NCBI GenBank assembly: GCA_021775875.1
Contig: JAJFHA010000022.1
Coordinates: forward strand, 1-64,000
Length of the DNA: 64,000 bases
Reading direction: 5' to 3'
DNA from: Hyphomicrobiales bacterium
GTDB taxonomy: Bacteria; Pseudomonadota; Alphaproteobacteria; Rhizobiales; NORP267
Of this stretch, positions 1-64,000 are shown piece by piece. How positions within the stretch are numbered: the stretch's first letter is position 1; each line of letters opens with the position of its first letter. The notes below the pieces were generated by a model, which had not been told where the DNA came from, made no database searches, and was given only the letters and a program-made list of their open reading frames with translations. Made by a program: the position numbers and the translations under genes.

Positions 1-33
1 ACTTCGAATTGCAGCAAAAACTGAAACCGCAAG

Positions 34-1389
34 GTGTCTAGAAAACGCGGGGCTATTCAAACATCACTGTATTTTGCCCTTCAGACACCAAAAGTATATC
101 GGCTCCCGACATTAGCTGTAATTAATTTTTCAGGCATCCGGGACAAGATTGCGGCCTCCAAAAAGAAGGGCATGTGGATGGGAGGGCCATCACCCCTCGG
201 ATATGATGCGATTAACAAGGCTCTCGTTATAGTCAAAGCGGAAGCAGAAACGGTCCGCCAATTGTTCAGGCTTTATCTGGAAACGGGAAGCGTCAGGATA
301 CTGAAACAGCAGGCCGATGAACTTGGCATAAAGACCAAGCACCGAACACAAAAAGACGGACGCATTCAGGGTGGCAAGCCCTTCTCTCGCGGCAATTTCT
401 ATCAGCTTCTCTCTAACCCACTTTATATCGGCAGAGTCCCTCATCATGGCAAAATTTACCCCGGACAACACAAAGCAATCGTCGATCAGGAATTATGGGA
501 TGACGTTCAAAATCTGATGGCGACAAATACACGGACTCGGATATCACCTACCAACATCAAATCGACCTGCATCTTGACTGGGCTTATCTATGATGAAACC
601 GGAGACCGGTTGTCCCCGTCCCACGCCATCAAAAACGGGGTTCGGTACCGGTATTACATCTCCAGCCGCTTGGTGCATGGAGAACGTAATGGCAAAGATG
701 GCTGGCGCATTCCTGCCGATCAGCTCGAGCGACCGGTCCTTGCCCTACTGGATGATCATTTTTCCGATCCGCTGAAACTGACAAATCTAATTGACACCAC
801 CGGATTTACACCCGCCATGCACCAGGAACTGATCATGGCAGCAAGCCGCCTCGCGCGGGAATTACAAAAAGTACGCCCGCATGAACAAAGGCAGACCCTC
901 TCCTCATTCGTCCAACGTATTGAACTTCATCCCAACCGAGTGATCCTTGAAATTGACGCCTCAAAACTAAGTTCCCTACTTATGCCAGGCCAACAAACGG
1001 ATGCAGATGATCCCCAAATCAGGAAAATTGAAATTGCTCACTGCCTCAGGAAACGGGGTGTTGAATCCAAACTTGTCATTGCATCTGACACCATGACCAC
1101 GCCCAACCCGGATATCACTCTCATTGCCGCAATCGCCAAAGCACATCTTTGGTTGGGTCAGCTTGCAGACGGAAAAGCATCTTCGATTGATGTCCTTGCT
1201 CAGCAGCAAAACGCAGATCGCAATGAGATCAGCAGGTTCCTGCCACTCGCCTATCTGGCGCCTGACATTATCAAGAAGATTGTTGAAGGCACCCAACCGG
1301 TAGGTCTGACGGTTCAGCGACTGCGCAACCTCCCCGCCCTGCCCTATTCCTGGAACGAGCAGCGCGTGCTTCTGGGACTCGCCAGCTAA
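34..1389 (+). CDS. Large serine recombinase missing its catalytic domain
   Basis: From about residue 35 (IRDKIAASKKKGMWMGG) the protein matches the Recombinase domain of large serine site-specific recombinases, followed by the zinc-ribbon-like segment (GVRYRYYIS near residue 210) and a C-terminal tail. The roughly 140-residue N-terminal resolvase domain with its catalytic serine is absent. An in-frame TGA lies at 22-24, so the frame can only open at the GTG at 34, and the first 34 residues do not look like recombinase. Intact family members integrate or excise phages and islands. This one is probably an inactive remnant of an element that once sat beside the tRNA at 1590. The break may continue left of the window, so a split gene is also possible. 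Confidence 0.75.
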   Translation: MSRKRGAIQTSLYFALQTPKVYRLPTLAVINFSGIRDKIAASKKKGMWMGGPSPLGYDAINKALVIVKAEAETVRQLFRLYLETGSVRILKQQADELGIKTKHRTQKDGRIQGGKPFSRGNFYQLLSNPLYIGRVPHHGKIYPGQHKAIVDQELWDDVQNLMATNTRTRISPTNIKSTCILTGLIYDETGDRLSPSHAIKNGVRYRYYISSRLVHGERNGKDGWRIPADQLERPVLALLDDHFSDPLKLTNLIDTTGFTPAMHQELIMAASRLARELQKVRPHEQRQTLSSFVQRIELHPNRVILEIDASKLSSLLMPGQQTDADDPQIRKIEIAHCLRKRGVESKLVIASDTMTTPNPDITLIAAIAKAHLWLGQLADGKASSIDVLAQQQNADRNEISRFLPLAYLAPDIIKKIVEGTQPVGLTVQRLRNLPALPYSWNEQRVLLGLAS

Positions 1390-1589
1390 CCTAGCAGTCC
1401 TCCACAATCATTCCGCCAAACGTCTGGTGGCCAAAAAGGGCCCACTGAGACGCACGGTCAATTGCGCCGGAAACAGGCCGTATTTGCCGTCTCTGCACCT
1501 GACAATACAACCCAATATCCGGCTAACCTCATGAGATGTCGGAGGGTTTCCTAACCACCGCAACAAACGCGTTTTGGGGGAAGACTGAA

Positions 1590-1666
1590 TGGTGGGCCCG
1601 GCAGGACTCGAACCTGCGACCAGACCGTTATGAGCGGCCGGCTCTAACCAACTGAGCTACAGGCCC
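1590..1666 (-). tRNA. tRNA with CAT anticodon (Ile2 or elongator Met)
   Basis: On the minus strand the sequence folds as a complete cloverleaf. The acceptor stem GGGCCTG pairs with CGGGCCC, the D arm holds AGCTCAGTTGGTTAGAGC, the anticodon loop is CTCATAA on a five-pair stem, the T arm holds GGTTCGAGTCC, and CCA is encoded. CAT can be elongator Met or lysidine-modified Ile2. The GGGCC acceptor start resembles isoleucine tRNAs, so I lean to Ile2 but cannot decide. A recombinase remnant ends 200 bp away, so the 3' end may have served as an attachment site. Confidence 0.93.
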
Positions 1667-1820
1667 GGCACGACCTTGTGGATCGGGCAGTTCCCTATAG
1701 CATGATCTGTGTGTAGCAAGGCAAGGCTAAATCTTTGTAATATTCATGCAGTGCGTGTCCCAATCTCGACGCATTTATGCGCGACTTGAGAACATGTGTC
1801 TTTTGATATGGAGTTGCCCG

Positions 1821-2582
1821 ATGTCCAGCTACCTGATTTCTGATCGCTCCCGTAGTTCCGTCCTTTCTTTATTCACGGCCTTCGCCCTTTCGCTGCTGAC
1901 TGTACTGGTTTCCAACCCGGTGCTGGCGGACGCTGATGAGCCGGGCACCATCAGCCTTGTGGGTGTTGGAGAAGTCAGCGCCCGGCCGGATATGGCGACC
2001 GTCGCCACCGGCGTTGTCAGCGAAGCCAAAACCGCGCGTGCCGCCTTGAGCGCCAACACCGCCGCCATGACCAGCGTTATCGAATGGTTGAAGGCGGCGG
2101 GGATTGAGGACCGGGATATCCAGACTTCTGGATTTTCGGTGCAGCCACGCTATACCCAGCCCGAGGTTAGGTCCGATGGCCAGCGCCCGCCCCCGGAACT
2201 GGTTGGTTATTCTGTCTCCAACCAGGTAACGATCCGGGTGCGCGATATTGCCATGCTCGGCGATATTCTGGACCATGTTGTGTCGCAAGGGTCTAACCGC
2301 ATCAACGGTGTCAGCTTCACATTTTCAGAACCTGAAAAATTGATGGATATCGCCCGCGCCAACGCCATGGCCGACGCCATTCGCCGCGCAAAATTATATA
2401 CCGAAGCGGCCGGGATTGGCCTTGGCCGGATCACCAATATTTCGGAAAATGGCGGCTACGTGCCTCAGCCCCAATATCGCGCACGCGCTGAAATGTCGAT
2501 GGTTTCAGCCCCGGTTCCCATGGAGGCTGGCGAACAGACCCTGAGCGTCAATCTCAGCGTTACCTGGGAACTGGATCAATAG
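1821..2582 (+). CDS. SIMPL-domain (DUF541) periplasmic protein
   Basis: A 253-residue exported protein with a signal peptide ending near ALA|DADEP. It then shows the SIMPL domain pattern: VGVGEVSARPDMATVATGV, a long helix-rich middle, VSNQVTIRVRD, and a C-terminal strand LSVNLSVTWELD. SIMPL proteins (E. coli YggE type) are periplasmic and are linked to oxidative stress tolerance, but their biochemical role is unsettled. An upstream in-frame ATG at 1746 exists. The ATG at 1821 is preferred because GGAG lies a few bases upstream and the signal peptide starts there. The stop overlaps the convergent gene at 2576 by a few bases. Confidence 0.85.
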   Translation: MSSYLISDRSRSSVLSLFTAFALSLLTVLVSNPVLADADEPGTISLVGVGEVSARPDMATVATGVVSEAKTARAALSANTAAMTSVIEWLKAAGIEDRDIQTSGFSVQPRYTQPEVRSDGQRPPPELVGYSVSNQVTIRVRDIAMLGDILDHVVSQGSNRINGVSFTFSEPEKLMDIARANAMADAIRRAKLYTEAAGIGLGRITNISENGGYVPQPQYRARAEMSMVSAPVPMEAGEQTLSVNLSVTWELDQ

Positions 2583-3037
2583 GTCTTTTTTGACAAGGGG
2601 TCACTTGACGGATTCTCGTCGAAATCATCGTTTTCCGGCGCCGCATCATCTGGTGCGGCGTCATTCCATGACGGATTTTCCGAGCGGGTTTCAGGCAATT
2701 CCGGCATCTGGTTGCGTGGCATTTGAGTGCGTGTCGACTGGCCTGCCGGTTGCCGGAACTCGTTCACGAAATCCTGAATCCGATCTGGCAGATTATTAAG
2801 ATAGCCGGTCGCGGCGGCTCCAAAAAACAGGATCATTATGATCCAGAGCACAAATTTGAGTGGGTTTCGCGAACCGCGTTCCGGGTCCAGATTAGCCTGC
2901 CCGACCGGTACCCCGTCAATGATAATTTCCTGATTTGAATCAACGGAAACGCGCTCATACCCATCGTCTGGTCTGGGCGGGCTGGCACCATCCATTTGTC
3001 CGCGATTGCGTATCAGCGTTAGCAGAGATTGTCTCAT
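2576..3037 (-). CDS. Hypothetical single-pass membrane protein
   Basis: A 153-residue protein of unknown function. Residues 60-80 form one strongly hydrophobic segment (KFVLWIIMILFFGAAATGYL). It is preceded by a polar N-terminal part with an acidic stretch and followed by a disordered-looking C-terminal region rich in Pro, Asn, Asp and Glu. Orientation is not obvious. A later start at 2995 (MDGASPP) is possible, since neither start has a strong ribosome binding site. It converges on the SIMPL gene with a 7-base overlap. Confidence 0.55.
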   Translation of the reverse strand: MRQSLLTLIRNRGQMDGASPPRPDDGYERVSVDSNQEIIIDGVPVGQANLDPERGSRNPLKFVLWIIMILFFGAAATGYLNNLPDRIQDFVNEFRQPAGQSTRTQMPRNQMPELPETRSENPSWNDAAPDDAAPENDDFDENPSSDPLSKKTY

Positions 3038-3131
3038 TGGGGTCAGGCTCCGGTATCAAGACGAAACGTCCTGCCAATTGAACATCAAGTCAATGAAGTA
3101 TACGGAAATTCTCATCCGGGCAAACTGCGCG

Positions 3132-3551
3132 TCACGCTCCCAGATGAAAGACTAGCTCGCGGTTATGCGGACGGCGGCGATGTTCAAACAGAAACAAACC
3201 CTGCCAGATGCCAAGCAGCATTTTTCCTGACGCGACGGGTATCGTGAGCGACGTTTGCGTCAGCGCCGCTTTGATATGTGCTGGCATATCGTCCGGCCCT
3301 TCCGATCTATGGCGCAGATATTCCATGGCCGGGTCGTCGGCATCCAGTACCAGACGTTTGAAAAATTCCAGTAGATCGGTTTGCACCTGCGGGTCGGCAT
3401 TTTCCTGAATAACCAGCGAGCAGGATGTGTGGCGCACAAAGACCGTCAACAGACCTTCATCAATGTTCGCAGCGCCGACAAAAGCGGCGGCCTCATCTGT
3501 AAATTCATAAAGGCCGGGGCCGTTGGTGGAAATCGTCTGAATAGTCTGCAT
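3132..3551 (-). CDS. YjbQ family protein (UPF0047)
   Basis: A 139-residue protein, the usual length for the YjbQ/UPF0047 family. Typical features are VFVRHTSCSLVIQENADP, a middle segment YLRHRSEGPDDMPAHIKA, and the C-terminal GTWQG-like motif (GIWQGLFLFEHRRRPHNRELVFHL, residues about 112-135). Conserved His and Glu residues probably bind a metal. Family members have weak thiamine-phosphate synthase activity, but the physiological role is unclear. Its start lies 3 bases after the stop of the HlyU-like gene on the same strand, so the two are probably co-transcribed. Confidence 0.88.
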   Translation of the reverse strand: MQTIQTISTNGPGLYEFTDEAAAFVGAANIDEGLLTVFVRHTSCSLVIQENADPQVQTDLLEFFKRLVLDADDPAMEYLRHRSEGPDDMPAHIKAALTQTSLTIPVASGKMLLGIWQGLFLFEHRRRPHNRELVFHLGA

Positions 3552-3554
3552 GGT

Positions 3555-3827
3555 CTACGAAAATATCCGCATCCCCTGCTCCTTGATAACCTGCTTGGCC
3601 TTGCGGAATGTCTGCTCAACGCAATCCTCCGATGCCGGAAACAAATCGGCGCGGATCAGCGTATGGGTTTTCATTTCGCCGGAAATCTCCCGCGAAATCT
3701 CACCGTGAAGGCGATATTGATCGCCCTCTTTTTGCGGCGTCGCCACGATTCTATAGCCTTCATGGGTAATTTCAGCAGCCGGAGCCTGCGCCCCGCCAAT
3801 GCCAAACATGCGTTTCAAAAAGCTCAT
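3555..3827 (-). CDS. HlyU family protein
   Basis: A 90-residue protein starting MSFLKRMFG, with the compact HlyU-family pattern (HEGYRIVATPQKEGDQYRL, then TLIRADLFPASEDCVEQTF and a short amphipathic C-terminus). Proteins of this Pfam family include the Vibrio HlyU transcriptional activator, but the alphaproteobacterial members are short and functionally uncharacterised. This one shows no clear helix-turn-helix, so calling it a regulator would be inference. It leads a two-gene unit with the YjbQ gene. Confidence 0.78.
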   Translation of the reverse strand: MSFLKRMFGIGGAQAPAAEITHEGYRIVATPQKEGDQYRLHGEISREISGEMKTHTLIRADLFPASEDCVEQTFRKAKQVIKEQGMRIFS

Positions 3828-3921
3828 TTCGCCTCCAGAACAGTCTCGCTAAATTCCAGCATATCGCGATAAACCGAAAACCGCGACCGGAAAGGCCGGG
3901 CCAGTCCCTATTCAACAAAAC

Positions 3922-4056
3922 CGTCATTCCGGCGCAAGCCGGAATCCAGAGCAAAAGTGCCACACAAAATTCACTAAAGACTGGATCCCGGATCGCGCAG
4001 CGGATTTACACTTGGGCATACCATCCATCCGGGCCGCTGCTTGTCCGGGATGACGT
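3922..4056. repeat. Dispersed palindromic repeats (two families)
   Basis: A 28-bp palindrome (3922-3949, core TTCCGGCGCAAGCCGGAA) is followed by a longer unit (3981-4056). The longer unit begins CTGGATCCCGGATCGCGCAG and ends GCTTGTCCGGGATGACG. Copies of both occur about 34 kb away, at 38233-38834. The long unit here is in inverted orientation relative to its copy at 38701-38775. Both share end motifs (CGTCAT at one end, ATCCAG at the other). They look like REP-type or small non-autonomous elements in intergenic DNA. Confidence 0.8.
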
Positions 4057-4076
4057 GACAACTGGTCGGGCCAGCC

Positions 4077-4430
4077 TCAAAAATAATCCAAAGTTAAGTC
4101 TGTTTGATACCAACCTGATTTGCACAAACCAAGTTGAACAGCAGCCGCTTCGGATATATCTGCCGCAATCATTCGCGGCCCTCGATAGCCATTCAATGAA
4201 TTATTTGATGACTCCAATTTTAGTTCAGAATCTTGGTTTTCGATAAATTGCCACTCCGATATTTGACTGACAAATGCCGAAGTATCGAAATACTTTTCGA
4301 TGCCTCCTAAAAGAGGTTCGTTACCTTCAAATATTTTTACGAGCCGTAATTGCATTTCAAATATCTCTGATTTCTCCAGCATAAAAATAATTTGTAAAAA
4401 ATATAGAGTGAGAACCGATCTTGCTACCAA
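4077..4430 (-). CDS. Doubtful small hypothetical ORF
   Basis: An AT-rich open frame of up to 117 codons between the palindromic repeats and the rpoD tail remnant. The product contains a short hydrophobic start and then a mixed polar sequence with no motif I recognise. There is no convincing ribosome binding site for the first ATG or for the internal ATGs at about 4382. Its base composition differs by eye from the housekeeping genes around it. It could be a foreign gene or a chance frame in decayed DNA. Confidence 0.3.
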   Translation of the reverse strand: MVARSVLTLYFLQIIFMLEKSEIFEMQLRLVKIFEGNEPLLGGIEKYFDTSAFVSQISEWQFIENQDSELKLESSNNSLNGYRGPRMIAADISEAAAVQLGLCKSGWYQTDLTLDYF

Positions 4431-4777
4431 GTATAGACGAAAGCAATCACTGCTTTCGGACTCTGCCTTAAACCTCGGCTCCCCATATTATACTCGGCAC
4501 TATCCAGTGCCAAAGAGCTCTTAGAAACTAGCATTTCTAAAACCAAAGTCCGTCTATTTGGTATTCCAAATCTTTCTGACGGACCAACGTATTAATATGT
4601 TAACTCAATTCTACCCCTGTGGCTTAAGAACCGCCAATGCTAGTTAGCGAACAAGTTCGGGGAATTCAAAAATTTGGCCATATTTGCCTCCTTTTAGAAT
4701 CGCTTTTCAGCTTAGGAACAAAACAAGCACAAAAATCGTGTTTCCGCAAGTAAGGGACCGAATAATCCACACGCCAA
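4431..4777. other. Gene-free AT-rich stretch
   Basis: About 350 bases with stops in all frames. I see no coding pattern, tRNA or clear terminator. It separates the doubtful ORF from the rpoD 3' remnant and looks like decayed or foreign DNA. Confidence 0.5.
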
Positions 4778-4873
4778 TTATCCGAAAAAACTTCGCAGCT
4801 TCCATGATCGGCTCGAATGCTTCAGCTTGCGCAGCGCCTTGGCTTCAATCTGCCTAATGCGTTCGCGGGTAAC
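4778..4873 (-). pseudogene. Displaced copy of the rpoD 3' end
   Basis: On the minus strand this 96-bp segment translates in frame to [19 protein letters not shown], then about a dozen divergent residues and a stop. That is the sigma region 4.2 recognition helix and tail of RpoD. The real rpoD 3' end at 5191-5289 carries the same 19 residues and a closely similar tail. The two copies are nearly identical in the first two-thirds at the DNA level and diverge in the last codons. Homology stops exactly at the Val codon, so there is no start and no upstream sigma sequence. The copy lies on the same strand as rpoD, with one small gene between them. Confidence 0.85.
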
Positions 4874-4891
4874 CAAAACCAGTGTCCGCGT

Positions 4892-5095
4892 CTAACGCGA
4901 GCGGGAAACATTGCGCCGCATGCCTGCAGTCGATTTGATCTGCGCGCCGGAGCTCATTTTGCCCCGCCCGTTGTCATTGGGGTCATGGTATCCGGTCTGC
5001 TGGGCGGCGTCTGGCCTGTCATCCTTTTTATTAGGATTTGCTGCCTTGGCCTGCGCTCTTGCTTTCGCCCGGGTCCGGGCTCTTGCCTTGGTCAT
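4892..5095 (-). CDS. Small highly basic protein downstream of rpoD
   Basis: A 67-residue protein beginning MTKARARTRAKARAQAKAAN and ending NVSRSR. The N-terminal third is an Arg/Lys/Ala helix. The middle is Asp/Asn/Pro-rich and the end is basic again. The start at 5095 is chosen because AAGAGGTG lies 5 bases upstream; an in-frame start further up lacks such a site. I recall similar short basic proteins in alphaproteobacteria, without known function. Nucleic-acid binding would be a guess from charge. It sits between rpoD and the displaced rpoD tail. Confidence 0.7.
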   Translation of the reverse strand: MTKARARTRAKARAQAKAANPNKKDDRPDAAQQTGYHDPNDNGRGKMSSGAQIKSTAGMRRNVSRSR

Positions 5096-5190
5096 GTGAA
5101 CACCTCTTACTGGTTGGCCTCTAGAGACTAAAACGCAAACGCAGTGATACAAAACGACCAGAAAGATATAGCAGCCGTATATCCAAAGCC

Positions 5191-7275
5191 CTAATTATCC
5201 AGGAAACTCCGCAGCTTCCGGCTCCGGCTCGGATGCTTCAGCTTGCGCAGCGCCTTGGCTTCGATCTGGCGGATGCGTTCGCGGGTTACCGAGAATTGCT
5301 GGCCGACTTCTTCGAGCGTGTGGTCCGTATTCATACCGATGCCGAAGCGCATACGGAGCACACGTTCTTCGCGCGGGGTCAGGCTTGCGAGAACCCGCGT
5401 TGTGGTTTCGCGCAGGTTCGCCTGAATAGCCGCGTCGATGGGGAGGATCGCGTTTTTATCCTCGATGAAATCACCAAGCTGGCTGTCTTCTTCGTCCCCG
5501 ATCGGGGTCTCAAGCGAAATTGGCTCCTTGGCAATTTTCAGAACCTTGCGCACTTTCTCAAGCGGCATAACAAGCTTTTCCGCCAGCTCTTCCGGTGTCG
5601 GCTCACGGCCAATTTCGTGCAGCATCTGGCGGCTGGTACGAACGATTTTGTTGATCGTCTCGATCATGTGAACCGGGATACGGATGGTACGGGCCTGGTC
5701 CGCGATGGACCGCGTAATGGCCTGCCTGATCCACCATGTGGCGTAGGTCGAGAATTTATAGCCCCGGCGATATTCAAACTTGTCGACCGCTTTCATCAGG
5801 CCAATATTGCCTTCCTGAATCAGATCGAGGAATTGCAGGCCCCGGTTGGTGTATTTCTTGGCGATTGAAATAACCAGCCGCAGATTGGCTTCGACCATTT
5901 CCTTCTTGGCGATGGCCGCTTCGCGCTCGCCCTTCTGGACCATATGGACGATGCGGCGAAACTCGGTAATTTCAAGCCCGGTCTCGGCAGCAAGTTCGTG
6001 AATATTGCTACGGATTTCTTTCGTCGTATCACGCTCGTTGGAAATGAATTTCTTCCAACCCGGACGCACCAAACGGCCAACCCGGCGGATCCAGTTCGGG
6101 TCCAGCTCGTTGCCCTGATATTCTTCAAGAAAATCTTCGCGCTTCACACCATGAGAATCAGCGAGGCGCAGTAACCTGCCTTCAAAACTGATCAGGCGGC
6201 GGTTGATCTGGTAAAGCTGATCGACAAGGGCCTCGATCCGGTTATTGTTGAGCGCCAGGCTCTTCACATCAACGACGATTTCTTCCTTGAGCTTGGTGTA
6301 ACGGCGCTCCTGGCTCGGTGACAGGGCAGCGTTTTTCAGCTTTTTCTCAACAAGCTGATCCTGCAAACGGCGCAGCTTTTTATAATTATTTGCAACCTGG
6401 TCAAAGGTTTCAACGACTTGCGGCTTCAGCTCTTCTTCCATCGCGGAAAGCGAGAGGCTGTTCTCCATCTCGTCATCTTCTTCATCATCATCGTCGTCAT
6501 CATTCTCAGATGTTTGATCGGACCCGTCTTCCGAATTTTGCGCTGTCCTTGGCTTCATTTTTTCAGCCAAAGCCGCCTGAGCCGGGTTTTGCCGGCCTGG
6601 AATTACATGACCGCCTTTTTTGGCTTGCGCGGCTTCATTCTCCAGAGCTTTCTGGGAATGGTCCACCTGCTTGGCATCCGGGCCCGCATAGGTGGCTTCA
6701 AGATCAATCACGTCGCGAAGCAGGATGCGGCCTTCATTCAGCTCGTCCCGCCAGATGATAATCGCCTGGAAGGTTAGCGGGCTTTCGCACAGCCCGGCAA
6801 TCATGGCTTCGCGGCCAGCTTCGATCCGTTTGGCGATAGCGATTTCGCCTTCGCGGGACAGCAATTCGACCGTGCCCATTTCACGCAAATACATACGCAC
6901 CGGATCGTCGGTCCGGTCGCCTGCGGTAGAGCCGGTCCCGGCCTTGGCTACAGCTTTGGAGCCGGTGGTTGCCAAGGCACTCCCGGTTTCTTTTTCCGTG
7001 CCAGTCTCAGATTTCCCGTCAGCTTCTTCAGCGTCATCAGATTCAACGACATTGATGCCCATATTGCTCAACATCGCCATCGTATCTTCGATCTGCTCGG
7101 AGCTGACTTCCTGGGGTGGTAAAACAGAGTTGAGCGCTTCATAGGTGACATAGCCACGCTTGCGCGCGTCTTTGATCATCTTTTTTACTGCAGCATCAGA
7201 AAGATCCAGTACCGGACCGTCCTGGCCCTCACCGGGTGCTTGTTGCGCAGACTGTTTTCTAGCTTCCATCGCCAT
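5191..7275 (-). CDS. rpoD: RNA polymerase primary sigma factor RpoD
   Basis: A 694-residue housekeeping sigma-70. Region 1.1 lies at the N-terminus ([20 protein letters not shown]). The non-conserved region holds a very acidic run (about residues 245-270), and region 1.2 follows the Ala/Gly-rich linker ([11 protein letters not shown]). Regions 2.1-2.4 contain [40 protein letters not shown] and [13 protein letters not shown], and region 4.2 ends [19 protein letters not shown]. It directs RNA polymerase to -35/-10 promoters. It is downstream of dnaG on the same strand, as in many proteobacteria. A 3'-end duplicate lies at 4778. Confidence 0.98.
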
Positions 7276-7434
7276 GTATTAGCCTTGTTTGCTTTGCCTG
7301 GCAGCTTCTGCTGCTGGACGTCTTCGTATCTGCCGGTTTCAAAACCGAATCACGCCGCATGTCGGCGCTTTGGTACAAAGACTTAAAACCTGTATATTAA
7401 ACCTGCATTAACTGCGTTAACGGCCGCCAACCAA

Positions 7435-9312
7435 TTAAACCACATCCTGCGGCTCATCGCTCAACATCTCAACGCTTTCAACATTTTGAAGCTGTGCCTG
7501 GATATCACGTAACCGGTCCAGACTTTCCTCGCTATCCTCTTCGGCCAGCGCTCTTTCAGCTTCCAGTAACTCCTTATGTAGCGTCAACGTCTTATTGTGC
7601 AAGAAGATCGCCTGTCTCAATCCTGCTTCAGCACCCGCAATTGACGCAGAAGAAAGCGCAAATCCGGTGCGCGCATGCTCCACAATTTTCTTCAAATCGT
7701 TAAGAAGCTCGCCAAACCTGCGGTTTTCCAACTCTTTGAAGACAATATCCCTGTCAAGTATATCAAACTGTGAAGCGATGTCTAAAAGGCCTGCACGCAA
7801 AGAGTCAAGCCGCTGGTTGGCAAGATCCAGTCTGGCGATTTCCTCCAGGAACATTTCGATCAATTCCGGATGGTTCGCCAGAGCCATCAAAATGGCAGCT
7901 TCACGATGGGCGATTCGCGACCCCGCACCTGCAAGAAGCGCGTTTCCACGCAACATTGAAGGCTGTCTTATCTGCCTCTTTGAATATTGCCCGCGACCGC
8001 CTCTGGCTCCATAATTCTGCTTACCCTGAGCCCTGCCGGTTTCCTGCCCCCATAATTTGCTCAATCTGTCAGCAATCGCATGGCCATAATGGCGGCGCAC
8101 ACCGGGGTCGGATATTTCCCGCACAATATTGCGCAACCGGTCTTCAAATGCCGCTCTTCGCTCAGGGATATTCAAATTCTGGTCGCTAACCTCGCGACGC
8201 CATAAAATATCAATCAGAGCGTCAGCACGCTGCAACACCGCCTCAATCGCGCCCGGCCCTTCATCACGGATCAGATCATCCGGGTCCTGCCCTTCGGGCA
8301 AAGCCGCAAACCGCATGCTCTTGCCGGGCTCCAGGCGGGGCAGCGCGAGATCAATTGCCCGGTAAGCAGCCTTGATCCCGGCCCGGTCACCATCAAAACA
8401 AAGGATCGGCTCGTCCGCCATGCGCCATAAAAGCCGCAACTGGTCCTCGGTCAGGGCCGTTCCAAGCGGTGCAACCACATTGTGATACCCGGCCAAAGCC
8501 ATGGCGACCACGTCCATATAGCCCTCAACTACGACCACGGTCCCTTTGTCATGGGCAGTCTGGCGTGCAGTCTTGCCATTATACAGCAAAGCCCCCTTGT
8601 GAAATAACGGGGTCTCCGGCGAATTCAGATATTTGGCTGGCACATCTTCTTGCAAAGCGCGACCGCCAAAGCCAACGACGCGACCGCGCAAATCAGCGAT
8701 CGGGAACATTACCCGGTCGCGAAACCGGTCATAGGAAACAGGGATATCGTCACCGGAAATAACAAGCCCGACCTTGGCCATGTCGTCAGCAGAAACGCCT
8801 TGATCCGCCAGATAGTTTTTCAACTCATGACGCCCCGGCGGGGCATAGCCGATCCGAAACGTTTGCAAAGCACGGTCGGAAATACCGCGGTCAGACAGAT
8901 ATCCCCGCGCGCCTGCACCACCTGTTGCCTGAAGCCGGGCCTCGAAATATTTCGCAGCCAATTCCATAATTTCGTGGAGGCCCTGATATTCCTTCGCCCG
9001 CTGCGCCTCTTGCGGATCAGCTTTCGGCAAATCCAGACCGGCGTCGGCGGCAAGCCGCTCAACAGTCTCGGTAAAGGACAGACCCTGGGTTTCCATCAGG
9101 AAACCGAAAATATCGCCGTGATTGCCGCTGGAAAAGCAGTGATAAAATCCCTTCTGGTCATTCACCGTAAATGAGGGGGTTTTTTCCGGGTTGAATGGAC
9201 TAAGCCCGACAAATTCGCGGCCACGACGCTGGAGTTTGACCGAGCGCCCGACCACGTCGGATACGGAAAGCCGTGCCCTGATCTCATCCAAAAATTGTGG
9301 CGAATAACGCAT
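7435..9312 (-). CDS. dnaG: DNA primase DnaG
   Basis: A 625-residue replicative primase. The N-terminal zinc-finger-like region (residues 32-75) precedes the TOPRIM catalytic core (VVVVEGYMDVVAMALAGYHN, then LCFDGDRAGIKAA) and a C-terminal helicase-interaction domain. The start at 9312 (MRYSPQFLDEIRARL) matches family starts; the open frame runs further upstream but without similarity. The usual zinc ligands C-H-C-C appear as S38, N41, C59 and S62 (GLSPFNPEKTPSF, FYHCFSSGNHGD), so zinc binding is doubtful. I recall the same substitution in other alphaproteobacterial primases. Forms the yqeY-dnaG-rpoD cluster. Confidence 0.97.
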   Translation of the reverse strand: MRYSPQFLDEIRARLSVSDVVGRSVKLQRRGREFVGLSPFNPEKTPSFTVNDQKGFYHCFSSGNHGDIFGFLMETQGLSFTETVERLAADAGLDLPKADPQEAQRAKEYQGLHEIMELAAKYFEARLQATGGAGARGYLSDRGISDRALQTFRIGYAPPGRHELKNYLADQGVSADDMAKVGLVISGDDIPVSYDRFRDRVMFPIADLRGRVVGFGGRALQEDVPAKYLNSPETPLFHKGALLYNGKTARQTAHDKGTVVVVEGYMDVVAMALAGYHNVVAPLGTALTEDQLRLLWRMADEPILCFDGDRAGIKAAYRAIDLALPRLEPGKSMRFAALPEGQDPDDLIRDEGPGAIEAVLQRADALIDILWRREVSDQNLNIPERRAAFEDRLRNIVREISDPGVRRHYGHAIADRLSKLWGQETGRAQGKQNYGARGGRGQYSKRQIRQPSMLRGNALLAGAGSRIAHREAAILMALANHPELIEMFLEEIARLDLANQRLDSLRAGLLDIASQFDILDRDIVFKELENRRFGELLNDLKKIVEHARTGFALSSASIAGAEAGLRQAIFLHNKTLTLHKELLEAERALAEEDSEESLDRLRDIQAQLQNVESVEMLSDEPQDVV

Positions 9313-9356
9313 TGCTCTACCAGTGGTTAGGCCGGAACCGGGATTTAAGCCTGAGC

Positions 9357-9809
9357 TTACTCGCTTAAAAGCCCCTTTACCAACTGGCTGGCTTTGCCGA
9401 AATCCATTTGCCCGGCATATTGCTCTTTGAGCGCGCCCATGGTCCTGCCCATATCCTTGAGCCCGCCGGCATCGAGTTCTGCCACCGTATTTTTGCAAGC
9501 CGTCTGGATTTCTTCCTCGTTGAACTGGCGCGGCAGAAAATCGTTGATAATAACAATTTCCTCGCGTTCCTGTTCGGAAAGGTCCAACCGACCAGCCTCT
9601 TCATAGGTCTTGGCTGATTCTTCGCGCTGGCGCACCATTTTGGTCAGGATTTGAAGAATTTCATCTTCTTCCACCCTGTCCTTGCCAGCGCCTCTGGCGG
9701 CGATCTCGCGATCCTTGATGGCTGCCATGATCAGCCGCAGAGTAGATAGACGTCGCTTGTCCTGGGCTTTCATAGCCGTTTTCAGCGCCGTGTTTATCTT
9801 TTCACGCAT
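9357..9809 (-). CDS. GatB/YqeY domain protein
   Basis: A 150-residue YqeY-type protein (MREKINTALKTAMKAQDKRR, RLIMAAIKDREIA, QREESAKTYEEAGR, GRTMGALKEQY). Its domain equals the C-terminal tail domain of GatB of the tRNA amidotransferase, suggesting tRNA or tRNA-enzyme interaction, but stand-alone YqeY has no firm role. The ATG at 9809 is favoured over one two codons upstream because GGAG is 6 bases before it. It is the first gene of the yqeY-dnaG-rpoD run and diverges from carA, with about 250 bp of promoter space between. Confidence 0.92.
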   Translation of the reverse strand: MREKINTALKTAMKAQDKRRLSTLRLIMAAIKDREIAARGAGKDRVEEDEILQILTKMVRQREESAKTYEEAGRLDLSEQEREEIVIINDFLPRQFNEEEIQTACKNTVAELDAGGLKDMGRTMGALKEQYAGQMDFGKASQLVKGLLSE

Positions 9810-10059
9810 GTACATCTCCGTTGAGTGCCGAATAGTTTCGGCCAGCAAACCCGGCCATATGGTACGTCCCGATGAAAGCGTCAAGGTTAAACTAAAGCAG
9901 ACAGACTTAGCAACAGTCAGAAAAATCGTAACATATTGAATTAATTGAATAAAAAATAAAAACCCGGTTGGTTGACGACACAACACCCTTATCATACTGT
10001 CCCGCTCAGCTGGATGCAGGGCATTGAATGCGGGGCATTAGCGGTTAACAGGAACAATC

Positions 10060-11265
10060 ATGGCGAATACAGCCTTTTCAGCAAATGATGGCGGCGCGGA
10101 AACCTGGCTGGACCCGGACCCGACCGGTCTGTTGGTTTTGGCAGACGGGACCATCATTGAAGGAACAGGCCTTGGGGCGACCGGCCATGTGGCAGGCGAG
10201 ATTTGCTTTAATACCGCAATGACCGGGTATCAGGAAATTCTGACCGACCCGTCTTATGCTGCCCAGATCATCACGTTTACGTTTCCCCATATCGGCATTG
10301 TTGGAACCAACGAAGACGATATTGAGACCGTCAATATGGCCTACACATCTGCGGTGCGCGGCGCAATTTTCCGCACCCTGCCCACAAGCCCTTCGAATTT
10401 CCGGGCGACCCAACATCTGGAAGACTGGTTGAAAAAGCGCGGCATCATTGCCATTGCCGGCGTCGATACCAGAGCCTTGACCGCCTATATTCGCGATAAC
10501 GGCATGCCCAATGGCGTCATTTCCCATCAACCACATGCCGAATTCGACAAGACGGCGCTGATTGATGAAGCAAAAGCATGGCCCGGTCTGGTCGGCATGG
10601 ACCTCGCCAAAGAGGTTACCTGCGGCCAATCATATACCTGGGACGAAACCCCATGGGTTCCCGGCACCGGCTATGGCCGCCAGGAAGCGCCGAGCCGCCA
10701 TGTGGTGGCCATTGATTTCGGTGCCAAACGCAACATCCTTCGCCTGCTGGCCGGGTCCGGCTGCAAAGTAACAGTGGTGCCAGCAACGGCAAGCGCCGAA
10801 GATATCCTCGCCTACAATCCGGATGGTATTTTCCTCTCCAACGGACCGGGCGACCCGGCAGCCACAGGCGAATACGCCGTACCAGCAATTCAAAAGCTGA
10901 TACAGACGGGCATTCCGATCTTCGGCATTTGCCTCGGACACCAAATTCTGGCACTGGCACTTGGTGCCAAAACAAAAAAGATGGCCCAGGGCCATCACGG
11001 TGCCAACCACCCGGTCAAGGATTTCACCACCGGCAAAGTGGAAATCACGTCAATGAACCATGGTTTTGCTGTGGATGGCGAGACATTGCCAAGTGGCATT
11101 ACGCAAACCCATACGTCGCTATTTGATGGTTCAAATTGCGGCATCGAAGTTGACGGCAAGCCGGTTTTTTCCGTCCAGCACCATCCCGAAGCCTCCCCCG
11201 GCCCGCAAGACAGCCATTATCTGTTCAAGCGCTTCATGGATTTGATCGACGCGCACGCGTCGTGA
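10060..11265 (+). CDS. carA: Carbamoyl-phosphate synthase small subunit
   Basis: A 401-residue glutamine amidotransferase subunit. The N-terminal CPSase domain (GEICFNTAMTGYQEILTDPS, VDTRALTAYIRDNG) is followed by a class I glutaminase domain with the nucleophile Cys in GICLGHQILALALGA and the His/Glu pair in SVQHHPEASPGP. It hydrolyses glutamine and feeds ammonia to CarB for arginine and pyrimidine synthesis. An AGGAA site precedes the ATG. carB follows after 195 bp, so an internal promoter or leader is possible; I saw no clear attenuator. Confidence 0.97.
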   Translation: MANTAFSANDGGAETWLDPDPTGLLVLADGTIIEGTGLGATGHVAGEICFNTAMTGYQEILTDPSYAAQIITFTFPHIGIVGTNEDDIETVNMAYTSAVRGAIFRTLPTSPSNFRATQHLEDWLKKRGIIAIAGVDTRALTAYIRDNGMPNGVISHQPHAEFDKTALIDEAKAWPGLVGMDLAKEVTCGQSYTWDETPWVPGTGYGRQEAPSRHVVAIDFGAKRNILRLLAGSGCKVTVVPATASAEDILAYNPDGIFLSNGPGDPAATGEYAVPAIQKLIQTGIPIFGICLGHQILALALGAKTKKMAQGHHGANHPVKDFTTGKVEITSMNHGFAVDGETLPSGITQTHTSLFDGSNCGIEVDGKPVFSVQHHPEASPGPQDSHYLFKRFMDLIDAHAS

Positions 11266-11460
11266 TCTTGCGCCTGTCCACCGGTTTCAACCCAACTTTC
11301 ATGCAAGTTGATCGGAACTGTTTCAGCGGCAGATCCCGGCTTGTTTTCCAAGTCTTCAATCAAGAACTTTTTCCCCTGAATTTGCGCCATATCTCCGCCG
11401 CCTATTGCTCTGGTTAGCGGTTGCTATATAAGCGCCAACGAACCAGTTAGCAGCCGCACC

Positions 11461-14400
11461 ATGCCAAAACGTACAGATATCAAATCGATCCTGATCATAG
11501 GAGCCGGTCCGATCATTATCGGCCAGGCCTGTGAATTCGATTATTCCGGAACCCAGGCCTGCAAAGCCCTGCGCGACGAAGGCTACCGCGTCATTTTGGT
11601 GAATTCCAATCCGGCCACCATCATGACTGACCCGGAACTGGCGGACGCCACGTATATTGAACCGGTTACGCCCGAAATTGTCGCCAAAATCATCGAGAAA
11701 GAGCGCCCTGACGCCCTGCTCCCGACTATGGGCGGACAGACCGCGCTGAATTGCGCCCTGTCGCTGCGGCGCATGGGGGTTCTGGAAAAATACGGCGTCG
11801 AGATGATCGGTGCCGACGCCGACGCCATCGACATGGCCGAAGACCGCAAATTGTTCCGCGAAGCCATGATCCGAATCGGGCTGAATGTTCCCCGCTCCAA
11901 GCTGGCCAACGCGTCAGATTTGAAAGCAAATGACAAGGCCGAACATGCAGCAGCACTAGCCAAAATTGATGGGCCTAAGGCCAGCGAAGAAGATAAACGC
12001 ACCCGGCGCGAAGCCTTTGAAGCCGAATGGCGCAAGGGCGAATCCGGGCGCAAGGAATTATACCGCGAAAAAGCCTTTACCGAAGCCCTCGACGCTCTCA
12101 CTGACATTGGCCTGCCGGTTATCATCCGCCCGTCATTCACCCTTGGCGGCACCGGCGGCGGTATTGCCTATAACCGGGCTGAATTTATCGAGATCATTGA
12201 TCGCGGGCTGGATGCTTCTCCCACCACCGAAGTGCTGATCGAAGAAAGCGTGCTTGGGTGGAAAGAATATGAGATGGAGGTGGTGCGCGACCGCGACGAC
12301 AATTGCATCATTATTTGCTCGATCGAGAATATCGACCCGATGGGTGTGCATACTGGCGATTCCATCACCGTCGCCCCAGCGCTGACCCTGACCGATAAGG
12401 AATTCCAGGAAATGCGCAACGCCTCAATCGCGGTGCTGCGCGAAATCGGCGTCGAGACCGGTGGGTCAAATGTCCAGTTTGCGGTGAACCCGAAAGACGG
12501 CGCCCTGGTGGTCATCGAGATGAACCCCCGGGTATCGCGCTCGTCAGCACTGGCGTCTAAAGCAACCGGGTTCCCGATCGCCAAAGTCGCCGCACGCCTT
12601 TCTGTCGGCTACACACTGGATGAATTGGCCAACGATATTACCGGCGGCGCAACACCGGCATCGTTCGAGCCTTCAATCGATTACGTGGTGACGAAAATAC
12701 CTCGTTTCGCGTTTGAGAAATTTCCAGGCGCGGTACCTAACCTCACAACCTCAATGAAATCCGTTGGCGAAGTGATGGCCATCGGCCGCACCTTCAAGGA
12801 ATCATTTCAGAAAGCCCTGCGCGGTCTTGAAATCGGCCTGACCGGGATAAACGAAGTCGATATCCCGGGCGTTGGTCAGGGAGATGATAAAAATGTCATC
12901 CGGGCTGCGTTGAGTAACGCCACACCTGAGCGGATTTTAACCGCCGTGCAGGCCCTGCGCCATGGCATCGATCACGACCAGATCAACGCCTCCTGCCATA
13001 TTGATCTCTGGTATATCCGCGAATTGCAGGAACTGGTTGATACCGAAGCTGATATCAGACGGCTCGGGCTTCCAACAACCGAGACCTCGTTCCGCCGCCT
13101 CAAGGCGATGGGTTTTTCCGACGCACGTCTGGGCGAACTGACCGGACAGTCGGAGGCCGAAGTAACTGCGAAGCGGCGCATTCTTGATGTACGCCCGGCC
13201 TATAAGCGGGTCGACACCAGCGCCGCTGAATTTGCTTCGCCAACGGCCTACATGTACTCGACTTACGAGACACCATTTGCTGGTAAAATTTCCGACGAAG
13301 CCCTGCCGTCTGACCGGAAAAAGGTGATGATCCTTGGTGGTGGTCCGAACCGGATCGGCCAGGGAATTGAATTTGATTATTGCTGCTGCCACGCCGCGTT
13401 CGCACTTGAGAAAATCGGCATCGAAAGCATCATGGTCAATTGCAACCCGGAAACGGTTTCAACGGATTATGACACCTCCGACCGGCTTTATTTTGAACCA
13501 CTAACCGCAGAAGACGTTATAGAGATCATCCAGCGCGAACAGCAAAATGGCGAATTCCTGGGTGCCATCGTCCAGTTTGGTGGCCAAACCCCGCTGAAAC
13601 TGGCAAATGCTTTGCAGGATGCAGGAATTCCAATTCTCGGCACTTCGCCAGATGCCCTCGACCTCGCCGAAGACCGCGACCGGTTCAAGGCATTGGTTGA
13701 TGGTCTGAAGCTTAAGCAACCCCACAACGCCATAGCCAATTCTCTGAGCGAAGCCCGTGATGCCGTGATTGAAATCAACTTCCCGTTGGTAGTCAGGCCT
13801 TCTTATGTGCTTGGTGGACGTGCCATGGAGATCATCCTTGATGAGACCATGATGAGCCGGTATTTTGCCAATATTCTGCCGGAACTGGTCCCGCCGGAAA
13901 TCCGCCAGAAATTCCCTGACGATAAAACGGCACAAATCGATGCCGTGCTGGTAGATAACCCGCTGCTGCTGGATTCTTATCTGACCGATGCCATCGAAGT
14001 GGACGTGGACGCCATGTGTGATGGCGAAGATGTATTCATTTGCGGTGTCATGGAACATATTGAAGAAGCTGGCGTTCATTCCGGCGACAGTGCCTGTGTT
14101 CTGCCGCCTCATTCGCTAAAGCCCGAAATCATCACGGAAATGGAAAGCCAGACTGAGGCGCTTGCAAGAGCACTTGGCGTTAACGGCCTGATGAATGTGC
14201 AATTCGCGGTCAAAGACAACGAAATTTTCCTGATCGAAGTCAACCCGCGCGCAAGCCGCACCGTGCCATTTGTTGCTAAGGTAATTGGCACCCCGATTGC
14301 GCAGATCGCGGCCCGGCTGATGTGCGGTGAAAAGCTCTCTGATTTTGGCTTGGAGAAATGGCAGGGCAACCATGTGGCCGTCAAGGAAGCCGTGTTCCCG

Positions 14401-14952
14401 TTCAACCGGTTCCCGGGTGTCGATACCATTCTCGGACCCGAAATGCGCTCCACCGGCGAGGTTATGGGCCTGGCTAACGATTATTCCCTGGCCTTTGCAA
14501 AAAGCCAGCTCGGGGCCGGTGTCGGCGTTCCGACCGGCGGCACCGCTTTTGTTTCCGTGAAAGACGAAGACAAGGAACGCATCGCCAATTCTGTAAAAAA
14601 TCTGGTTGAGATGGGCTTCACGGTGATCGCTTCCGGCGGCACCCAACGGTTTCTCGCGGACAAGGGCATTCCCTGCACCAAGGTCAATAAAGTGCTGGAA
14701 GGCCGCCCTCATGTGGTCGACGCGATCAAGAATGGTGAAGTGCAATTGGTGATCAACACCACCAAGGGCAGCCGGGCGCTGGAAGACAGCCAATCGCTTC
14801 GCGAAGCTGCTCTGCTACACAAAATCCCATATTACACCACCCTTTCTGGTGCCATTGCCGCTTCTGAGGCGATCAACGCCTACCGCAAGGGATCACTGGA
14901 TGTAACGCCGGTGCAGGATTATACCAGCCGGGCACGCCAAAAAGCGTCCTGA
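11461..14952 (+). CDS. carB: Carbamoyl-phosphate synthase large subunit
   Basis: A 1163-residue protein with the two duplicated ATP-grasp halves of CarB. The first begins [22 protein letters not shown] and the second begins about residue 620 ([20 protein letters not shown]). An MGS-like allosteric domain forms the C-terminus ([16 protein letters not shown]). It makes carbamoyl phosphate from bicarbonate, ammonia and 2 ATP with CarA. The protein is longer than E. coli CarB (about 1073), mainly through a charged insertion near residues 160-205 ([20 protein letters not shown] and neighbouring residues). Confidence 0.98.
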
Positions 14953-15114
14953 TCCGCGGCCCTTGTCCAGAACCCAAATTCAGACCACATTCGAGACTTT
15001 TCTTGAGACCAAATTGTAGAGTTTTGAACGGCTGGCAGAAAAATCCGCGATTGCATCAACAAATGTGGTTCCGAACAGACAATCCGCACTTGCGCTTTGT
15101 GCCTGGAACGGACT

Positions 15115-16176
15115 TCAACTAACTTCGACAACCAATTTTCCAATAAAGTTTTTCTTTCTGAAATCCTCTTGCGCACGACCAAGGTCAGCCAGCGGGTACT
15201 TGTTGGCCAACAGAGGTTTGATTGCTCCGGAGATTGCGTAATCGCGGATTGCCCTGAAATCACGTCTGGTACCTTGGGACGCGCCGTAGATTTCCAGGTT
15301 CTTCAAATAAACACGACGCATATCGATCTGGACTATCGGACCACCCATTGCTCCACAAGTTGCATAGCGTCCCTGCGGACGAAGGATTTCAAAGAGGCTT
15401 GGCAACATCGGTCCAGAGACCGTATCGACAATAACATCAATGGGTTGCCCTTCCACCATATCATTGACGGCGTCAATTAAGTTTTCTTGATCGCGTGCCA
15501 CTACATTTTCAGCACCAATTTCTCGTACTGCCTCTTCCTTTCCTGATCCAACCACAGCATAGGGTATGGCACCACGGGCGCGACACAATTGAACAACGCC
15601 TGAACCGACACCTCCAGAAGCCCCGGTTACAATGACGCGGTCGCCCTCGGAGACACGCGTTCGCCTAAGCATGTGCTCGCCTGTAATATACGCACAACAA
15701 AAGGTGGCAATTTCGGTATCTGAAAGAGCGGTGTCAACGACATGGGCATTGTCCGCCGGAACAGCAACATATTCGGCAAAACCTCCAGGTCGGCCAGAAC
15801 CGAGATAGTCATGGCTTGGAACATCGTCGCCATTGGCGGAATAAATACCAAAGTCGACCATAACGCGCTCACCGATGCGCGATGCAGCGACGTCGTCACC
15901 CGTTGCGGCTATCAGGCCAGCAATATCGGCACCCTGTATCAATGGAAATTGTAACGGGCTATCTCCAAAAGACGCGACCTCATCAGGATTATCAGAAGAA
16001 CCATAGGCTCCTTCTCGAACCCAAATATCAGTATTGTTGATGCCACACGCACCCACTTTGACTAGCACTTCATCAGATGCAATTTTTGGAACGGGAAAGT
16101 TTTTGTCGACTTGCAGTTTTTCAGGGCCACCATGCCCTGTCAGAAGCATAGCCTTCATCGTCTCTGGTACCGACAT
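15115..16176 (-). CDS. Zinc-independent MDR alcohol dehydrogenase / quinone oxidoreductase-like
   Basis: A 353-residue medium-chain dehydrogenase/reductase. The GroES-like N-terminal half (DEVLVKVGACGINNTDIWVR) precedes a Rossmann half with VIVTGASGGVGSGVVQLCRA for NAD(P)H. The structural-zinc Cys cluster of classical alcohol dehydrogenases is missing, so a quinone-oxidoreductase-like enzyme is likely; the substrate is unknown. It sits on the opposite strand between carB and greA, which I recall as usually adjacent in alphaproteobacteria, so it is probably a later insertion. Confidence 0.85.
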   Translation of the reverse strand: MSVPETMKAMLLTGHGGPEKLQVDKNFPVPKIASDEVLVKVGACGINNTDIWVREGAYGSSDNPDEVASFGDSPLQFPLIQGADIAGLIAATGDDVAASRIGERVMVDFGIYSANGDDVPSHDYLGSGRPGGFAEYVAVPADNAHVVDTALSDTEIATFCCAYITGEHMLRRTRVSEGDRVIVTGASGGVGSGVVQLCRARGAIPYAVVGSGKEEAVREIGAENVVARDQENLIDAVNDMVEGQPIDVIVDTVSGPMLPSLFEILRPQGRYATCGAMGGPIVQIDMRRVYLKNLEIYGASQGTRRDFRAIRDYAISGAIKPLLANKYPLADLGRAQEDFRKKNFIGKLVVEVS

Positions 16177-16501
16177 TATCCATCCCCCCCCGGATTGTGC
16201 TCAGGAAGTGAGATGCTATTGGCAATCTTGATTGTAAGCAATATTGTGAGTGCTTATTGTCCGTTTCGGGTCAATGTGCAGCCGTTCATCAGGTGCCTTT
16301 GGTACGTTGGCAACACCTTCTAAACCAGACTATTCAAGCAGTCTAAACTCTTGGATATTGCACTAAAGAATAATTTTGGCTACGATTCGAAGATCATATT
16401 TTGTCCTGGATGTTTTTAGAAGAAATCGTGGCGGCAATGCCGACACAGAATGAATTGTTGCTCCGCCAGGGAGCGAAGATTGATGGAATGCGAGACTGAC
16501 C
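16177..16501. other. Intergenic region between divergent MDR gene and greA
   Basis: About 325 bases with no gene. It should hold promoters for both flanking divergent genes. A run of C residues (near 16187-16194) lies just upstream of the MDR start. I see no convincing RNA structure. Confidence 0.5.
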
Positions 16502-16975
16502 ATGGAAAAAATTCCAATGACCGCTTCGGGCTACGATGCCCTTGAAGAAGAGTTGAAACGCCGGAAATCCAGCGACCGCCCACACATTATCCAGGCGATT
16601 GCTGAAGCACGTGCCCATGGAGATTTATCAGAGAATGCTGAATATCACGCAGCCAAAGAATCTCAGGGTTTGAATGAATCCCGGATTGCGGATCTCGAAG
16701 AAAAAATGGGCCGCGCGGAAGTGATTGATATTTCAAAACTCTCCGGCGACCGTGTCATGTTCGGCGCTACTTTGACACTGGTTGATGAGGATACCGATGA
16801 AGAGCGCCTCTATCAGATTGTTGGCGAGAGCGAAGCTGATGTGAAAGTCGGCAAGATCTCTATCACTTCCCCAATCGCACGTGCCCTGATCAATAAATCG
16901 GTTGGCGATTCTGTTGAAGTGAACACGCCTGGCGGTGGCCGCGCCTATGAAATCCTGAAAGTAGAATTCATCTAG
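16502..16975 (+). CDS. greA: Transcription elongation factor GreA
   Basis: A 157-residue GreA. The N-terminal coiled coil ([39 protein letters not shown] with the acidic tip) enters the RNA polymerase secondary channel and stimulates cleavage of backtracked RNA. The C-terminal FKBP-like domain contains [20 protein letters not shown]. Length and motifs are fully canonical. It follows carB after the inserted MDR gene. The ribosome binding site is weak. Confidence 0.97.
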
Positions 16976-16998
16976 CAACACACAAGACCCACGTGAAA

Positions 16999-17552
16999 AT
17001 GGTGATAGCAGCGCGTCCCCGAACAGGTTGGATGATTACGTTCGGACATGCGGACCATCACGTTCCTTGTATGGGGTGATGGAAGCCCTTGATATTCCGC
17101 GGCCCTAACTGATCAACGTCTCCCCCAAGTTTCCCTTCAGCATGCTCTCCCCATGGGGTCCGTCCGGCAGCAAGCAGAATATCGAAATCATTCGCAATAT
17201 TCTAACAGCGGAGAATGCCTGGATATGGGATGAAGTCAGCAACAACCCATATTTCCGGATGCTCGGATTGGCCGAGCGGTTTATTGTATCCTGCGACTCA
17301 GTCAACAAAATCGGCGAAGCTCTGTTCACTGGAAAACCAACAATGCTGTATCCGTTGAAAGGACATGGCAGCAAAATGGAGCGATTCATTGGATACCTGG
17401 AAACATCAGGAATGACCCGCTGGATTGACGATTCATTGCCAAACTGGTCCTATGAGCGACCAAATTCAACGCTGACAATTGCACGAGAAATATTGGAACA
17501 TTATTCCCGGTTCACACTAAAGCGGCCCGGTTTACGCAAAAGCGGAATGTAA
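16999..17552 (+). pseudogene. Broken ELM1-family gene (DUF1022)
   Basis: The N-terminal family signature appears as GWMITFGHADHHVPCMG (from 17029), stops at TGA 17077-17079, and continues in another frame as VMEALDIPRP. After a large missing middle, the C-terminal half is open from about 17142: WIWDEVSNNPYFRMLGLAER, VSCDSVNKIGEALFTGKP, GSKMERFIGYLETSG. These match the 'mitochondrial fission ELM1' family, a glycosyltransferase-like bacterial family. A frameshift plus internal deletion best explains it. The remaining 136-codon C-terminal frame might still be translated. It ends one base before the oxygenase gene. Confidence 0.75.
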
Positions 17553-17553
17553 A

Positions 17554-18201
17554 ATGAGATATCTGGAACTCGATCGACTGAGAGCAGCACCGCTCCGAAC
17601 CGATCCTTATGAATTTATCATGCTGCCCAATTTTGTCGCCAGCAATGTCGTCAAAAACCTGATCGATACGTTCCCAAAAGTATCCGGCCCAGGTTCCCAT
17701 CCCCTTAGTGCTGTGAAATTGGATAGCAATTTTCAAGCATATATTGACGAGCTTGAAGGTGATGAATTTCGCGAAATTATTGAAGAAAAATTCGACCTGG
17801 ACCTTTCAGACAAACCAACAATGATGACAATCCGTGGCAAAACCCGTGCCAGAGATGGTGCTATGCATACCGATACAATCACCAAAATAATTACTGTGCT
17901 GATCTATATGAACCATCCCTGGGACAAGGATGGCGGTCGGCTCAGGTTATTGAATAATGGAACCGACCTGAACAATTTTGCGCTTGAAATTCCCCCGGAG
18001 AATGGAACGATTCTGATTTTCCGCCGGTCGGAAAAATCATGGCACGGACACAAGTCATTTGCCGGCAAACGCCAAGCCATCCAACTTAACTGGATGACCA
18101 GCATGGAAGCCAAAGAGGCAGAACTGCGCAAACATCGTTTATCAAGCCGGTTGAAACGCTGGAACCCGGCCAACCTGTTGGCAACGCAGATGAATAATTA
18201 A
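17554..18201 (+). CDS. 2OG-Fe(II) oxygenase
   Basis: A 215-residue protein with the prolyl-4-hydroxylase-like double-stranded beta-helix signature. Iron ligands are H105 and D107 (GAMHTDTITKIITVLIYMN) and H164 (KSWHGHKSF), and R173 is the probable 2-oxoglutarate-binding Arg. It uses 2-oxoglutarate and O2 to hydroxylate an unknown substrate. It begins one base after the ELM1 remnant, so both were probably one operon, and the substrate may be a cell-envelope sugar or protein. With its partner broken, its function may be lost or independent. Confidence 0.85.
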   Translation: MRYLELDRLRAAPLRTDPYEFIMLPNFVASNVVKNLIDTFPKVSGPGSHPLSAVKLDSNFQAYIDELEGDEFREIIEEKFDLDLSDKPTMMTIRGKTRARDGAMHTDTITKIITVLIYMNHPWDKDGGRLRLLNNGTDLNNFALEIPPENGTILIFRRSEKSWHGHKSFAGKRQAIQLNWMTSMEAKEAELRKHRLSSRLKRWNPANLLATQMNN

Positions 18202-18593
18202 AATACAATCACGCCAGTGCTAGCCAATTGGATTGTCTGGAAATGCCAATTGCTGGCGCGATTGCCAATCAAGGAGCCATTGACGAAACGGCGTTTCAAC
18301 GCGCGTTGAAGCAGCGATGGCGTCATTAATATTTTGTACGACCCGCGTCGAAGCAATCATGAGTACTTCCGAGACAGAGATTATTATCTGTACCTTGGGT
18401 CACCCGTAACGTTCATAAGAGATTTTATGATCCAGATAGACAAGTCGGCGTGAGCAAGCAGAATTCAGGCCTATCTGGATTATGGCAGTGGCAAATTCCC
18501 GAAATGCCTATATATCTGCGGTAAACAAATCCCGTCGGAAATTATTGATTTTTGGCGTGCGAGGAAATTTGAACAAAGTCAACGAGGTTTGAC
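18202..18593. other. Intergenic region upstream of trxB
   Basis: About 390 bases without a credible gene. Short inverted sequences around CCAATTGG/GCCAATTG (18220-18275) are visible but do not form a terminator with a T run. It probably carries the trxB promoter. Confidence 0.45.
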
Positions 18594-19556
18594 GTGACTG
18601 AAACACACAGCAAATTGATCATCATCGGTTCGGGCCCGGCGGGCTATACCGCAGCAATTTACGCCGCCCGCGCCATGCTGGAGCCAACATTGATTGCCGG
18701 CATACAGCCGGGTGGGCAATTGACCATCACCACAGATGTGGAGAATTACCCGGGCTTTGCCGATGTCATCCAGGGCCCATGGCTGATGGAGCAAATGCAG
18801 GCGCAGGCTGAGCATGTGGGCACTAACATTGTCCAGGACCATCTTGTTGAAGCGCATCTGGATGAGCGCCCGTTCCGACTGGTTGGCGATGGTGGCAATA
18901 TTTATACCTGCGACACGCTTGTTATCTGTACCGGCGCCCAGGCGCGCTGGCTGGGTCTTGAAAGCGAAACCAAGTTCCAAGGTTTCGGCGTTTCGGCTTG
19001 CGCCACCTGCGACGGGTTTTTCTACCGCGACAAAGAAGTTCTGGTTGTCGGCGGTGGCAATACGGCCGTTGAAGAGGCGCTATTCCTAACCAATTTTGCG
19101 TCCAAGGTTACCCTTGTTCACCGCCGCGACGAATTGCGCTCTGAGAAAATCCTCCAGCACCGGCTTCTCAATCACCCCAAGATCGAAGTTATCTGGGACA
19201 GCGTTCTGGAAGAAGCCTTGGGCGACGAAAACCCGCTCGGTATTACCGGAGCCCGGATAAAGAATGTCAAAACCGGTAAGACTACCGATCTCGATGTCCA
19301 TGGAATTTTCATCGCGATCGGCCATGCACCATCGGTAGAGCTTTTCTCCTCGCAGCTAGATATGACGCCATCCGGCTATATCTGGACGGCGCCTGATTCA
19401 GCTGCCACCTCGATCCCAGGTGTCTTTGCCGCAGGCGACGTAACCGACGAGATATACCGCCAGGCCGTGACCGCCGCCGGTATGGGCTGCATGGCCGCTC
19501 TTCAGGCTGAAAAATATATTGCCGGGATCGACATGGGTAGCATCGCTGCCGAATAA
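18594..19556 (+). CDS. trxB: Thioredoxin-disulfide reductase
   Basis: A 320-residue flavoprotein. The FAD-binding motif GSGPAGYTAAIYAAR is at the N-terminus, the redox-active CATC is at residues 136-139, and the NADPH motif GGGNTAVEEALFL and C-terminal FAD motif GVFAAGDVTDEIYRQAVTAAG follow. It reduces thioredoxin with NADPH. The start is GTG at 18594, with GAGG a few bases upstream. lsrB follows 15 bp downstream, so both are likely one transcript. Confidence 0.97.
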   Translation: MTETHSKLIIIGSGPAGYTAAIYAARAMLEPTLIAGIQPGGQLTITTDVENYPGFADVIQGPWLMEQMQAQAEHVGTNIVQDHLVEAHLDERPFRLVGDGGNIYTCDTLVICTGAQARWLGLESETKFQGFGVSACATCDGFFYRDKEVLVVGGGNTAVEEALFLTNFASKVTLVHRRDELRSEKILQHRLLNHPKIEVIWDSVLEEALGDENPLGITGARIKNVKTGKTTDLDVHGIFIAIGHAPSVELFSSQLDMTPSGYIWTAPDSAATSIPGVFAAGDVTDEIYRQAVTAAGMGCMAALQAEKYIAGIDMGSIAAE

Positions 19557-19571
19557 CAAAAAGACCGCGCT

Positions 19572-20462
19572 ATGGATTGGGACAAGATCAAGGTTTTTCA
19601 CGCCGCCGCGTTGGCTGGCAGCTTCACAGCCGCGGGCAGCGAACTTGATTTGAGCCAGTCTGCCGTCAGCAGACAGGTCAGTAGCCTTGAAGAAGATCTG
19701 AAGGTATCACTGTTTCATCGCCATGCCCGAGGATTATTGTTGACGGAACAAGGCGAGCGATTACTGAAAACCGCGCACGAGGTTTTTGTCAAATTACAGG
19801 CCGCCGAAGCCCGCCTCACCGACGCGAAAGAAAAGCCGTCTGGCGATTTGCGGGTGACAACCACGGTCGGGCTTGGAACCAGTTGGCTCACCCCCCGGAT
19901 CAAGGAATTCATCGAGCTCTACCCGGATATTAATCTGAAATTGATGCTCCACGACAATCAGCTTGATATCGGAATGCGCCAGGCCGATGTGGCAATCTGG
20001 CTCAGGGCGCCAACCCAGCCTGATCTGATCCAGCGGAAAATGTTCACCGTACATTTTCATATCTATGCTTCCCCTGATTATTTGAAGACTTACGGGCAGC
20101 CCAAAGATGTTGAAGAACTGAATGATCACAAGATCATTCAGTTTGATCACCCCGATCCAAATTACCTTGGCGAAGTCAATTGGCTATCATCTGTCGGGCG
20201 TAGTTCCGACAACCCACGCCCACCGGTATTGAGCATGAATAATATCCATGGCCTGCGCCGGGCCGCCGAACAGGGCATTGGCCTCGCCATTTTGCCGGAT
20301 TATCTGATCTCGCCGGAATCGCCATTGGTGCGGCTGATGCAAGATGCAGAAATTCCCACTTTTGATACCTATCTGGCGTACCCAGAGGAATTGCGTGATT
20401 CGAAACGGGTGAATGTTTTCCGCGATTTTTTGGTCAGTCAGTCACGAAACTGGAAATTCTGA
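19572..20462 (+). CDS. lsrB: LysR-type regulator of the LsrB/VtlR group
   Basis: A 296-residue LysR regulator with an N-terminal winged helix (FTAAGSELDLSQSAVSRQVS) and a substrate-binding effector domain. The opening MDWDKIKVFHAAALAGSF, the HRHARGLLLTEQGERLL segment and SGDLRVTTTVGLGTSWL closely follow what I remember of Sinorhizobium LsrB / Brucella VtlR. In those genomes it also sits beside trxB and next to the AbcR small RNAs. The same arrangement here (trxB, lsrB, structured RNA at 20652) supports the assignment. It likely controls redox, envelope or transport genes and perhaps the small RNA. Confidence 0.85.
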   Translation: MDWDKIKVFHAAALAGSFTAAGSELDLSQSAVSRQVSSLEEDLKVSLFHRHARGLLLTEQGERLLKTAHEVFVKLQAAEARLTDAKEKPSGDLRVTTTVGLGTSWLTPRIKEFIELYPDINLKLMLHDNQLDIGMRQADVAIWLRAPTQPDLIQRKMFTVHFHIYASPDYLKTYGQPKDVEELNDHKIIQFDHPDPNYLGEVNWLSSVGRSSDNPRPPVLSMNNIHGLRRAAEQGIGLAILPDYLISPESPLVRLMQDAEIPTFDTYLAYPEELRDSKRVNVFRDFLVSQSRNWKF

Positions 20463-20574
20463 CCTCGTACTTTCCCATTACGGAAACTTCAAATATTTGA
20501 TTTTGCGGGTGTTTTTGCCTTCGACCAAAATCAGATCGTAAAACTGCGTGTAAAAACTTGACAATACAACTCTA

Positions 20575-20596
20575 AGTCATGCAGTTTTGCATGACT
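20575..20596. promoter_or_regulatory. Perfect 9-bp inverted repeat upstream of the small RNA
   Basis: AGTCATGCA and TGCATGACT are separated by GTTT. The dyad lies between the lsrB stop and the proposed small-RNA promoter. It may be an operator, possibly for LsrB itself; binding is inferred only. Confidence 0.5.
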
Positions 20597-20651
20597 GCCA
20601 TGCGGCGATCGTGGTTGTTCAAAGCCGTTGTGCAGCGCATATAAAGGTCAA

Positions 20652-20802
20652 CTGGAGTTCGTAGAAGGGTATGGTTCCTCCCTCCCTCTATTCCCTTCTT
20701 CGGCGATTTGGACAAAGTTAGTAACCGAGGTTCAATCGCGACGCGCTTCCCCTCAAGCGCGTTTCTAGTAACTGCCGGGCTCCTAAGGGAGCCCGGCTTT
20801 TT
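20652..20802 (+). ncRNA. AbcR-like small RNA with anti-Shine-Dalgarno loops
   Basis: Three hairpins follow each other. Hairpin 1 (20663-20699) has stem AGAAGGG/CCCTTCT and a loop containing CCTCCCTCCCTC. Hairpin 2 (20741-20762) has stem ACGCGCTT/AAGCGCGT and loop CCCCTC. Hairpin 3 is a strong terminator. C-rich loops that can pair with Shine-Dalgarno sequences are typical of trans-acting alphaproteobacterial sRNAs. The position right after trxB-lsrB matches the AbcR (alpha-r15) locus as I recall it. A TATAAA at 20640-20645 is a plausible -10. No open frame of note is present. The exact 5' end is a guess. Confidence 0.7.
20774..20802 (+). terminator. Rho-independent terminator of the small RNA
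   Basis: A 10-bp perfect stem (GCCGGGCTCC/GGAGCCCGGC) with a TAAG loop is followed by TTTTT. It points along the plus strand, so it ends the small RNA and not the converging msrP gene. Confidence 0.9.
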
Positions 20803-20836
20803 ATTATCTCACTGCAAGAATTCAGAGCTTGTGTGC

Positions 20837-21811
20837 TTATGCGTAGAGGCGCTCACCTTCCATATTTTTATATAGATCAGCAACCTGCTCGCCATAGCCG
20901 TTATAAATCACGGTCGGGATCGTCCGGTTTTCTCCAAGCACTCGTTCGTTCGCCTGGCTCCAGCGGGGATGCGGCACCTCAGGATTTACGTTTGCCCAAA
21001 ACCCGTATTCGCTGGCATTCAATTGTTCCCAGAAGCTGATCGGCCGCTCGCTGGTGAATGTGATCCGGACAATCGACTTGATCGATTTGAAGCCGTATTT
21101 CCACGGCACCGCGAGCCGCAATGGCGCACCAAATTGCTTGGCGGCTGGCTGGCCATACGCGCCGGTAACCATGAAGGCCAGTTCATTGGTGGCTTCCTCA
21201 ATCGTCAACCCTTCCGTATAAGGCCAGGGATACCAGAACTGGCGCTGGCCTGATGCCACACTGCTATCCTGGAAAGTTTGCATGACCACATATTTGGTGC
21301 TTGATAATGGACGCGCATAATCCACCAGCCGGGCCAACGGAAAACCTGACCAGGGAATGGTCATCGACCAAGCTTCAACGCAGCGATGGCGGTAAAGCCG
21401 TTCTTCAACCCCCATGGCCCGGATCAGGGTATCGATATCAACTTCGCGCTCTTCTTCAACTTCACCGTCAAGGGTAACGGTCCAGGGCCTGGTCTGAAGC
21501 GCCTGGGCACGGTCTGAAATTTCCTTGTGAGAGCCGAATTCATAGAAATTGTTGTACCGGCTGTTGATATTCTCCGGCGTGAGGGCCCGTTCGATTTTGT
21601 AAAATTCGTTACGGTCAGCCGGGTAAAGGTCTGCCGTTGGATCCGCGTCGCCCTCTGCTCTGGCCGCGTTTACCAACCCACCGGTTCCAATTGCGCTGGC
21701 TGCAGCAATTGCCCCAGCACCCATCATAAATGAGCGCCTGTTCAAAAAAACCTTTTCGTCGGTCGCCATCCGCTCCGGTATTTCCCAACCGCGCAGCCGC
21801 TTGATCAACAT
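20837..21811 (-). CDS. msrP: Periplasmic methionine sulfoxide reductase catalytic subunit MsrP
   Basis: A 324-residue molybdopterin protein of the YedY/MsrP family. A twin-arginine signal (LNRRSFMMGAGAIAAASAIG, RR at 25-26) is followed by the sulfite-oxidase-type fold with the Mo-ligating Cys C144 in RHRCVEAWSM. The family repairs oxidised methionines in periplasmic proteins with electrons from MsrQ. No msrQ-like membrane gene is adjacent. The start at 21811 has GGAG upstream; the frame is open further upstream without similarity. Confidence 0.94.
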   Translation of the reverse strand: MLIKRLRGWEIPERMATDEKVFLNRRSFMMGAGAIAAASAIGTGGLVNAARAEGDADPTADLYPADRNEFYKIERALTPENINSRYNNFYEFGSHKEISDRAQALQTRPWTVTLDGEVEEEREVDIDTLIRAMGVEERLYRHRCVEAWSMTIPWSGFPLARLVDYARPLSSTKYVVMQTFQDSSVASGQRQFWYPWPYTEGLTIEEATNELAFMVTGAYGQPAAKQFGAPLRLAVPWKYGFKSIKSIVRITFTSERPISFWEQLNASEYGFWANVNPEVPHPRWSQANERVLGENRTIPTVIYNGYGEQVADLYKNMEGERLYA

Positions 21812-21950
21812 ATCTAACTCCAGTAACCGGGAATACCGGTCGGTTGCAGCCTGCCCAAGAGCCACAGCCGTTAGATAGGACGCAAACGGACAAGGTGCAA
21901 ATCACTGTTCCGCGAGCCCAGCTTTATTTATTCCGTATTAGCGTATGCGC

Positions 21951-24017
21951 TCAGGCGGCCTTGGCGGATTCTTCCGCCATGACCTGTTCGGCTAGTTTGC
22001 CTGTCAGTTCTGCCAAGTGATCAAAACTTTGCTCGAAGGATCCAACGCCAGCCGTCGCCGAGCGAATTTCAACGATCAGATCCAATACCTCTGATGCCGG
22101 CATATGGGCTTGCACACTATCCCATCCGGGCCAGCCTTCGCGCGCATCGAAACCCAGTAAATGCCCACGTCTTCCAGCAACAATGGCGTTGATCCTCGCT
22201 GTTGCATCATTCGGAATATGAACGGTGATATTCAGCACTGGTTCCAAAAGAACCGGGCTGCAATTTGGCAAGCCTTCAGAAATGGCAATACGCCCGGCTG
22301 TCTTGAATGCTTGTTCGGATGAATCTACCGCATGGTACGAGCCATCCGTTAACACCACAGCAAAATCAACGACCGGGAACCCCAATGGGCCAGAACTCAA
22401 ATATTCCTTGATCCCACGCTCTACCGCCGGGATATATTGCTTTGGTACAACGCCACCGGTAATGGTGTCGCTGAAATCAAACCCGCCCCCCCGGGGAAGC
22501 GGCTTGATATCCACCACAATATCTCCGAACTGGCCATGGCCACCTGATTGTTTCTTGTGGCGTCCTTGCTGGGTCGTACTCTTGCGAATGGTTTCCTTGT
22601 AGGCGACCCGCGCCTTGTGGGTTTCGGCATGCACCCCATATTTGCCCGTGAGCCGCTCAAGAGCTACCCGCAAATGCATATCGCCCTGGCCCCGCAGCAC
22701 CATTTCGTTGGTATCCTGACTATGCACCAGCGAGATGGAAGGATCTTCCTCGATGATTTTACCAATCGCCGCGGTCAATTTGACCTCGTCCTTGCGCTCG
22801 GTCGCCGTAATCGCCTGCTGATAGACCGGCGCCGGAATATTCAGGTCCACAAGCTGGGCGCTCTCGCCCTTGACTGCCCGCAGGGTTTCGCCTGTCACAA
22901 TATCACTGAGTCGACCAAGCGCGATGGTCTCGCCGGTTCCAGCCTTCTGCTGCTTGCTCGGGTCCTGCCCCATCAGGGAAAACAAACCCGCGATCCGGCT
23001 GCTCCGCCCTTTGGCGCCATAAAGCGTGTCACCATCATCAATCGCGCCAGACAGAACCCGCGACAAAGACAATTGCCCACCATGGGTCGTGTGAAACGTT
23101 TTGATGACCTGGACGATTGTGTCACCATTCTCCACACCGAGCCGTTTCACAGTATCGGAAATTCCGGGGGCCTCATGACGCAAAGCTTTCAAGAGGCGAA
23201 GGATACCGTTGCCATTCTCAGCCGATCCAAGCAGCACCGGTACAATCTCGCCAGCACTCAGTTCCGCAGACAGATCTTCAAAAACCTTGTCGCGCGGCGG
23301 CTCAATATCTTCGAGAAGCTGTTCCATCAACTCATCATCATAATCAGCGAGTTTTTCCAGCATCGTGAAGCGCGCTTCTTCCTGACGGGTTGATAATTGG
23401 TCTGGTACAGAAATCACTTCGCTCTCGGCATGTTCGCGGTACACAAAAGCCCGCTCCAGCGCCAGATCAACAAACCCGGTTGCGATTTCATTTTCCCAGA
23501 TCGGTATTTGGCGCAATACAAGCGGTTTGGCACTTGCCGGTTGCAAGATCTCCAGCATATCGCGAACACGGCTTTCGGCCTTGTCGATTTTATTGAGGAA
23601 CAGGAAATGCGGAATATTCTGCTCTTCCAGCTGCTTCAAAATAAGCTGCAAGGCCGGAATTTTCTTGTCGTCTGGCTCGCAAACCACAATTGCCGCATCC
23701 ACCGCCGGTAATACGGCAATTTGTTCGGCCTGAAATTCAATCGATCCCGGGCAATCTACAAAAGTATATTTATCACCGAGAAAATCACATGTGGCCACAT
23801 TCAGTTCCACACTCATGCCGTGCGCACGTGCTTCCGGCGATGCGTCTCCGAGGCTGGTTCCGTCTGCGACTTTGCCCTGGCGGTCAATCGCCCCGGTTCG
23901 CGCCAGAATAGCTTCCAGTAAGGTTGTTTTTCCGCTCAGATAAGGGCCCACAAGTGCAATGCACCTGGGCCCTGGTCCAGCGCCATCGTTAGTTCCTGAT
24001 TTTTCTGATTGTCCCAT
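21951..24017 (-). CDS. Elongation factor G-like GTPase
   Basis: A 688-residue five-domain EF-G-type protein. The P-loop is GPYLSGKTT (24-32) and G4 is NKID. Domains IV-V include GGHGQFGDIVVDIKPLPRGG and a C-terminal SFEQSFDHLAEL. In place of the universal switch II motif DTPGH it has DCPGS at 88-92, so the catalytic histidine is replaced by serine. Switch I also lacks the usual RGITI. It belongs to a divergent EF-G-like group found in many bacteria and is not the main FusA, which normally lies in the str operon. Function unknown. Confidence 0.85.
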   Translation of the reverse strand: MGQSEKSGTNDGAGPGPRCIALVGPYLSGKTTLLEAILARTGAIDRQGKVADGTSLGDASPEARAHGMSVELNVATCDFLGDKYTFVDCPGSIEFQAEQIAVLPAVDAAIVVCEPDDKKIPALQLILKQLEEQNIPHFLFLNKIDKAESRVRDMLEILQPASAKPLVLRQIPIWENEIATGFVDLALERAFVYREHAESEVISVPDQLSTRQEEARFTMLEKLADYDDELMEQLLEDIEPPRDKVFEDLSAELSAGEIVPVLLGSAENGNGILRLLKALRHEAPGISDTVKRLGVENGDTIVQVIKTFHTTHGGQLSLSRVLSGAIDDGDTLYGAKGRSSRIAGLFSLMGQDPSKQQKAGTGETIALGRLSDIVTGETLRAVKGESAQLVDLNIPAPVYQQAITATERKDEVKLTAAIGKIIEEDPSISLVHSQDTNEMVLRGQGDMHLRVALERLTGKYGVHAETHKARVAYKETIRKSTTQQGRHKKQSGGHGQFGDIVVDIKPLPRGGGFDFSDTITGGVVPKQYIPAVERGIKEYLSSGPLGFPVVDFAVVLTDGSYHAVDSSEQAFKTAGRIAISEGLPNCSPVLLEPVLNITVHIPNDATARINAIVAGRRGHLLGFDAREGWPGWDSVQAHMPASEVLDLIVEIRSATAGVGSFEQSFDHLAELTGKLAEQVMAEESAKAA

Positions 24018-24208
24018 GTTACATCTCCCCGTTCAATGGATCGGTACCCGACCCGGGGGATCCGATTGATCACATCGGGCCACGAAAGTATCGTCACGGG
24101 AATCTCGTTCAGATGCAAGAGCGGAATCAAAGATTCACAGCTCACGCGCAAAATAATGGCCGCAAACGTTATGAATCCTGATCAAAACCTGGATAAAGTT
24201 TTTTTGGT

Positions 24209-25453
<1,245 letters not shown>

Positions 25454-25598
25454 CTATGCCCGAGACGGAATGGTTGCAACAAGTTGATTGAGAAATCCGG
25501 AATTCAGGCTTGGACCCGGCCTCGATCCATCCCCGGCTGGAATAAGCATCCAGAATTGTATATAGCTTCCAATCGGACAATTTTTCAGGATCGAAATT

Positions 25599-26681
25599 AT
25601 GTCAAATACCGGCCTCACAATTCAGGGCATCAAGGCAATCCCGGTCCTCGCGCCGTTGATCCGGCCGATCACCACCGCCCACGCTTCGATTCCAGCCGCC
25701 CCCCTGATTCTCATAGATGTTATTTGCGACGAAGGTGTAGTCGGCCGCTCTTACATTTTTGGCTACACGCCGGTTAGCTTGCGCCCGCTTGTCGAGATCA
25801 TCACTAATCTGGGTGAAACCCTGCATGGCAAAAAGGTAGTTCCCTTCAAACTCAAACAGGAGATGGACAATACCTTCCGCCTGCTTGGCCGACAGGGCCT
25901 TCTCGGCATGGCGATGGCGGGCCTGGATATGGCTTTTTGGGACGCGCTTGGAAAAGCCGCAAACATGCCGGTCGCCAGACTGCTGGGCGGCACTGAAGAC
26001 CCGATACCCTGTTACGACAGTCACGGCGTTTTCAATGCCAAGACTTCCGTGAATGAATTGGAGCAATCGCTCCAGCTTGGCTTCAAAGCGGTAAAATTCA
26101 AGATCGGCGGGGACAAACTGCAGGCTGATATCGAGGCAGTGAAAGCTATCCGCGAAATCATCGGCACCGATATTCTTTTAATGATCGACTATAATCAATC
26201 GCTGGATGTGCCCGAAGCCGTAAGGCGCATCCGGCATTTATCGCAATACGATCTCCACTGGGTTGAAGAGCCGGTGCCTGCGGAAGACTTTGCCGGTCAT
26301 GCCGCAATTCGATCAGCCTCCGAGGTTGCCATCCAAACCGGAGAAAACTGGTGGTTCCCGGAAGATGCCGCCCGGGCCATTTCGGCAAAAGCCAGCGATT
26401 TCGCAATGCTCGACATTATGAAAATTGGTGGCGTCACCGGATGGACCCAGGCCGCCGCAATTGCGCACAGCGCCTCATTGCCGGTATCGAGCCATATCTT
26501 CATTGAGGCGAGCACGCACGTGATGGCGGTTACGCCTGGCGCACATTTGCTGGAATATCTGGATGTCGCCAGCGCAATTCTTGCTGATCCACTGGAGATT
26601 GAAGGCGGCACACTGGTCCCGAGAGGTCCGGGCCTGGGGATCAAATGGAATGCAAGTGCCGTTGAAAAATATACCGTTTGA
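25599..26681 (+). CDS. Mandelate racemase/muconate lactonizing family enzyme
   Basis: A 360-residue enolase-superfamily protein with the mandelate racemase catalytic set. It has the KFK pair (VKFKIG), metal ligands in DYNQ, VEEP and TGEN, and the Asp-His dyad in MLDIMKIGG and SSHIF. It abstracts a proton alpha to a carboxylate to make an enediolate; the substrate is probably a hydroxy acid or acid sugar, but unknown. It stands alone, without the transporters or dehydratases that often accompany catabolic family members. Confidence 0.88.
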   Translation: MSNTGLTIQGIKAIPVLAPLIRPITTAHASIPAAPLILIDVICDEGVVGRSYIFGYTPVSLRPLVEIITNLGETLHGKKVVPFKLKQEMDNTFRLLGRQGLLGMAMAGLDMAFWDALGKAANMPVARLLGGTEDPIPCYDSHGVFNAKTSVNELEQSLQLGFKAVKFKIGGDKLQADIEAVKAIREIIGTDILLMIDYNQSLDVPEAVRRIRHLSQYDLHWVEEPVPAEDFAGHAAIRSASEVAIQTGENWWFPEDAARAISAKASDFAMLDIMKIGGVTGWTQAAAIAHSASLPVSSHIFIEASTHVMAVTPGAHLLEYLDVASAILADPLEIEGGTLVPRGPGLGIKWNASAVEKYTV

Positions 26682-26791
26682 TTGTTGGCCCGGTATTGGC
26701 ACCCTTCTCTCACCTCGCACGACCTGCACATTGTAAACCAAACATAAATCGCATGTCGCTATGATTACGCCCATCAGAAGCGAGGGAAATC

Positions 26792-28009
26792 ATGCTGGCG
26801 ATACTGCGCGACGGGTCTTGGCTGACAGTTGAACGGCTGCGGGTTTATTCCTTGATGCTCGCGATTTTGCCGGTTCTGGCGCTACTGGCCTGGGTGTTTC
26901 TCTCAAGCAACGGGCTGGACCCTTATGGCCGCCCGGTCGGCACGGATTTCTCCAACGTCTATGCCGCCGGCCGCATGGTGCTGGATGGCAATGCGGTGGA
27001 AGCCTATGACCCGGCGCAACATTTCGCGGCCCAGCAAGCCGTCTTCAATGAAACTGACATTCCTTTTTATGGCTGGCATTATCCACCACCTTTTTTGGGC
27101 GTCGCGGCGCTACTGGCGCTCTTCCCGTATAGCCTGGCACTTTTTGTCTGGATGGGTGTGACGTTGCCTGCCTATTTGCTGGCAATCAGAAAAATCCTGC
27201 CCGGCAACGGCGTCATGCTCGCAGCCATCGCGTTCCCAGCTGTATTCATCAATCTCGGCCATGGCCAGAATGGATTTTTGACAGCCGCCTTGCTTGGCGG
27301 TGGATTGGCGATGCTGAACCCGCGCCCCTTCATTGCCGGCATCATGTTCGGCGCGTTGGCCTATAAGCCCCAGTTTGGAATATTCATTCCGCTGGTTCTG
27401 CTGGCGACGGGGCGATGGACTACGATTGTCGGCGCAACCCTGACCGTGCTGTCCATATTCGGCGCTGCGTGGCTCGGGTTTGGCACCGGCATTTATCAGG
27501 CGTTTCTGGAAAGCACGTCATTCACGCGGAAAATCGTGCTGGAGGCAGGCACCACGGGCTGGGAGAAAGTCCAGAGCCTGTTTTCCGCCATCCGCCATTG
27601 GGGCGGCAGTGTCGAATTCGCCTACAGCCTGCAATTTGCCCTCGCGGCTTTGCTCGCAATCGCCCTGTTCAGGCTATGGCAATCTGATGCCAGCTTCCCG
27701 CTGAAAGCCGCAGGCCTGGCGACCGCATCGCTGCTCGCCACACCTTACGCGATGGATTACGACCTGATCGCACTCGCACCCGCAATCGCCTTTATGGTCG
27801 CCCATGGCCGTAACCACGGATTTATCGCATGGGAAAAATCCGGGCTGGCAGGAATCGCCATTTCACCGCTGGTCGCGCGCTCGGTTGCCGATATCACAAC
27901 AATCCCGCTTGGCTTTATAGCCATGGCCGGGTTGATGATATTGGTCATGCGACGCGCCCGCCACGATACGACTCTGGATCAAACATCCGACCGAATGGCA
28001 ATTGCCTAA
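26792..28009 (+). CDS. GT87-type (DUF2029) polyprenol-linked mannosyltransferase-like membrane protein
   Basis: A 405-residue protein with about ten hydrophobic helices. The periplasmic segment after the first helix contains GTDFSNVYAAGRMVLDGNAV and DIPFYGWHYPPPFLG, the pattern of GT-C glycosyltransferase family 87. Later features are KPQFGIFIPLVLLATGRW and TPYAMDYDLIALAPA. Family members transfer sugars from polyprenyl phosphate on the outer face of the inner membrane. No partner glycan genes are nearby, so the acceptor is unknown. Confidence 0.82.
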   Translation: MLAILRDGSWLTVERLRVYSLMLAILPVLALLAWVFLSSNGLDPYGRPVGTDFSNVYAAGRMVLDGNAVEAYDPAQHFAAQQAVFNETDIPFYGWHYPPPFLGVAALLALFPYSLALFVWMGVTLPAYLLAIRKILPGNGVMLAAIAFPAVFINLGHGQNGFLTAALLGGGLAMLNPRPFIAGIMFGALAYKPQFGIFIPLVLLATGRWTTIVGATLTVLSIFGAAWLGFGTGIYQAFLESTSFTRKIVLEAGTTGWEKVQSLFSAIRHWGGSVEFAYSLQFALAALLAIALFRLWQSDASFPLKAAGLATASLLATPYAMDYDLIALAPAIAFMVAHGRNHGFIAWEKSGLAGIAISPLVARSVADITTIPLGFIAMAGLMILVMRRARHDTTLDQTSDRMAIA

Positions 28010-28030
28010 TCTATCAGCAGGTGGCTGCTA

Positions 28031-28303
28031 TTAACCAACCCAGAACCGGCAATAGGCGTCGGCGCTGATATCGCCTTCTACAACCCGGCACGTGCCGCTA
28101 TCGGCCAGATACAGCCTGCAATTGTCGCAGCTCTTGTCACCATTCGGGCTTTCCTGATATTGGGCAGCCGATTTGGCGGTTTTGGCTTCCGCCCGGCGCA
28201 CCTGCGCCAATGTTCCGGCGACAAGGCCAATGCCCGCCAATCCAAGGAATCGTCGTCTGGAAACATCGCCAGCTAGGGTATTTGAAACTTTTGTTAGGGA
28301 CAT
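28031..28303 (-). CDS. High-potential iron-sulfur protein (HiPIP)
   Basis: A 90-residue exported protein. A twin-arginine signal (SRRRFLGLAGIGLVAGTLA) precedes a short mature domain with four cysteines in CDNCRLYLADSGTC and AYCRFWVG, the HiPIP cluster-binding pattern. HiPIPs carry one electron between periplasmic complexes, for example from cytochrome bc1 to a terminal oxidase or reaction centre. No photosynthesis genes are in the window, so a respiratory role is more likely. AGGAG lies upstream of the start. Confidence 0.9.
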   Translation of the reverse strand: MSLTKVSNTLAGDVSRRRFLGLAGIGLVAGTLAQVRRAEAKTAKSAAQYQESPNGDKSCDNCRLYLADSGTCRVVEGDISADAYCRFWVG

Positions 28304-28557
28304 ATCTTTCTCCTGATCGTGCCTGCCAAACAGACAATATTTGAATGATTCAAAGAAGTCATTTCACGAATAGGCGATAAAATCGTGATAGGGCACAGCA
28401 GGATCGAACAGATACGATACATTCGCCCCGGTTCAGGGTCATCTCTTGGGGAATCTAATTTTTTCATTGGACCCGCGAGCCCACACAAATGCCATGAATT
28501 TTGCGACATCGTCATGTCTGTAATGCGGACGGAGTGAACTTAGCAATCGGTGAGTTT

Positions 28558-29688
28558 CTAGCCCCAATTAAGTTTCTTCCGCAGATCGGAACTCACGCGG
28601 GATTTCGCCCATTCACGCCCCTCCAAGACGTCGAAGATATACAATAGGTCTTCTGTGAGGCTGATATATTCTGGGAGCTTTCCCTGAATTTCTTCTCCGC
28701 GATGCGCAAGCCGGTTTCTATCTGTTGTGAATTTGTCGGCCAATTTGAGCCAATTTTTTATGCTGTTCCAATGACCAATGTCCGAGTGGCCCTTATGAAT
28801 AAGCGGTATATAGTCCCTCAAGGTTTTGTATATTGGTGGGGATTGTGTCTGCATAAGCAGCCAAGCCGCACTCGGCGCTATTACCGAGATATGCTGCTTT
28901 AACCCTACCTCAAGAGCTGCGTATGCAATCATTAGGCCGCTTCGGTGGTTCTTATTCGCGATATTTTGCGCCTCACGCAATAGTTGGTGGGCTAATGGCT
29001 CATCCGCCGTTTGATCTTTCCACAATTCCGTGAATTCTCGGCAAACGTGTTCTGGCCACTTCAATCCCCGACTATCGCCCAGCACGACCTTGTTCATTTC
29101 TGATTTGGGACGTGGTGTATAGTGGTAGTATTCGTGTGTGGTTTTCCAATACAAAGATGAGGTGCTTGCATCGCCTGGATTTATCACCAATGTCTCATTC
29201 ATTGCTTCACGGACTATGTCGACCGGCCCAGGCACTTTTTGCTGCCAACGCAGCAATTGTAAAAACCGAATGAACTTTGTCTTGAGATATCGGTCAACAT
29301 CGCAACCAAATTCCTGAAGACCCTTGGGAATCATTTCCCAGGTTGGCATGTACCCTTCGGAAATTAGGCCAGTTGCATCAATTTTTTCCTCGCCGCCAAC
29401 ACAATACGGGAGTTCTTTTACCTCTCCAGACGCATTTAAATAACGCCTATCGATCAATGCTTCTACAAAATGGATATGATCAATAGGAACATCGCCAGAA
29501 GTTGTTACCCGGAATTCTAGATCACGGTGTCCGCTGCCCATTTTACCACTCTCTATGGTGGAGCGGATCACGATACGAAGGTCGCTATTTGGATCGGAAA
29601 ACGTAAGTCCCTCTGAACGAACTGGGTTGAAAACGTAGCCTCTCAGCTCCCCCTTCAACAAAAAATGCAGTTTACCGCTGGTACTCAT
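28558..29688 (-). CDS. Orphan protein with C-terminal HEPN-like motif
   Basis: A 376-residue protein I cannot assign to a family. The N-terminal 200 residues are mixed and beta-like. The C-terminal part is helical and holds R324-N-R-L-A-H329, an RxxxxH motif as in HEPN RNases, preceded by a helix (SGLMIAYAALEVGLKQHI) like the first helix of many HEPN domains. The layout (sensor-like N-terminus, HEPN C-terminus) resembles ApeA-like and abortive-infection proteins. The start at 29688 has AGGAG 8 bases upstream. It is alone between HiPIP and the sortase-target gene, in AT-richer DNA by eye. Confidence 0.7.
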   Translation of the reverse strand: MSTSGKLHFLLKGELRGYVFNPVRSEGLTFSDPNSDLRIVIRSTIESGKMGSGHRDLEFRVTTSGDVPIDHIHFVEALIDRRYLNASGEVKELPYCVGGEEKIDATGLISEGYMPTWEMIPKGLQEFGCDVDRYLKTKFIRFLQLLRWQQKVPGPVDIVREAMNETLVINPGDASTSSLYWKTTHEYYHYTPRPKSEMNKVVLGDSRGLKWPEHVCREFTELWKDQTADEPLAHQLLREAQNIANKNHRSGLMIAYAALEVGLKQHISVIAPSAAWLLMQTQSPPIYKTLRDYIPLIHKGHSDIGHWNSIKNWLKLADKFTTDRNRLAHRGEEIQGKLPEYISLTEDLLYIFDVLEGREWAKSRVSSDLRKKLNWG

Positions 29689-30076
29689 CTTTCTCACTCC
29701 TGAGACATGCCAAGGTCTAGTAGTATAACGGCGATCTTGTCGGCTTGAAATGGCTGACGAATGTCGCTTTGGGCTAGAAGCAGCCGAACCGATGCTTCAA
29801 AACCGTTTAGAGCGGATGCAATTGACCATCCGGTTTATTAGCGACATTTACCACGCCTCCGGTCCGGCAAACAAATTGCGCAACACGCTGGTGTCCAGTC
29901 GCGAACAGCAACACGGCTATAGCGGCATCGACTATTTAGCACGCAACGATGTTGCCTCTGCCTTAATTTGGTCAAGAAATCGCACCGGGATTTCCCCATT
30001 CGCGGCTCACCCGTGCCGTATTGCCCCCTTCCTATTCACTGACACAACAGAAATGCCAGCCAGATGAATTGGGACC
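29689..30076. other. Intergenic region with a doubtful ORF
   Basis: About 390 bases between the HEPN-motif gene and the sortase target. An open frame of 105 codons (29750-30067, plus) exists, but the product shows no recognisable fold, no export signal and no clear ribosome binding site. I treat it as probably non-coding. Promoters for both flanking divergent genes must be here. Confidence 0.4.
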
Positions 30077-32443
30077 ATGACCATGCCGGATGCGCCAGAA
30101 AACCTGATGGAAATTTTCACCGCCCTGAAACCTGAAAGTCTGCGTCCGCCTCGTCCATTGATGCTGGTATGGCTGGGTCAGGCATTTCTGATGTTTATCA
30201 CCCTGCTATTCGGCCTGTCCTCGTTACAGGCAGCACCCGCCCCCGCACCTGATGCCAATCCCTTTGTCCGGTTTGTCCAACCCGCAGAGATGACAAGCGG
30301 TGGGTTATTGCTTCAAGCCCAAGAAGAAGGGCAATTTCTGGAAGCACCTTTACTCGCCACCGACGTGGATATTTCCATTACGGGTCCGATCCTGCGCGCC
30401 ACCATAACCCAGCGATTTGAAAACCCGGCCGAAGCCTGGGTTGAAGGCATTTATGTGTTTCCCCTGCCCGAAGGTGCCGCTGTTGATACCTTGCGCATCC
30501 GGATCGGTGACCGGTTGATCGAAGGACTTATCAAGGAGCGTGAAGAAGCCCGCCAGCTTTACGAACAAGCTAGAGATGAAGGTCGCAAGGCCAGCCTTGT
30601 GGAGCAGGAACGCGCAAACATTTTTACCAATTCGGTTGCCAATATCGGGCCCGGCGAAACGGTCGTTATCCAGATCGAATATCAGGAAACCATCCAGCAA
30701 TCGAACGGCATATTCTCAATGCGCTTTCCTATGGTCGTGGCCCCGCGCTACAACCCGGATGCGCAGGTCCACACCGTCGAATTTGATGACGGCTCCGGTT
30801 GGGGACGGGTCAATGACCCGGTTCCTGATCGCGACCGCATCACGTCGCCAGTACAACACCCGGATCTCGGAGACCTGAACCCTGTTACAATGACCGTAGC
30901 CCTGAAGCTCGGATTCGATCTGGGCGAAGTCACAAGCGCATATCACGAGATCGAATTGCGCCGCACCGGCAACGACACCGCGATCCTGACCTTCAAGGAA
31001 GGTGAAACTCCGGCCAACCGCGACTTTGAATTGAGCTGGACAGCCAAGGATGCGGAAGCGCCGACGGCTGCCCTGTTTCGCGAAACCATAAATGGCGATG
31101 ATTATGCTTTGCTTTTTCTGACCCCACCGGTATCAGCCCCCGACCCGGACCAGGAACGCCTGCCGCGCGAAGTTATTTTTGTCATCGACAATTCCGGCTC
31201 AATGGGCGGCACCTCGATTGTCCAGGCGCGGGAAAGTCTGGTATTTGCCCTGTCGCGTCTGCAACCGGGTGACCAGTTCAACGTGATCCGGTTCGACAAT
31301 ACCATGGATACGATTTTCCCAACCCCGGTCCCGGCCACCGAACAAAATATTGCTTTTGCCAGTGGCTTTGTCGCGCAACTCGAAGCCGAGGGTGGCACCG
31401 AAATGTTACCCGCTCTCAAAGCAGCGCTCATAGATCGCGACCCCGGAAATACAAATATTCTGCGCCAAGTCATTTTCCTGACCGACGGCGCTATCGGCAA
31501 CGAAGACCAGATGTTTACTGAGATTTCACGCAACCGGGGCCGCTCACGAATTTTTACAGTTGGCATCGGTTCCGCACCAAACTCATTCTTCATGACCCGC
31601 GCCGCCGAAATCGGCCGTGGCACATTCACCCATATCGGAAGTGTCAGCGAAGTTCGCGAACGCATGACCGCGCTTTTCACCAAGCTGGAAAACCCGGTTC
31701 TGACCGATCTGGAAGTTTCCTGGAATGGCGGCGATATCAGGGATATTTCCCCCTCCCCCTTGCCCGATCTGTATCGCGGTGAGCCGATTGTCCTGACCGC
31801 CCGCGCCAGCATTATGCCTGATACCCTGCGGATCACCGGCAAGCTCGACGGTGAACCCTGGACAGTCCAGATCGAAACTGAAAATGCCCATGAAGGCAAC
31901 GGTCTTGGCAAGCTTTGGGCCCGGCGGCGGATCGCCTCTCTCGAAGTTGATCGCAATCGCGGCAACAATTCTGAAGCGGTCGATGAAAACATCACAGCCA
32001 TCGCCCTCGAACATCATATCGTTTCCAGGCTAACCAGCCTTGTTGCTATTGATGTGACGCCCACGCGCCCGGAGACTGAATCGGTCGAACGTCGGGAGGT
32101 TCCGTTGAACTTGCCTGCGGGTTGGGAATTCGACAAAGTATTTGGAGATGATGTTCCGGCCCCGAGCCCGAACCGCCCTCGCCGTGCCAATTTTGCTCCT
32201 CAAAGCGAAAGCGTGGCGCAGATGGTCGGCATGTTGGCGACAGCTCCGACACAGGTAGACAGCCAATCGCGCGCTGCAACCCGCAGCCTGTTGTTGCCGC
32301 AAACAGCAACTATTTCAGAGCGGCAAATCATGGCCGGGATCCTGTTGCTGATATTCGCCATTACCTGCCTGATTATACGCAGGTTCTGGAGCCGTGCCAT
32401 TCGTACCTACTCCCTGCCGCGCCCTACCAACAGGGTCCGATAG
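30077..32443 (+). CDS. Marine proteobacterial sortase target protein (VIT + VWA)
   Basis: A 788-residue surface protein. A hydrophobic segment (about residues 30-55) acts as the export signal. The VIT domain follows (about 85-215, ATITQRFENPAEAWVEGIYV, FPLPEGAAVD). The VWA domain starts near 365 with an intact MIDAS motif D371-N-S-G-S375 and LTDGAIGNED. The C-terminus is a sorting signal: LPQTA at 740-744, then polar residues, a hydrophobic helix and an Arg-rich tail. It is the family normally paired with a class GN sortase, which is the next gene, 2 bases downstream. The ligand of the VWA domain is unknown. Confidence 0.92.
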   Translation: MTMPDAPENLMEIFTALKPESLRPPRPLMLVWLGQAFLMFITLLFGLSSLQAAPAPAPDANPFVRFVQPAEMTSGGLLLQAQEEGQFLEAPLLATDVDISITGPILRATITQRFENPAEAWVEGIYVFPLPEGAAVDTLRIRIGDRLIEGLIKEREEARQLYEQARDEGRKASLVEQERANIFTNSVANIGPGETVVIQIEYQETIQQSNGIFSMRFPMVVAPRYNPDAQVHTVEFDDGSGWGRVNDPVPDRDRITSPVQHPDLGDLNPVTMTVALKLGFDLGEVTSAYHEIELRRTGNDTAILTFKEGETPANRDFELSWTAKDAEAPTAALFRETINGDDYALLFLTPPVSAPDPDQERLPREVIFVIDNSGSMGGTSIVQARESLVFALSRLQPGDQFNVIRFDNTMDTIFPTPVPATEQNIAFASGFVAQLEAEGGTEMLPALKAALIDRDPGNTNILRQVIFLTDGAIGNEDQMFTEISRNRGRSRIFTVGIGSAPNSFFMTRAAEIGRGTFTHIGSVSEVRERMTALFTKLENPVLTDLEVSWNGGDIRDISPSPLPDLYRGEPIVLTARASIMPDTLRITGKLDGEPWTVQIETENAHEGNGLGKLWARRRIASLEVDRNRGNNSEAVDENITAIALEHHIVSRLTSLVAIDVTPTRPETESVERREVPLNLPAGWEFDKVFGDDVPAPSPNRPRRANFAPQSESVAQMVGMLATAPTQVDSQSRAATRSLLLPQTATISERQIMAGILLLIFAITCLIIRRFWSRAIRTYSLPRPTNRVR

Positions 32444-32445
32444 CA

Positions 32446-33120
32446 TTGCCCAAACTAACCAACCGCAGCGCCAAAACCAGACGCGGTGGGTGGACCCGGA
32501 AGTTGGCCGGTTTCATCCCCGCCCTGACCGGATGGGATTGGTTGATCGGTGGGATTGTCGGCGTCGCGCTGATTTTGGCAACGATCCTGATCGGCCAAGG
32601 CCTGTATATCAAGGCAAAGGCAATGCTGGCGCAGGTTTTATTGAACCAGGCCTGGGCCGAAACCATGGAAACCAGCGAACCGACCCGGCCCTGGCCCTGG
32701 ATGGACACCTGGCCTGTTGCTCGCATCGAAGTACCACGCCTTGAGCGCGCGGCAATCGCCCTAACTGGAGCCAGTGGGCAAGCGCTCGCCTTTGCCCCGG
32801 TACATCTTCGTCAAAGCGCATTGCCAGGTGCTCAGGGAACAAGCGTTTTCGCCGCCCATCGCGATACCCATTTTACATTTATGGCGCAATTGAAAGAGGG
32901 TGACCGGATCAACATGACCAATAGCTCAGGGGAAATTTTTGAATATGAAATTCAATCTTTCCGGATCGCTCCGTGGAACAATTCCGGCATCGACCCGAAT
33001 AGCCTCGAACACAAGCTCGCGCTAGTAACGTGTTGGCCACTCGATGGCACGTTTGCTGGTCCAATGCGCTTCATAGCGGAAGCAAACCTAGTGCGCTCAG
33101 CTCCGGTCCCGACCTATTGA
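32446..33120 (+). CDS. Class GN sortase
   Basis: A 224-residue membrane-anchored transpeptidase. One N-terminal helix (WLIGGIVGVALILATILIG) is followed by the sortase barrel. H138 is in FAAHRDTHFTF, C196 is in LALVTCWPLDG and R208 is in GPMRFIAE, giving the full catalytic triad. It should cleave the LPQTA signal of the preceding gene and attach the product to an envelope acceptor that is not known for Gram-negatives. The start is a TTG at 32446, 2 bases after the target stop, implying translational coupling. Its end overlaps the convergent PH-domain gene. Confidence 0.92.
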   Translation: MPKLTNRSAKTRRGGWTRKLAGFIPALTGWDWLIGGIVGVALILATILIGQGLYIKAKAMLAQVLLNQAWAETMETSEPTRPWPWMDTWPVARIEVPRLERAAIALTGASGQALAFAPVHLRQSALPGAQGTSVFAAHRDTHFTFMAQLKEGDRINMTNSSGEIFEYEIQSFRIAPWNNSGIDPNSLEHKLALVTCWPLDGTFAGPMRFIAEANLVRSAPVPTY

Positions 33121-33582
33121 AGGGATATTCTGCCTGATCAGATCAGCAATATTGTCGGGATCAGCCAAATCTGAAACCCCGATCCGCTGGCCGTTGCGCA
33201 ACAAAAGGTGGATGCCACCAGCCCCCATCCAGCGTCCGAGAATTCCGGAATTCACCTCCACAACCACAATATCGCCGAGAGCGAATTGCCGCCCAACCGT
33301 TCGTGGCCACCCGCGCGCCAGCAAAACATGCTTTTCCGTCAACGCGATGCCGATGGAATAATAACGCAGAAACGCCTGCGCGATCAAAAGCGGCGGCGCA
33401 ATGACCAGCACGAGAAAGATCAGGCGCCCAAGGGCACCATCGCCATAACCGATAATTTTCAGGAAAGCCCATACCAGCGCATACAGGAGCGCAACAATGA
33501 GTGCGGGCAGAAAAATACTCCAGTGAGCATGCGCCTCGGCGCGGGGCACGATAATTTCGTCTTCAGAGTCTGTCTGTGCCAT
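33097..33582 (-). CDS. Membrane protein with bacterial PH domain
   Basis: A 161-residue protein with two hydrophobic helices (about residues 22-45 and 52-70) followed by a bacterial pleckstrin-homology-like domain (YYSIGIALTEKHVLLARGWP, LGDIVVVEVNSGILGRWMG, GIHLLLRNGQRIGVSDL). Such proteins sit in the inner membrane; their role is generally unknown. It overlaps the end of the sortase gene by 24 bases in convergent orientation. Confidence 0.75.
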   Translation of the reverse strand: MAQTDSEDEIIVPRAEAHAHWSIFLPALIVALLYALVWAFLKIIGYGDGALGRLIFLVLVIAPPLLIAQAFLRYYSIGIALTEKHVLLARGWPRTVGRQFALGDIVVVEVNSGILGRWMGAGGIHLLLRNGQRIGVSDLADPDNIADLIRQNIPSIGRDRS

Positions 33583-33640
33583 TCAATGACCCGCCGCATG
33601 TGCTCCCGAAATTGCAGAGTTATAAAAACCCGGCTCTATT

Positions 33641-34189
33641 TTATCCGCCTGTCGGACTACCTGTCTCCACAAGAGACTTAAGCCGTCGCAGGCCAAGTTC
33701 ATAGTCAGGACCGATCCAGCCATCAAACATAAGCCCCATATAGCGGGCAATCGGATTATAACCGAGATCCGTTTCAAACCCCCAGGTGACCCGCGTCCGC
33801 CCCTCACCGGTATTGAGCCTGAAATCGGACGTTCCACTGCCCTGATCGCCAAAATCAAGTGACAAATTGACATATTCGTAGGGGCGACTCTCAATGATAA
33901 CCTCTGATCCGGTTCCAACTCCCGGCTCATCACTGCGCCATTCCATGCCAGCACCAACGCCTGATTCCGGTCCGGTGAATGTGAGCTCCATATCTGGGTC
34001 ACGGACCGCCCAGGGCGACCATTCGTTAAACTCCCGAAGGCTGTTTACATAAACGAAAACAACATCCCCCTCAGCACGGATCGTAATTGCCCGGTGGACA
34101 GAAACATGCTGAGGCAGGAAAAAAGAGCCAACCAGAAGGGCGGCAATGATTGCCACCAGGCCCAGGAAAATTCGTTTGAGAAACTTCAT
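33641..34189 (-). CDS. SRPBCC (START-like) family protein
   Basis: A 182-residue protein. An N-terminal helix (IFLGLVAIIAALLVGSFFL) anchors or exports it. An SRPBCC/polyketide-cyclase-like fold follows: FVYVNSLREFNEWSPWAVRD, GAGMEWRSDEPGVGTG, and a final long helix (GPDYELGLRRLKSLVE) typical of the family. These domains bind hydrophobic ligands in a deep pocket; the ligand is unknown here. Confidence 0.8.
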   Translation of the reverse strand: MKFLKRIFLGLVAIIAALLVGSFFLPQHVSVHRAITIRAEGDVVFVYVNSLREFNEWSPWAVRDPDMELTFTGPESGVGAGMEWRSDEPGVGTGSEVIIESRPYEYVNLSLDFGDQGSGTSDFRLNTGEGRTRVTWGFETDLGYNPIARYMGLMFDGWIGPDYELGLRRLKSLVETGSPTGG

Positions 34190-34339
34190 CTACACGGCCC
34201 CGCAATAGCGAAAATTATCGGTATGAATGCACTATACGACACCTAGCCTTGGGTAAAATCACAATTACCCAAGCGCATTGTGGCCTGTATTAATGGCACT
34301 CGCAGGCGCCAAATCTACCGCTCGATCAAGAACGGGATG

Positions 34340-34570
34340 TTATTCAGCCAGTTGGATATTGACCGCTTTCGGTCCTTTTCCGCGCTTGTCCGGCTCGGTT
34401 TCAAATGAAACACGCATACCTTCATCCAGCATCGGAATGCCAGATTGTTCGATTGCACTGACATGAACAAATACGTCTTTGTCACCCTCATCCGGGGTAA
34501 TAAAGCCAAATCCCTTGTTCATATTGAAAAACTTCACGGTGCCGTCTACACGGGCCCCTTCGTCACTCAT
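34340..34570 (-). CDS. Cold-shock domain protein (CspA family)
   Basis: A 76-residue single cold-shock domain with RNP1 KGFGFITPDEG and RNP2 VFVHVSAIE. It binds single-stranded RNA or DNA and melts secondary structure. The ending KGPKAVNIQLAE is typical of alphaproteobacterial Csp proteins. The long region upstream could hold a structured 5' leader, as in other cold-shock genes, but I cannot show it. Confidence 0.95.
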   Translation of the reverse strand: MSDEGARVDGTVKFFNMNKGFGFITPDEGDKDVFVHVSAIEQSGIPMLDEGMRVSFETEPDKRGKGPKAVNIQLAE

Positions 34571-34897
34571 TTCTCAGTCTCCCCGCCCTTATGAAAGCAC
34601 GAAACGGTCCGGGCGTATTGCCGTCTCGTACAACCGAACGAGCCCATTCGAGACTTCTTCAGAAATTGCGATCGCAAACCCCGAAAATTTCACGGCTCTC
34701 ATAGCCGGTCGCTGCAACTTTTTTAGGCCGCAGCGGGATTGGACGCAAGCAAAAACCATCCCGATACGAATTCGTCACAATCCAATACAAGGTCATTTGC
34801 GGGTTTCTGAAGTCTCTGTTTCAGTTTAATATAGACAAATCGCAGCCCCTGGCATTGACCTTACTTCAGGTGGTTACATCAATTGAGGAGGGATAGA
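34571..34897. other. Intergenic region between csp and a glycine-rich membrane protein gene
   Basis: About 330 bases with no credible gene; it serves as promoter and leader space for two divergent genes. A strong ribosome binding site (GAGGAGGG) closes it on the right. No clear riboswitch was seen. Confidence 0.45.
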
Positions 34898-35173
34898 ATG
34901 GAACTTATTATTCAACTTATCGCCGGCGCTGTCGGCGGCAATGTTGCAGGCCGATTGCTACGGCAATTTGACCTTGGGACACTCGGCAACTCGGTCGCAG
35001 GCATTCTTGGTGGCGGCATTGGCGGTCAATTGATCAACCAATTCACAAACCTTAATGCCGGTGGCGGCGGAATGGATATTGGTGCCATTGTCGGCCAAAT
35101 CGCAAGTGGCGGTGTTGGTGGTGGCGTCCTATTGATCATCATCGGCGTCATCCGCAAAATGATGTCACGCTAG
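34898..35173 (+). CDS. Small glycine-rich membrane protein
   Basis: A 91-residue protein composed of Gly-rich hydrophobic stretches (LIIQLIAGAVGGNVAGRLL, SVAGILGGGIGGQLINQF, GGVGGGVLLIIIGVIRKMM). The glycine-zipper character resembles small membrane proteins that oligomerise. The start at 34898 is fixed by GAGGAGGG 6 bases upstream. The function is unknown, but I recall short proteins of this type in many alphaproteobacteria. Confidence 0.75.
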   Translation: MELIIQLIAGAVGGNVAGRLLRQFDLGTLGNSVAGILGGGIGGQLINQFTNLNAGGGGMDIGAIVGQIASGGVGGGVLLIIIGVIRKMMSR

Positions 35174-35183
35174 AGCCCAAGCT

Positions 35184-35900
35184 CTAGGACAATAACTCGT
35201 CAATAAAGCCTGGCACGATCTCCGTTGCAGGTCCGTGCCGGGTTTCATCAAATAATTGCGCCCCTTCAGAGGGCTCCAGATTAAGCTCGACCGCTTGGCA
35301 CGACGGGTTTTGGCGAACTTCCGAGACAAAGCCTGATGCCGGATATACATTTCCCGATGTGCCGATCGATATAAAAAGACCACACCCCGCAAGCGCCGCA
35401 TAAATCCGGTTCATCTCGAACGGCATTTCGCCAAACCAAACCACATGAACCCGCATATGGCCCACCACGCCGCAATGGGGACAAATGGATTTAACATCCA
35501 TCATCTTTGCCCATTCGCAATCCAGCCCACACGCTTCGCACCGGCCTTTCAGCATTTCTCCGTGCATGTGTATCAGGTTTTCCGAACCGGCGCGTTCATG
35601 CAGATTGTCGATATTTTGAGTAACCAGCAACACGCTGCCGCCCCACGCAGATTCAAGACGGGCAAGTGCTTCATGGGCCGCATTCGGCTGGATTTTGCTA
35701 TCCAGCAACCCGGTCCGTCGGTCATTATAAAATTCATGCACCCGGTCAGGGTCGCGGGCAAAGGCTTCGGGCGTCGCCACATCCTCAATGCGAACCGTCG
35801 CCCAGATCCCATCCGCATCGCGAAATGTAGAGAGACCGGATTCTTTGGAAATTCCAGCCCCTGTGAGAATGACGATATTGGTATCTCGGGCAATTTTCAT
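35184..35900 (-). CDS. cobB: NAD-dependent protein deacylase (sirtuin)
   Basis: A 238-residue class III sirtuin. NAD-binding motifs are GAGISKESGLSTFRD and TQNIDNLHERAG, the catalytic His is in HMHGEM, and a four-cysteine zinc site lies in CEACGLDCEW and SICPHCG. It removes acyl groups from lysines using NAD. The start at 35900 (MKIARDTNIVILTG) matches the family; the frame extends upstream but is not similar. The motifs are of CobB type. Confidence 0.93.
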   Translation of the reverse strand: MKIARDTNIVILTGAGISKESGLSTFRDADGIWATVRIEDVATPEAFARDPDRVHEFYNDRRTGLLDSKIQPNAAHEALARLESAWGGSVLLVTQNIDNLHERAGSENLIHMHGEMLKGRCEACGLDCEWAKMMDVKSICPHCGVVGHMRVHVVWFGEMPFEMNRIYAALAGCGLFISIGTSGNVYPASGFVSEVRQNPSCQAVELNLEPSEGAQLFDETRHGPATEIVPGFIDELLS

Positions 35901-35987
35901 GGCGCGATGATAGCCGGTCAGCGCGATCCGTCTATAGCTTTGACGCCGGTTTTTGGCTAATATCAGCATATGTTCAGAGAGACCGCC

Positions 35988-36464
35988 ATGCCACGCTTCA
36001 AAACATTGTTCGCAGTCGGTGCAATCGCTGTATTTGTCCTAATTGGTTCAGACCAAGATTTACGGGCGGACAGCCGCGGACCGACGGTCGAACTTGCCCG
36101 CACGGCTCTTGGGGCAACCAGCGATCAATGGGTCGCCTTTCGCAATTATGACGATCGGCAGTGGATTTATTTCACCGGCATCGTGACCTGGCATTGCGCA
36201 CTCAAGCAGATCAGCTATTCCATCAACAGCGACGCACTCGACCAGGTGTTTCCGCTGCCGGAATGCAACGCCCAAACGCCCTATAGTGTCGATCCGGAAA
36301 GCAACCCGATTTACATCAATATGAAACTGGGAAATGCGCAATCTGTTACTGTGCAGATCACCTTTGCCGATGGCACCAAAAGCGAGATAAACAGCTACCA
36401 ACCGTGCAAAGTTGAGGATGATACGACCTGTGCCGTTCCCCTGAAGCCAGAAGAAGAAGACTGA
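35988..36464 (+). CDS. Hypothetical exported protein
   Basis: A 158-residue secreted protein of unknown family. The N-terminus (FKTLFAVGAIAVFVLIGSDQ) is a signal peptide. The mature part has Cys residues in TWHCALKQ, LPECNA, QPCKVEDDTTC that could form disulfides, and a very acidic end (KPEEED). It looks like a small beta-sandwich periplasmic protein. A start six codons upstream (35970) is possible. Confidence 0.65.
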   Translation: MPRFKTLFAVGAIAVFVLIGSDQDLRADSRGPTVELARTALGATSDQWVAFRNYDDRQWIYFTGIVTWHCALKQISYSINSDALDQVFPLPECNAQTPYSVDPESNPIYINMKLGNAQSVTVQITFADGTKSEINSYQPCKVEDDTTCAVPLKPEEED

Positions 36465-36618
36465 TAGAACACTGAAAAATAAGTATTATCTCAATTTTCT
36501 CCACTGCCAAGAGTATAAATAATTTCAGATACATAAAATGACGTAGCGTTATCGCTAAATTTCCTGTTATTGTCGCTGGAATCGATAATAAAATTGCAAG
36601 ACTCTACAGGGGGTCATC

Positions 36619-37656
36619 ATGAATTTTTCCAAAGCGGCCATCTTTGCTGCATCTGTAATAGTTGGTTCTTCCACTGCGAATATTGCGATGGCGGATTCGC
36701 ACCCGCTTCAGCGCGTCTATCAGGACATTTATTCAGCGGACAGCCTAACCGTAAAAGCAGGTCACTTCTTCACGATTGTCGGTTATGAAACCGTCCAGGC
36801 CCCGGACAATTTCTTCTATTCCCAATCACGGATGATGTTCAACAGCGAACCATTTACCCACACCGGGTTTCTCGGCAATAACGTGGGCGCCAGCGCACAA
36901 TTATATGGCGGCTGGACTCTTGGCTGGGATACTGGCTTCTCGGACACAAAAGATAGCGCGGCGGTGTTTGGCGGCAGCGCATCGATTTCGTTCCCGTTTT
37001 ATGACGGTGGCGCATGGGCAGGCCGCATACAGGCGAACGGAGCTATAAGCGGTATGGAGAGCCCGTTCCCCAATAACGGCATCGACCCCTATGTCGGCGC
37101 AATCGTTCAGGTCTATGCCCAAAGTATCTCCGGCAACGCCATCGGGGTGGGGGGTGGTATTACAAGTGAATCTGATCAGTTAGACGCTCAGTTTTTTGAA
37201 ACCTTCGCCATGCTCAATTACAACAAAATCACCAGCAAGAGCCGTGTAACTGTTGGCGAAATCGATTTCAATTTCGGACAACAGTCGCGAGATTTCTTCA
37301 CCATCGGCTCCGAACATATCCTTGCCTGGCATGATGACATGTTTTCGATTGGTCTGGCCACCGAATATGGTGAGGTGGATAATGACCGGTCCTTCACCTA
37401 TGTTGGATTAAATCTTGATTTTGCCCCCGACATCCAGCAAAACCACACATTCTTCACCCGTGTCGGACGTGTTGACATTGATTTCGATAATCCATTTTCA
37501 AACGATCGGGATTACTGGTTTACAAAAATCGGAATCAGGATCGATCTGAACGAAGGCCAGCAGCAAACAGGAAACCCGCTGACATTGCGGGCAAGGCAAA
37601 TCCTGAATACTCCATGGGCAAGCTCACCGCCCTTCATGCTCACTTACGGTTTGTAG
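36619..37656 (+). CDS. BBP2-type outer-membrane beta-barrel (porin-like)
   Basis: A 345-residue protein. A signal peptide ending near AMA|DSH is followed by a segment characteristic of putative beta-barrel porin-2 proteins: LTVKAGHFFTIVGYETVQAP, DNFFYSQSRMMFNSEPFTHT and YGGWTLGWDTGF. Alternating aromatic and polar residues continue to the end, consistent with transmembrane strands. It probably forms a channel for small solutes; specificity is unknown. GGGGGTC precedes the ATG. Confidence 0.75.
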   Translation: MNFSKAAIFAASVIVGSSTANIAMADSHPLQRVYQDIYSADSLTVKAGHFFTIVGYETVQAPDNFFYSQSRMMFNSEPFTHTGFLGNNVGASAQLYGGWTLGWDTGFSDTKDSAAVFGGSASISFPFYDGGAWAGRIQANGAISGMESPFPNNGIDPYVGAIVQVYAQSISGNAIGVGGGITSESDQLDAQFFETFAMLNYNKITSKSRVTVGEIDFNFGQQSRDFFTIGSEHILAWHDDMFSIGLATEYGEVDNDRSFTYVGLNLDFAPDIQQNHTFFTRVGRVDIDFDNPFSNDRDYWFTKIGIRIDLNEGQQQTGNPLTLRARQILNTPWASSPPFMLTYGL

Positions 37657-37683
37657 GCGTTTGATCCTAACGGGCAGGAAAGC

Positions 37684-37721
37684 AAAAAAACCGCAAATTG
37701 CATGATCGCGGATGAGCGGTT
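37684..37721 (-). terminator. Possible terminator of the small gene at 37725
   Basis: On the minus strand AACCGC and GCGGTT arms enclose a partly paired 22-base interior and are followed by a run of T residues. It lies just after the stop of the small hypothetical gene. Confidence 0.5.
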
Positions 37722-37724
37722 AGC

Positions 37725-37952
37725 CTATTTCCGCATGTCTTTGGGGTCCGGGTCGTTCACCCAATGCTTGCCGTCTTTGGAAAATTGCTCGCTGCCGCTA
37801 TGGGGGTGATGATGGATATCCGGCTCGCCGCCCTGGGCCAGCTGTATTTTCACATCATGGCGCTCGCGACGATGGGCCATCTGCTTGTCGTCTTTCTCAC
37901 TTGCCACGTTGGCTGTTGCTACAATCGGTGTCTTCTTTCGTGATCTCGACAT
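37725..37952 (-). CDS. Small hypothetical protein (MSRSRKKTP type)
   Basis: A 75-residue basic protein beginning MSRSRKKTPIVATANVASEK, with HRRERHDVKI and a polar His-rich middle. The first dozen residues match a motif I recall from small uncharacterised bacterial proteins. There is no export signal or known domain. A plausible terminator follows it. Confidence 0.55.
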   Translation of the reverse strand: MSRSRKKTPIVATANVASEKDDKQMAHRRERHDVKIQLAQGGEPDIHHHPHSGSEQFSKDGKHWVNDPDPKDMRK

Positions 37953-38232
37953 AATCGACCTCTCTTGGCTGGTGAAAAATCAGTCCCCGTCAAAACTCCA
38001 CTTCACTGATGATACGCAAAATCCTCACCGTTCCGGCATAACCCGGCGGCGTTGTAAATCTGGCAAAAAAATGAAAATCAGCGGCGCGGTGCGCCCGCTT
38101 GAAATCTGTGCCGGTAATCCGACCTGTGAGTGACGTGCCTGAAACCATGCATCCTCTCTCGTTATATTAAAGATAAGCACGGATGAGACGGAGGGCAAGG
38201 GTTGGGGGAGGTATTTGCAACCTCACCTATTT
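37953..38232. other. Gene-poor stretch before the repeat-bracketed nuclease
   Basis: About 280 bases, leading into the first palindromic repeat at 38233. No gene or RNA structure stands out. Confidence 0.4.
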
Positions 38233-38260
38233 CGTCATTCCGGCGAAAGCCGGAATCCAG
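38233..38260. repeat. 28-bp palindromic repeat upstream of the GIY-YIG gene
   Basis: The sequence runs from CGTCATTCCGG to CCGGAATCCAG, with TTCCGGC and GCCGGAA as arms. It is a copy of the family at 3922 and 38647. It ends 12 bases before the GIY-YIG start. Confidence 0.85.
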
Positions 38261-38272
38261 TACGATGGCCCA

Positions 38273-38563
38273 ATGGAAAAACGCCCTTTCGTCTACATCC
38301 TCGCCAGCCAACGAAACGGCACGCTTTATACAGGTGTGACAAGCGACCTGCCAAAACGGATCGGCCAGCACAAACAGGGTGAAATTTCTGGCTTCACCAA
38401 AAAGCACAATGTCCATTTGCTTGTTTGGTTCGAATCTCACGAGACGATGGATGCAGCGATAACCCGCGAAAAGCAGATCAAGGATTGGCAACGCAGTTGG
38501 AAACTGGATTTGATCGAAAAGACCAATCCCGACTGGCACGACCTCTATGAAGACATTTGCTAA
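38273..38563 (+). CDS. GIY-YIG nuclease family protein
   Basis: A 96-residue protein with a single GIY-YIG domain. VYILASQRNGTLYTGVTSDL holds the two Tyr motifs (YIL and YTG), KRIGQHKQGEISGF carries the Arg/His region, and the conserved Glu is in TREKQIKDWQR. The full length equals the small stand-alone YhbQ/UPF0213-like nucleases. It is bracketed at 12 and 10 bases by palindromic repeats sharing end motifs, so it may be mobilised with them or may act on them. A longer frame upstream would start within the repeat and is rejected. Confidence 0.9.
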   Translation: MEKRPFVYILASQRNGTLYTGVTSDLPKRIGQHKQGEISGFTKKHNVHLLVWFESHETMDAAITREKQIKDWQRSWKLDLIEKTNPDWHDLYEDIC

Positions 38564-38573
38564 TAAAACAGTT

Positions 38574-38834
38574 CGTCATTTCGGGCAGTGTGTGCGCAGC
38601 ACATCACGTGATCCGAGATCCAGCGCAACAAGTGGCAAAGCCCCATCTGGATTCCGGCTTTCGCCGGAATGACGAGTTTGCAGGAAAAGCCATCCCCACC
38701 CGTCATCCCGGACAAGCAGCGGCCCGAATGATTTACATGCCCCGATGCCAACCCGCTGCGCGATCCGGGATCCAGCTTTAACGATCCCGATTGAGGCACC
38801 TCCGCTCTGGATTCCGGCTTTCGCCGGAATGACG
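38574..38834. repeat. Cluster of palindromic repeats downstream of the GIY-YIG gene
   Basis: Four units follow in 261 bases. The first is 38574-38622 (CGTCATTTCGGGCAGTGTG to ATCCGAGATCCAG, internally palindromic). Units 38647-38674 and 38807-38834 are the 28-bp palindrome in reverse orientation. Unit 38701-38775 is the 75-bp type that also occurs at 3981-4056. All share CGTCAT and ATCCAG ends. No gene fits in this interval. Confidence 0.85.
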
Positions 38835-38844
38835 GGAAACGTTT

Positions 38845-40233
38845 CTAAACATGGCATTCTTTGTACCGCTGGATCAAATTATGACTTGCAATTCTTTCGG
38901 TCCCTTCCTTTGAAATTGGAAGGTCTACTGCCATTAACAAAAAACAGAGCGCTTCGACAGCGTAGGTTGCTTTCGCAAATTTCTGAAACTCGGCATCGCC
39001 TTCGGGTTCGTAATGACCATGCGCGGAACGATCACGTATGCTGAACGCTAGCATTAAATATTTGACAAAATTATCGTCCAAATTGATCGATGGAAACTTC
39101 ACTATTACCAATTGAACCAACCGCGAAAGCAAGGCATTTCTAGTTTCTGTCTTGATTTGTTTAACTGTTCCAGAAATTCTGCTTTTTAAATCGTGATAAC
39201 CCAATTTCTCCGCACAAGACGCTGCAGTTAAAGCAATTTTCTCTACATCAATATCAGCAACAGTATTTTGCCGACCTGTCAATGGTATCTCCTCAAACCA
39301 CCTACACCCCTTGATCAGACGATCTACCGACAGTATTCGGTTAAGCTTCAGGCATCCCATCATCAAAGCATAAGCATTCCACCAATCAGGTATTCTCCTC
39401 ATCCAAGATTCAGCGCATTCAGTGAAAGCGTCTGTTTCAATACCGCCGCGTGCAAAAATTGGGGTGCCCCCAATCCAAAGATTTTCATCAAATGCCGGCG
39501 ATTTTTCTTGAAGGGAAATCGCATGATATTCATGGATGTAGCTTTGCTCATCTGCAATTTTTTCAAGTTCAGAAAAAGTTTTGTCAGATATTATAAGATT
39601 GGAGTGAGCAAAATGGGTTCCTCGGGTAAAAGAAAGGAAGGAAGTAATTGAATGCAAATATCTAGAATAATTATTGATATTACATTCTTGTAAAAATAAA
39701 ATTTGAAACGTCGGCCAAATTTCATGCTTTTTTACTAATCCGCCAAATCGGTGATACGCATATCTGATTTCAATTTCAACATCTTCCGTCTTTATGTTTG
39801 TGATATATAAAATCTCATGATCAGGGAGTTGACGAAAATCAAAATCATGTATTTCGTCACTTGAGAATAAATCATCGCAGTCTGGAACATCAAATCTTAA
39901 AAATTTTATATGATTTGAATAATCCCATTTATCAGGACCTACCAATGCGAAATTGGTATTTATATCTTGAAAATGAACATTTCTGGGACGGTCCCTTGAA
40001 CCACCATAAAATGCTCCTGGACCACCGTAATTTCCGAACATCGACAAATAATCATTGTTTTCTAAATACAAATAAATTGGTTCAGTTTCATCAATATAAA
40101 AGGGTTTTTCGTAACAAAATAATCGGACTTTTATACTGTTTTTATCGTAGCAAAACATCCCCGTATAATTTTTACCCGTATGACATTCATAGCAATGAAT
40201 ACTATCATTTCTTTTAATTATATCTTCTAACAA
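38845..40233 (-). CDS. ApeA-like HEPN-domain protein (putative defence)
   Basis: A 462-residue protein, AT-rich by eye, especially its 5' half. The C-terminal helical domain carries R400-D-R-S-A-H405 (RxxxxH of HEPN RNases), with a second possible pair R402/H407. The N-terminal 180 residues are beta-rich with many aromatic residues (EPIYLYLENNDYLSMFGNYG). The organisation resembles ApeA anti-phage proteins (N-terminal sensor plus Apea-like HEPN), in which the HEPN domain degrades RNA on infection. The start is TTG at 40233 with GGGAG upstream. It lies 30 bases after the uvrB stop, same strand. Assignment is by motif and layout, not by alignment. Confidence 0.65.
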   Translation of the reverse strand: MLEDIIKRNDSIHCYECHTGKNYTGMFCYDKNSIKVRLFCYEKPFYIDETEPIYLYLENNDYLSMFGNYGGPGAFYGGSRDRPRNVHFQDINTNFALVGPDKWDYSNHIKFLRFDVPDCDDLFSSDEIHDFDFRQLPDHEILYITNIKTEDVEIEIRYAYHRFGGLVKKHEIWPTFQILFLQECNINNYSRYLHSITSFLSFTRGTHFAHSNLIISDKTFSELEKIADEQSYIHEYHAISLQEKSPAFDENLWIGGTPIFARGGIETDAFTECAESWMRRIPDWWNAYALMMGCLKLNRILSVDRLIKGCRWFEEIPLTGRQNTVADIDVEKIALTAASCAEKLGYHDLKSRISGTVKQIKTETRNALLSRLVQLVIVKFPSINLDDNFVKYLMLAFSIRDRSAHGHYEPEGDAEFQKFAKATYAVEALCFLLMAVDLPISKEGTERIASHNLIQRYKECHV

Positions 40234-40263
40234 TTAGAGAATCTCCCTCACCGCATCCACCCA

Positions 40264-42798
<2,535 letters not shown>

Positions 42799-42952
42799 GA
42801 GGTGAATATAGGTGAGTCAGTCGTTGGTCGGAAGAGGCGTATACACAGGCAAAAAATGCACTATAGAAAAATACCAGATGTTCCTATAATGTTCTATTAG
42901 TGCTTTTTTTCATAATTTTGTTTAACTAAGCAATAAATTGGTAGGTGATTCG

Positions 42953-43924
42953 ATGGCAATACAAAAGCCAATATCTTTAGAGCTATGTGCAGGCGCGGGT
43001 GGTCAAGCGTTGGGCTTGGAGATGGCTGGCTTTGAGCATGCTGCATTGATCGAGAATGATGTAGCTGCGTGCAACACCCTCCGGTTGAACAGACCAAAAT
43101 GGAATATAGTTGAGCACGATCTTTTTAGTCCATTGAACTTGGCTGGCTATAAAGGGGTGGAATTATTGGCGGGTGGATTGCCGTGCCCCCCTTTTTCTAT
43201 TGCTGGCAAGCAATTGGGGCAAAAAGACGAACGCAATCTTTTTGATGTTGGAGTAAATTATGTAGATGAAATTCGACCTAAAGCCGTGATGTTCGAGAAT
43301 GTGAAAGGGCTACTCGGCAAATCGTTCGAAGATTATCGAAATTTGATTCAGGCGCGACTCAAAAAGCTAGGATATGTTTCTGATTGGCGGCTTCTAAATT
43401 CTTCTGATTTTGGCGTATCTCAACTACGCCCCCGATCGATAATGATTGCAATAAAATCTGAACACTCGGACCGGTTTGCATGGCCCGAAAATAAAATTAT
43501 TCCCCCAACCGTTGGGCAAACACTTTTTGAACTAATGGCCTCTCGCGGGTGGCGCGAAGCAGAAAACTGGAAACAACGGGCAAATAGAATTGCCCCGACA
43601 ATTGTAGGTGGTTCAAAAAAACATGGTGGGCCTGATCTTGGCCCAACTCGAGCAAGACAGGCTTGGGCATTATTAGGAGTCAATGGAAAGAGTTTGGCCT
43701 ATGAGGCCCCTGACCCAGATTTTGAAGGCGACCCTAGATTAACCGTTCCAATGGTTTCGAAACTCCAAGGGTTTCCAGACAATTGGCGTTTTTGGGGAAG
43801 CAAAACTGCCGCGTATAGACAAGTGGGGAATGCCTTTCCTGCACCCGTAGCAGCGGCTGTTACTTCTAAACTTTTAATTGCAATCAGCAGCAATACGGTC
43901 CTGCGGAGCAAAAAAGTTGCCTAG
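42953..43924 (+). CDS. C5 cytosine-specific DNA methyltransferase
   Basis: A 323-residue Dcm-type methyltransferase. Motif I is LCAGAGGQALGLEMAGFEH. Motif IV has the catalytic C78 in GGLPCPPFS, motif VI is FENVKG, motif VIII is QLRPRSIMI, and motif X is QVGNAFPAPV. The target-recognition segment lies about residues 190-265. It methylates C5 of cytosine in an unknown sequence. The start at 42953 has AGGTG upstream. Its last bases overlap the HNH gene, the usual arrangement of a type II restriction-modification pair. AT-richer by eye than uvrB. Confidence 0.95.
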   Translation: MAIQKPISLELCAGAGGQALGLEMAGFEHAALIENDVAACNTLRLNRPKWNIVEHDLFSPLNLAGYKGVELLAGGLPCPPFSIAGKQLGQKDERNLFDVGVNYVDEIRPKAVMFENVKGLLGKSFEDYRNLIQARLKKLGYVSDWRLLNSSDFGVSQLRPRSIMIAIKSEHSDRFAWPENKIIPPTVGQTLFELMASRGWREAENWKQRANRIAPTIVGGSKKHGGPDLGPTRARQAWALLGVNGKSLAYEAPDPDFEGDPRLTVPMVSKLQGFPDNWRFWGSKTAAYRQVGNAFPAPVAAAVTSKLLIAISSNTVLRSKKVA

Positions 43925-44510
43925 CAAAAGGAAAATTGGAGCGAGAACCAAACTGCGCGACCATTTTCTAGCCAATTTAGGGAAAATTATGGGCTCCGAA
44001 GAGCTTCGCACAGTTGCTGGCGGAATTACGGAATGGGCTAGGCGAGTCAGAGAATTACGCAATGAAGAGGGATTTCAGATACTCACAAACAATGATCGCA
44101 GTGATCTGAAGCCTGGACAGTATTTGCTAGAAAATCCAAAACCAAAGCCCGCATTTGAAAGGGCAGTTTCCAAGGAAACGAGAGCCTACGTATTGGATCG
44201 TAATGGGTATACTTGCCAAATGTGTGGCGCTGTTGCTGGGGAACCACATCCGTTTGATCAAAATCGTAAAACCCGCCTCCATATGGGCCACATAGTTGAT
44301 AAATCCATGGGAGGTGCAGATGAGCCTTCCAATATTCGTGCAATCTGCTCCGTATGCAACGAAGGCGCTGCGAATTTGACACTTGATAGGCCATCAGCAA
44401 GAAAATTGAAGATACAAGTACGCCGTGCAAGTGGCGCAGATCAATTGGAGCTACTGGATTGGTTAGTAACAAAATATCCCAAACAAGCCCGAAAACTCGC
44501 GAAAGATTGA
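43917..44510 (+). CDS. HNH endonuclease (probable restriction partner)
   Basis: A 197-residue protein with an HNH domain. CQMCG and CSVCN form a zinc site around LHMGHIVDKSMGGADEPSNIR, which holds the catalytic His and the final Asn. The N-terminal region (ARTKLRDHFLANLGKIM, ELRTVAGGITEWARRVREL) is a helical recognition-like part. The start is taken as TTG at 43917, 8 bases inside the methyltransferase end, with GGAG upstream; an upstream frame opening at 43878 has less support. With the methyltransferase it likely forms a type II restriction system. I recall this HNH family next to cytosine methyltransferases in other bacteria. Confidence 0.88.
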   Translation: MPSKRKIGARTKLRDHFLANLGKIMGSEELRTVAGGITEWARRVRELRNEEGFQILTNNDRSDLKPGQYLLENPKPKPAFERAVSKETRAYVLDRNGYTCQMCGAVAGEPHPFDQNRKTRLHMGHIVDKSMGGADEPSNIRAICSVCNEGAANLTLDRPSARKLKIQVRRASGADQLELLDWLVTKYPKQARKLAKD

Positions 44511-44539
44511 ACGGATACTAATTTTAATTTCCCACCCCC

Positions 44540-45538
44540 TCACCCCAACCGTGCGCGTCTCTTCGCGAGCTTTGCGACCAGCCCCGGTCCGACGCCGGGC
44601 CGACTGAAGGGGCAGGTTGCGATGCAGATGCCGCAGCCGAAATTTTCGTTGAAATAGGGCAGGCATTTATCAAAATCAACGTACCAGCGCTTTGTCCCGC
44701 GCACCCAGTTTTTTTCGGGCAGGATCGCGTCCGGCGGGCAGGCATTTGAGCAGACCTGGCACTTGCTGCAGAAATCATCAATGCCTATTTCGTCGCCGCT
44801 GGTTGGCACGAGCGGCACGTCAGTAAAGACGCACGCGAGCCGGAACGAAGAGCCGAATTCTGCATTGATGATCGAGCCATGCTTGCCCAATTCGCCGAAC
44901 CCGCATTCGAGCGCCGCCGGGACCAGTAACATCGGTCCAGCCTGCGGTCCGCCATGAGGTGACGCATCATGGCCCTGTTCGCGGAACCACCCAGCTATTT
45001 CCTTGGCGACCTTGGTGCCACGCGCATATTGGCGCACAACTTCAGCGCCACCACGCCCCGATGGTAAATGGGATAATTCGTCGTAATCGTGGGCGATGCC
45101 GATCATCACCACGTATTTTTGCGTAACTTCGTAGCCTTCAAAAACCCAATCCGGGTTTACTTTGGCGACACCAATCAGGTCCAGATCAAGCCCGCTGGCA
45201 TGAGCCACCAGGGCGGAGGTCCAATCGGCAGCGCTACGCGCGACCGGTGCGCCGGTGACCGGCGGCACCTCGGCATCGAGAAATTTCTGCCGCGCCGCGC
45301 GGGCCTTGGCGATATGTGGATCATCAGGATTTTGGGTATAAAACCATTTCTGCACGTCGCCATGGGCCAGCATTGCCGGGTCGTGCCAATAGATCGGCGA
45401 CGCACGCCGCGTTACCTGCTCCCCCTGCCCGTTGATCGCATTGCCTGAAATATCCGGCCACAACGCCATCTGTTCCGCCTTCGGTTCAAATGGCGCTGCC
45501 CCGGCAGCATTGTGCGCGGAAACGTTTTTATCTGGCAT
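44540..45538 (-). CDS. 4Fe-4S protein of the QueG/reductive dehalogenase superfamily
   Basis: A 332-residue protein. Two ferredoxin-type cysteine sets are seen at the C-terminus: CSKCQVCSNACPPDAI, and CLPYFNENFGCGICIATCPF. The middle domain (YVVMIGIAHDYDELSHLPSG, EFGSSFRLACVFTDVPL) resembles the cobalamin-binding nitroreductase-like fold of reductive dehalogenases and QueG. It is too divergent for QueG itself and lacks a Tat signal, so it is cytoplasmic. The substrate is unknown; a B12-dependent reductive dehalogenase-like activity is possible. It converges on the HNH gene. Confidence 0.75.
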   Translation of the reverse strand: MPDKNVSAHNAAGAAPFEPKAEQMALWPDISGNAINGQGEQVTRRASPIYWHDPAMLAHGDVQKWFYTQNPDDPHIAKARAARQKFLDAEVPPVTGAPVARSAADWTSALVAHASGLDLDLIGVAKVNPDWVFEGYEVTQKYVVMIGIAHDYDELSHLPSGRGGAEVVRQYARGTKVAKEIAGWFREQGHDASPHGGPQAGPMLLVPAALECGFGELGKHGSIINAEFGSSFRLACVFTDVPLVPTSGDEIGIDDFCSKCQVCSNACPPDAILPEKNWVRGTKRWYVDFDKCLPYFNENFGCGICIATCPFSRPGVGPGLVAKLAKRRARLG

Positions 45539-45582
45539 GAAATCCTCCCGGCGCCGAGCCTAACCGGGAATGCCATTATCGG

Positions 45583-46113
45583 CTACCGGCTTTTCAACCA
45601 GCCAAGCATGGTATCCGCGTCGGATATTTCAAACGGGTCCGCATCCGCGTTGTCTCTGTAGCCATCTTCAACAAACATCTGCTTGATCTCGCCATTATCG
45701 ACAAACATCGAATAGCGCCACGTCCGCATGCCGAACCCGAGATTGGATTTCTCTACCAGCATGCCCATTTTGCGGGTAAATTCAGCATTGCCATCCGGCA
45801 ACAGGAATACATTTTCCGCTTTCTGACTAAGACCCCATTGATACATCACAAAGGCATCATTGACCGACAGACAGACAAGCTGATCAATATCTTGATCGCG
45901 AAATTCTTCGTGAAGCTCTTCATAGCGCGGTAAGTGGCTGGTCGAGCATGTCGGCGTGAATGCGCCGGGGAGCGAAAACAAAACTATTCTCTTATTTGCA
46001 AAGACATCCGAAGAACTGAGTTCGCGCCATTCAAACGGATTGTCGCCGCCAAGGGTATCATTACGAACACGGGTTTTGAACGTTGCATCTGGTACTCGGG
46101 AATTGAAAGTCAT
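45583..46113 (-). CDS. Peroxiredoxin (Prx5/AhpE-type thiol peroxidase)
   Basis: A 176-residue peroxiredoxin of the Prx5-like group. The peroxidatic cysteine is C56 in PGAFTPTCSTSHLPRYEEL. Other typical features are VCLSVNDAFVMYQWG and RYSMFVDNGEI. It reduces peroxides, usually with glutathione or glutaredoxin as donor. The ATG at 46113 has GGAGA 9 bases upstream; a TTG five codons upstream is less likely. It is divergent from oxyR with inverted repeats in between, suggesting OxyR control. Confidence 0.92.
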   Translation of the reverse strand: MTFNSRVPDATFKTRVRNDTLGGDNPFEWRELSSSDVFANKRIVLFSLPGAFTPTCSTSHLPRYEELHEEFRDQDIDQLVCLSVNDAFVMYQWGLSQKAENVFLLPDGNAEFTRKMGMLVEKSNLGFGMRTWRYSMFVDNGEIKQMFVEDGYRDNADADPFEISDADTMLGWLKSR

Positions 46114-46167
46114 GGATAATGTCTCCAACTGAATGGTTCTAATGTTGCGTCTTTGGCTAATATGGGG

Positions 46168-46207
46168 ATCATTTTAATATTGTAAAATGATATAATTTCA
46201 TATTATA
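46168..46207. promoter_or_regulatory. Overlapping inverted repeats between peroxiredoxin and oxyR
   Basis: A perfect 9-bp inverted repeat (ATCATTTTA, spacer ATATTG, TAAAATGAT; 46168-46191) runs into a second dyad (TATAAT, TTCAT, ATTATA; 46191-46207). Both lie in the divergent promoter region. It is a probable OxyR binding area, by position and symmetry only. Confidence 0.6.
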
Positions 46208-46249
46208 ATTCGTTTTTATCACATAGTGTAATTTAACAGGATTACGCCC

Positions 46250-47149
46250 ATGAAACCCCTGCCCAGCCTCAAGCAGTTGGAATATCTGACGGCGCTGGCC
46301 GATGCCGAGCATTTCGGCAATGCCGCGATTGCCTGCAATGTCACGCCATCGACTTTGAGTGCGGGAATACGAGATTTGGAAAATCTGCTGGATATTCAGG
46401 TTGCTGAACGAACCAAACGCTCGGTCCTGATGACACCTACCGGCCTGAAAATTGCTGATTGCGCCCGGCAACTTTTGCACGACGCAGAAAATATTGTGGA
46501 ACTGGCCTCAGCGACCCGGCAGCCCTTGAGTGGAACCCTACGGCTTGGGGTCATTCCGACCATCAGCCCGTTTCTGTTGCCGCGGGTATTGCCCGGCATT
46601 TATCAGCAATATCCGAAATTACGCTTGTTCTTGCGGGAAGAGAAAACCGATGACGTGCTCCATAGTCTTCGGGTTGGTGACATCGACGCCGCCCTGATTG
46701 CGCTTCCCTATGATACCGAAGGCCTGACGTCGCTTACCCTGTTTGACGATGAATTTCAGTTAGCTTGTCCACACGGATCACCAATTGCGAAACAGAAGCA
46801 TGTCTCTATCGATGATTTACGAAATCAGGTTTTGCTGTTGCTGGAAGAAGGCCATTGCCTGCGCGCCCACGCTTTGGATGTATGTCAGTTTGAGCGAACC
46901 GACAGCCAAAACGAATTTGCCGCTACAAGCCTTCATACCCTGGTTCAGATGGTCGGGTCCGGCCTTGGTGTCACCCTGCTGCCCGGCATTGCAATCGACG
47001 CCAAAATAACAGCGGGCACCGGTATCAGTTTAATCCCGTTTGCCGAAGAGGCGTCCCGGCAGATCGGCCTCGTATGGCGCAAGTCTTCACCACGCGCAGA
47101 AGAATTGAACATGCTCGGCAAAGCTCTCATTCCCGGTTCAGTCGCCTAG
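46250..47149 (+). CDS. oxyR: Hydrogen peroxide-sensing regulator OxyR
   Basis: A 299-residue LysR-type regulator with N-terminal winged helix (FGNAAIACNVTPSTLSAGIR). The effector domain carries the redox pair C203 and C212 in EGHCLRAHALDVCQ, the OxyR signature. Peroxide forms a disulfide between these cysteines and turns on target genes. The divergent peroxiredoxin is the obvious target. Its end overlaps the convergent yihY gene by 12 bases. Confidence 0.95.
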   Translation: MKPLPSLKQLEYLTALADAEHFGNAAIACNVTPSTLSAGIRDLENLLDIQVAERTKRSVLMTPTGLKIADCARQLLHDAENIVELASATRQPLSGTLRLGVIPTISPFLLPRVLPGIYQQYPKLRLFLREEKTDDVLHSLRVGDIDAALIALPYDTEGLTSLTLFDDEFQLACPHGSPIAKQKHVSIDDLRNQVLLLLEEGHCLRAHALDVCQFERTDSQNEFAATSLHTLVQMVGSGLGVTLLPGIAIDAKITAGTGISLIPFAEEASRQIGLVWRKSSPRAEELNMLGKALIPGSVA

Positions 47150-47992
47150 ATTATTTTCTCTTTGAGTGATTAAAGCCTGATTGATTTCACCGCCCCAGAT
47201 CGCCAGGGCACCTGAGAAATACAAAAATATCAACGCGATGATGATGCCCGCCAGGCTTTGATACATGATCGCGATGGTAGAGAAATTCGCCAGATATTCC
47301 GAATAGGTGAAAGCCGCCACCAGCCACATCGCCATGGTCAATATTATGCCCGGCAATATTTCCCTGATCCGGTGACGTTTGACCGGCAAAAATAAATGCG
47401 CTGCCAATAATGCCACCCCCAGAAGGGTGAAGCTGACCGGGCCGCGCAGCAGATGAAACCAGTTCTCGAACTGCGCCAGCCAGGGGAAATATCCAATCGC
47501 CCACAACCAGATTACAGGGCCCAGCACAATCGAGAATGCCAGCACCATGAGAACCAGCGCACCGCCGATTACAAACAAAGCATTTTGCAATAACCGCCAC
47601 GGGTAAGCGCGCGTTTCTTCATACCCATAGGCCCGGTTCAGCCCGACCCGGATGCTCTCAACCGCGCCGGACGCGGTCCAGATTGTAAGCAGCACGCTCA
47701 AGGTCAGAAGATCAGTTCGTTGCGCGGTCAGGATATAATGAATTTCCGGACTGACAGAATTTGCCAACGCTTCCGGGGCAACGCTCAGAAGATAATCCAC
47801 CACAGTTTGCGCCAGCGCTTCGTTGCCAAAAAACCCGGCAAGCGCCGTCAGTAAAATCAGAAATGGAAACAGCGCCAAAATCATGCAAAAGGCGATGTTG
47901 CCTGCAAGCGCCAACCCGTCATCACGCAGCAAGCCTGAATAGGCGGTGGCAAATATGTTCCAGGTCGAGCGAAGCATGTTTTGTTGTCTCAC
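47138..47992 (-). CDS. YihY/BrkB family membrane protein
   Basis: A 284-residue inner-membrane protein with about six helices. The family pattern is seen in DDGLALAGNIAFCMILALFP at the N-terminus and FNRAYGYEETRAYPWRLLQN-like sequence in the middle, with LFLYFSGALAIWGGEINQAL near the C-terminus. It is annotated elsewhere as a virulence factor BrkB or 'ribonuclease BN', both historical names; the actual function is unknown. It converges with oxyR. Confidence 0.92.
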   Translation of the reverse strand: MRQQNMLRSTWNIFATAYSGLLRDDGLALAGNIAFCMILALFPFLILLTALAGFFGNEALAQTVVDYLLSVAPEALANSVSPEIHYILTAQRTDLLTLSVLLTIWTASGAVESIRVGLNRAYGYEETRAYPWRLLQNALFVIGGALVLMVLAFSIVLGPVIWLWAIGYFPWLAQFENWFHLLRGPVSFTLLGVALLAAHLFLPVKRHRIREILPGIILTMAMWLVAAFTYSEYLANFSTIAIMYQSLAGIIIALIFLYFSGALAIWGGEINQALITQRENNLGD

Positions 47993-48025
47993 GCGACGGA
48001 CTGGTTTGAAAGGGTACGGGACATA

Positions 48026-48856
48026 TCAGCGGGTCGCCATGGTGACCAGCATCGCAATTGTGTAAGCGAGGAACAATCCCAGTTGCAGCATCTCAGGCAA
48101 TTTTCGCGACAAGCGTAACCCGAGCGGGCTTCCGGCCAGCGCCCCGACCGCCATGCCCCCAAGCGCCGGTAAATAAATATATCCGGCGCGGGGTTCTGGA
48201 ATTCCAATTTCGTTCAATCCGCCGATCAAATATCCGGTGCCGGCAAAGATGCCGACAATCACCGCCAGACCAACTGCGACTTCCGCCGCCTGCCCCATCC
48301 GGTAGCCTTTGTGGCTTAGAACCGGGGTCATGATCGCAGCGACACCGATCCCGAGCAAGGCGCCAAAAATACCGGCAATGGTGCCATAGCCCCACGCTTC
48401 GGATTTACGAAATGTCGCCAACACTTGTTTTGTGTCACTACCGTTACCGTCCGGTTTGGAAGCTTGTGCGAGCCCGGCCATGCGCCGCGCCAATCGCAAA
48501 ATCATGTATGCCAGAAAGGCCATGAACAACCAGCGCATCACCAGCCCCGGCAAATGGTCGCCAATCGCCGCGCCCAACCCGGCGCCAAACGCCACCGGCA
48601 TCCAAAGCTTGCCAAACAGATCGAAATTCAACCCGCCAGATCGCCAGCGCAACCATATTGTATAGAGAGATGTCAGGATAATCACAGCCAGCGAAGTGCC
48701 CACAGCCACATGCATCAGGTAGGTTTGCGGCACCCCGTCAAGCGCCAGTGCCACCACCAGAAGCGGCACCATGGCCAGCCCGCCACCCATACCAAACAGG
48801 CCTGAAACAATGCCAGCAATCAGCCCGGCTGCCAGATAGAATAGAAACGCCGTCAT
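48026..48856 (-). CDS. TauE/SafE family sulfite or anion exporter
   Basis: A 276-residue membrane protein with eight or so hydrophobic helices. It has the duplicated Gly-rich motifs of the family: AGIVSGLFGMGGGLAMVPLL near the N-terminus and IAGIFGALLGIGVAAIMTPV in the second half. These transporters move sulfite, sulfoacetate or related anions; the substrate cannot be told here. The start at 48856 (MTAFLFYLAAGLI) begins directly with the first helix. Confidence 0.9.
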   Translation of the reverse strand: MTAFLFYLAAGLIAGIVSGLFGMGGGLAMVPLLVVALALDGVPQTYLMHVAVGTSLAVIILTSLYTIWLRWRSGGLNFDLFGKLWMPVAFGAGLGAAIGDHLPGLVMRWLFMAFLAYMILRLARRMAGLAQASKPDGNGSDTKQVLATFRKSEAWGYGTIAGIFGALLGIGVAAIMTPVLSHKGYRMGQAAEVAVGLAVIVGIFAGTGYLIGGLNEIGIPEPRAGYIYLPALGGMAVGALAGSPLGLRLSRKLPEMLQLGLFLAYTIAMLVTMATR

Positions 48857-49008
48857 GTCTGATCCCGTCAATTTGGCCCGATCCCCCACACCTCAAAGTT
48901 TGTTGGGGAGATTTTTCCGGACACCTATATACCAATCCGACAGGAGGCAACACCAAGCCGCGGACGCTTGAATTTTTCATTTTTCACAAAAAATGCTACA
49001 TTCAAATT

Positions 49009-49356
49009 ATGAAACAGCGACCTGGAGCTTTGGTTTTTCGTTGTATCTCCGTGATTATATTTACGGTTACCGGGTTTAGCACGGCCTCATTGGCGGACGG
49101 CATGTTCCGGGCTCAGGCCCAAGCAGGCCCCAATTGCACCTGCCGATATCAGGGCCAGGACTTTCAGGTTGGCGACCGGGTCTGCCTGAATTCCCCCGAC
49201 GGACCGCAACAGGCTGAATGCGGATTCGTCCTCAACAACACGTCGTGGAATTTCACCGGCACCTCATGTATTTATTCCAGTATTTCAATGCCGAACCAAA
49301 TTGCGTCACTCCCGACGGTGAATATGACTCCGGTTCCGGCCTCATCTCTGCAATAA
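49009..49356 (+). CDS. Small secreted cysteine-containing protein
   Basis: A 115-residue exported protein with a signal peptide (IIFTVTGFSTASLA|DGMF). The mature part contains five Cys residues (CTCRYQGQDFQVGDRVC, AECGF, SCIYSS) and probably folds with disulfides. The function is unknown. A longer upstream frame covers the tauE promoter region and is not credible. The next gene (DUF1176) starts 40 bases downstream and could be co-transcribed. Confidence 0.65.
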   Translation: MKQRPGALVFRCISVIIFTVTGFSTASLADGMFRAQAQAGPNCTCRYQGQDFQVGDRVCLNSPDGPQQAECGFVLNNTSWNFTGTSCIYSSISMPNQIASLPTVNMTPVPASSLQ

Positions 49357-49396
49357 TATCAAATACGCAAATTGATATAGCGAAGGAATTTCAGCG

Positions 49397-50377
49397 GTGG
49401 CCAATCGCCTGTGTTTTGTTGTTGCCTGCCTGACTATTGTTGCTGTTCTCTGGCAACCTGTTCCAAGTGTAGCTCAGGCACAAAGAGTGTTGCGCGACTG
49501 GCAGGTAAGCTGCAATCCACAGAAGGAGTGCAACGCTGAAACCACCGCCACCGGTCGCACCGACGCGGTGACCTATCGCTTCACGCTTGTGTTTGGCAGA
49601 GCCTCCAGCACCGCGCCATGGCGTATTCTCATTCGCATGAATGGAGCGGAACCTGCGCCCACCAGTCCTTTCATTTTCCAGATCGATGCCGGAGCCCATT
49701 TCCGGTTTGAGCCTGATGAAATCCGCGCCAACGACCGACAGGATTATGAATTACTAAACGATACCAAGGTTGAAGACCTCATCGCAGCTTTTCGCCAGGG
49801 CGACAATCTCTGGCTGACATTCCACGATCCGCGCATTCGTGAAACCGGCCTCGCTTTCTCCCTGAGCGGCGTCGTTGCTTCCATTCTATGGATCAACGAA
49901 CAGCAGGAAACCGCAAGCGCGGAAATCAGGCTACCTTCCCGGATCGTCCAGATACAGGCGCTCGATTCTGATTGCAATGTTGACGGTACGCCTGATCCGA
50001 TTGCACGGGAATATTATCTCATATCGGAACATGAAACCCTGTTCATTGTTCCGTGTGGGACCGGTGCTTACAATTTTGCATACAGGCTCTATCTGGAAAA
50101 CCGGCAATACGATGAAATCCGCCCACTCTATTTCGCTGACTATTCGGATGATCTAGGCTGGGGTGGAACCAGTTCACTCTATAATATTACATTTGACCCC
50201 GAGACAAAGATCCTGACCAGTTTTTCAAAGGGGCGTGGGCTCAGCGATTGCGGTTCGCGGGCCAGATATGTCTGGCGCGACTATGATTTCAAATTGCTGG
50301 AATATGCTTATTGGGAAAATTGCGATGGCACCCATATGCCGGACGAATGGCCGGTAATTTACAGAGCCGAAAAATAA
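49397..50377 (+). CDS. DUF1176 exported protein
   Basis: A 326-residue periplasmic protein. The signal peptide is followed by ARVLRDWQVSC-like DUF1176 opening (VLRDWQVSCNPQKECNAETT), and typical patterns such as GVVASILWINEQQ and SDCGSRARYVWRDYDFKLLE. The family is uncharacterised. The start is a GTG at 49397 with GAAGGAAT upstream. It follows the small cysteine-containing protein and may be in one unit with it. Its end overlaps the convergent membrane protein gene by 19 bases. Confidence 0.8.
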   Translation: MANRLCFVVACLTIVAVLWQPVPSVAQAQRVLRDWQVSCNPQKECNAETTATGRTDAVTYRFTLVFGRASSTAPWRILIRMNGAEPAPTSPFIFQIDAGAHFRFEPDEIRANDRQDYELLNDTKVEDLIAAFRQGDNLWLTFHDPRIRETGLAFSLSGVVASILWINEQQETASAEIRLPSRIVQIQALDSDCNVDGTPDPIAREYYLISEHETLFIVPCGTGAYNFAYRLYLENRQYDEIRPLYFADYSDDLGWGGTSSLYNITFDPETKILTSFSKGRGLSDCGSRARYVWRDYDFKLLEYAYWENCDGTHMPDEWPVIYRAEK

Positions 50378-50925
50378 AGCGGTACGCCAATATAGGGAAT
50401 AAGCGCCACAAATAGGCAAACTCGTATTTTCCAACTTTGAAACCGCCGCCATAATATCGCGACCAGAACCAGCCCCAGGCCAATTTCGATCATGCCGACA
50501 ATGTCGCCATGGTGCCGGGGGTTCCAGTATGAAATCGGCGAATGAAACCGCCAGTCGAAAATCGGCCAAAAATGCCGGTGCGCGTCCGAATTATGCAACG
50601 GAAAATCACCAGCAATATGCAATAGCGCCGAAGCGCCAAACATTGTCAGGATCAGTGATTTGCGCCAGAGCCCCAACAACAAAATTCCAGCAAAAAGCGG
50701 AATTGAATTGCTGATCGCGTTCCACAATTGCCAGAAATCGCTGAAATGCAAATCGCGAAAAATAACCCGGTCAGACAGACCCTGGATAAATTTCGCGTGT
50801 CCCCACATCACATAAATCGAGAGATCCGGCACCAGACTGCCGACAATCACAGACCAATTGCGCACCCTCTTGCCCGGCTTCGCCAACAATGCAGCGCTGA
50901 GCAAAATATGGGTTGGCGTATTCAC
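50359..50925 (-). CDS. Membrane protein resembling YdjM-type metal-dependent hydrolases
   Basis: A 188-residue protein with four or five hydrophobic helices. The N-terminus MNTPTHILLSAALLAKPGKR and VGSLVPDLSIYVMWG carry the conserved His and Asp of the membrane-bound metal-dependent hydrolase (YdjM-like) pattern. HIAGDFPLHNSDAHRHFWP and HSPISYWNPRHHG add more His residues. Activity is unproven. The spacing to the next gene upstream (thioesterase stop at 50932) is 6 bases, so both are probably co-transcribed. Confidence 0.65.
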   Translation of the reverse strand: MNTPTHILLSAALLAKPGKRVRNWSVIVGSLVPDLSIYVMWGHAKFIQGLSDRVIFRDLHFSDFWQLWNAISNSIPLFAGILLLGLWRKSLILTMFGASALLHIAGDFPLHNSDAHRHFWPIFDWRFHSPISYWNPRHHGDIVGMIEIGLGLVLVAILWRRFQSWKIRVCLFVALIPYIGVPLYFSAL

Positions 50926-50931
50926 CCCGGA

Positions 50932-51357
50932 TTATTCCACCGGGCCTAGAAGGGCATAAGCGAGGTTTGTGGACGCGATCAACTTGCCTTCCTTTTCTCC
51001 AGCCATGGTCACCTGGCCAAATGCCATTGTCCGGCCAAGGCGCATCATCTCAACAGTGCAAATCACAGAATCCGAAGATAGCGGTTTCATGAAATGAGTC
51101 GTCGCATCAACCGTGGTCATGGGCCGATACCCGCCTGACGACGCAGCCACCGCAACCACCATGGATGTATCCGCCAGAGCCATCAAGGATTGTCCGCAAA
51201 CGGTCCCGCCTTCCCGGCACAATTTTTCGTCAAATGGCATTTTTACGACAACTTTATCCGGTGCGACGCTAAGCACTTGCAGACCAAGCTCCTGCACCCA
51301 GGGGGCGATCAGATTATCCAGCACTTCCTGCGCGTCTTCCACGCTATAATTATTCAC
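50932..51357 (-). CDS. PaaI-type hotdog-fold thioesterase
   Basis: A 141-residue hotdog-fold protein. GGTVCGQSLMALADTSMVVA is the core helix with catalytic acidic residue, and TVDATTHFMKPL and RLGRTMAFGQVTM are the following strands. It probably hydrolyses an acyl-CoA. The start is a GTG at 51357 with GGGGGAG 6 bases upstream; an in-frame ATG ten codons upstream lacks a binding site. It lies 26 bases after the TPR-oxygenase gene on the same strand. Confidence 0.87.
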   Translation of the reverse strand: MNNYSVEDAQEVLDNLIAPWVQELGLQVLSVAPDKVVVKMPFDEKLCREGGTVCGQSLMALADTSMVVAVAASSGGYRPMTTVDATTHFMKPLSSDSVICTVEMMRLGRTMAFGQVTMAGEKEGKLIASTNLAYALLGPVE

Positions 51358-51383
51358 GCAAATCTCCCCCGCGATGCAGTTTT

Positions 51384-52742
51384 TCAAACCGGTATAATGT
51401 CAAACGCAATGCCTATGCGCTTGCTGGAGCCTTTAAACGGTACGGTTCGGTGATAGAAACAGGCCGGGAACAACAGCATAAACCCTTCCCGGGGCTTATA
51501 TTGTTGGAACATATGCTCCTGTTTGCACCCGAATTCATCCGGTGGGCGGCCCACCTCGAACCCACCGGCAATATCTCCGTCGGCACCATTTTCTTCCGCC
51601 GCCACTTCTTCAGGCACCCGGATATAATAGCAACCGCTCAGATATCCCGATTTATGGATATGCTGGTTCTGGTTGCCTTCCTTATCGAGCACCGCCGCCC
51701 AGGCATAGATCATGTAATCATCAGGGCAGGTTTCGGCGAAAGGATGCCCCGCACCGGTTTTGCGCAAATTTTCCAGATAGGCATCAACCGCGCGTCGTAT
51801 TTCAATTTCCAGATCAGCAACAGGGCCCTTGTCGCCTTCAAGCAAATTCTCAGAGATTTTCAGCTTGGGATGATGATATTTCAGGTCGCTCTCAAGCGGC
51901 GTAAACAGGGTTGGATGGTTCAGAACATGATCTTCAAGCGCCTGATTAAAGGCTTCCAGATCTGCGTAAGATTTTCCGGGCAAGATATCGTGGGGTTTCA
52001 CAAACCGCTCAAAATCAAAAATCACAGCCGCCTCGTCCACGCGACCGGCTTCCTGTAACGCGTGCCCCTTCAACGCCAGACATTCAACTGCGCCCGGCTC
52101 GCGGACCAGCCAAGCATCACACACCTGAACGGCGTCGTCTGGCCGCCCGGCACCTAACAATGCGGCACCCAGATTATGGGTCATGCCCTCCCCTTGATGG
52201 CCAAGACCAAGCGCGATTGTATATTCTTCAACCGCTGCTTCAAAATTTTCGAGCTTGTGCGCAACAACCCCGGCAATGGCATGGGCATTTGCATTTTGCG
52301 GATCAAGGTCGCAGGCGCGAGCTGCATGCTCGGCTGCTTCTTCAAACAGGTTCTGGTCTTTTAACGCATCAGCCCAGGCAAGTTCGATATGGCCGTGATC
52401 TGGCCACCGGGTCGCCGCATGCGCCATGGCATCACTAGCGCGGCGGACTTCACCAATTTCAGATGCAGCGCCTGCATGTTCAAGATACGCTTCCACCGGC
52501 ACATCAAGACTATCAAGCGCTTTGCGCTGAGCTTTGAGAAACCGGACCGCCTGCGTCCGCTCACCAATCTCATGGGACATGAGCGCCGCCATTCCCAAAA
52601 TCTGCGGCTGGCGCGGGGCGATTGTCAGCATCTCCCGCACCACCGCTATAGCTTCATCCAGTTGCCCGGCCTGATACAGACTACCGGCACGCTGGCGCAA
52701 CATTTTCAGTTTTTCCTGATCGGCAATTTCAAAGGCGGCCAT
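51384..52742 (-). CDS. TPR protein with C-terminal 2OG-Fe(II) oxygenase domain
   Basis: A 452-residue protein. The first 260 residues are tetratricopeptide repeats (helix pairs such as YQAGQLDEAIAVVREML, ARACDLDPQNANAHAIAGVV). The C-terminal 200 residues are a 2OG-Fe(II) oxygenase of the 'putative 2OG' family, with metal ligands likely in NQHIHKSGYLSGCYYI and FYHRTVPF, and the final Arg in SKRIGIAFDI. The TPR part may recruit a protein substrate. The start at 52742 (MAAFEIADQE) is chosen over a frame 15 codons longer, on weak ribosome binding site evidence. Confidence 0.82.
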   Translation of the reverse strand: MAAFEIADQEKLKMLRQRAGSLYQAGQLDEAIAVVREMLTIAPRQPQILGMAALMSHEIGERTQAVRFLKAQRKALDSLDVPVEAYLEHAGAASEIGEVRRASDAMAHAATRWPDHGHIELAWADALKDQNLFEEAAEHAARACDLDPQNANAHAIAGVVAHKLENFEAAVEEYTIALGLGHQGEGMTHNLGAALLGAGRPDDAVQVCDAWLVREPGAVECLALKGHALQEAGRVDEAAVIFDFERFVKPHDILPGKSYADLEAFNQALEDHVLNHPTLFTPLESDLKYHHPKLKISENLLEGDKGPVADLEIEIRRAVDAYLENLRKTGAGHPFAETCPDDYMIYAWAAVLDKEGNQNQHIHKSGYLSGCYYIRVPEEVAAEENGADGDIAGGFEVGRPPDEFGCKQEHMFQQYKPREGFMLLFPACFYHRTVPFKGSSKRIGIAFDIIPV

Positions 52743-52858
52743 AGGCAAAATTCCATCTATTTCTGACACGGAAGTGATGGATAGCATAAATCAAAGTGAG
52801 CGTAAGGAAACGTTTCAGCCCAGAAAATTAAAGGATAACTGATTCCGATCAGGCAAGG

Positions 52859-53533
52859 CTAACGCGAACCACTCATCCGGGACAGGTTGAACAGGATCGC
52901 GACCTTGAACACAGTTTCCACCAGTTCCACATTGAACGAGCCAAGGGGACTCCCCTGGAAGAAAGTCTCGTCGCCATAATCGGCGTGGGTCAGTTCCACC
53001 CGTCCGAGAATATTCTGGTTCAGCCAGAAATCCAGCCCGAGACCGATAATATAACCCGTCAGTATGTCGGAGGCTGAATCACTGATATAGCCGTTAAATT
53101 GCGAAACATTGATATCGGCAAACCCTAGTCCAGCTGTCAAATAAGCCAGATGATGTCCTATAATATACCCAAGCCGTCCCCGGATACTCGCATTCCAGTC
53201 AGATGACGCCATGTAATACATTGCGGCGACATTAGTGCCGAAAAAATCTATGTCTGTAAAATAGACGTCGCCCTCAATCCCGTATACCCAATTGCCCGAC
53301 TGCCAGTTATATCCGGCGATGGCACCCGCCGTGAAAACCGTATCGCTATAGGTGCTACCTACATTTGGTGCGGCGGGCAGATTGTTATATCGATCCAGGT
53401 CAACAAAATTGGCACCCGCGCCGATCCCGGCAAAAAAACCGTCCCAGTCAAAATGCTCTTCCGCCATTGCCGGCGCTATTAAAGCAACTGACAAGCATGC
53501 GCCGATCACAAATTTACGAATTGATCCAACCAT
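52859..53533 (-). CDS. Outer-membrane beta-barrel protein
   Basis: A 224-residue protein. A signal peptide ending near AMA|EEHFDW is followed by an eight-strand-like barrel (FFAGIGAGANFVDLDRY, AGAIAGYNWQSGNWVYGIEG, RGRLGYIIGHHLAYLTAGLG), closing with VFKVAILFNLSRM. It resembles Omp25/OmpW-like surface porins of alphaproteobacteria. GAGGTG lies before the start at 53533. Confidence 0.83.
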   Translation of the reverse strand: MVGSIRKFVIGACLSVALIAPAMAEEHFDWDGFFAGIGAGANFVDLDRYNNLPAAPNVGSTYSDTVFTAGAIAGYNWQSGNWVYGIEGDVYFTDIDFFGTNVAAMYYMASSDWNASIRGRLGYIIGHHLAYLTAGLGFADINVSQFNGYISDSASDILTGYIIGLGLDFWLNQNILGRVELTHADYGDETFFQGSPLGSFNVELVETVFKVAILFNLSRMSGSR

Positions 53534-53821
53534 TTCCACACCTCAATGAATAGCAAATGGAATCTTGCGACCTCAGGTTACCACGCGTTAACACATTTGA
53601 TCACCAAACGGCAAAAAACTGCCCCTGCCCAGCTGAAAATTTTCCATGCCGCCTCACAGTTTTCATCCAGAGATCGTTAACCTGCATGGATTTTTATGGA
53701 ATAAACTTGGGTATCAAGAGCACGGGGACCTTGCGTCCTGCCCCACAATGGCCCACATGCAAACAATGGATTGGGTATTTGTCATGTGACAATTCTTCGC
53801 TGGATCGGAAATTAGACGACA

Positions 53822-54862
53822 ATGATGTCATATTTAACCCTGTTGGCCGGGATCGGAATTTTGTTGCTTTGCGGCGACGTTCTGGTTCGAGGCGCAATCG
53901 GATTGGCTGAAAAGCTCGGTATTCCGGCTATTATCATCGGTCTTACCGTTGTTGCTTTCGGCACATCAGCCCCCGAAATGGTGGTGTCGGTGCGCGCCGC
54001 GCTCGCCGACGCGCCCGGCATCGCGGTTGGAAATGTAGTTGGTTCCAACATCGCCAATATCCTGCTCGTCCTCGGTCTTCCAGCAATAATTTCTGCGACT
54101 CAGTGCAACCAGCCCCTGGTGGCCCGCAACGCAATGTATGTCCTTGGGGCCAGCTTGTTGTTTACCGCCATGTGTTTTGCAGGCCCCCTGACAGTCTGGC
54201 ACGGGGTCTTGCTTCTGGTGCTGTTATTCATATTTCTTTTTGTTTCCGGCAAAGCGATTGTTGATGAACCTTGTCGCGAAGAAACCCAGGAAGAAATTGA
54301 CGCCATTGAAGGCGTTGTCGGTGTTCCGCACAGCAATTTTGTCATGATCGCGTTTCTTATTGTCGGTCTGGTCGGCCTCCCTATCGGGGCTCATTTTACC
54401 GTTGAAGGGGCTCAAATTATTGCCCGCGCATGGAATGTATCAGAAGCCGCCATCGGCCTTACCGTGGTCGCCCTCGGCACCACTCTGCCGGAATTGGCAA
54501 CTGCTCTTATAGCGGTGAAGAGAGGCGAATGTGGCCTCGCGCTCGGCAATGTGCTTGGCAGCAACCTGTTTAATATTTTAGCGATCATGGGCGTGACAGC
54601 GGTCGTCACTCCGATAGAAATACCGGAGCAAATTCTACGTATGGATTTGTGGGTGATGATCGCCGTTACCTTGCTGGTCTTTCCTTTTGCCCTTGGCCAT
54701 CTTTCGTTGACCCGACTCCCGGCAATTGCTTTTGTCGCTGCCTATATTGTCTATGTAACGTTTGCGATTACCCCGCGCATGGAAACCACTTTGTCCAACG
54801 AGACACAATTGGATCCACAAAGTCTTTCATACGCCAACAACGCCTCTTTCGGTCATGAATGA
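53822..54862 (+). CDS. Calcium/sodium:proton antiporter family (CaCA)
   Basis: A 346-residue membrane protein with about ten helices and the two inverted alpha repeats of the CaCA superfamily: GLTVVAFGTSAPEMVVSV and GLTVVALGTTLPELATAL, each followed by GNVVGSNIANILLVLG or GNVLGSNLFNILAIMG. It exchanges Ca2+ for Na+ or K+ across the inner membrane. The start is one of two adjacent ATGs (53822 or 53825). The stop overlaps the SDR gene start by 8 bases. Confidence 0.92.
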   Translation: MMSYLTLLAGIGILLLCGDVLVRGAIGLAEKLGIPAIIIGLTVVAFGTSAPEMVVSVRAALADAPGIAVGNVVGSNIANILLVLGLPAIISATQCNQPLVARNAMYVLGASLLFTAMCFAGPLTVWHGVLLLVLLFIFLFVSGKAIVDEPCREETQEEIDAIEGVVGVPHSNFVMIAFLIVGLVGLPIGAHFTVEGAQIIARAWNVSEAAIGLTVVALGTTLPELATALIAVKRGECGLALGNVLGSNLFNILAIMGVTAVVTPIEIPEQILRMDLWVMIAVTLLVFPFALGHLSLTRLPAIAFVAAYIVYVTFAITPRMETTLSNETQLDPQSLSYANNASFGHE

Positions 54863-55625
54863 CACGACTGACCATCAAAATAGAGTTGCGCTCGTAACAG
54901 GTGCCGGAAAGCGCATCGGGCGTGCCATCGCGTTGCGCTTGGCAGATGCCGGGTGGGATGTGGGCGTACATTACCAAACTTCGAAAACGGAAGCCGAAGC
55001 CACCGCGTCCGAAATCATCTCTCTCGGCCAACGCGCTGAAATCCTCCACGGTGACCTGGGCGACGCCACCGAAATGTCATCCCTCGTAAAAAAATGCGCG
55101 TCCGCGCTTGGCACACCAACCTGCCTTGTCAATAACGCCTCCATGTTCGAATGGGACGAAATTGACAGCCTTGATCTTGACGTTTGGGATCAGCAATTCG
55201 CCGTCAATTTGCGTGCCCCGGTATTTCTCGCCAGAGAATTTTCGGCCCATCTGGCGCCAGACGCATCGGGCTGTATTATCAACATTATCGACCAGCGGGT
55301 CTGGAGACTGACGCCCCGCTTCATGTCATATACGATTTCCAAATCCGCCCTCTGGACAGCAACCAGAACTTTGGCCCAGGCACTTGCACCCCGGATCAGG
55401 GTCAATGCAATTGGCCCCGGCCCGACCCTTCGCAATGATCGCCAGGATGTGGCTGATTTTGAGTTGCAGCAAAAGACAACCCTGCTGGGACGCGGGCCAA
55501 CGCCAGATGAAATTGCCAACGCGGTCTGTTTCATTCTTGACGCACCCGCAATGACCGGGCAGATGATAGCTCTGGATGGTGGCCAGCATCTCGCATGGCG
55601 CACCCCGGACGCTGAAATAGACTAA
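54855..55625 (+). CDS. SDR oxidoreductase, pteridine reductase-like
   Basis: A 256-residue short-chain dehydrogenase. TGAGKRIGRAIALRLADAG is the cofactor loop, NNASMFEWD holds the conserved Asn, and YTISKSALWT is the catalytic Tyr-Lys. The Arg after Lys in GKRIGR and the folB gene just downstream suggest a FolM or PTR1-like dihydromonapterin/pteridine reductase. The start ATG at 54855 lies inside the antiporter 3' end. It opens the folate/repair/lipid/molybdopterin series. Confidence 0.85.
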   Translation: MNDTTDHQNRVALVTGAGKRIGRAIALRLADAGWDVGVHYQTSKTEAEATASEIISLGQRAEILHGDLGDATEMSSLVKKCASALGTPTCLVNNASMFEWDEIDSLDLDVWDQQFAVNLRAPVFLAREFSAHLAPDASGCIINIIDQRVWRLTPRFMSYTISKSALWTATRTLAQALAPRIRVNAIGPGPTLRNDRQDVADFELQQKTTLLGRGPTPDEIANAVCFILDAPAMTGQMIALDGGQHLAWRTPDAEID

Positions 55626-55675
55626 GCTTTGAACACGGACAAAACCCCATTAAATTCAGGATCAAAGGACAAGGT

Positions 55676-56089
55676 ATGACCACACCCAGATCCCAGCCAA
55701 CTGTTCATCCCGCCAGCGCTGCCGACGCGGTTCGTCACGTATTTGTGCGCGATCTTGAAATCATGACCGAGATCGGCATTCACCCGAGCGAGCATTTTGT
55801 CGCTCAACGAATTATCATCAATGTCGATCTTGCGGTTCGTGATATCCCGGTGGAGTTCAGCGACCGTTATTCCGACGTGGTTTGCTATGAAAATATCGTC
55901 GTCGGCATCCGCGCTTTGGCTGAAGAAGGCCATGTCAATCTGGTTGAAACCCTTGCCGAGCGGATCGCATCCAACGCGCTCCAGGACCCCCGCGTAATTT
56001 CGGCGCGGGTAAGGATAGAAAAGCCGGATGTTTTTGATAATTGCGCCAGCGTCGGCACCGAGATCGAGCGCATCCGCGCCTTGGATTAA
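55676..56089 (+). CDS. folB: Dihydroneopterin aldolase
   Basis: A 137-residue FolB-type protein. The FolB pattern is VFVRDLEIMTEIGIHPSEHF with catalytic Glu, INVDLAVRD, YSDVVCYENIVVGIRALAEE, and a late VNLVETLAERIA. It converts dihydroneopterin to 6-hydroxymethyldihydropterin in folate synthesis. It lies 50 bases after the SDR gene, and uvrC starts 3 bases after its stop, so they likely share a transcript. Confidence 0.92.
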   Translation: MTTPRSQPTVHPASAADAVRHVFVRDLEIMTEIGIHPSEHFVAQRIIINVDLAVRDIPVEFSDRYSDVVCYENIVVGIRALAEEGHVNLVETLAERIASNALQDPRVISARVRIEKPDVFDNCASVGTEIERIRALD

Positions 56090-56092
56090 ACA

Positions 56093-58018
56093 ATGCCAGC
56101 GGACCCGTCCGGCACGCCGGAACCAGACATCACTGAACAGGAAGTGCCCCTCCCCACTTCAAATGGGGCTGACATCATCGCTGATTTTGTCCGCCGCCTG
56201 CCATCGCTGCCAGGCGTCTACCGGATGATCGGCGAAAACGGCGATATTCTTTATGTGGGCAAGGCCAGGAGCCTCGTTAAACGGGTCCAGAGCTATACCC
56301 GGTTAACCGGCCACACCCATCGTATCGCCCGCATGATTTCGCTGACCCGGGATATGGAATTTATTACCACCAAATCCGAAACCGAGGCTTTGCTGCTGGA
56401 AGCCAACCTGATCAAGCAGTTCAAGCCTCAATTTAACGTCCTGCTTCGCGATGATAAATCGTTTCCCCATATCCTGATCGCTACTGAACATGCCGCCCCT
56501 GAACTCGCCAAACATCGCGGGGCACGGAAACGCAAAGGCAAATATTTTGGCCCCTTCGCATCTGCCGGAGCCGTCAATCGGGCCTTGAATGTATTGCAGC
56601 GCGCCTTCCTGCTACGCTCCTGCACAGATAGTGTTTATGAAGCCCGGTCCCGGCCCTGTCTGCTCTATCAAATCAAGCGATGCAGTGCCCCGTGCACCGG
56701 TGAAATCAGCCTTGAGAACTATGCCGGATTGGTTGAAGAAGCGACGCAATTCTTAAGCGGACGCTCCAGCGATATTCGCACCAATCTGACGTCCTTGATG
56801 GACGCATCGGCCGAGAAACTTGATTATGAACGCGCTGCCGTTTACCGCGACCGGTTGGCGGCTTTGTCGCATGTGCAATCCCATCAGGGGATCAATCCGC
56901 AAAGTATTTGGGACGCCGATGTTGTGTCTGCCTGGCAGGAGGCCAGTCAGACCTGCGTCCAGGTCTTTTTCTTCCGCAACGGCCAAAACTGGGGCAACCG
57001 CGCTTTCTATCCGCGGGCCGATAAAAGTACGCCGGTGGAAGAAGTTCTGGGACCGTTCCTCGCACAATTTTATGCCGACAAGATCTGCCCGCCCCTGATC
57101 CTGATTTCTCACAAAGTACCCGAACAGGCTCTGTTGCAGGAAGCCTTGACCACCAAGACGGAACGAAAAGTCACGGTGACCACGCCGCAACGGGGCGAGA
57201 AAAAAGCCCTTGTGGAGCATGCTCTCACCAATGCCCGCGAAGCGTTAGGCCGCCGTCTTGCCGAAACCAGCACCCAAAAAAAGCTGCTGGCCGGGGTCGC
57301 TGCTGCGTTTGGTCTGGAACAAGCCCCCCGGCGTGTGGAAGTATTTGACAATAGCCACATCCAGGGCGCCCACGCGGTCGGTGCCATGATTGTTGCTGGC
57401 GAAGACGGGTTTCAGAAAAACCAGTACCGGAAATTCAACATAAAATCCGAAGACCTCGCCCCCGGCGATGATTACGGCATGATGCGTGAAGTTCTGACCC
57501 GCCGCTTCAAACGGTTGCAGAAAGAAAAAGAAGAAGGCGTTCCCCGCGAACCCGGCGAAGGAGCCTTCCCCCATTGGCCGGATATAGTGTTTGTGGATGG
57601 TGGCGCAGGTCAACTCCAGGTCGCCAATGAAGTCGCAATTGAGCTTAAACTAGAAGGCGTCGCTTTCGTTGGTATCGCCAAAGGCCCGGACCGCGATGCC
57701 GGTCGCGAACGCTTTCTTATGGCTGGCAAAGATTCTTTCATGCTCCAGCCACGTGATCCGGTGCTTTATTTTTTGCAGCGATTACGCGATGAATCTCACC
57801 GATTTGCCATCGGCACCCACCGCGCCAAGCGCAAACAGGCATTTAAAAAATCACCTCTGGACGAAATAGCCGGCATCGGTCCGACCCGAAAACGGGCTTT
57901 GCTGAAACATTTTGGTTCCGCGCGGACGGTTTCCCGAGCTGGTGCCGCTGATTTACAGCATGTCGAAGGTATTAGTGCACAGATGGCACAAACGATTTAC
58001 GATTATTTCCACGACTAG
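56093..58018 (+). CDS. uvrC: Excinuclease ABC subunit C
   Basis: A 641-residue UvrC. The N-terminal GIY-YIG nuclease ([20 protein letters not shown]) makes the 3' incision. A Cys-bearing region ([20 protein letters not shown]) follows, then a UVR motif ([17 protein letters not shown]). The RNase H-like domain ([36 protein letters not shown]) makes the 5' incision, and tandem helix-hairpin-helix motifs form the end ([20 protein letters not shown]). Length is normal. It partners UvrB at 40264. Confidence 0.98.
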
Positions 58019-58112
58019 TTTATATTCCGGGGTCAGCCCGTTAGACTAACATTCAGAAACAGGAGCATGATTCACCTGAATCTGGCTAAAAATCTATTTC
58101 TTCGCGGGCATC

Positions 58113-58709
58113 ATGACGCAATCAAGCAAAACCCGATCATCACGTTCCCTGGCAACCAGCCTGCCCAATTTGCTGACCTATGCCCGGATTTTGGCGGTTC
58201 CGGCCCTTGTTACTTGCTTTTTTATAGAAGGGGAGCGCGCCAATTGGGCTGCCGTTTTGATCTTCGCATTAGCCGGCTTTACTGATTTTCTTGACGGCTA
58301 TCTGGCCCGAATCTGGCAGCAACAATCTTCACTTGGCCGGATGCTCGACCCCATCGCTGACAAATTACTGGTTGCATCAGCACTCATGCTCCTGGTTGCG
58401 AACGGCACCATTGCCAGTTGGGCCATCTGGGCCGCGATTATTATTCTCTGCCGGGAAATTCTTGTTTCGGGCCTGCGTGAAAATCTCGCCGAACTGAAAG
58501 TCAGTGTCCCAGTCACCCGATTAGCCAAGTGGAAAACGGCGTTCCAGATGGTGGCTCTCGGTATCCTTCTGGCAAGCCCGGCGGGCGACAGCATTTTGCC
58601 CGGCATTACCGAAATCGGTCTCATATGCCTATGGATATCTGCTGTCCTGACCCTCTATACTGGCTTTGATTATTTTCGCGCCGGAGTTGGCCATCTGTTT
58701 GACGAGTGA
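58113..58709 (+). CDS. pgsA: Phosphatidylglycerophosphate synthase
   Basis: A 198-residue CDP-alcohol phosphatidyltransferase with four or five helices. The family signature D-x2-DG-x2-AR-x8-G-x3-D-x3-D is complete in FLDGYLARIWQQQSSLGRML followed by DPIADK. It makes phosphatidylglycerol phosphate from CDP-diacylglycerol and glycerol-3-phosphate. It precedes moaD with a 4-base overlap. Confidence 0.94.
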   Translation: MTQSSKTRSSRSLATSLPNLLTYARILAVPALVTCFFIEGERANWAAVLIFALAGFTDFLDGYLARIWQQQSSLGRMLDPIADKLLVASALMLLVANGTIASWAIWAAIIILCREILVSGLRENLAELKVSVPVTRLAKWKTAFQMVALGILLASPAGDSILPGITEIGLICLWISAVLTLYTGFDYFRAGVGHLFDE

Positions 58710-58963
58710 CCATGAAGATTTATTATTTTGCCTGGGTTCGCGAGCGCACCGGCCGCTCGGATGAAACCGTGACCTTGCCGGAGGGCGTGACAACAGTCGC
58801 CGAATTGATCGACTGGTTGAAAACCCGTGGGCCGGAATTCGAATTTGCATTCGAGAATGAGCGATTTGTTCGTGCTGCCGTCGATCAGCAATTGGTGTCC
58901 CACGACACCAGCCTGAAAGACGTCAATGAAGTTGCATTTTTCCCGCCCATGACCGGGGGGTGA
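58706..58963 (+). CDS. moaD: Molybdopterin synthase sulfur carrier subunit
   Basis: An 85-residue ubiquitin-like protein starting MKIYYFAWVRERTGRSDETV and ending with the required GG (FFPPMTGG). The terminal Gly carries a thiocarboxylate used to make molybdopterin. It overlaps pgsA by 4 bases and moaE by 4 bases, so the three are translationally coupled. The cofactor made is needed by MsrP in this window. Confidence 0.94.
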   Translation: MTMKIYYFAWVRERTGRSDETVTLPEGVTTVAELIDWLKTRGPEFEFAFENERFVRAAVDQQLVSHDTSLKDVNEVAFFPPMTGG

Positions 58964-59433
58964 TCGTGAAAGTCCGTATTCAAACCGAAGATTTTGACGC
59001 AAACGAAGAATGCGCCCGGCTCGCGGACGGCAAAAACAATATCGGTGCCATTGTTACTTTTACCGGATTATGCCGTGACGAAGAAGGACGCTTGTCCGCT
59101 TTGGAGCTGGAACATTATCCGGGCATGGCGGAAGCAAAAATACAGGAAATTGTTGAGCAGGCAGAAACCCGATGGCCCCTCCAAGGCGTCACTGTCATTC
59201 ACCGCGTTGGCAGAATCAATCCGGGTGCAAATATTGTCCTGGTGGTGACCGCATCTGCTCACCGCCGGGCCGCTTTTGAGGCGGCAGAATTTCTGATGGA
59301 TTTTCTGAAAACCAGCGCACCCTTCTGGAAAAAAGAACATCTGGCAGATACCAAAGCGGCGACAGAGACCGGATGGGTATCGGCCCAAGACGCCGATGAT
59401 GAAGCAACAAAACGCTGGCAGCTTAAAGAATAA
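58960..59433 (+). CDS. moaE: Molybdopterin synthase catalytic subunit
   Basis: A 157-residue MoaE. GAIVTFTGLCRDEEGRLSAL, LELEHYPGMAEAKI, and RVGRINPGANIVLVVTASAH with RRAAFEAAEFLMDFLK are the canonical family segments. The catalytic Lys is in WKKEHLADTKA. It transfers sulfur from MoaD to precursor Z to give molybdopterin. The start is a GTG at 58960, overlapping the moaD stop by 4 bases. Confidence 0.95.
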   Translation: MIVKVRIQTEDFDANEECARLADGKNNIGAIVTFTGLCRDEEGRLSALELEHYPGMAEAKIQEIVEQAETRWPLQGVTVIHRVGRINPGANIVLVVTASAHRRAAFEAAEFLMDFLKTSAPFWKKEHLADTKAATETGWVSAQDADDEATKRWQLKE

Positions 59434-59475
59434 GCCTGACAATCAGGCCGCTCCTGACATTCAGGCCGCAACCAG

Positions 59476-60351
59476 TCAATCAGGTTGCACTTCCTTCATA
59501 TAATCTTCCATCAGGGTCTGGGTGATGTCACCCACTTCAAACTTGTACGGCCCAATCTCCGATACCGGCGTCACTTCAGCCGCCGTTCCGGTAATAAAGC
59601 ATTGCTCAAAACCAGACATTTCTTCCGGCATGATTGTCCGCTCAATAACTTCAATCTGACGCCTCTTGGCAAGATCAATCACCGTCCGGCGGGTAATCCC
59701 GTCCAGAAAACAATCTGGATCGGGCGTGTGTAATTTGCCGTCCTGAACAAAAAAAACATTGGCTCCGGTTGCTTCCGCTACATGGCCACGCCAATCCAGC
59801 ATCAACGCATCCGCATAGCCCTTGGCTTCGGCCGCATGTTTTGAGAGCGTGCAGATCATATAGAGACCCGCCGCCTTGCTCTTGCACGGAATGGTCGCCG
59901 GGGATGGCCGACGATATTCAGCTATATCCAGCCGAATGCCCTTGAGCCGTTCAGCTGGGTCAAAATAGGACGGCCATTGCCAGACCGCGATGGCCAGATG
60001 AATGGTATTATTCTGAGCAGAAACCCCCATCATCTCACTACCGCGCCACGCGACGGGACGAATATAGGCGTCTGTAAAGCCCTGCGTCTCCAGCACTTCC
60101 CAGCTGGCAGCATTAATTTCGTCAAGCGAATAGGGGATTTCAAAACCGAGAATATCTGCTGAATTTATAAGCCGTTCCGAATGTTCATTAAGCTTGAAAA
60201 TCTCGCCGCCATACGCGCGCTCACCTTCAAAAACAGAACTCGCATAATGCAACCCATGGGTCAGCACATGCACATTGGCATCCGCCCAGGGAACAAGTTT
60301 CCCATCATACCAGATGACACCATCGAGGCTGTCGTATGATTGCTCTGCCAT
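59476..60351 (-). CDS. ilvE: Branched-chain amino acid aminotransferase
   Basis: A 291-residue class IV PLP aminotransferase. IWYDGKLVPWADANVHVLTH, the PLP region IPCKSKAAGLYMICTLSK, DALMLDWRGHVAEATGANV and CFLDGITRRTVIDLAKRR are the family pattern. It interconverts leucine, isoleucine and valine with their keto acids. It converges on moaE and is divergent from marR with 226 bases between, where both promoters must lie. Confidence 0.95.
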   Translation of the reverse strand: MAEQSYDSLDGVIWYDGKLVPWADANVHVLTHGLHYASSVFEGERAYGGEIFKLNEHSERLINSADILGFEIPYSLDEINAASWEVLETQGFTDAYIRPVAWRGSEMMGVSAQNNTIHLAIAVWQWPSYFDPAERLKGIRLDIAEYRRPSPATIPCKSKAAGLYMICTLSKHAAEAKGYADALMLDWRGHVAEATGANVFFVQDGKLHTPDPDCFLDGITRRTVIDLAKRRQIEVIERTIMPEEMSGFEQCFITGTAAEVTPVSEIGPYKFEVGDITQTLMEDYMKEVQPD

Positions 60352-60577
60352 TGTCTGCTCCTTCGCAACACCCGGGGCTACCTTTGCATAAAAGCAGACC
60401 AGACATTATGCTCGCTGAATTCTAACCCGTTCAGGACAATCATTGGAAATTTTCCATAAATTGCTGGTTTGGTTCCAAGTCATCTCTTATCCTCATGATT
60501 TCAGTAACAATCGCGGAAAAATATGTCAATACTACTGACGTATTATTCCGCACCGAATAGAAGAAATATCGATCAGA

Positions 60578-61081
60578 ATGGCAAACACAAATTTGATGCC
60601 CTCCGCGGACACTCGAAAATCAACTATTACCGACGATAAATTGTTCGAGATCATTGAGCTGTTGTTTTTTGCCTATCGTGATTTTGTCAGTGACCCTGAC
60701 GAGATTTTGACCCGATACCAATTTGGCCGCGCCCATCACCGGGTTCTGCATTTTGTCAGCCGCAACCCCGGTCTGCGCATTTCAGAATTGCTGGATATAT
60801 TGAAAATAACCAAGCAAAGCCTGGGTCGGGTGTTACGCCAACTCATCGAAGACGGTTTTGTGGAGCAAAGAGAAGGCAGCACCGACCGGCGTCAGCGATT
60901 GTTGTTTCTGACCGATGCCGGGTCAGACCTGGCCTTGCGTCTTGCCGAGCCACAGCTTCGCCGCATTGCTGGCGCACTGGAAACAGCGGGCCCTGGCAAC
61001 GCGGCTCTGGCGCGGGATTTCCTGTATAGTCTGGTAAACGACGAGGAACATGCCAAGGTCAAGGCAATCATTGAGAAATAA
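60578..61081 (+). CDS. MarR family regulator
   Basis: A 167-residue winged-helix regulator. The core is YQFGRAHHRVLHFVSRNPGL, RISELLDILKITKQSLGRVL and the wing EQREGSTDRRQRLLFLTDAG, with dimerisation helices at both ends. It is divergent from ilvE and is followed at 46 bases by the two-component genes, so it may belong with them. The ligand is unknown. Confidence 0.9.
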   Translation: MANTNLMPSADTRKSTITDDKLFEIIELLFFAYRDFVSDPDEILTRYQFGRAHHRVLHFVSRNPGLRISELLDILKITKQSLGRVLRQLIEDGFVEQREGSTDRRQRLLFLTDAGSDLALRLAEPQLRRIAGALETAGPGNAALARDFLYSLVNDEEHAKVKAIIEK

Positions 61082-61126
61082 CCGGATCAGGCGGCGGCGG
61101 ATATGGTTTGAAGCAGGAACAGGAAA

Positions 61127-61861
61127 ATGAGCAGCAACACCACGCAGATAGCACCTGGAAATTCCGGTCTGGGCGGGGTTGAAGATAATGCGCCGCATTT
61201 GCTCATTGTCGACGACGACCGACGCATTCGCTCCCTGTTGAAACAATATTTGTTCGAACATGGGTTTCGCGTTTCTACCGCCGATAGTGCAAATTCAGCC
61301 GAAAAGGTCATGCGCGGCCTCACCTACGATCTTCTTATCCTGGATGTGATGATGCCTGGCAAAGATGGCTATCAATTCGCCAGTGAATTACGCAAGACCA
61401 GCCAGATACCAATCCTGATGTTAACGGCACGAACAGAAACCGAGAGCCGCATTCGCGGGTTGGAAATCGGCGTCGACGATTATCTGGGCAAGCCGTTTGA
61501 GCCTCGTGAATTACTGCTTCGTATCCGCAACATCCTGCAACGCCGCGAAGGTTCCAGCAATTCAACTCCCGATTTGTTTGAATTTTCCGGAATGGTATTC
61601 AATCTCGAAAATGGCGAATTGCGCCGCGATGGTGATTTTATCCGGCTCACCGAACGGGAGCGAAAATTGCTGAGCATCTTTGCCATTAAAGCCGGTCGCA
61701 CTGTATCACGCACGGATCTGGCGGAGGCCGGAATTGCCGGTAGCGAGCGGGCTGTCGATGTGCAGGTCAATCGTCTGCGCCGTAAAATTGAAACCGATCC
61801 AGCCAACCCGCTGGTGCTACAAACCGTACGTGGTGTCGGTTACCGGCTATATAGTTCATGA
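61127..61861 (+). CDS. OmpR-family response regulator
   Basis: A 244-residue regulator. The receiver has the acidic pair in VDDDRRIR, phospho-acceptor D73 in LILDVMMPGKDG, and TAR and KPF with the switch Thr and Lys. The C-terminal winged helix (RLTERERKLLSIFAIKAGRT, ERAVDVQVNRLRRKIE, LQTVRGVGYRL) is of OmpR type. It overlaps the kinase gene by 4 bases. In related alphaproteobacteria this pair is next to marR and ilvE, as far as I recall. Confidence 0.94.
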   Translation: MSSNTTQIAPGNSGLGGVEDNAPHLLIVDDDRRIRSLLKQYLFEHGFRVSTADSANSAEKVMRGLTYDLLILDVMMPGKDGYQFASELRKTSQIPILMLTARTETESRIRGLEIGVDDYLGKPFEPRELLLRIRNILQRREGSSNSTPDLFEFSGMVFNLENGELRRDGDFIRLTERERKLLSIFAIKAGRTVSRTDLAEAGIAGSERAVDVQVNRLRRKIETDPANPLVLQTVRGVGYRLYSS

Positions 61862-63264
61862 TGGTGGACGTTATCGATAAAAAGAAAACGTCTAACCAGT
61901 CCGTTTATCAGCGGACCACGGCTCTTTTCCCGCAGTTTTGGGGAAAATTCGGGAACCTCCTGAAACGATTTATGCCACGCGGTCTGTATGGACGATCCCT
62001 GCTTATTTTCATCACCCCGATGGTAATCCTTCAAGCCGTGGTTGCCTTTGTATTTATGGAACGCCACTGGGAAACCGTAACCAGACGTCTGTCCCACGCC
62101 GTATCCCGCGACGTTGCAGCTATCATCTCGATCTATGAAAATTTCCCGCATCTCGATGATTATGCCAGCCTGATTTCGATCGCCAAGGAAGACCTTGATC
62201 TTTCGGTATCATTCCTCCCGTCTGAAGACCTGCCGCCCGCCGGGCCAAAACCATTCTTTACGCTTCTCGACCGCACTCTTTCGCGCGAGATCACCGACCA
62301 GGTAAACCGGCCCTTCTGGATTGATACCGTGGGGCGCTCCAACCTGATTGAAATTCGTGTAAAGCTGGAAAATTCCGTGCTGCGGGTAATCGCCCGACGC
62401 AGCCAGGCTTACGCTTCCAACTCACATATTTTCCTTGTCTGGATGGTGGGCACATCTTTGGTGCTGATCATTGTCGCTATCATTTTTCTTCGCAACCAAA
62501 TCAAACCGATCCAGCAACTAGCTAATGCTGCTGAAAGTTTCGGCAAAGGCCGGGAGGTTGATCTGTTTAAACCATATGGTGCCTCTGAAGTGCGCAAGGC
62601 CGCGGCCGCCTTCGTGGATATGCGGGAACGGATTGAACGCCAAATTGAGCAGCGTACAATCATGTTGTCAGGGGTGAGTCACGATCTTCGAACCCTGATT
62701 ACCAGGTTCAGATTGCAACTTGCATTACTGGAAGAAAGCCCGGAAACCGCCGACCTCATCAACGATGTCGACGAAATGCAGCACATGCTTGAGGATTATC
62801 TTTCCTTTGCACGCGGCGATCAGGGAGAGCCGGAAGTGACCCTTAATGTCACGTCACTGCTGCGCGATATCAGAAAAAATGCTCTGGCCACCGGGGCATC
62901 TGTCATCCTGCACAGATCCGAACCGGTTGAGATCAGGGGGCGCGCAGGCGCGTTAAAGCGGTGCGTTCAAAACCTGGTCGACAATGCGGTTAAATTCGCC
63001 GATCACGCCGAAATAACGATATCCAATTCGGATGATACGCTCACCATTCTGGTGGATGACGACGGTCACGGTATCCCTGTTGAGGAGCGCGAAAGTGTGT
63101 TCAAACCGTTCTTCCGGCTCGACATAGCCCGCAATCAGGATATCGGCGGGACAGGTTTAGGCCTCGCCATTGCCCGCGACATTGCACGGGGCCATGGCGG
63201 CGAAATTATCCTCACCGACAGCCCCCTTGGTGGTTTACGGGCGATATTGACCTTACCAATTTGA
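61858..63264 (+). CDS. EnvZ-type sensor histidine kinase
   Basis: A 468-residue kinase. Two membrane helices (about residues 43-62 and 188-207) flank a periplasmic sensor. HAMP follows (PIQQLANAAESFGKGREVDL), then the HisKA box with H275 in GVSHDLRTLITRF, and the ATPase domain (NLVDNAVKFADHAEITI, DDGHGIPVEERE, GGTGLGLAIARDIARGHGGE). In EnvZ-type kinases the box reads HDLRTP; here position 280 is Leu instead of Pro, which could alter phosphatase or kinase balance. It is coupled to the regulator upstream (4-base overlap). Confidence 0.93.
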   Translation: MMVDVIDKKKTSNQSVYQRTTALFPQFWGKFGNLLKRFMPRGLYGRSLLIFITPMVILQAVVAFVFMERHWETVTRRLSHAVSRDVAAIISIYENFPHLDDYASLISIAKEDLDLSVSFLPSEDLPPAGPKPFFTLLDRTLSREITDQVNRPFWIDTVGRSNLIEIRVKLENSVLRVIARRSQAYASNSHIFLVWMVGTSLVLIIVAIIFLRNQIKPIQQLANAAESFGKGREVDLFKPYGASEVRKAAAAFVDMRERIERQIEQRTIMLSGVSHDLRTLITRFRLQLALLEESPETADLINDVDEMQHMLEDYLSFARGDQGEPEVTLNVTSLLRDIRKNALATGASVILHRSEPVEIRGRAGALKRCVQNLVDNAVKFADHAEITISNSDDTLTILVDDDGHGIPVEERESVFKPFFRLDIARNQDIGGTGLGLAIARDIARGHGGEIILTDSPLGGLRAILTLPI

Positions 63265-63292
63265 TTTTCTGAGACCATCAATTGCCATGCGA

Positions 63293-63646
63293 TTAAAACA
63301 GCCGGGCGCCATTCTCGACCTTTTTATCGATTGCCACAAGCACAACCTCGCCCTCTTCATCGGGAAAGCCGAGGGTCAGCACTTCCGACATGACCGGGCC
63401 GATCTGTCGTGGTGGAAAATTTACAACCGCCGCCACTTGCCGCCCCACCAATTCTTCGCGCTGATAATGTTTGGTAATTTGCGCGGAGGTTTTACGGATG
63501 CCTATATCCGGTCCGAAATCGATTCGCATCTTGTAGGCGGGTTTGCGGGCTTCAGGAAATTCATTGGCTTCAACAATTGTCCCAACCCGGATATCGACTT
63601 TCAAAAAATCATCGAAGGTAATTTCAGGCGCGGAATTACCGCTCAT
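63293..63646 (-). CDS. CsaA-type tRNA-binding protein
   Basis: A 117-residue protein that is a single tRNA-binding OB-fold domain (as in Arc1p/EMAP-II). FLKVDIRVGTIVEANEFPEA, YKMRIDFG, SAQITKHYQREELVGRQVAA and GFPDEEGEVVL are typical of CsaA. It binds RNA and has been linked to secretion and chaperone activity. It overlaps the next gene at its start by 4 bases. Confidence 0.93.
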   Translation of the reverse strand: MSGNSAPEITFDDFLKVDIRVGTIVEANEFPEARKPAYKMRIDFGPDIGIRKTSAQITKHYQREELVGRQVAAVVNFPPRQIGPVMSEVLTLGFPDEEGEVVLVAIDKKVENGARLF

Positions 63647-64000
63647 TGTGCGGCTCCCGTTTCACCCGCCACATCTGTTGGTTCTCGCCCATCATCATTT
63701 TTTGCGTCCCGCCGGTCCCGCATCTGCTGGCAAAAGGCTTTGCCGAATGACCGCGCCATCCGCGCCATCTGGATGCCACCCTTAAGACGATTAATCGTCT
63801 GCTCGCCAGAGCGAAGCCGCCGGTCCAGATCAGCCATGGTACGCGCCATGCCCGGATCATCGTCATCCAGCCAGGTCTCAACGCTACGAGAAAATTGATA
63901 GGTCAGAGCCTGCGCCCGCACCAACCCGGACATGCCTTCGATTGAACCACCGGCTGCCGCCAGCATCTTCATCTGTGACCGAAGCGCTACTTTGTTCAGA
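63643..64000 (-). CDS. Partial protein at the right edge
   Basis: The open frame continues past the window edge without a stop, so the visible part (about 119 codons, ending at 63643) is a C-terminal fragment. It contains a helical segment TYQFSRSVETWLDDDDPGMA, then DLDRRLRSGEQTINRLKG and a basic, polar tail. The W-L-D-D and L-D-R-R pattern recalls C-terminal dimerisation domains of TetR-like or COQ9-like proteins, but I cannot decide. It overlaps csaA by 4 bases, so they are likely one operon. Confidence 0.6.
   Translation of the reverse strand, partial: LNKVALRSQMKMLAAAGGSIEGMSGLVRAQALTYQFSRSVETWLDDDDPGMARTMADLDRRLRSGEQTINRLKGGIQMARMARSFGKAFCQQMRDRRDAKNDDGREPTDVAGETGAAQ

Follow-up and report, generated by a model that had tools for sequence, protein, structure and literature searches.

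The window analysed here, a stretch of 64,000 nucleotides, comes from an organism placed in the Hyphomicrobiales/Rhizobiales, the same order as the known carriers of AbcR RNAs. Near its first third lie the genes trxB and lsrB, followed by a 374-nt intergenic region that separates lsrB from msrP and holds a dyad, a promoter, a candidate small RNA and a terminator. The features of the locus are as follows.

18594–19556, plus strand: trxB, thioredoxin-disulfide reductase (NCBIfam TIGR01292, 395 bits over the cut-off).
19572–20462, plus strand: lsrB/vtlR, LysR-type regulator (HTH_1 and LysR_substrate), the proposed activator of the small RNA.
20575–20583 and 20588–20596, no strand assigned: perfect dyad AGTCATGCA / TGCATGACT with 9-bp arms, the first part of the LsrB box (from sequence and position weight matrix (PWM) score).
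20589–20601, plus strand: LsrB/VtlR box GCATGACTGCCAT, of the form GCAT-N3-TG-N3-T (from the published consensus and position).
20615–20643, plus strand: sigma-70-like promoter, with −35 TTGTTC at 20615–20620, a 17-nt spacer and −10 CATATA at 20638–20643 (from sequence).
20650–20802, plus strand: candidate AbcR-type small RNA of about 153 nt, with an inferred transcription start site (from fold z-scores, conservation in congeners and covariance model R2, described below).
20660–20702, plus strand: hairpin 1, exposing the anti-Shine–Dalgarno stretch aSD1, TTCCTCCCTCCCTCT, at 20675–20689; loop invariant in the genus, one compensatory pair.
20703–20739, plus strand: hairpin 2, between the two C-rich hairpins and additional to the three-hairpin fold of AbcR; within the genus, one pair differs in both partners and three pairs differ in a single partner.
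20740–20763, plus strand: hairpin 3, exposing the aSD2 or M2-like stretch CTTCCCCTC at 20746–20754; loop invariant in the genus, two compensatory pairs.
20774–20802, plus strand: intrinsic terminator GCCGGGCTCC-TAAG-GGAGCCCGGC followed by TTTTT, with its stem-loop at 20774–20797 (from a terminator search; stem invariant in the genus).
20837–21865, minus strand: msrP, convergent neighbour lying outside the RNA (NCBIfam NF003767).

These features confirm, with small corrections, the preliminary description of the locus, which had reported a dyad, a −10 element and three hairpins 3' of trxB–lsrB: the dyad, the −10 and the coordinates stand, whereas the predicted fold has four hairpins. Nearly all of the order's 150 genomes have an lsrB orthologue; in the class, 106 of 190 genomes have one at E ≤ 1e-60. 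The gene msrP, for a periplasmic methionine-sulfoxide reductase, recurs beside the small RNA, in convergent orientation at 64 of 216 lsrB-downstream loci.

The perfect dyad at 20575 and the plausible −10 were both present as proposed, and the dyad matches, at its published position, the experimentally derived VtlR/LsrB consensus GCAT-N3-TG-N3-T, which spans −61 to −49 of S. meliloti abcR1 (PMC8844928, PMC7486931). Relative to the predicted start site (about 20650), GCATGACTGCCAT sits at exactly −61 to −49. We seeded a PWM with the published consensus and refined it on lsrB-downstream regions (GCcATGCg.....cGCATagCTG.cATGC), small-protein promoters being absent from the training set. Of 152 lsrB-downstream loci, 88 scored above 9, as against no shuffle out of 152; the window scored 16.0. 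A long-form box with zero mismatches occurs at only two sites in the organism's own 3.1-Mb genome, the window's box being one. Across the order and class, the distance from GCAT to the −10 was 48–50 nt in 65 of the 100 loci with a detectable −10, despite a widely varying distance between lsrB and the unit (interquartile range 48–232 nt in loci of the order).

The other exact box in the genome lies 96 nt upstream of an open reading frame of 73 amino acids on contig C2 (G000:C2:235514-235852; L270, L285). We call this reading frame DUF1127-like by eye and by its promoter; searches for a Pfam or NCBIfam family returned none. The box is found within 400 nt upstream of 14 of its 18 homologues in the order, the genome's own copy included, and downstream of 0 of 18. 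Known VtlR targets in Agrobacterium and Brucella comprise the AbcR RNA and small DUF1127-type proteins, and with a box at both the small RNA and the 73-amino-acid reading frame, both arms of the VtlR regulon appear to be conserved in this genome.

The box also bears on the possibility that the RNA, perhaps of the same function, is not switched by LsrB at a site of its own. The RNA does follow lsrB directly and in the same orientation, the search found no terminator in the intervening sequence, and SorX, whose relatives occupy the same locus in other orders, is derived from a 3' untranslated region (PMC9438474). We nevertheless consider this quite unlikely, as the spacing of box and −10 is kept at many loci while the distance to lsrB varies, the box recurs upstream of the unrelated small-protein gene, and a box–RNA unit in Tistrella has no adjacent lsrB.

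The predicted fold of the RNA itself, with four hairpins and one closing helix, is far more stable than expected, with z-scores of −4.5 and −5.4 and no shuffled sequence equally stable. Both C-rich loops noted in the preliminary description, TTCCTCCCTCCCTCT and CTTCCCCTC, were found as quoted, and are predicted to be largely accessible: the mean unpaired probability is 0.87 for UUCCUCCCUCCCUCU in hairpin 1 and 0.69 for CUUCCCCUC in the second C-rich loop. The strong terminator was likewise recovered, at 20774–20797 plus a U run, as the sole terminator-like site found by the search. Two congeners share 93% and 84% identity with the RNA region and keep every element of the unit beside lsrB, in the same gene order: dyad, promoter, stems, loops and terminator. 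The two C-rich loops and the stem of the terminator do not vary among the three genus members. The preliminary description had named a lack of such conservation in relatives with this gene order as grounds for refutation, and the outcome favours its idea. Four pairs, spread over three helices, show compensatory changes, where shuffles lead one to expect 1.6 (12 of 500 reach this number), a comparison that involves three sequences only. Beyond the genus, the layout is shared by two further genera of the family, whose stems are unrelated but whose loops are again C-rich, and TTCCCCTC of hairpin 3 is also invariant across 20 aligned AbcR sequences of the order. The one remaining genus of the family that was sampled, with a reduced genome (G004; 1.4 Mb, 99% complete), had no detectable lsrB and was not matched by the RNA model either, which fits joint loss.

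These comparisons make it very improbable that the element lacks any action in trans and is only a terminator region or the gene for a short peptide. A terminator is present, and a 46-amino-acid open reading frame with a TTG start spans 20628–20768. However, the RNA is 153, 152 and 156 nt long in the three congeners, and differences of 1–4 nt break the frame and argue against a conserved one, while loops and pairing are kept; there is no ATG-started reading frame of at least 20 amino acids within the RNA on this strand; and the C-rich loops recur in relatives from the family on different stems.

This layout beside lsrB is found again across the family, the order and the class. An LsrB box, a C-rich run and a terminator, arranged in this succession, follow lsrB at 68 of 131 loci of the order and at 50 of 85 loci from other alphaproteobacterial orders, and this combination was found in 0 of 216 Markov-shuffled lsrB-downstream controls. 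Several families of the order have apparent tandem copies of the lsrB-linked RNA (L111, L081, L117, L084, L030, L066 and L070), in which two to three C-rich repeats are spaced by a few hundred nucleotides.

We then compared the RNA with AbcR, represented in Rfam by ar15 (RF02345). The preliminary description had proposed a search with this covariance model, and the window gave no match: none at the gathering score, and none at E ≤ 10 in the region 20300–21100. The organism's own genome had none either. The RNA is thus not a formal member of RF02345. Other near-matches in the window (Atu_C8, isrJ, Alfamo_CPB, SorX, snR67 and Histone3) were far below gathering and were set aside as chance. The suggested correspondence with the AbcR locus fared better. 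Matches to ar15 with E < 0.001 occur in 18 of 150 genomes of the order, and in 14 of these 18 a match, mostly below the curated cut-off, lies no further than 1 kb past the end of lsrB and in its orientation, the same location as in the window. A covariance model built from these matches (R1) hit 46 lsrB loci, all on the lsrB strand, and reached two other genera of the window's family at the right position (G005, E = 1e-4; G003, E = 9e-4). A second-round model (R2), with the window's genus left out of training, weakly reached the window RNA at 20660–20805 (23.9 bits; E = 2.5e-4 for a search space of 207 kb, window plus controls, in which the next match has E = 0.12) and also matched both congeners.

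Over the whole genome the window RNA ranked second in the R2 search; the best match was the terminator-bearing 3' end of a gene for a membrane protein. Taken apart from synteny, the covariance evidence is therefore weak, and our claim of homology to AbcR rests on synteny, box and motif together rather than on the model. Further R2 matches in genomes of the family were considered as second copies; the ones inspected (L306–L308, L311 and L312) look like the 3' ends of genes followed by terminators, or like coding sequence, and were rejected. The genome carries one DNA copy of the small RNA. RNAalifold on a MAFFT alignment of diverse AbcR sequences returned 11 pairs only, and we therefore claim no covariation across families. 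The Brucella AbcR motifs are M1, CUCCCA in hairpin 1, and M2, GUUCCC in a linker (PMC5461406); the two exposed CU-rich motifs here read CUCCCU and CUUCCC, the second in a closed hairpin loop. The AbcR-like interpretation is supported by the conserved layout beside lsrB and by the match of the dyad to the VtlR/LsrB consensus: the window RNA stands formally outside RF02345, but most likely works like AbcR and derives from the same ancestral RNA. The lineage to which AbcR would be extended is a new family, not a new order.

In other orders, the RNAs behind lsrB take a different form. Many carry a near-invariant 27-nt core, GTCTCCCAGACGTGAAGCCTCCCTGTT, found with at most 3 mismatches in 117 of 385 genomes of the class (a reversed control pattern had zero matches) and with at most 4 mismatches at 42 of 85 lsrB-downstream loci of other orders. 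These RNAs match the Rfam model of SorX (down to E = 1e-7) and partly that of suhB/MmgR just below threshold, and several were also picked up by R2 (best 40.5 bits). Among loci L183–L247 and L284, all from other orders, are SorX-like RNAs that have this core and an LsrB box behind lsrB and are missed at Rfam gathering thresholds. L284 is on plasmid pTM3 of Tistrella mobilis (NC_017958.1, about 125.6–125.9 kb), where a box, a SorX-like RNA scoring 40.6 bits with the suhB model (cut-off 41) and a convergent msrP stand together with lsrB not adjacent, indicating that the box–RNA unit can occur without the regulator gene alongside.

Given these resemblances, the window RNA might belong to another CU-rich lineage, of the suhB/MmgR or SorX type, that merely lies beside lsrB and has targets other than mainly ABC transporters. 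Such an origin would be in keeping with the placement of ar15 and suhB in one Rfam clan (CL00108), with the matches of other-order RNAs to SorX and suhB and with an alignment of SorX in the window, the last at chance level. We regard it as unlikely, because the lsrB-linked RNAs of the order connect stepwise to ar15 and neither model matches the loci of the window's genus or family at E 0.05. In the window, SorX (RF02784) gave only this alignment of 13.2 bits (E = 3.7), and at E 0.05 it gave none at L001, L003, L008 and L009; suhB/MmgR (RF00519) gave none in the window at gathering, none in 20300–21100 at E ≤ 10 and none in the family loci at E 0.05.

One locus of the order has an ar15 match above the cut-off together with a weak SorX match (E = 0.011). 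AbcR in the Hyphomicrobiales and the SorX-like RNAs of other orders could be divergent descendants of one RNA transcribed from an LsrB box behind trxB–lsrB, forming an ancient circuit of the whole class, an idea for and against which we see the odds as evenly balanced. If so, the coupling of a redox-sensing LysR regulator to an anti-Shine–Dalgarno RNA that throttles nutrient import would be ancient, and the window would hold its four-hairpin variant. The literature searched, which did not extend to the key AbcR/VtlR papers, contained no report that, throughout the class, AbcR and SorX-like RNAs occupy the same place at lsrB and have an LsrB box in common, and nothing relevant to the 27-nt core.

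To look at targets, we compared twelve genes from the same genome, ten with Peripla_BP_6 and two with SBP_bac_8, with 37 control genes from one 64-kb window, choosing start codons in both sets by the strength of 16S (Shine–Dalgarno) pairing. GGGAG occurs in the Shine–Dalgarno region of 8 of the 12 ABC binding-protein genes and of 5 of the 37 others (Fisher p = 9e-4). Predicted pairing to the loops of the small RNA was also stronger in the binding-protein genes (p = 0.002), with 16S pairing slightly stronger as well (p = 0.04). The best candidates are G000:C18:75189 (GAGAGAGGGAGUGG) and G000:C3:98800 (UUAGGGAGGACC). A strict pattern, GAGGGAGG-N3-11-ATG, gave one site and was dropped as too strict. 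A validated target of S. meliloti AbcR1 is livK, and Peripla_BP_6 is the family of LivK. The enrichment does no more than suggest ABC binding-protein mRNAs as targets.

Our results favour, at a probability of roughly 85%, an AbcR-type anti-Shine–Dalgarno RNA that is activated by LsrB and silences transporter mRNAs. LsrB, probably redox-sensing as in S. meliloti, would bind the dyad and box at about −75 to −47 and recruit polymerase, activating the sigma-70 promoter. A trans-acting RNA of about 150 nt would be made, ending at the strong intrinsic terminator, and its CU-rich loops UCCUCCCUCCCUC and UUCCCCUC would occlude GGGAG ribosome-binding sites, mainly on mRNAs of ABC binding proteins, as the enrichment supports. 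Translation of ABC substrate-binding proteins would then fall, possibly with the involvement of Hfq.

Descriptions of AbcR RNAs come from the Rhizobiaceae and the Brucellaceae and link these RNAs to host association. The regulator–box–RNA unit is present here in the genome of an uncultured member of the Hyphomicrobiales, and recurs in many alphaproteobacterial families missed by the Rfam AbcR model. If our reading is right, the core job of LsrB/VtlR would be an old and general one, in which an RNA couples nutrient import to the redox state, with its roles in virulence and symbiosis being later uses, and SorX and AbcR, so far studied separately, could be treated as a single comparative system.

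Among known systems, RNAs of the NfeR1/SmelA075 type resemble the window RNA in having several hairpins and repeated anti-Shine–Dalgarno motifs similar to CCUCCUCCC (PMC8844928, PMC3927594), but their locus and regulation differ and we found no Rfam or sequence link. The ar15 clan-mate suhB/MmgR comes near threshold at loci of the same type in other orders and is unmatched in the window and the family. SorX of Rhodobacter sphaeroides represses the ABC transporter gene potA in oxidative stress, acting on its mRNA, and in other orders SorX-like RNAs with an LsrB box follow lsrB; SorX is about 75 nt long and derived from a 3' untranslated region, and the window sequence resembles it at chance level only. 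The closest counterparts are AbcR1 and AbcR2 of Sinorhizobium, Agrobacterium and Brucella. They have 114–121 nt and three hairpins, against about 153 nt and four here, two or more copies against one, an M2 in a single-stranded linker rather than a closed loop, and CUCCCA in place of CUCCCU, and the window RNA has no ar15 match. They share with it the order trxB–lsrB/vtlR–small RNA, a box at −61 to −49, a sigma-70 promoter, a CU-rich anti-Shine–Dalgarno loop in hairpin 1, a second UUCCCC motif, a terminator and predicted targets among ABC binding proteins.

Follow-up and report, generated by a model that had tools for sequence, protein, structure and literature searches.

The gene and its surroundings

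The gene lies at 28558-29688 of the window, by which we mean the whole 64,000-nucleotide stretch of DNA that was analyzed. The open reading frame (ORF) that a sequence-only reading had placed there is real: it is encoded on the minus strand, begins with an ATG preceded by AGGAG, and specifies a protein of 376 amino acids in which R324 and H329 stand at the positions that reading gave them. Its account of the neighborhood also holds: a HiPIP-like gene lies on one side, and a VIT/VWA protein and then a sortase lie on the other. The features are as follows.

28031-28303: HiPIP-like gene (PF01355, 21.1 bits, just below the cut-off of 22)
28558-29688, minus strand: gene, 376 codons plus stop, ATG start (ORF and translation; relatives at 25-46% identity)
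28597-29016, minus strand: predicted C-terminal HEPN domain, residues 225-364 (VIA-align rows; PF18735 matches of 8 of 11 members)
28702-28719, minus strand: R324-N325-x3-H329, predicted catalytic HEPN motif (Rx4-6H)
28897-28911, minus strand: E260-x3-K264, second HEPN motif (Ex3[KR])
29119-29688, minus strand: N-terminal alpha/beta domain (residues 1 to ∼190), presumably the half that senses or inhibits; placed by the secondary structure predicted in the nine-sequence model
29697-29701, minus strand: ribosome-binding site AGGAG, 8 nt 5' of the ATG (read from the sequence)
30077-32443: VIT/VWA protein
32446-33120: sortase, after the VIT/VWA gene

The genome carries one copy of the gene. Intergenic space is present on either side of it; terminators and promoters around the gene scored near the shuffle mean, no convincing terminal repeats flank it, and a repeat scan of 28250-29850 found no tandem motif. 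Its base composition, described earlier as different, does differ, but modestly: GC is 0.471, compared to 0.525 for the window, and 6.3% of 1,258 equal-length window slices have GC at or below that of the gene. Two congeners differ here. In one (G001), the space between HiPIP and VIT is filled by an FAD-binding monooxygenase, and similarity to the window at the DNA level stops at 28264; in the other (G002), a LysE translocator lies beside the VIT gene, followed by the contig end, and similarity resumes at 29773.

The window protein had no match in Pfam, NCBIfam, or PADLOC at E ≤ 10. PHROGs returned a single match (E 0.43) to a PHROG with function unassigned; a PDB sequence search returned only ribosomal S19 (E 0.12-0.17), and a PDB search with the family profile returned no match. 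We found no description of the family in the literature, among the matches listed. This absence from libraries is the sole support for a spurious ORF or a decayed gene, which we dismiss because 11 relatives have open frames of 338-426 amino acids and invariant motif residues.

The window contains a second HEPN-like candidate at 38845-40233 (minus strand), thought earlier not to be homologous to the gene studied here, and BLASTP (best E 1.4) agrees. It is AT-rich (GC 0.37) and encodes 462 amino acids, including R-D-R-S-A-H, from an uncertain TTG start; its product has one NCBIfam match far below the cut-off and none in the other libraries, and was not found in 149 related genomes. Nearby, 38183-38563 (plus strand) encodes a GIY-YIG domain protein (PF01541, E 3.4e-18), around which a VIPAKAGIQ stretch occurs in ORFs of both strands; it has the look of a dispersed repeat.

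HEPN signature and predicted fold

The HEPN active site consists of Rx4-6H, in which the R is followed by a polar residue, and many families also have Ex3[KR] (PMC3710099, section 6). We found all three features in each of the 12 family members, that is, in the window protein and its 11 relatives: R324-x4-H329, N325 directly behind the arginine, and E260-x3-K264. Other residues invariant in all 12 include W148, W181, H234, P284, P285, H298, D353, and W360. When counted over 11 members, invariant positions are concentrated in the C-terminal part (18 of 151, versus 4 of 225 for residues 1-225).

Eight of 11 members matched PF18735 (HEPN_RiboL-PSP) at E ≤ 1 (best 2.5e-6), with alignments spanning only ∼40-65 residues around the Rx4H helix. 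None reached the gathering cut-off of 28.4 bits, the best being P0002 with 28.0 bits; the window protein and the Roseovarius and Bradyrhizobium members gave no PF18735 match. Five of 11 members, the window protein not among them, matched PF18737 at E ≤ 1, all below the cut-off. Searches with 11 members hit four PADLOC families, each through a single member and with CARF-HEPN scoring best (E 0.002), and three NCBIfam families, again each through a single member, with Cas13e scoring best (E 0.0068). No profile convincingly matched the N-terminal half.

An AlphaFold2 model built from nine sequences has a mean pLDDT of 78 and a pTM of 0.74; a one-sequence model was useless (pLDDT 35) and was set aside. 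Helices cover residues 213-372 of the nine-sequence model, and the predicted C-terminal part is an all-helical, four-helix bundle. Foldseek found nothing at E ≤ 0.001 for this model; its best PDB row was Csm6, a HEPN protein (E 0.26), and its best viral row had an E of 0.033 and a probability of 0.08. We compared the model by VIA-align with 996 of Foldseek's top chains. Ranks 1-15 were all HEPN or HEPN-like and aligned over 102-132 residues, with Z scores from 11.3 to 5.8, to be read in light of the fact that helical bundles may reach Z near 13 through common arrangement alone. The top rows were 2hsb (Z 11.3), 3o10 (Z 9.9), and 1ufb (Z 9.8); HEPN-MNT proteins, Csm6, AbiV, LsoA, sacsin, and YggD are also among the 15. 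All cover model residues from 216-230 to 352-368, except 8pe3, whose range starts at 146. After rank 15 come a designed bundle (Z 5.5) and then receptors at Z 5.0 and below. We take 1ufb, 2jpu, 2q00, and 7bxo to be HEPN or HEPN-like; PMC3710099 lists 3c8g, Csm6, AbiV, and LsoA under HEPN. The predicted fold thus contains the HEPN-like bundle on which the sequence-only reading depended.

Residues 1-193 matched TBP and phosphoglucomutase chains in VIA-align at Z 3.2-3.9, a range the tool rates unreliable, and the TBP-like rows were tied with the unrelated folds 3cph, 3c6k, and 6ui5.

Because the three active-site features are invariant in all 12 members, because HEPN chains occupy VIA-align ranks 1-15, and because 8 of 11 members match PF18735, we predict that the product is, very likely, a HEPN nuclease.

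Relatives, their distribution, and their loci

The 11 relatives, counted one per genome or plasmid, are 25-46% identical to the window protein and come from scattered Alphaproteobacteria and one Acinetobacter. Profile searches led to relatives in Bradyrhizobium (G844) and in genomes G931 and G1391. A scan of 84,980 species genomes, which used two degenerate peptide patterns and an alignment of the C-terminal parts, yielded eight relatives from 103 pattern stretches, a non-exhaustive count: Roseovarius, Paracoccus, a Rhodobacterales MAG, Oceaniovalibus, Bradyrhizobium (the same gene as in G844), Acinetobacter venetianus, Sagittula, and Bosea. An earlier scan of species genomes with a single sequence gave 24 pattern stretches and no relatives. 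In a tblastn search of plasmids, one relative matched over most of its length, a protein of Methylobacterium oryzae plasmid unnamed4 (E 8e-16, 24% over 96%); weak matches came from Novosphingobium, Klebsiella, and Paenisporosarcina plasmids. Six scans of viral contigs yielded no confirmed relatives, though 1 to 74 pattern stretches matched in each, and tblastn against phage records found nothing at E ≤ 1.

The gene is rare. There was no match in 149 other related genomes or in 384 other genomes of the class; there was one match at E ≤ 0.001 among 397 genomes of the phylum, one among 294 genomes of the Bradyrhizobium family, and one among 344 genomes of the family of Paracoccus, in draws that omit the own genome or draw center and may overlap. 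Five fragmentary matches from the phylum search (E 0.01-0.05) were dropped before members were counted.

When eight genomes or records were searched again, each had one intact copy. Two rows of this search count stops, which we place at the match ends because the frames there are open; two Sagittula rows are adjoining pieces of a single gene. Besides its intact copy, Oceaniovalibus has a broken one, which is interrupted by stops and lies close to the end of a contig (G1162:C27:237-1236). The Sagittula member is shorter than the others (338 amino acids), with a gap in its N-terminal half. In a tree, which is uncertain at the two long branches of Sagittula and Acinetobacter, the window protein forms a group with Sagittula and four Rhodobacterales proteins (99/98), and the Bradyrhizobium protein falls outside it, even though the source organism belongs to the same order as Bradyrhizobium.

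An Enterococcus plasmid protein (P0003) has C-terminal similarity only and was left uncounted. Among the matches listed in the plasmid search, it matched the window protein at E 7e-3 to 0.1; a pairwise comparison with P0002 gave E 8e-10. It is perhaps a distant HEPN cousin. A protein of this type, annotated as hypothetical, is encoded at 3599-4603 of an Enterococcus faecium plasmid locus (L004) and has the E-x3-K and RN-x3-H layout in mid-protein; in this record, the one viewed, the gene adjoins a recombinase and a Phd/YoeB-type toxin-antitoxin pair. Stretches similar to the Enterococcus protein occur on 182 Enterococcus plasmid records.

We read the neighborhoods of all 12 copies, with a Pfam scan of chosen neighbors. 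Five have tRNA, recombinase, phage, plasmid, or transposon genes in their vicinity: the Methylobacterium plasmid locus has a resolvase, VapC, and MobF; Bradyrhizobium has tRNA-Ser, another PF18735-like protein, and a serine recombinase; Oceaniovalibus has tRNA-Gln ∼440 bases upstream and phage terminase and tail genes downstream; Roseovarius has tRNA-Met 3.2 kb upstream and a Panacea gene; and G1391 has a SIS-domain gene, read as the end of glmS, followed by TnsA and IstB. Six stand alone between ordinary chromosomal genes, with no evident mobile or defense gene adjoining. These are the window copy and those of Paracoccus (between altronate dehydratase and a pfkB kinase), the Rhodobacterales MAG (chaperonin as an ordinary neighbor), Acinetobacter (valS on one side and DUF559 on the other; the latter also resembles an REase family, below that family's cut-off), G931 (ABC-2 transporter as an ordinary neighbor), and Sagittula (between rplW and rplB of the S10 ribosomal operon). 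The Bosea locus was placed in neither class. The relatives are therefore not consistently found in metabolic operons, a pattern that would have counted against the earlier interpretation.

The PF18735-like protein of the Bradyrhizobium locus (L013, 7522-8532), two genes upstream of the relative, scores 26.6 bits (cut-off 28.4) and has an LprI-like part. The rplW-rplB junction occupied in Sagittula (L022, 9153-10639) looks like a cargo slot in the family of Sagittula (loci L029-L070). In 29 other genomes (the best 30 of the 57 that have rplB, with Sagittula left out), the rplW-rplB gap is 80-283 bp in 10 and 0.6-5.5 kb in 12, the latter with ORFs that are unlike one another by eye; rplW was not found upstream in 7, of which 5 have 15 kb of sequence and 2 are cut short by the contig end. 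None of the papers listed on the S10 operon concerned this, judged by title.

An all-against-all comparison of 1,809 neighboring ORFs from 11 loci (all but G1391, within 8 kb at most, with short flanks for G931) revealed no neighbor family linking more than two loci. Those found in two loci are Panacea and its neighbor (Roseovarius and Bradyrhizobium), resolvases (Bradyrhizobium and Methylobacterium), and ordinary chromosomal genes. A trypsin-like neighbor common to Roseovarius and Bradyrhizobium was considered and rejected: the Roseovarius neighbor matches PF13365, and the Bradyrhizobium neighbor has no match. The same conserved chromosomal block lies a few kilobases from the Roseovarius and Rhodobacterales MAG copies, and these two insertions need not be fully independent. 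When flanking DNA of 11 loci (600 bases upstream and 400 downstream) was compared by blastn, only matches of 11-27 nt were found (best E 0.001).

In all 12 loci, the GC content of the gene is below that of its flanks (up to 8 kb each, some shorter). Because the gene was not found in the 149 related and 384 class genomes, because one congener has another gene in the gap and the other a different gene beside VIT, and because its GC is low in 12 of 12 loci, it apparently behaves as acquired cargo, moved horizontally between unrelated bacteria. With the motifs, the model, and the neighborhoods taken together, the earlier view of a HEPN nuclease carried as cargo is well supported.

Possible modes of action

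We think it quite likely that the gene has a role in defense or as a toxin, and probable that it has moved horizontally and acts as a single gene in abortive infection, its product being a HEPN RNase under the control of its own N-terminal domain. By analogy to the superfamily motif, the C-terminal bundle would be a metal-independent endoribonuclease with E260, K264, R324, N325, and H329 in its active site, which, as in other HEPN enzymes, is probably composed across a homodimer. The N-terminal alpha/beta domain may silence the HEPN part and sense an infection cue; on release, RNA cleavage would arrest growth and spare the population. We infer gating by the N-terminal domain because the loci compared were found to share neither an antitoxin gene nor a flanking RNA. 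An N-terminal sensor or inhibitor joined to a HEPN toxin has been proposed for other HEPN Abi proteins (PMC3710099, section 12), AbiJ-type proteins among them; however, none of the 11 members searched against Pfam at E ≤ 1 matched the AbiJ N-terminal domain. According to PMC9519451, HEPN-like domains occur in 6 of 21 validated E. coli defense systems, and in the four cases in which key residues of a predicted domain were mutated, these proved essential.

Other known HEPN proteins resemble the family in part. HEPN_RiboL-PSP is listed for PD-T4-2, PD-T4-5, PD-T7-3, and ApeA in a table of PMC10952713; the motif helix matches this family in most members, but all score below its cut-off over a short stretch, with the N-terminal half outside any convincing profile. 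Apea proteins have a similar layout, a mostly-beta N-terminal domain fused to HEPN, according to PMC3710099. HEPN-MNT (HepT/MntA) toxins match in fold (8xeh and 5yep, Z 8.0-8.1), but the present proteins have an extra N-terminal domain of ∼190 residues and no neighbor gene common to their loci.

A second arrangement, in which the protein acts as a toxin with a partner antitoxin in the manner of RnlA/LsoA (RNase LS), its HEPN RNase being freed from the labile antitoxin on infection and its N-terminal domain being TBP-like, seems improbable to us. Pfam includes RnlA models, and a search of it with 11 members returned no RnlA-family match at E ≤ 1; no candidate antitoxin gene is common to the neighbors of 11 loci. 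The resemblance consists of a HEPN RNase domain behind a beta-rich N-terminal part: LsoA is among the VIA-align matches (5hy3, Z 5.8 over 102 residues), and residues 1-193 give the TBP and phosphoglucomutase rows described above, although those scores are in the unreliable range and tied with unrelated folds. Some RNase LS family HEPN domains are fused to a TBP-like N-terminal domain, according to PMC3710099, and the two extra domains of RnlA are beta-sheets with two helices, according to PMC7180214.

It would also surprise us if the protein had no part in defense and instead served some niche function in the host, as a HEPN ribonuclease or as a regulator that binds RNA. Half of the copies (6 of 12) do stand alone among ordinary chromosomal genes, and MtlR and some other HEPN families are thought to be non-catalytic RNA binders, as PMC3710099 states; nevertheless, the catalytic motifs are strictly kept, the distribution is patchy and horizontal by its look, Oceaniovalibus has a second, broken copy, and metabolic neighbors do not recur.

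Control by a small RNA encoded alongside, as in an AbiF-like type III system, is still harder to credit. The RiboL-PSP HEPN family is tabulated as a distant relative of AbiF and AbiD (PMC3710099), Clostridioides difficile AbiF is neutralized by an associated RNA (PMC12373285), and the intergenic space on both sides of the gene leaves room for a small RNA; however, the flanks of 11 loci have nothing longer in common than the 11-27 nt matches, and the repeat scan around the gene lacks a tandem motif.

For the favored reading, an abortive-infection RNase gated by its N-terminal domain, we can suggest a more specific form, which is speculative and rather unlikely in its details: a TBP-like, nucleic-acid-binding N-terminal fold might recognize an intermediate of phage replication or transcription, e.g., an RNA-DNA hybrid, and directly unlock the HEPN RNase of the same chain, without antitoxin, RNA, or second messenger. 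Such a protein would be a hitherto undescribed immune sensor and effector in one.

Single-gene HEPN Abi-type proteins are already known; none of the libraries searched recognizes the present family as a whole at its curated cut-offs. It is a coherent addition to the candidate single-gene HEPN defense proteins, missed at the curated cut-offs of Pfam and NCBIfam and not convincingly matched by PADLOC as searched here, and it offers named, predicted catalytic residues together with 12 natural variants. If the N-terminal domain is a sensor, the family would make trigger recognition testable in a single polypeptide.
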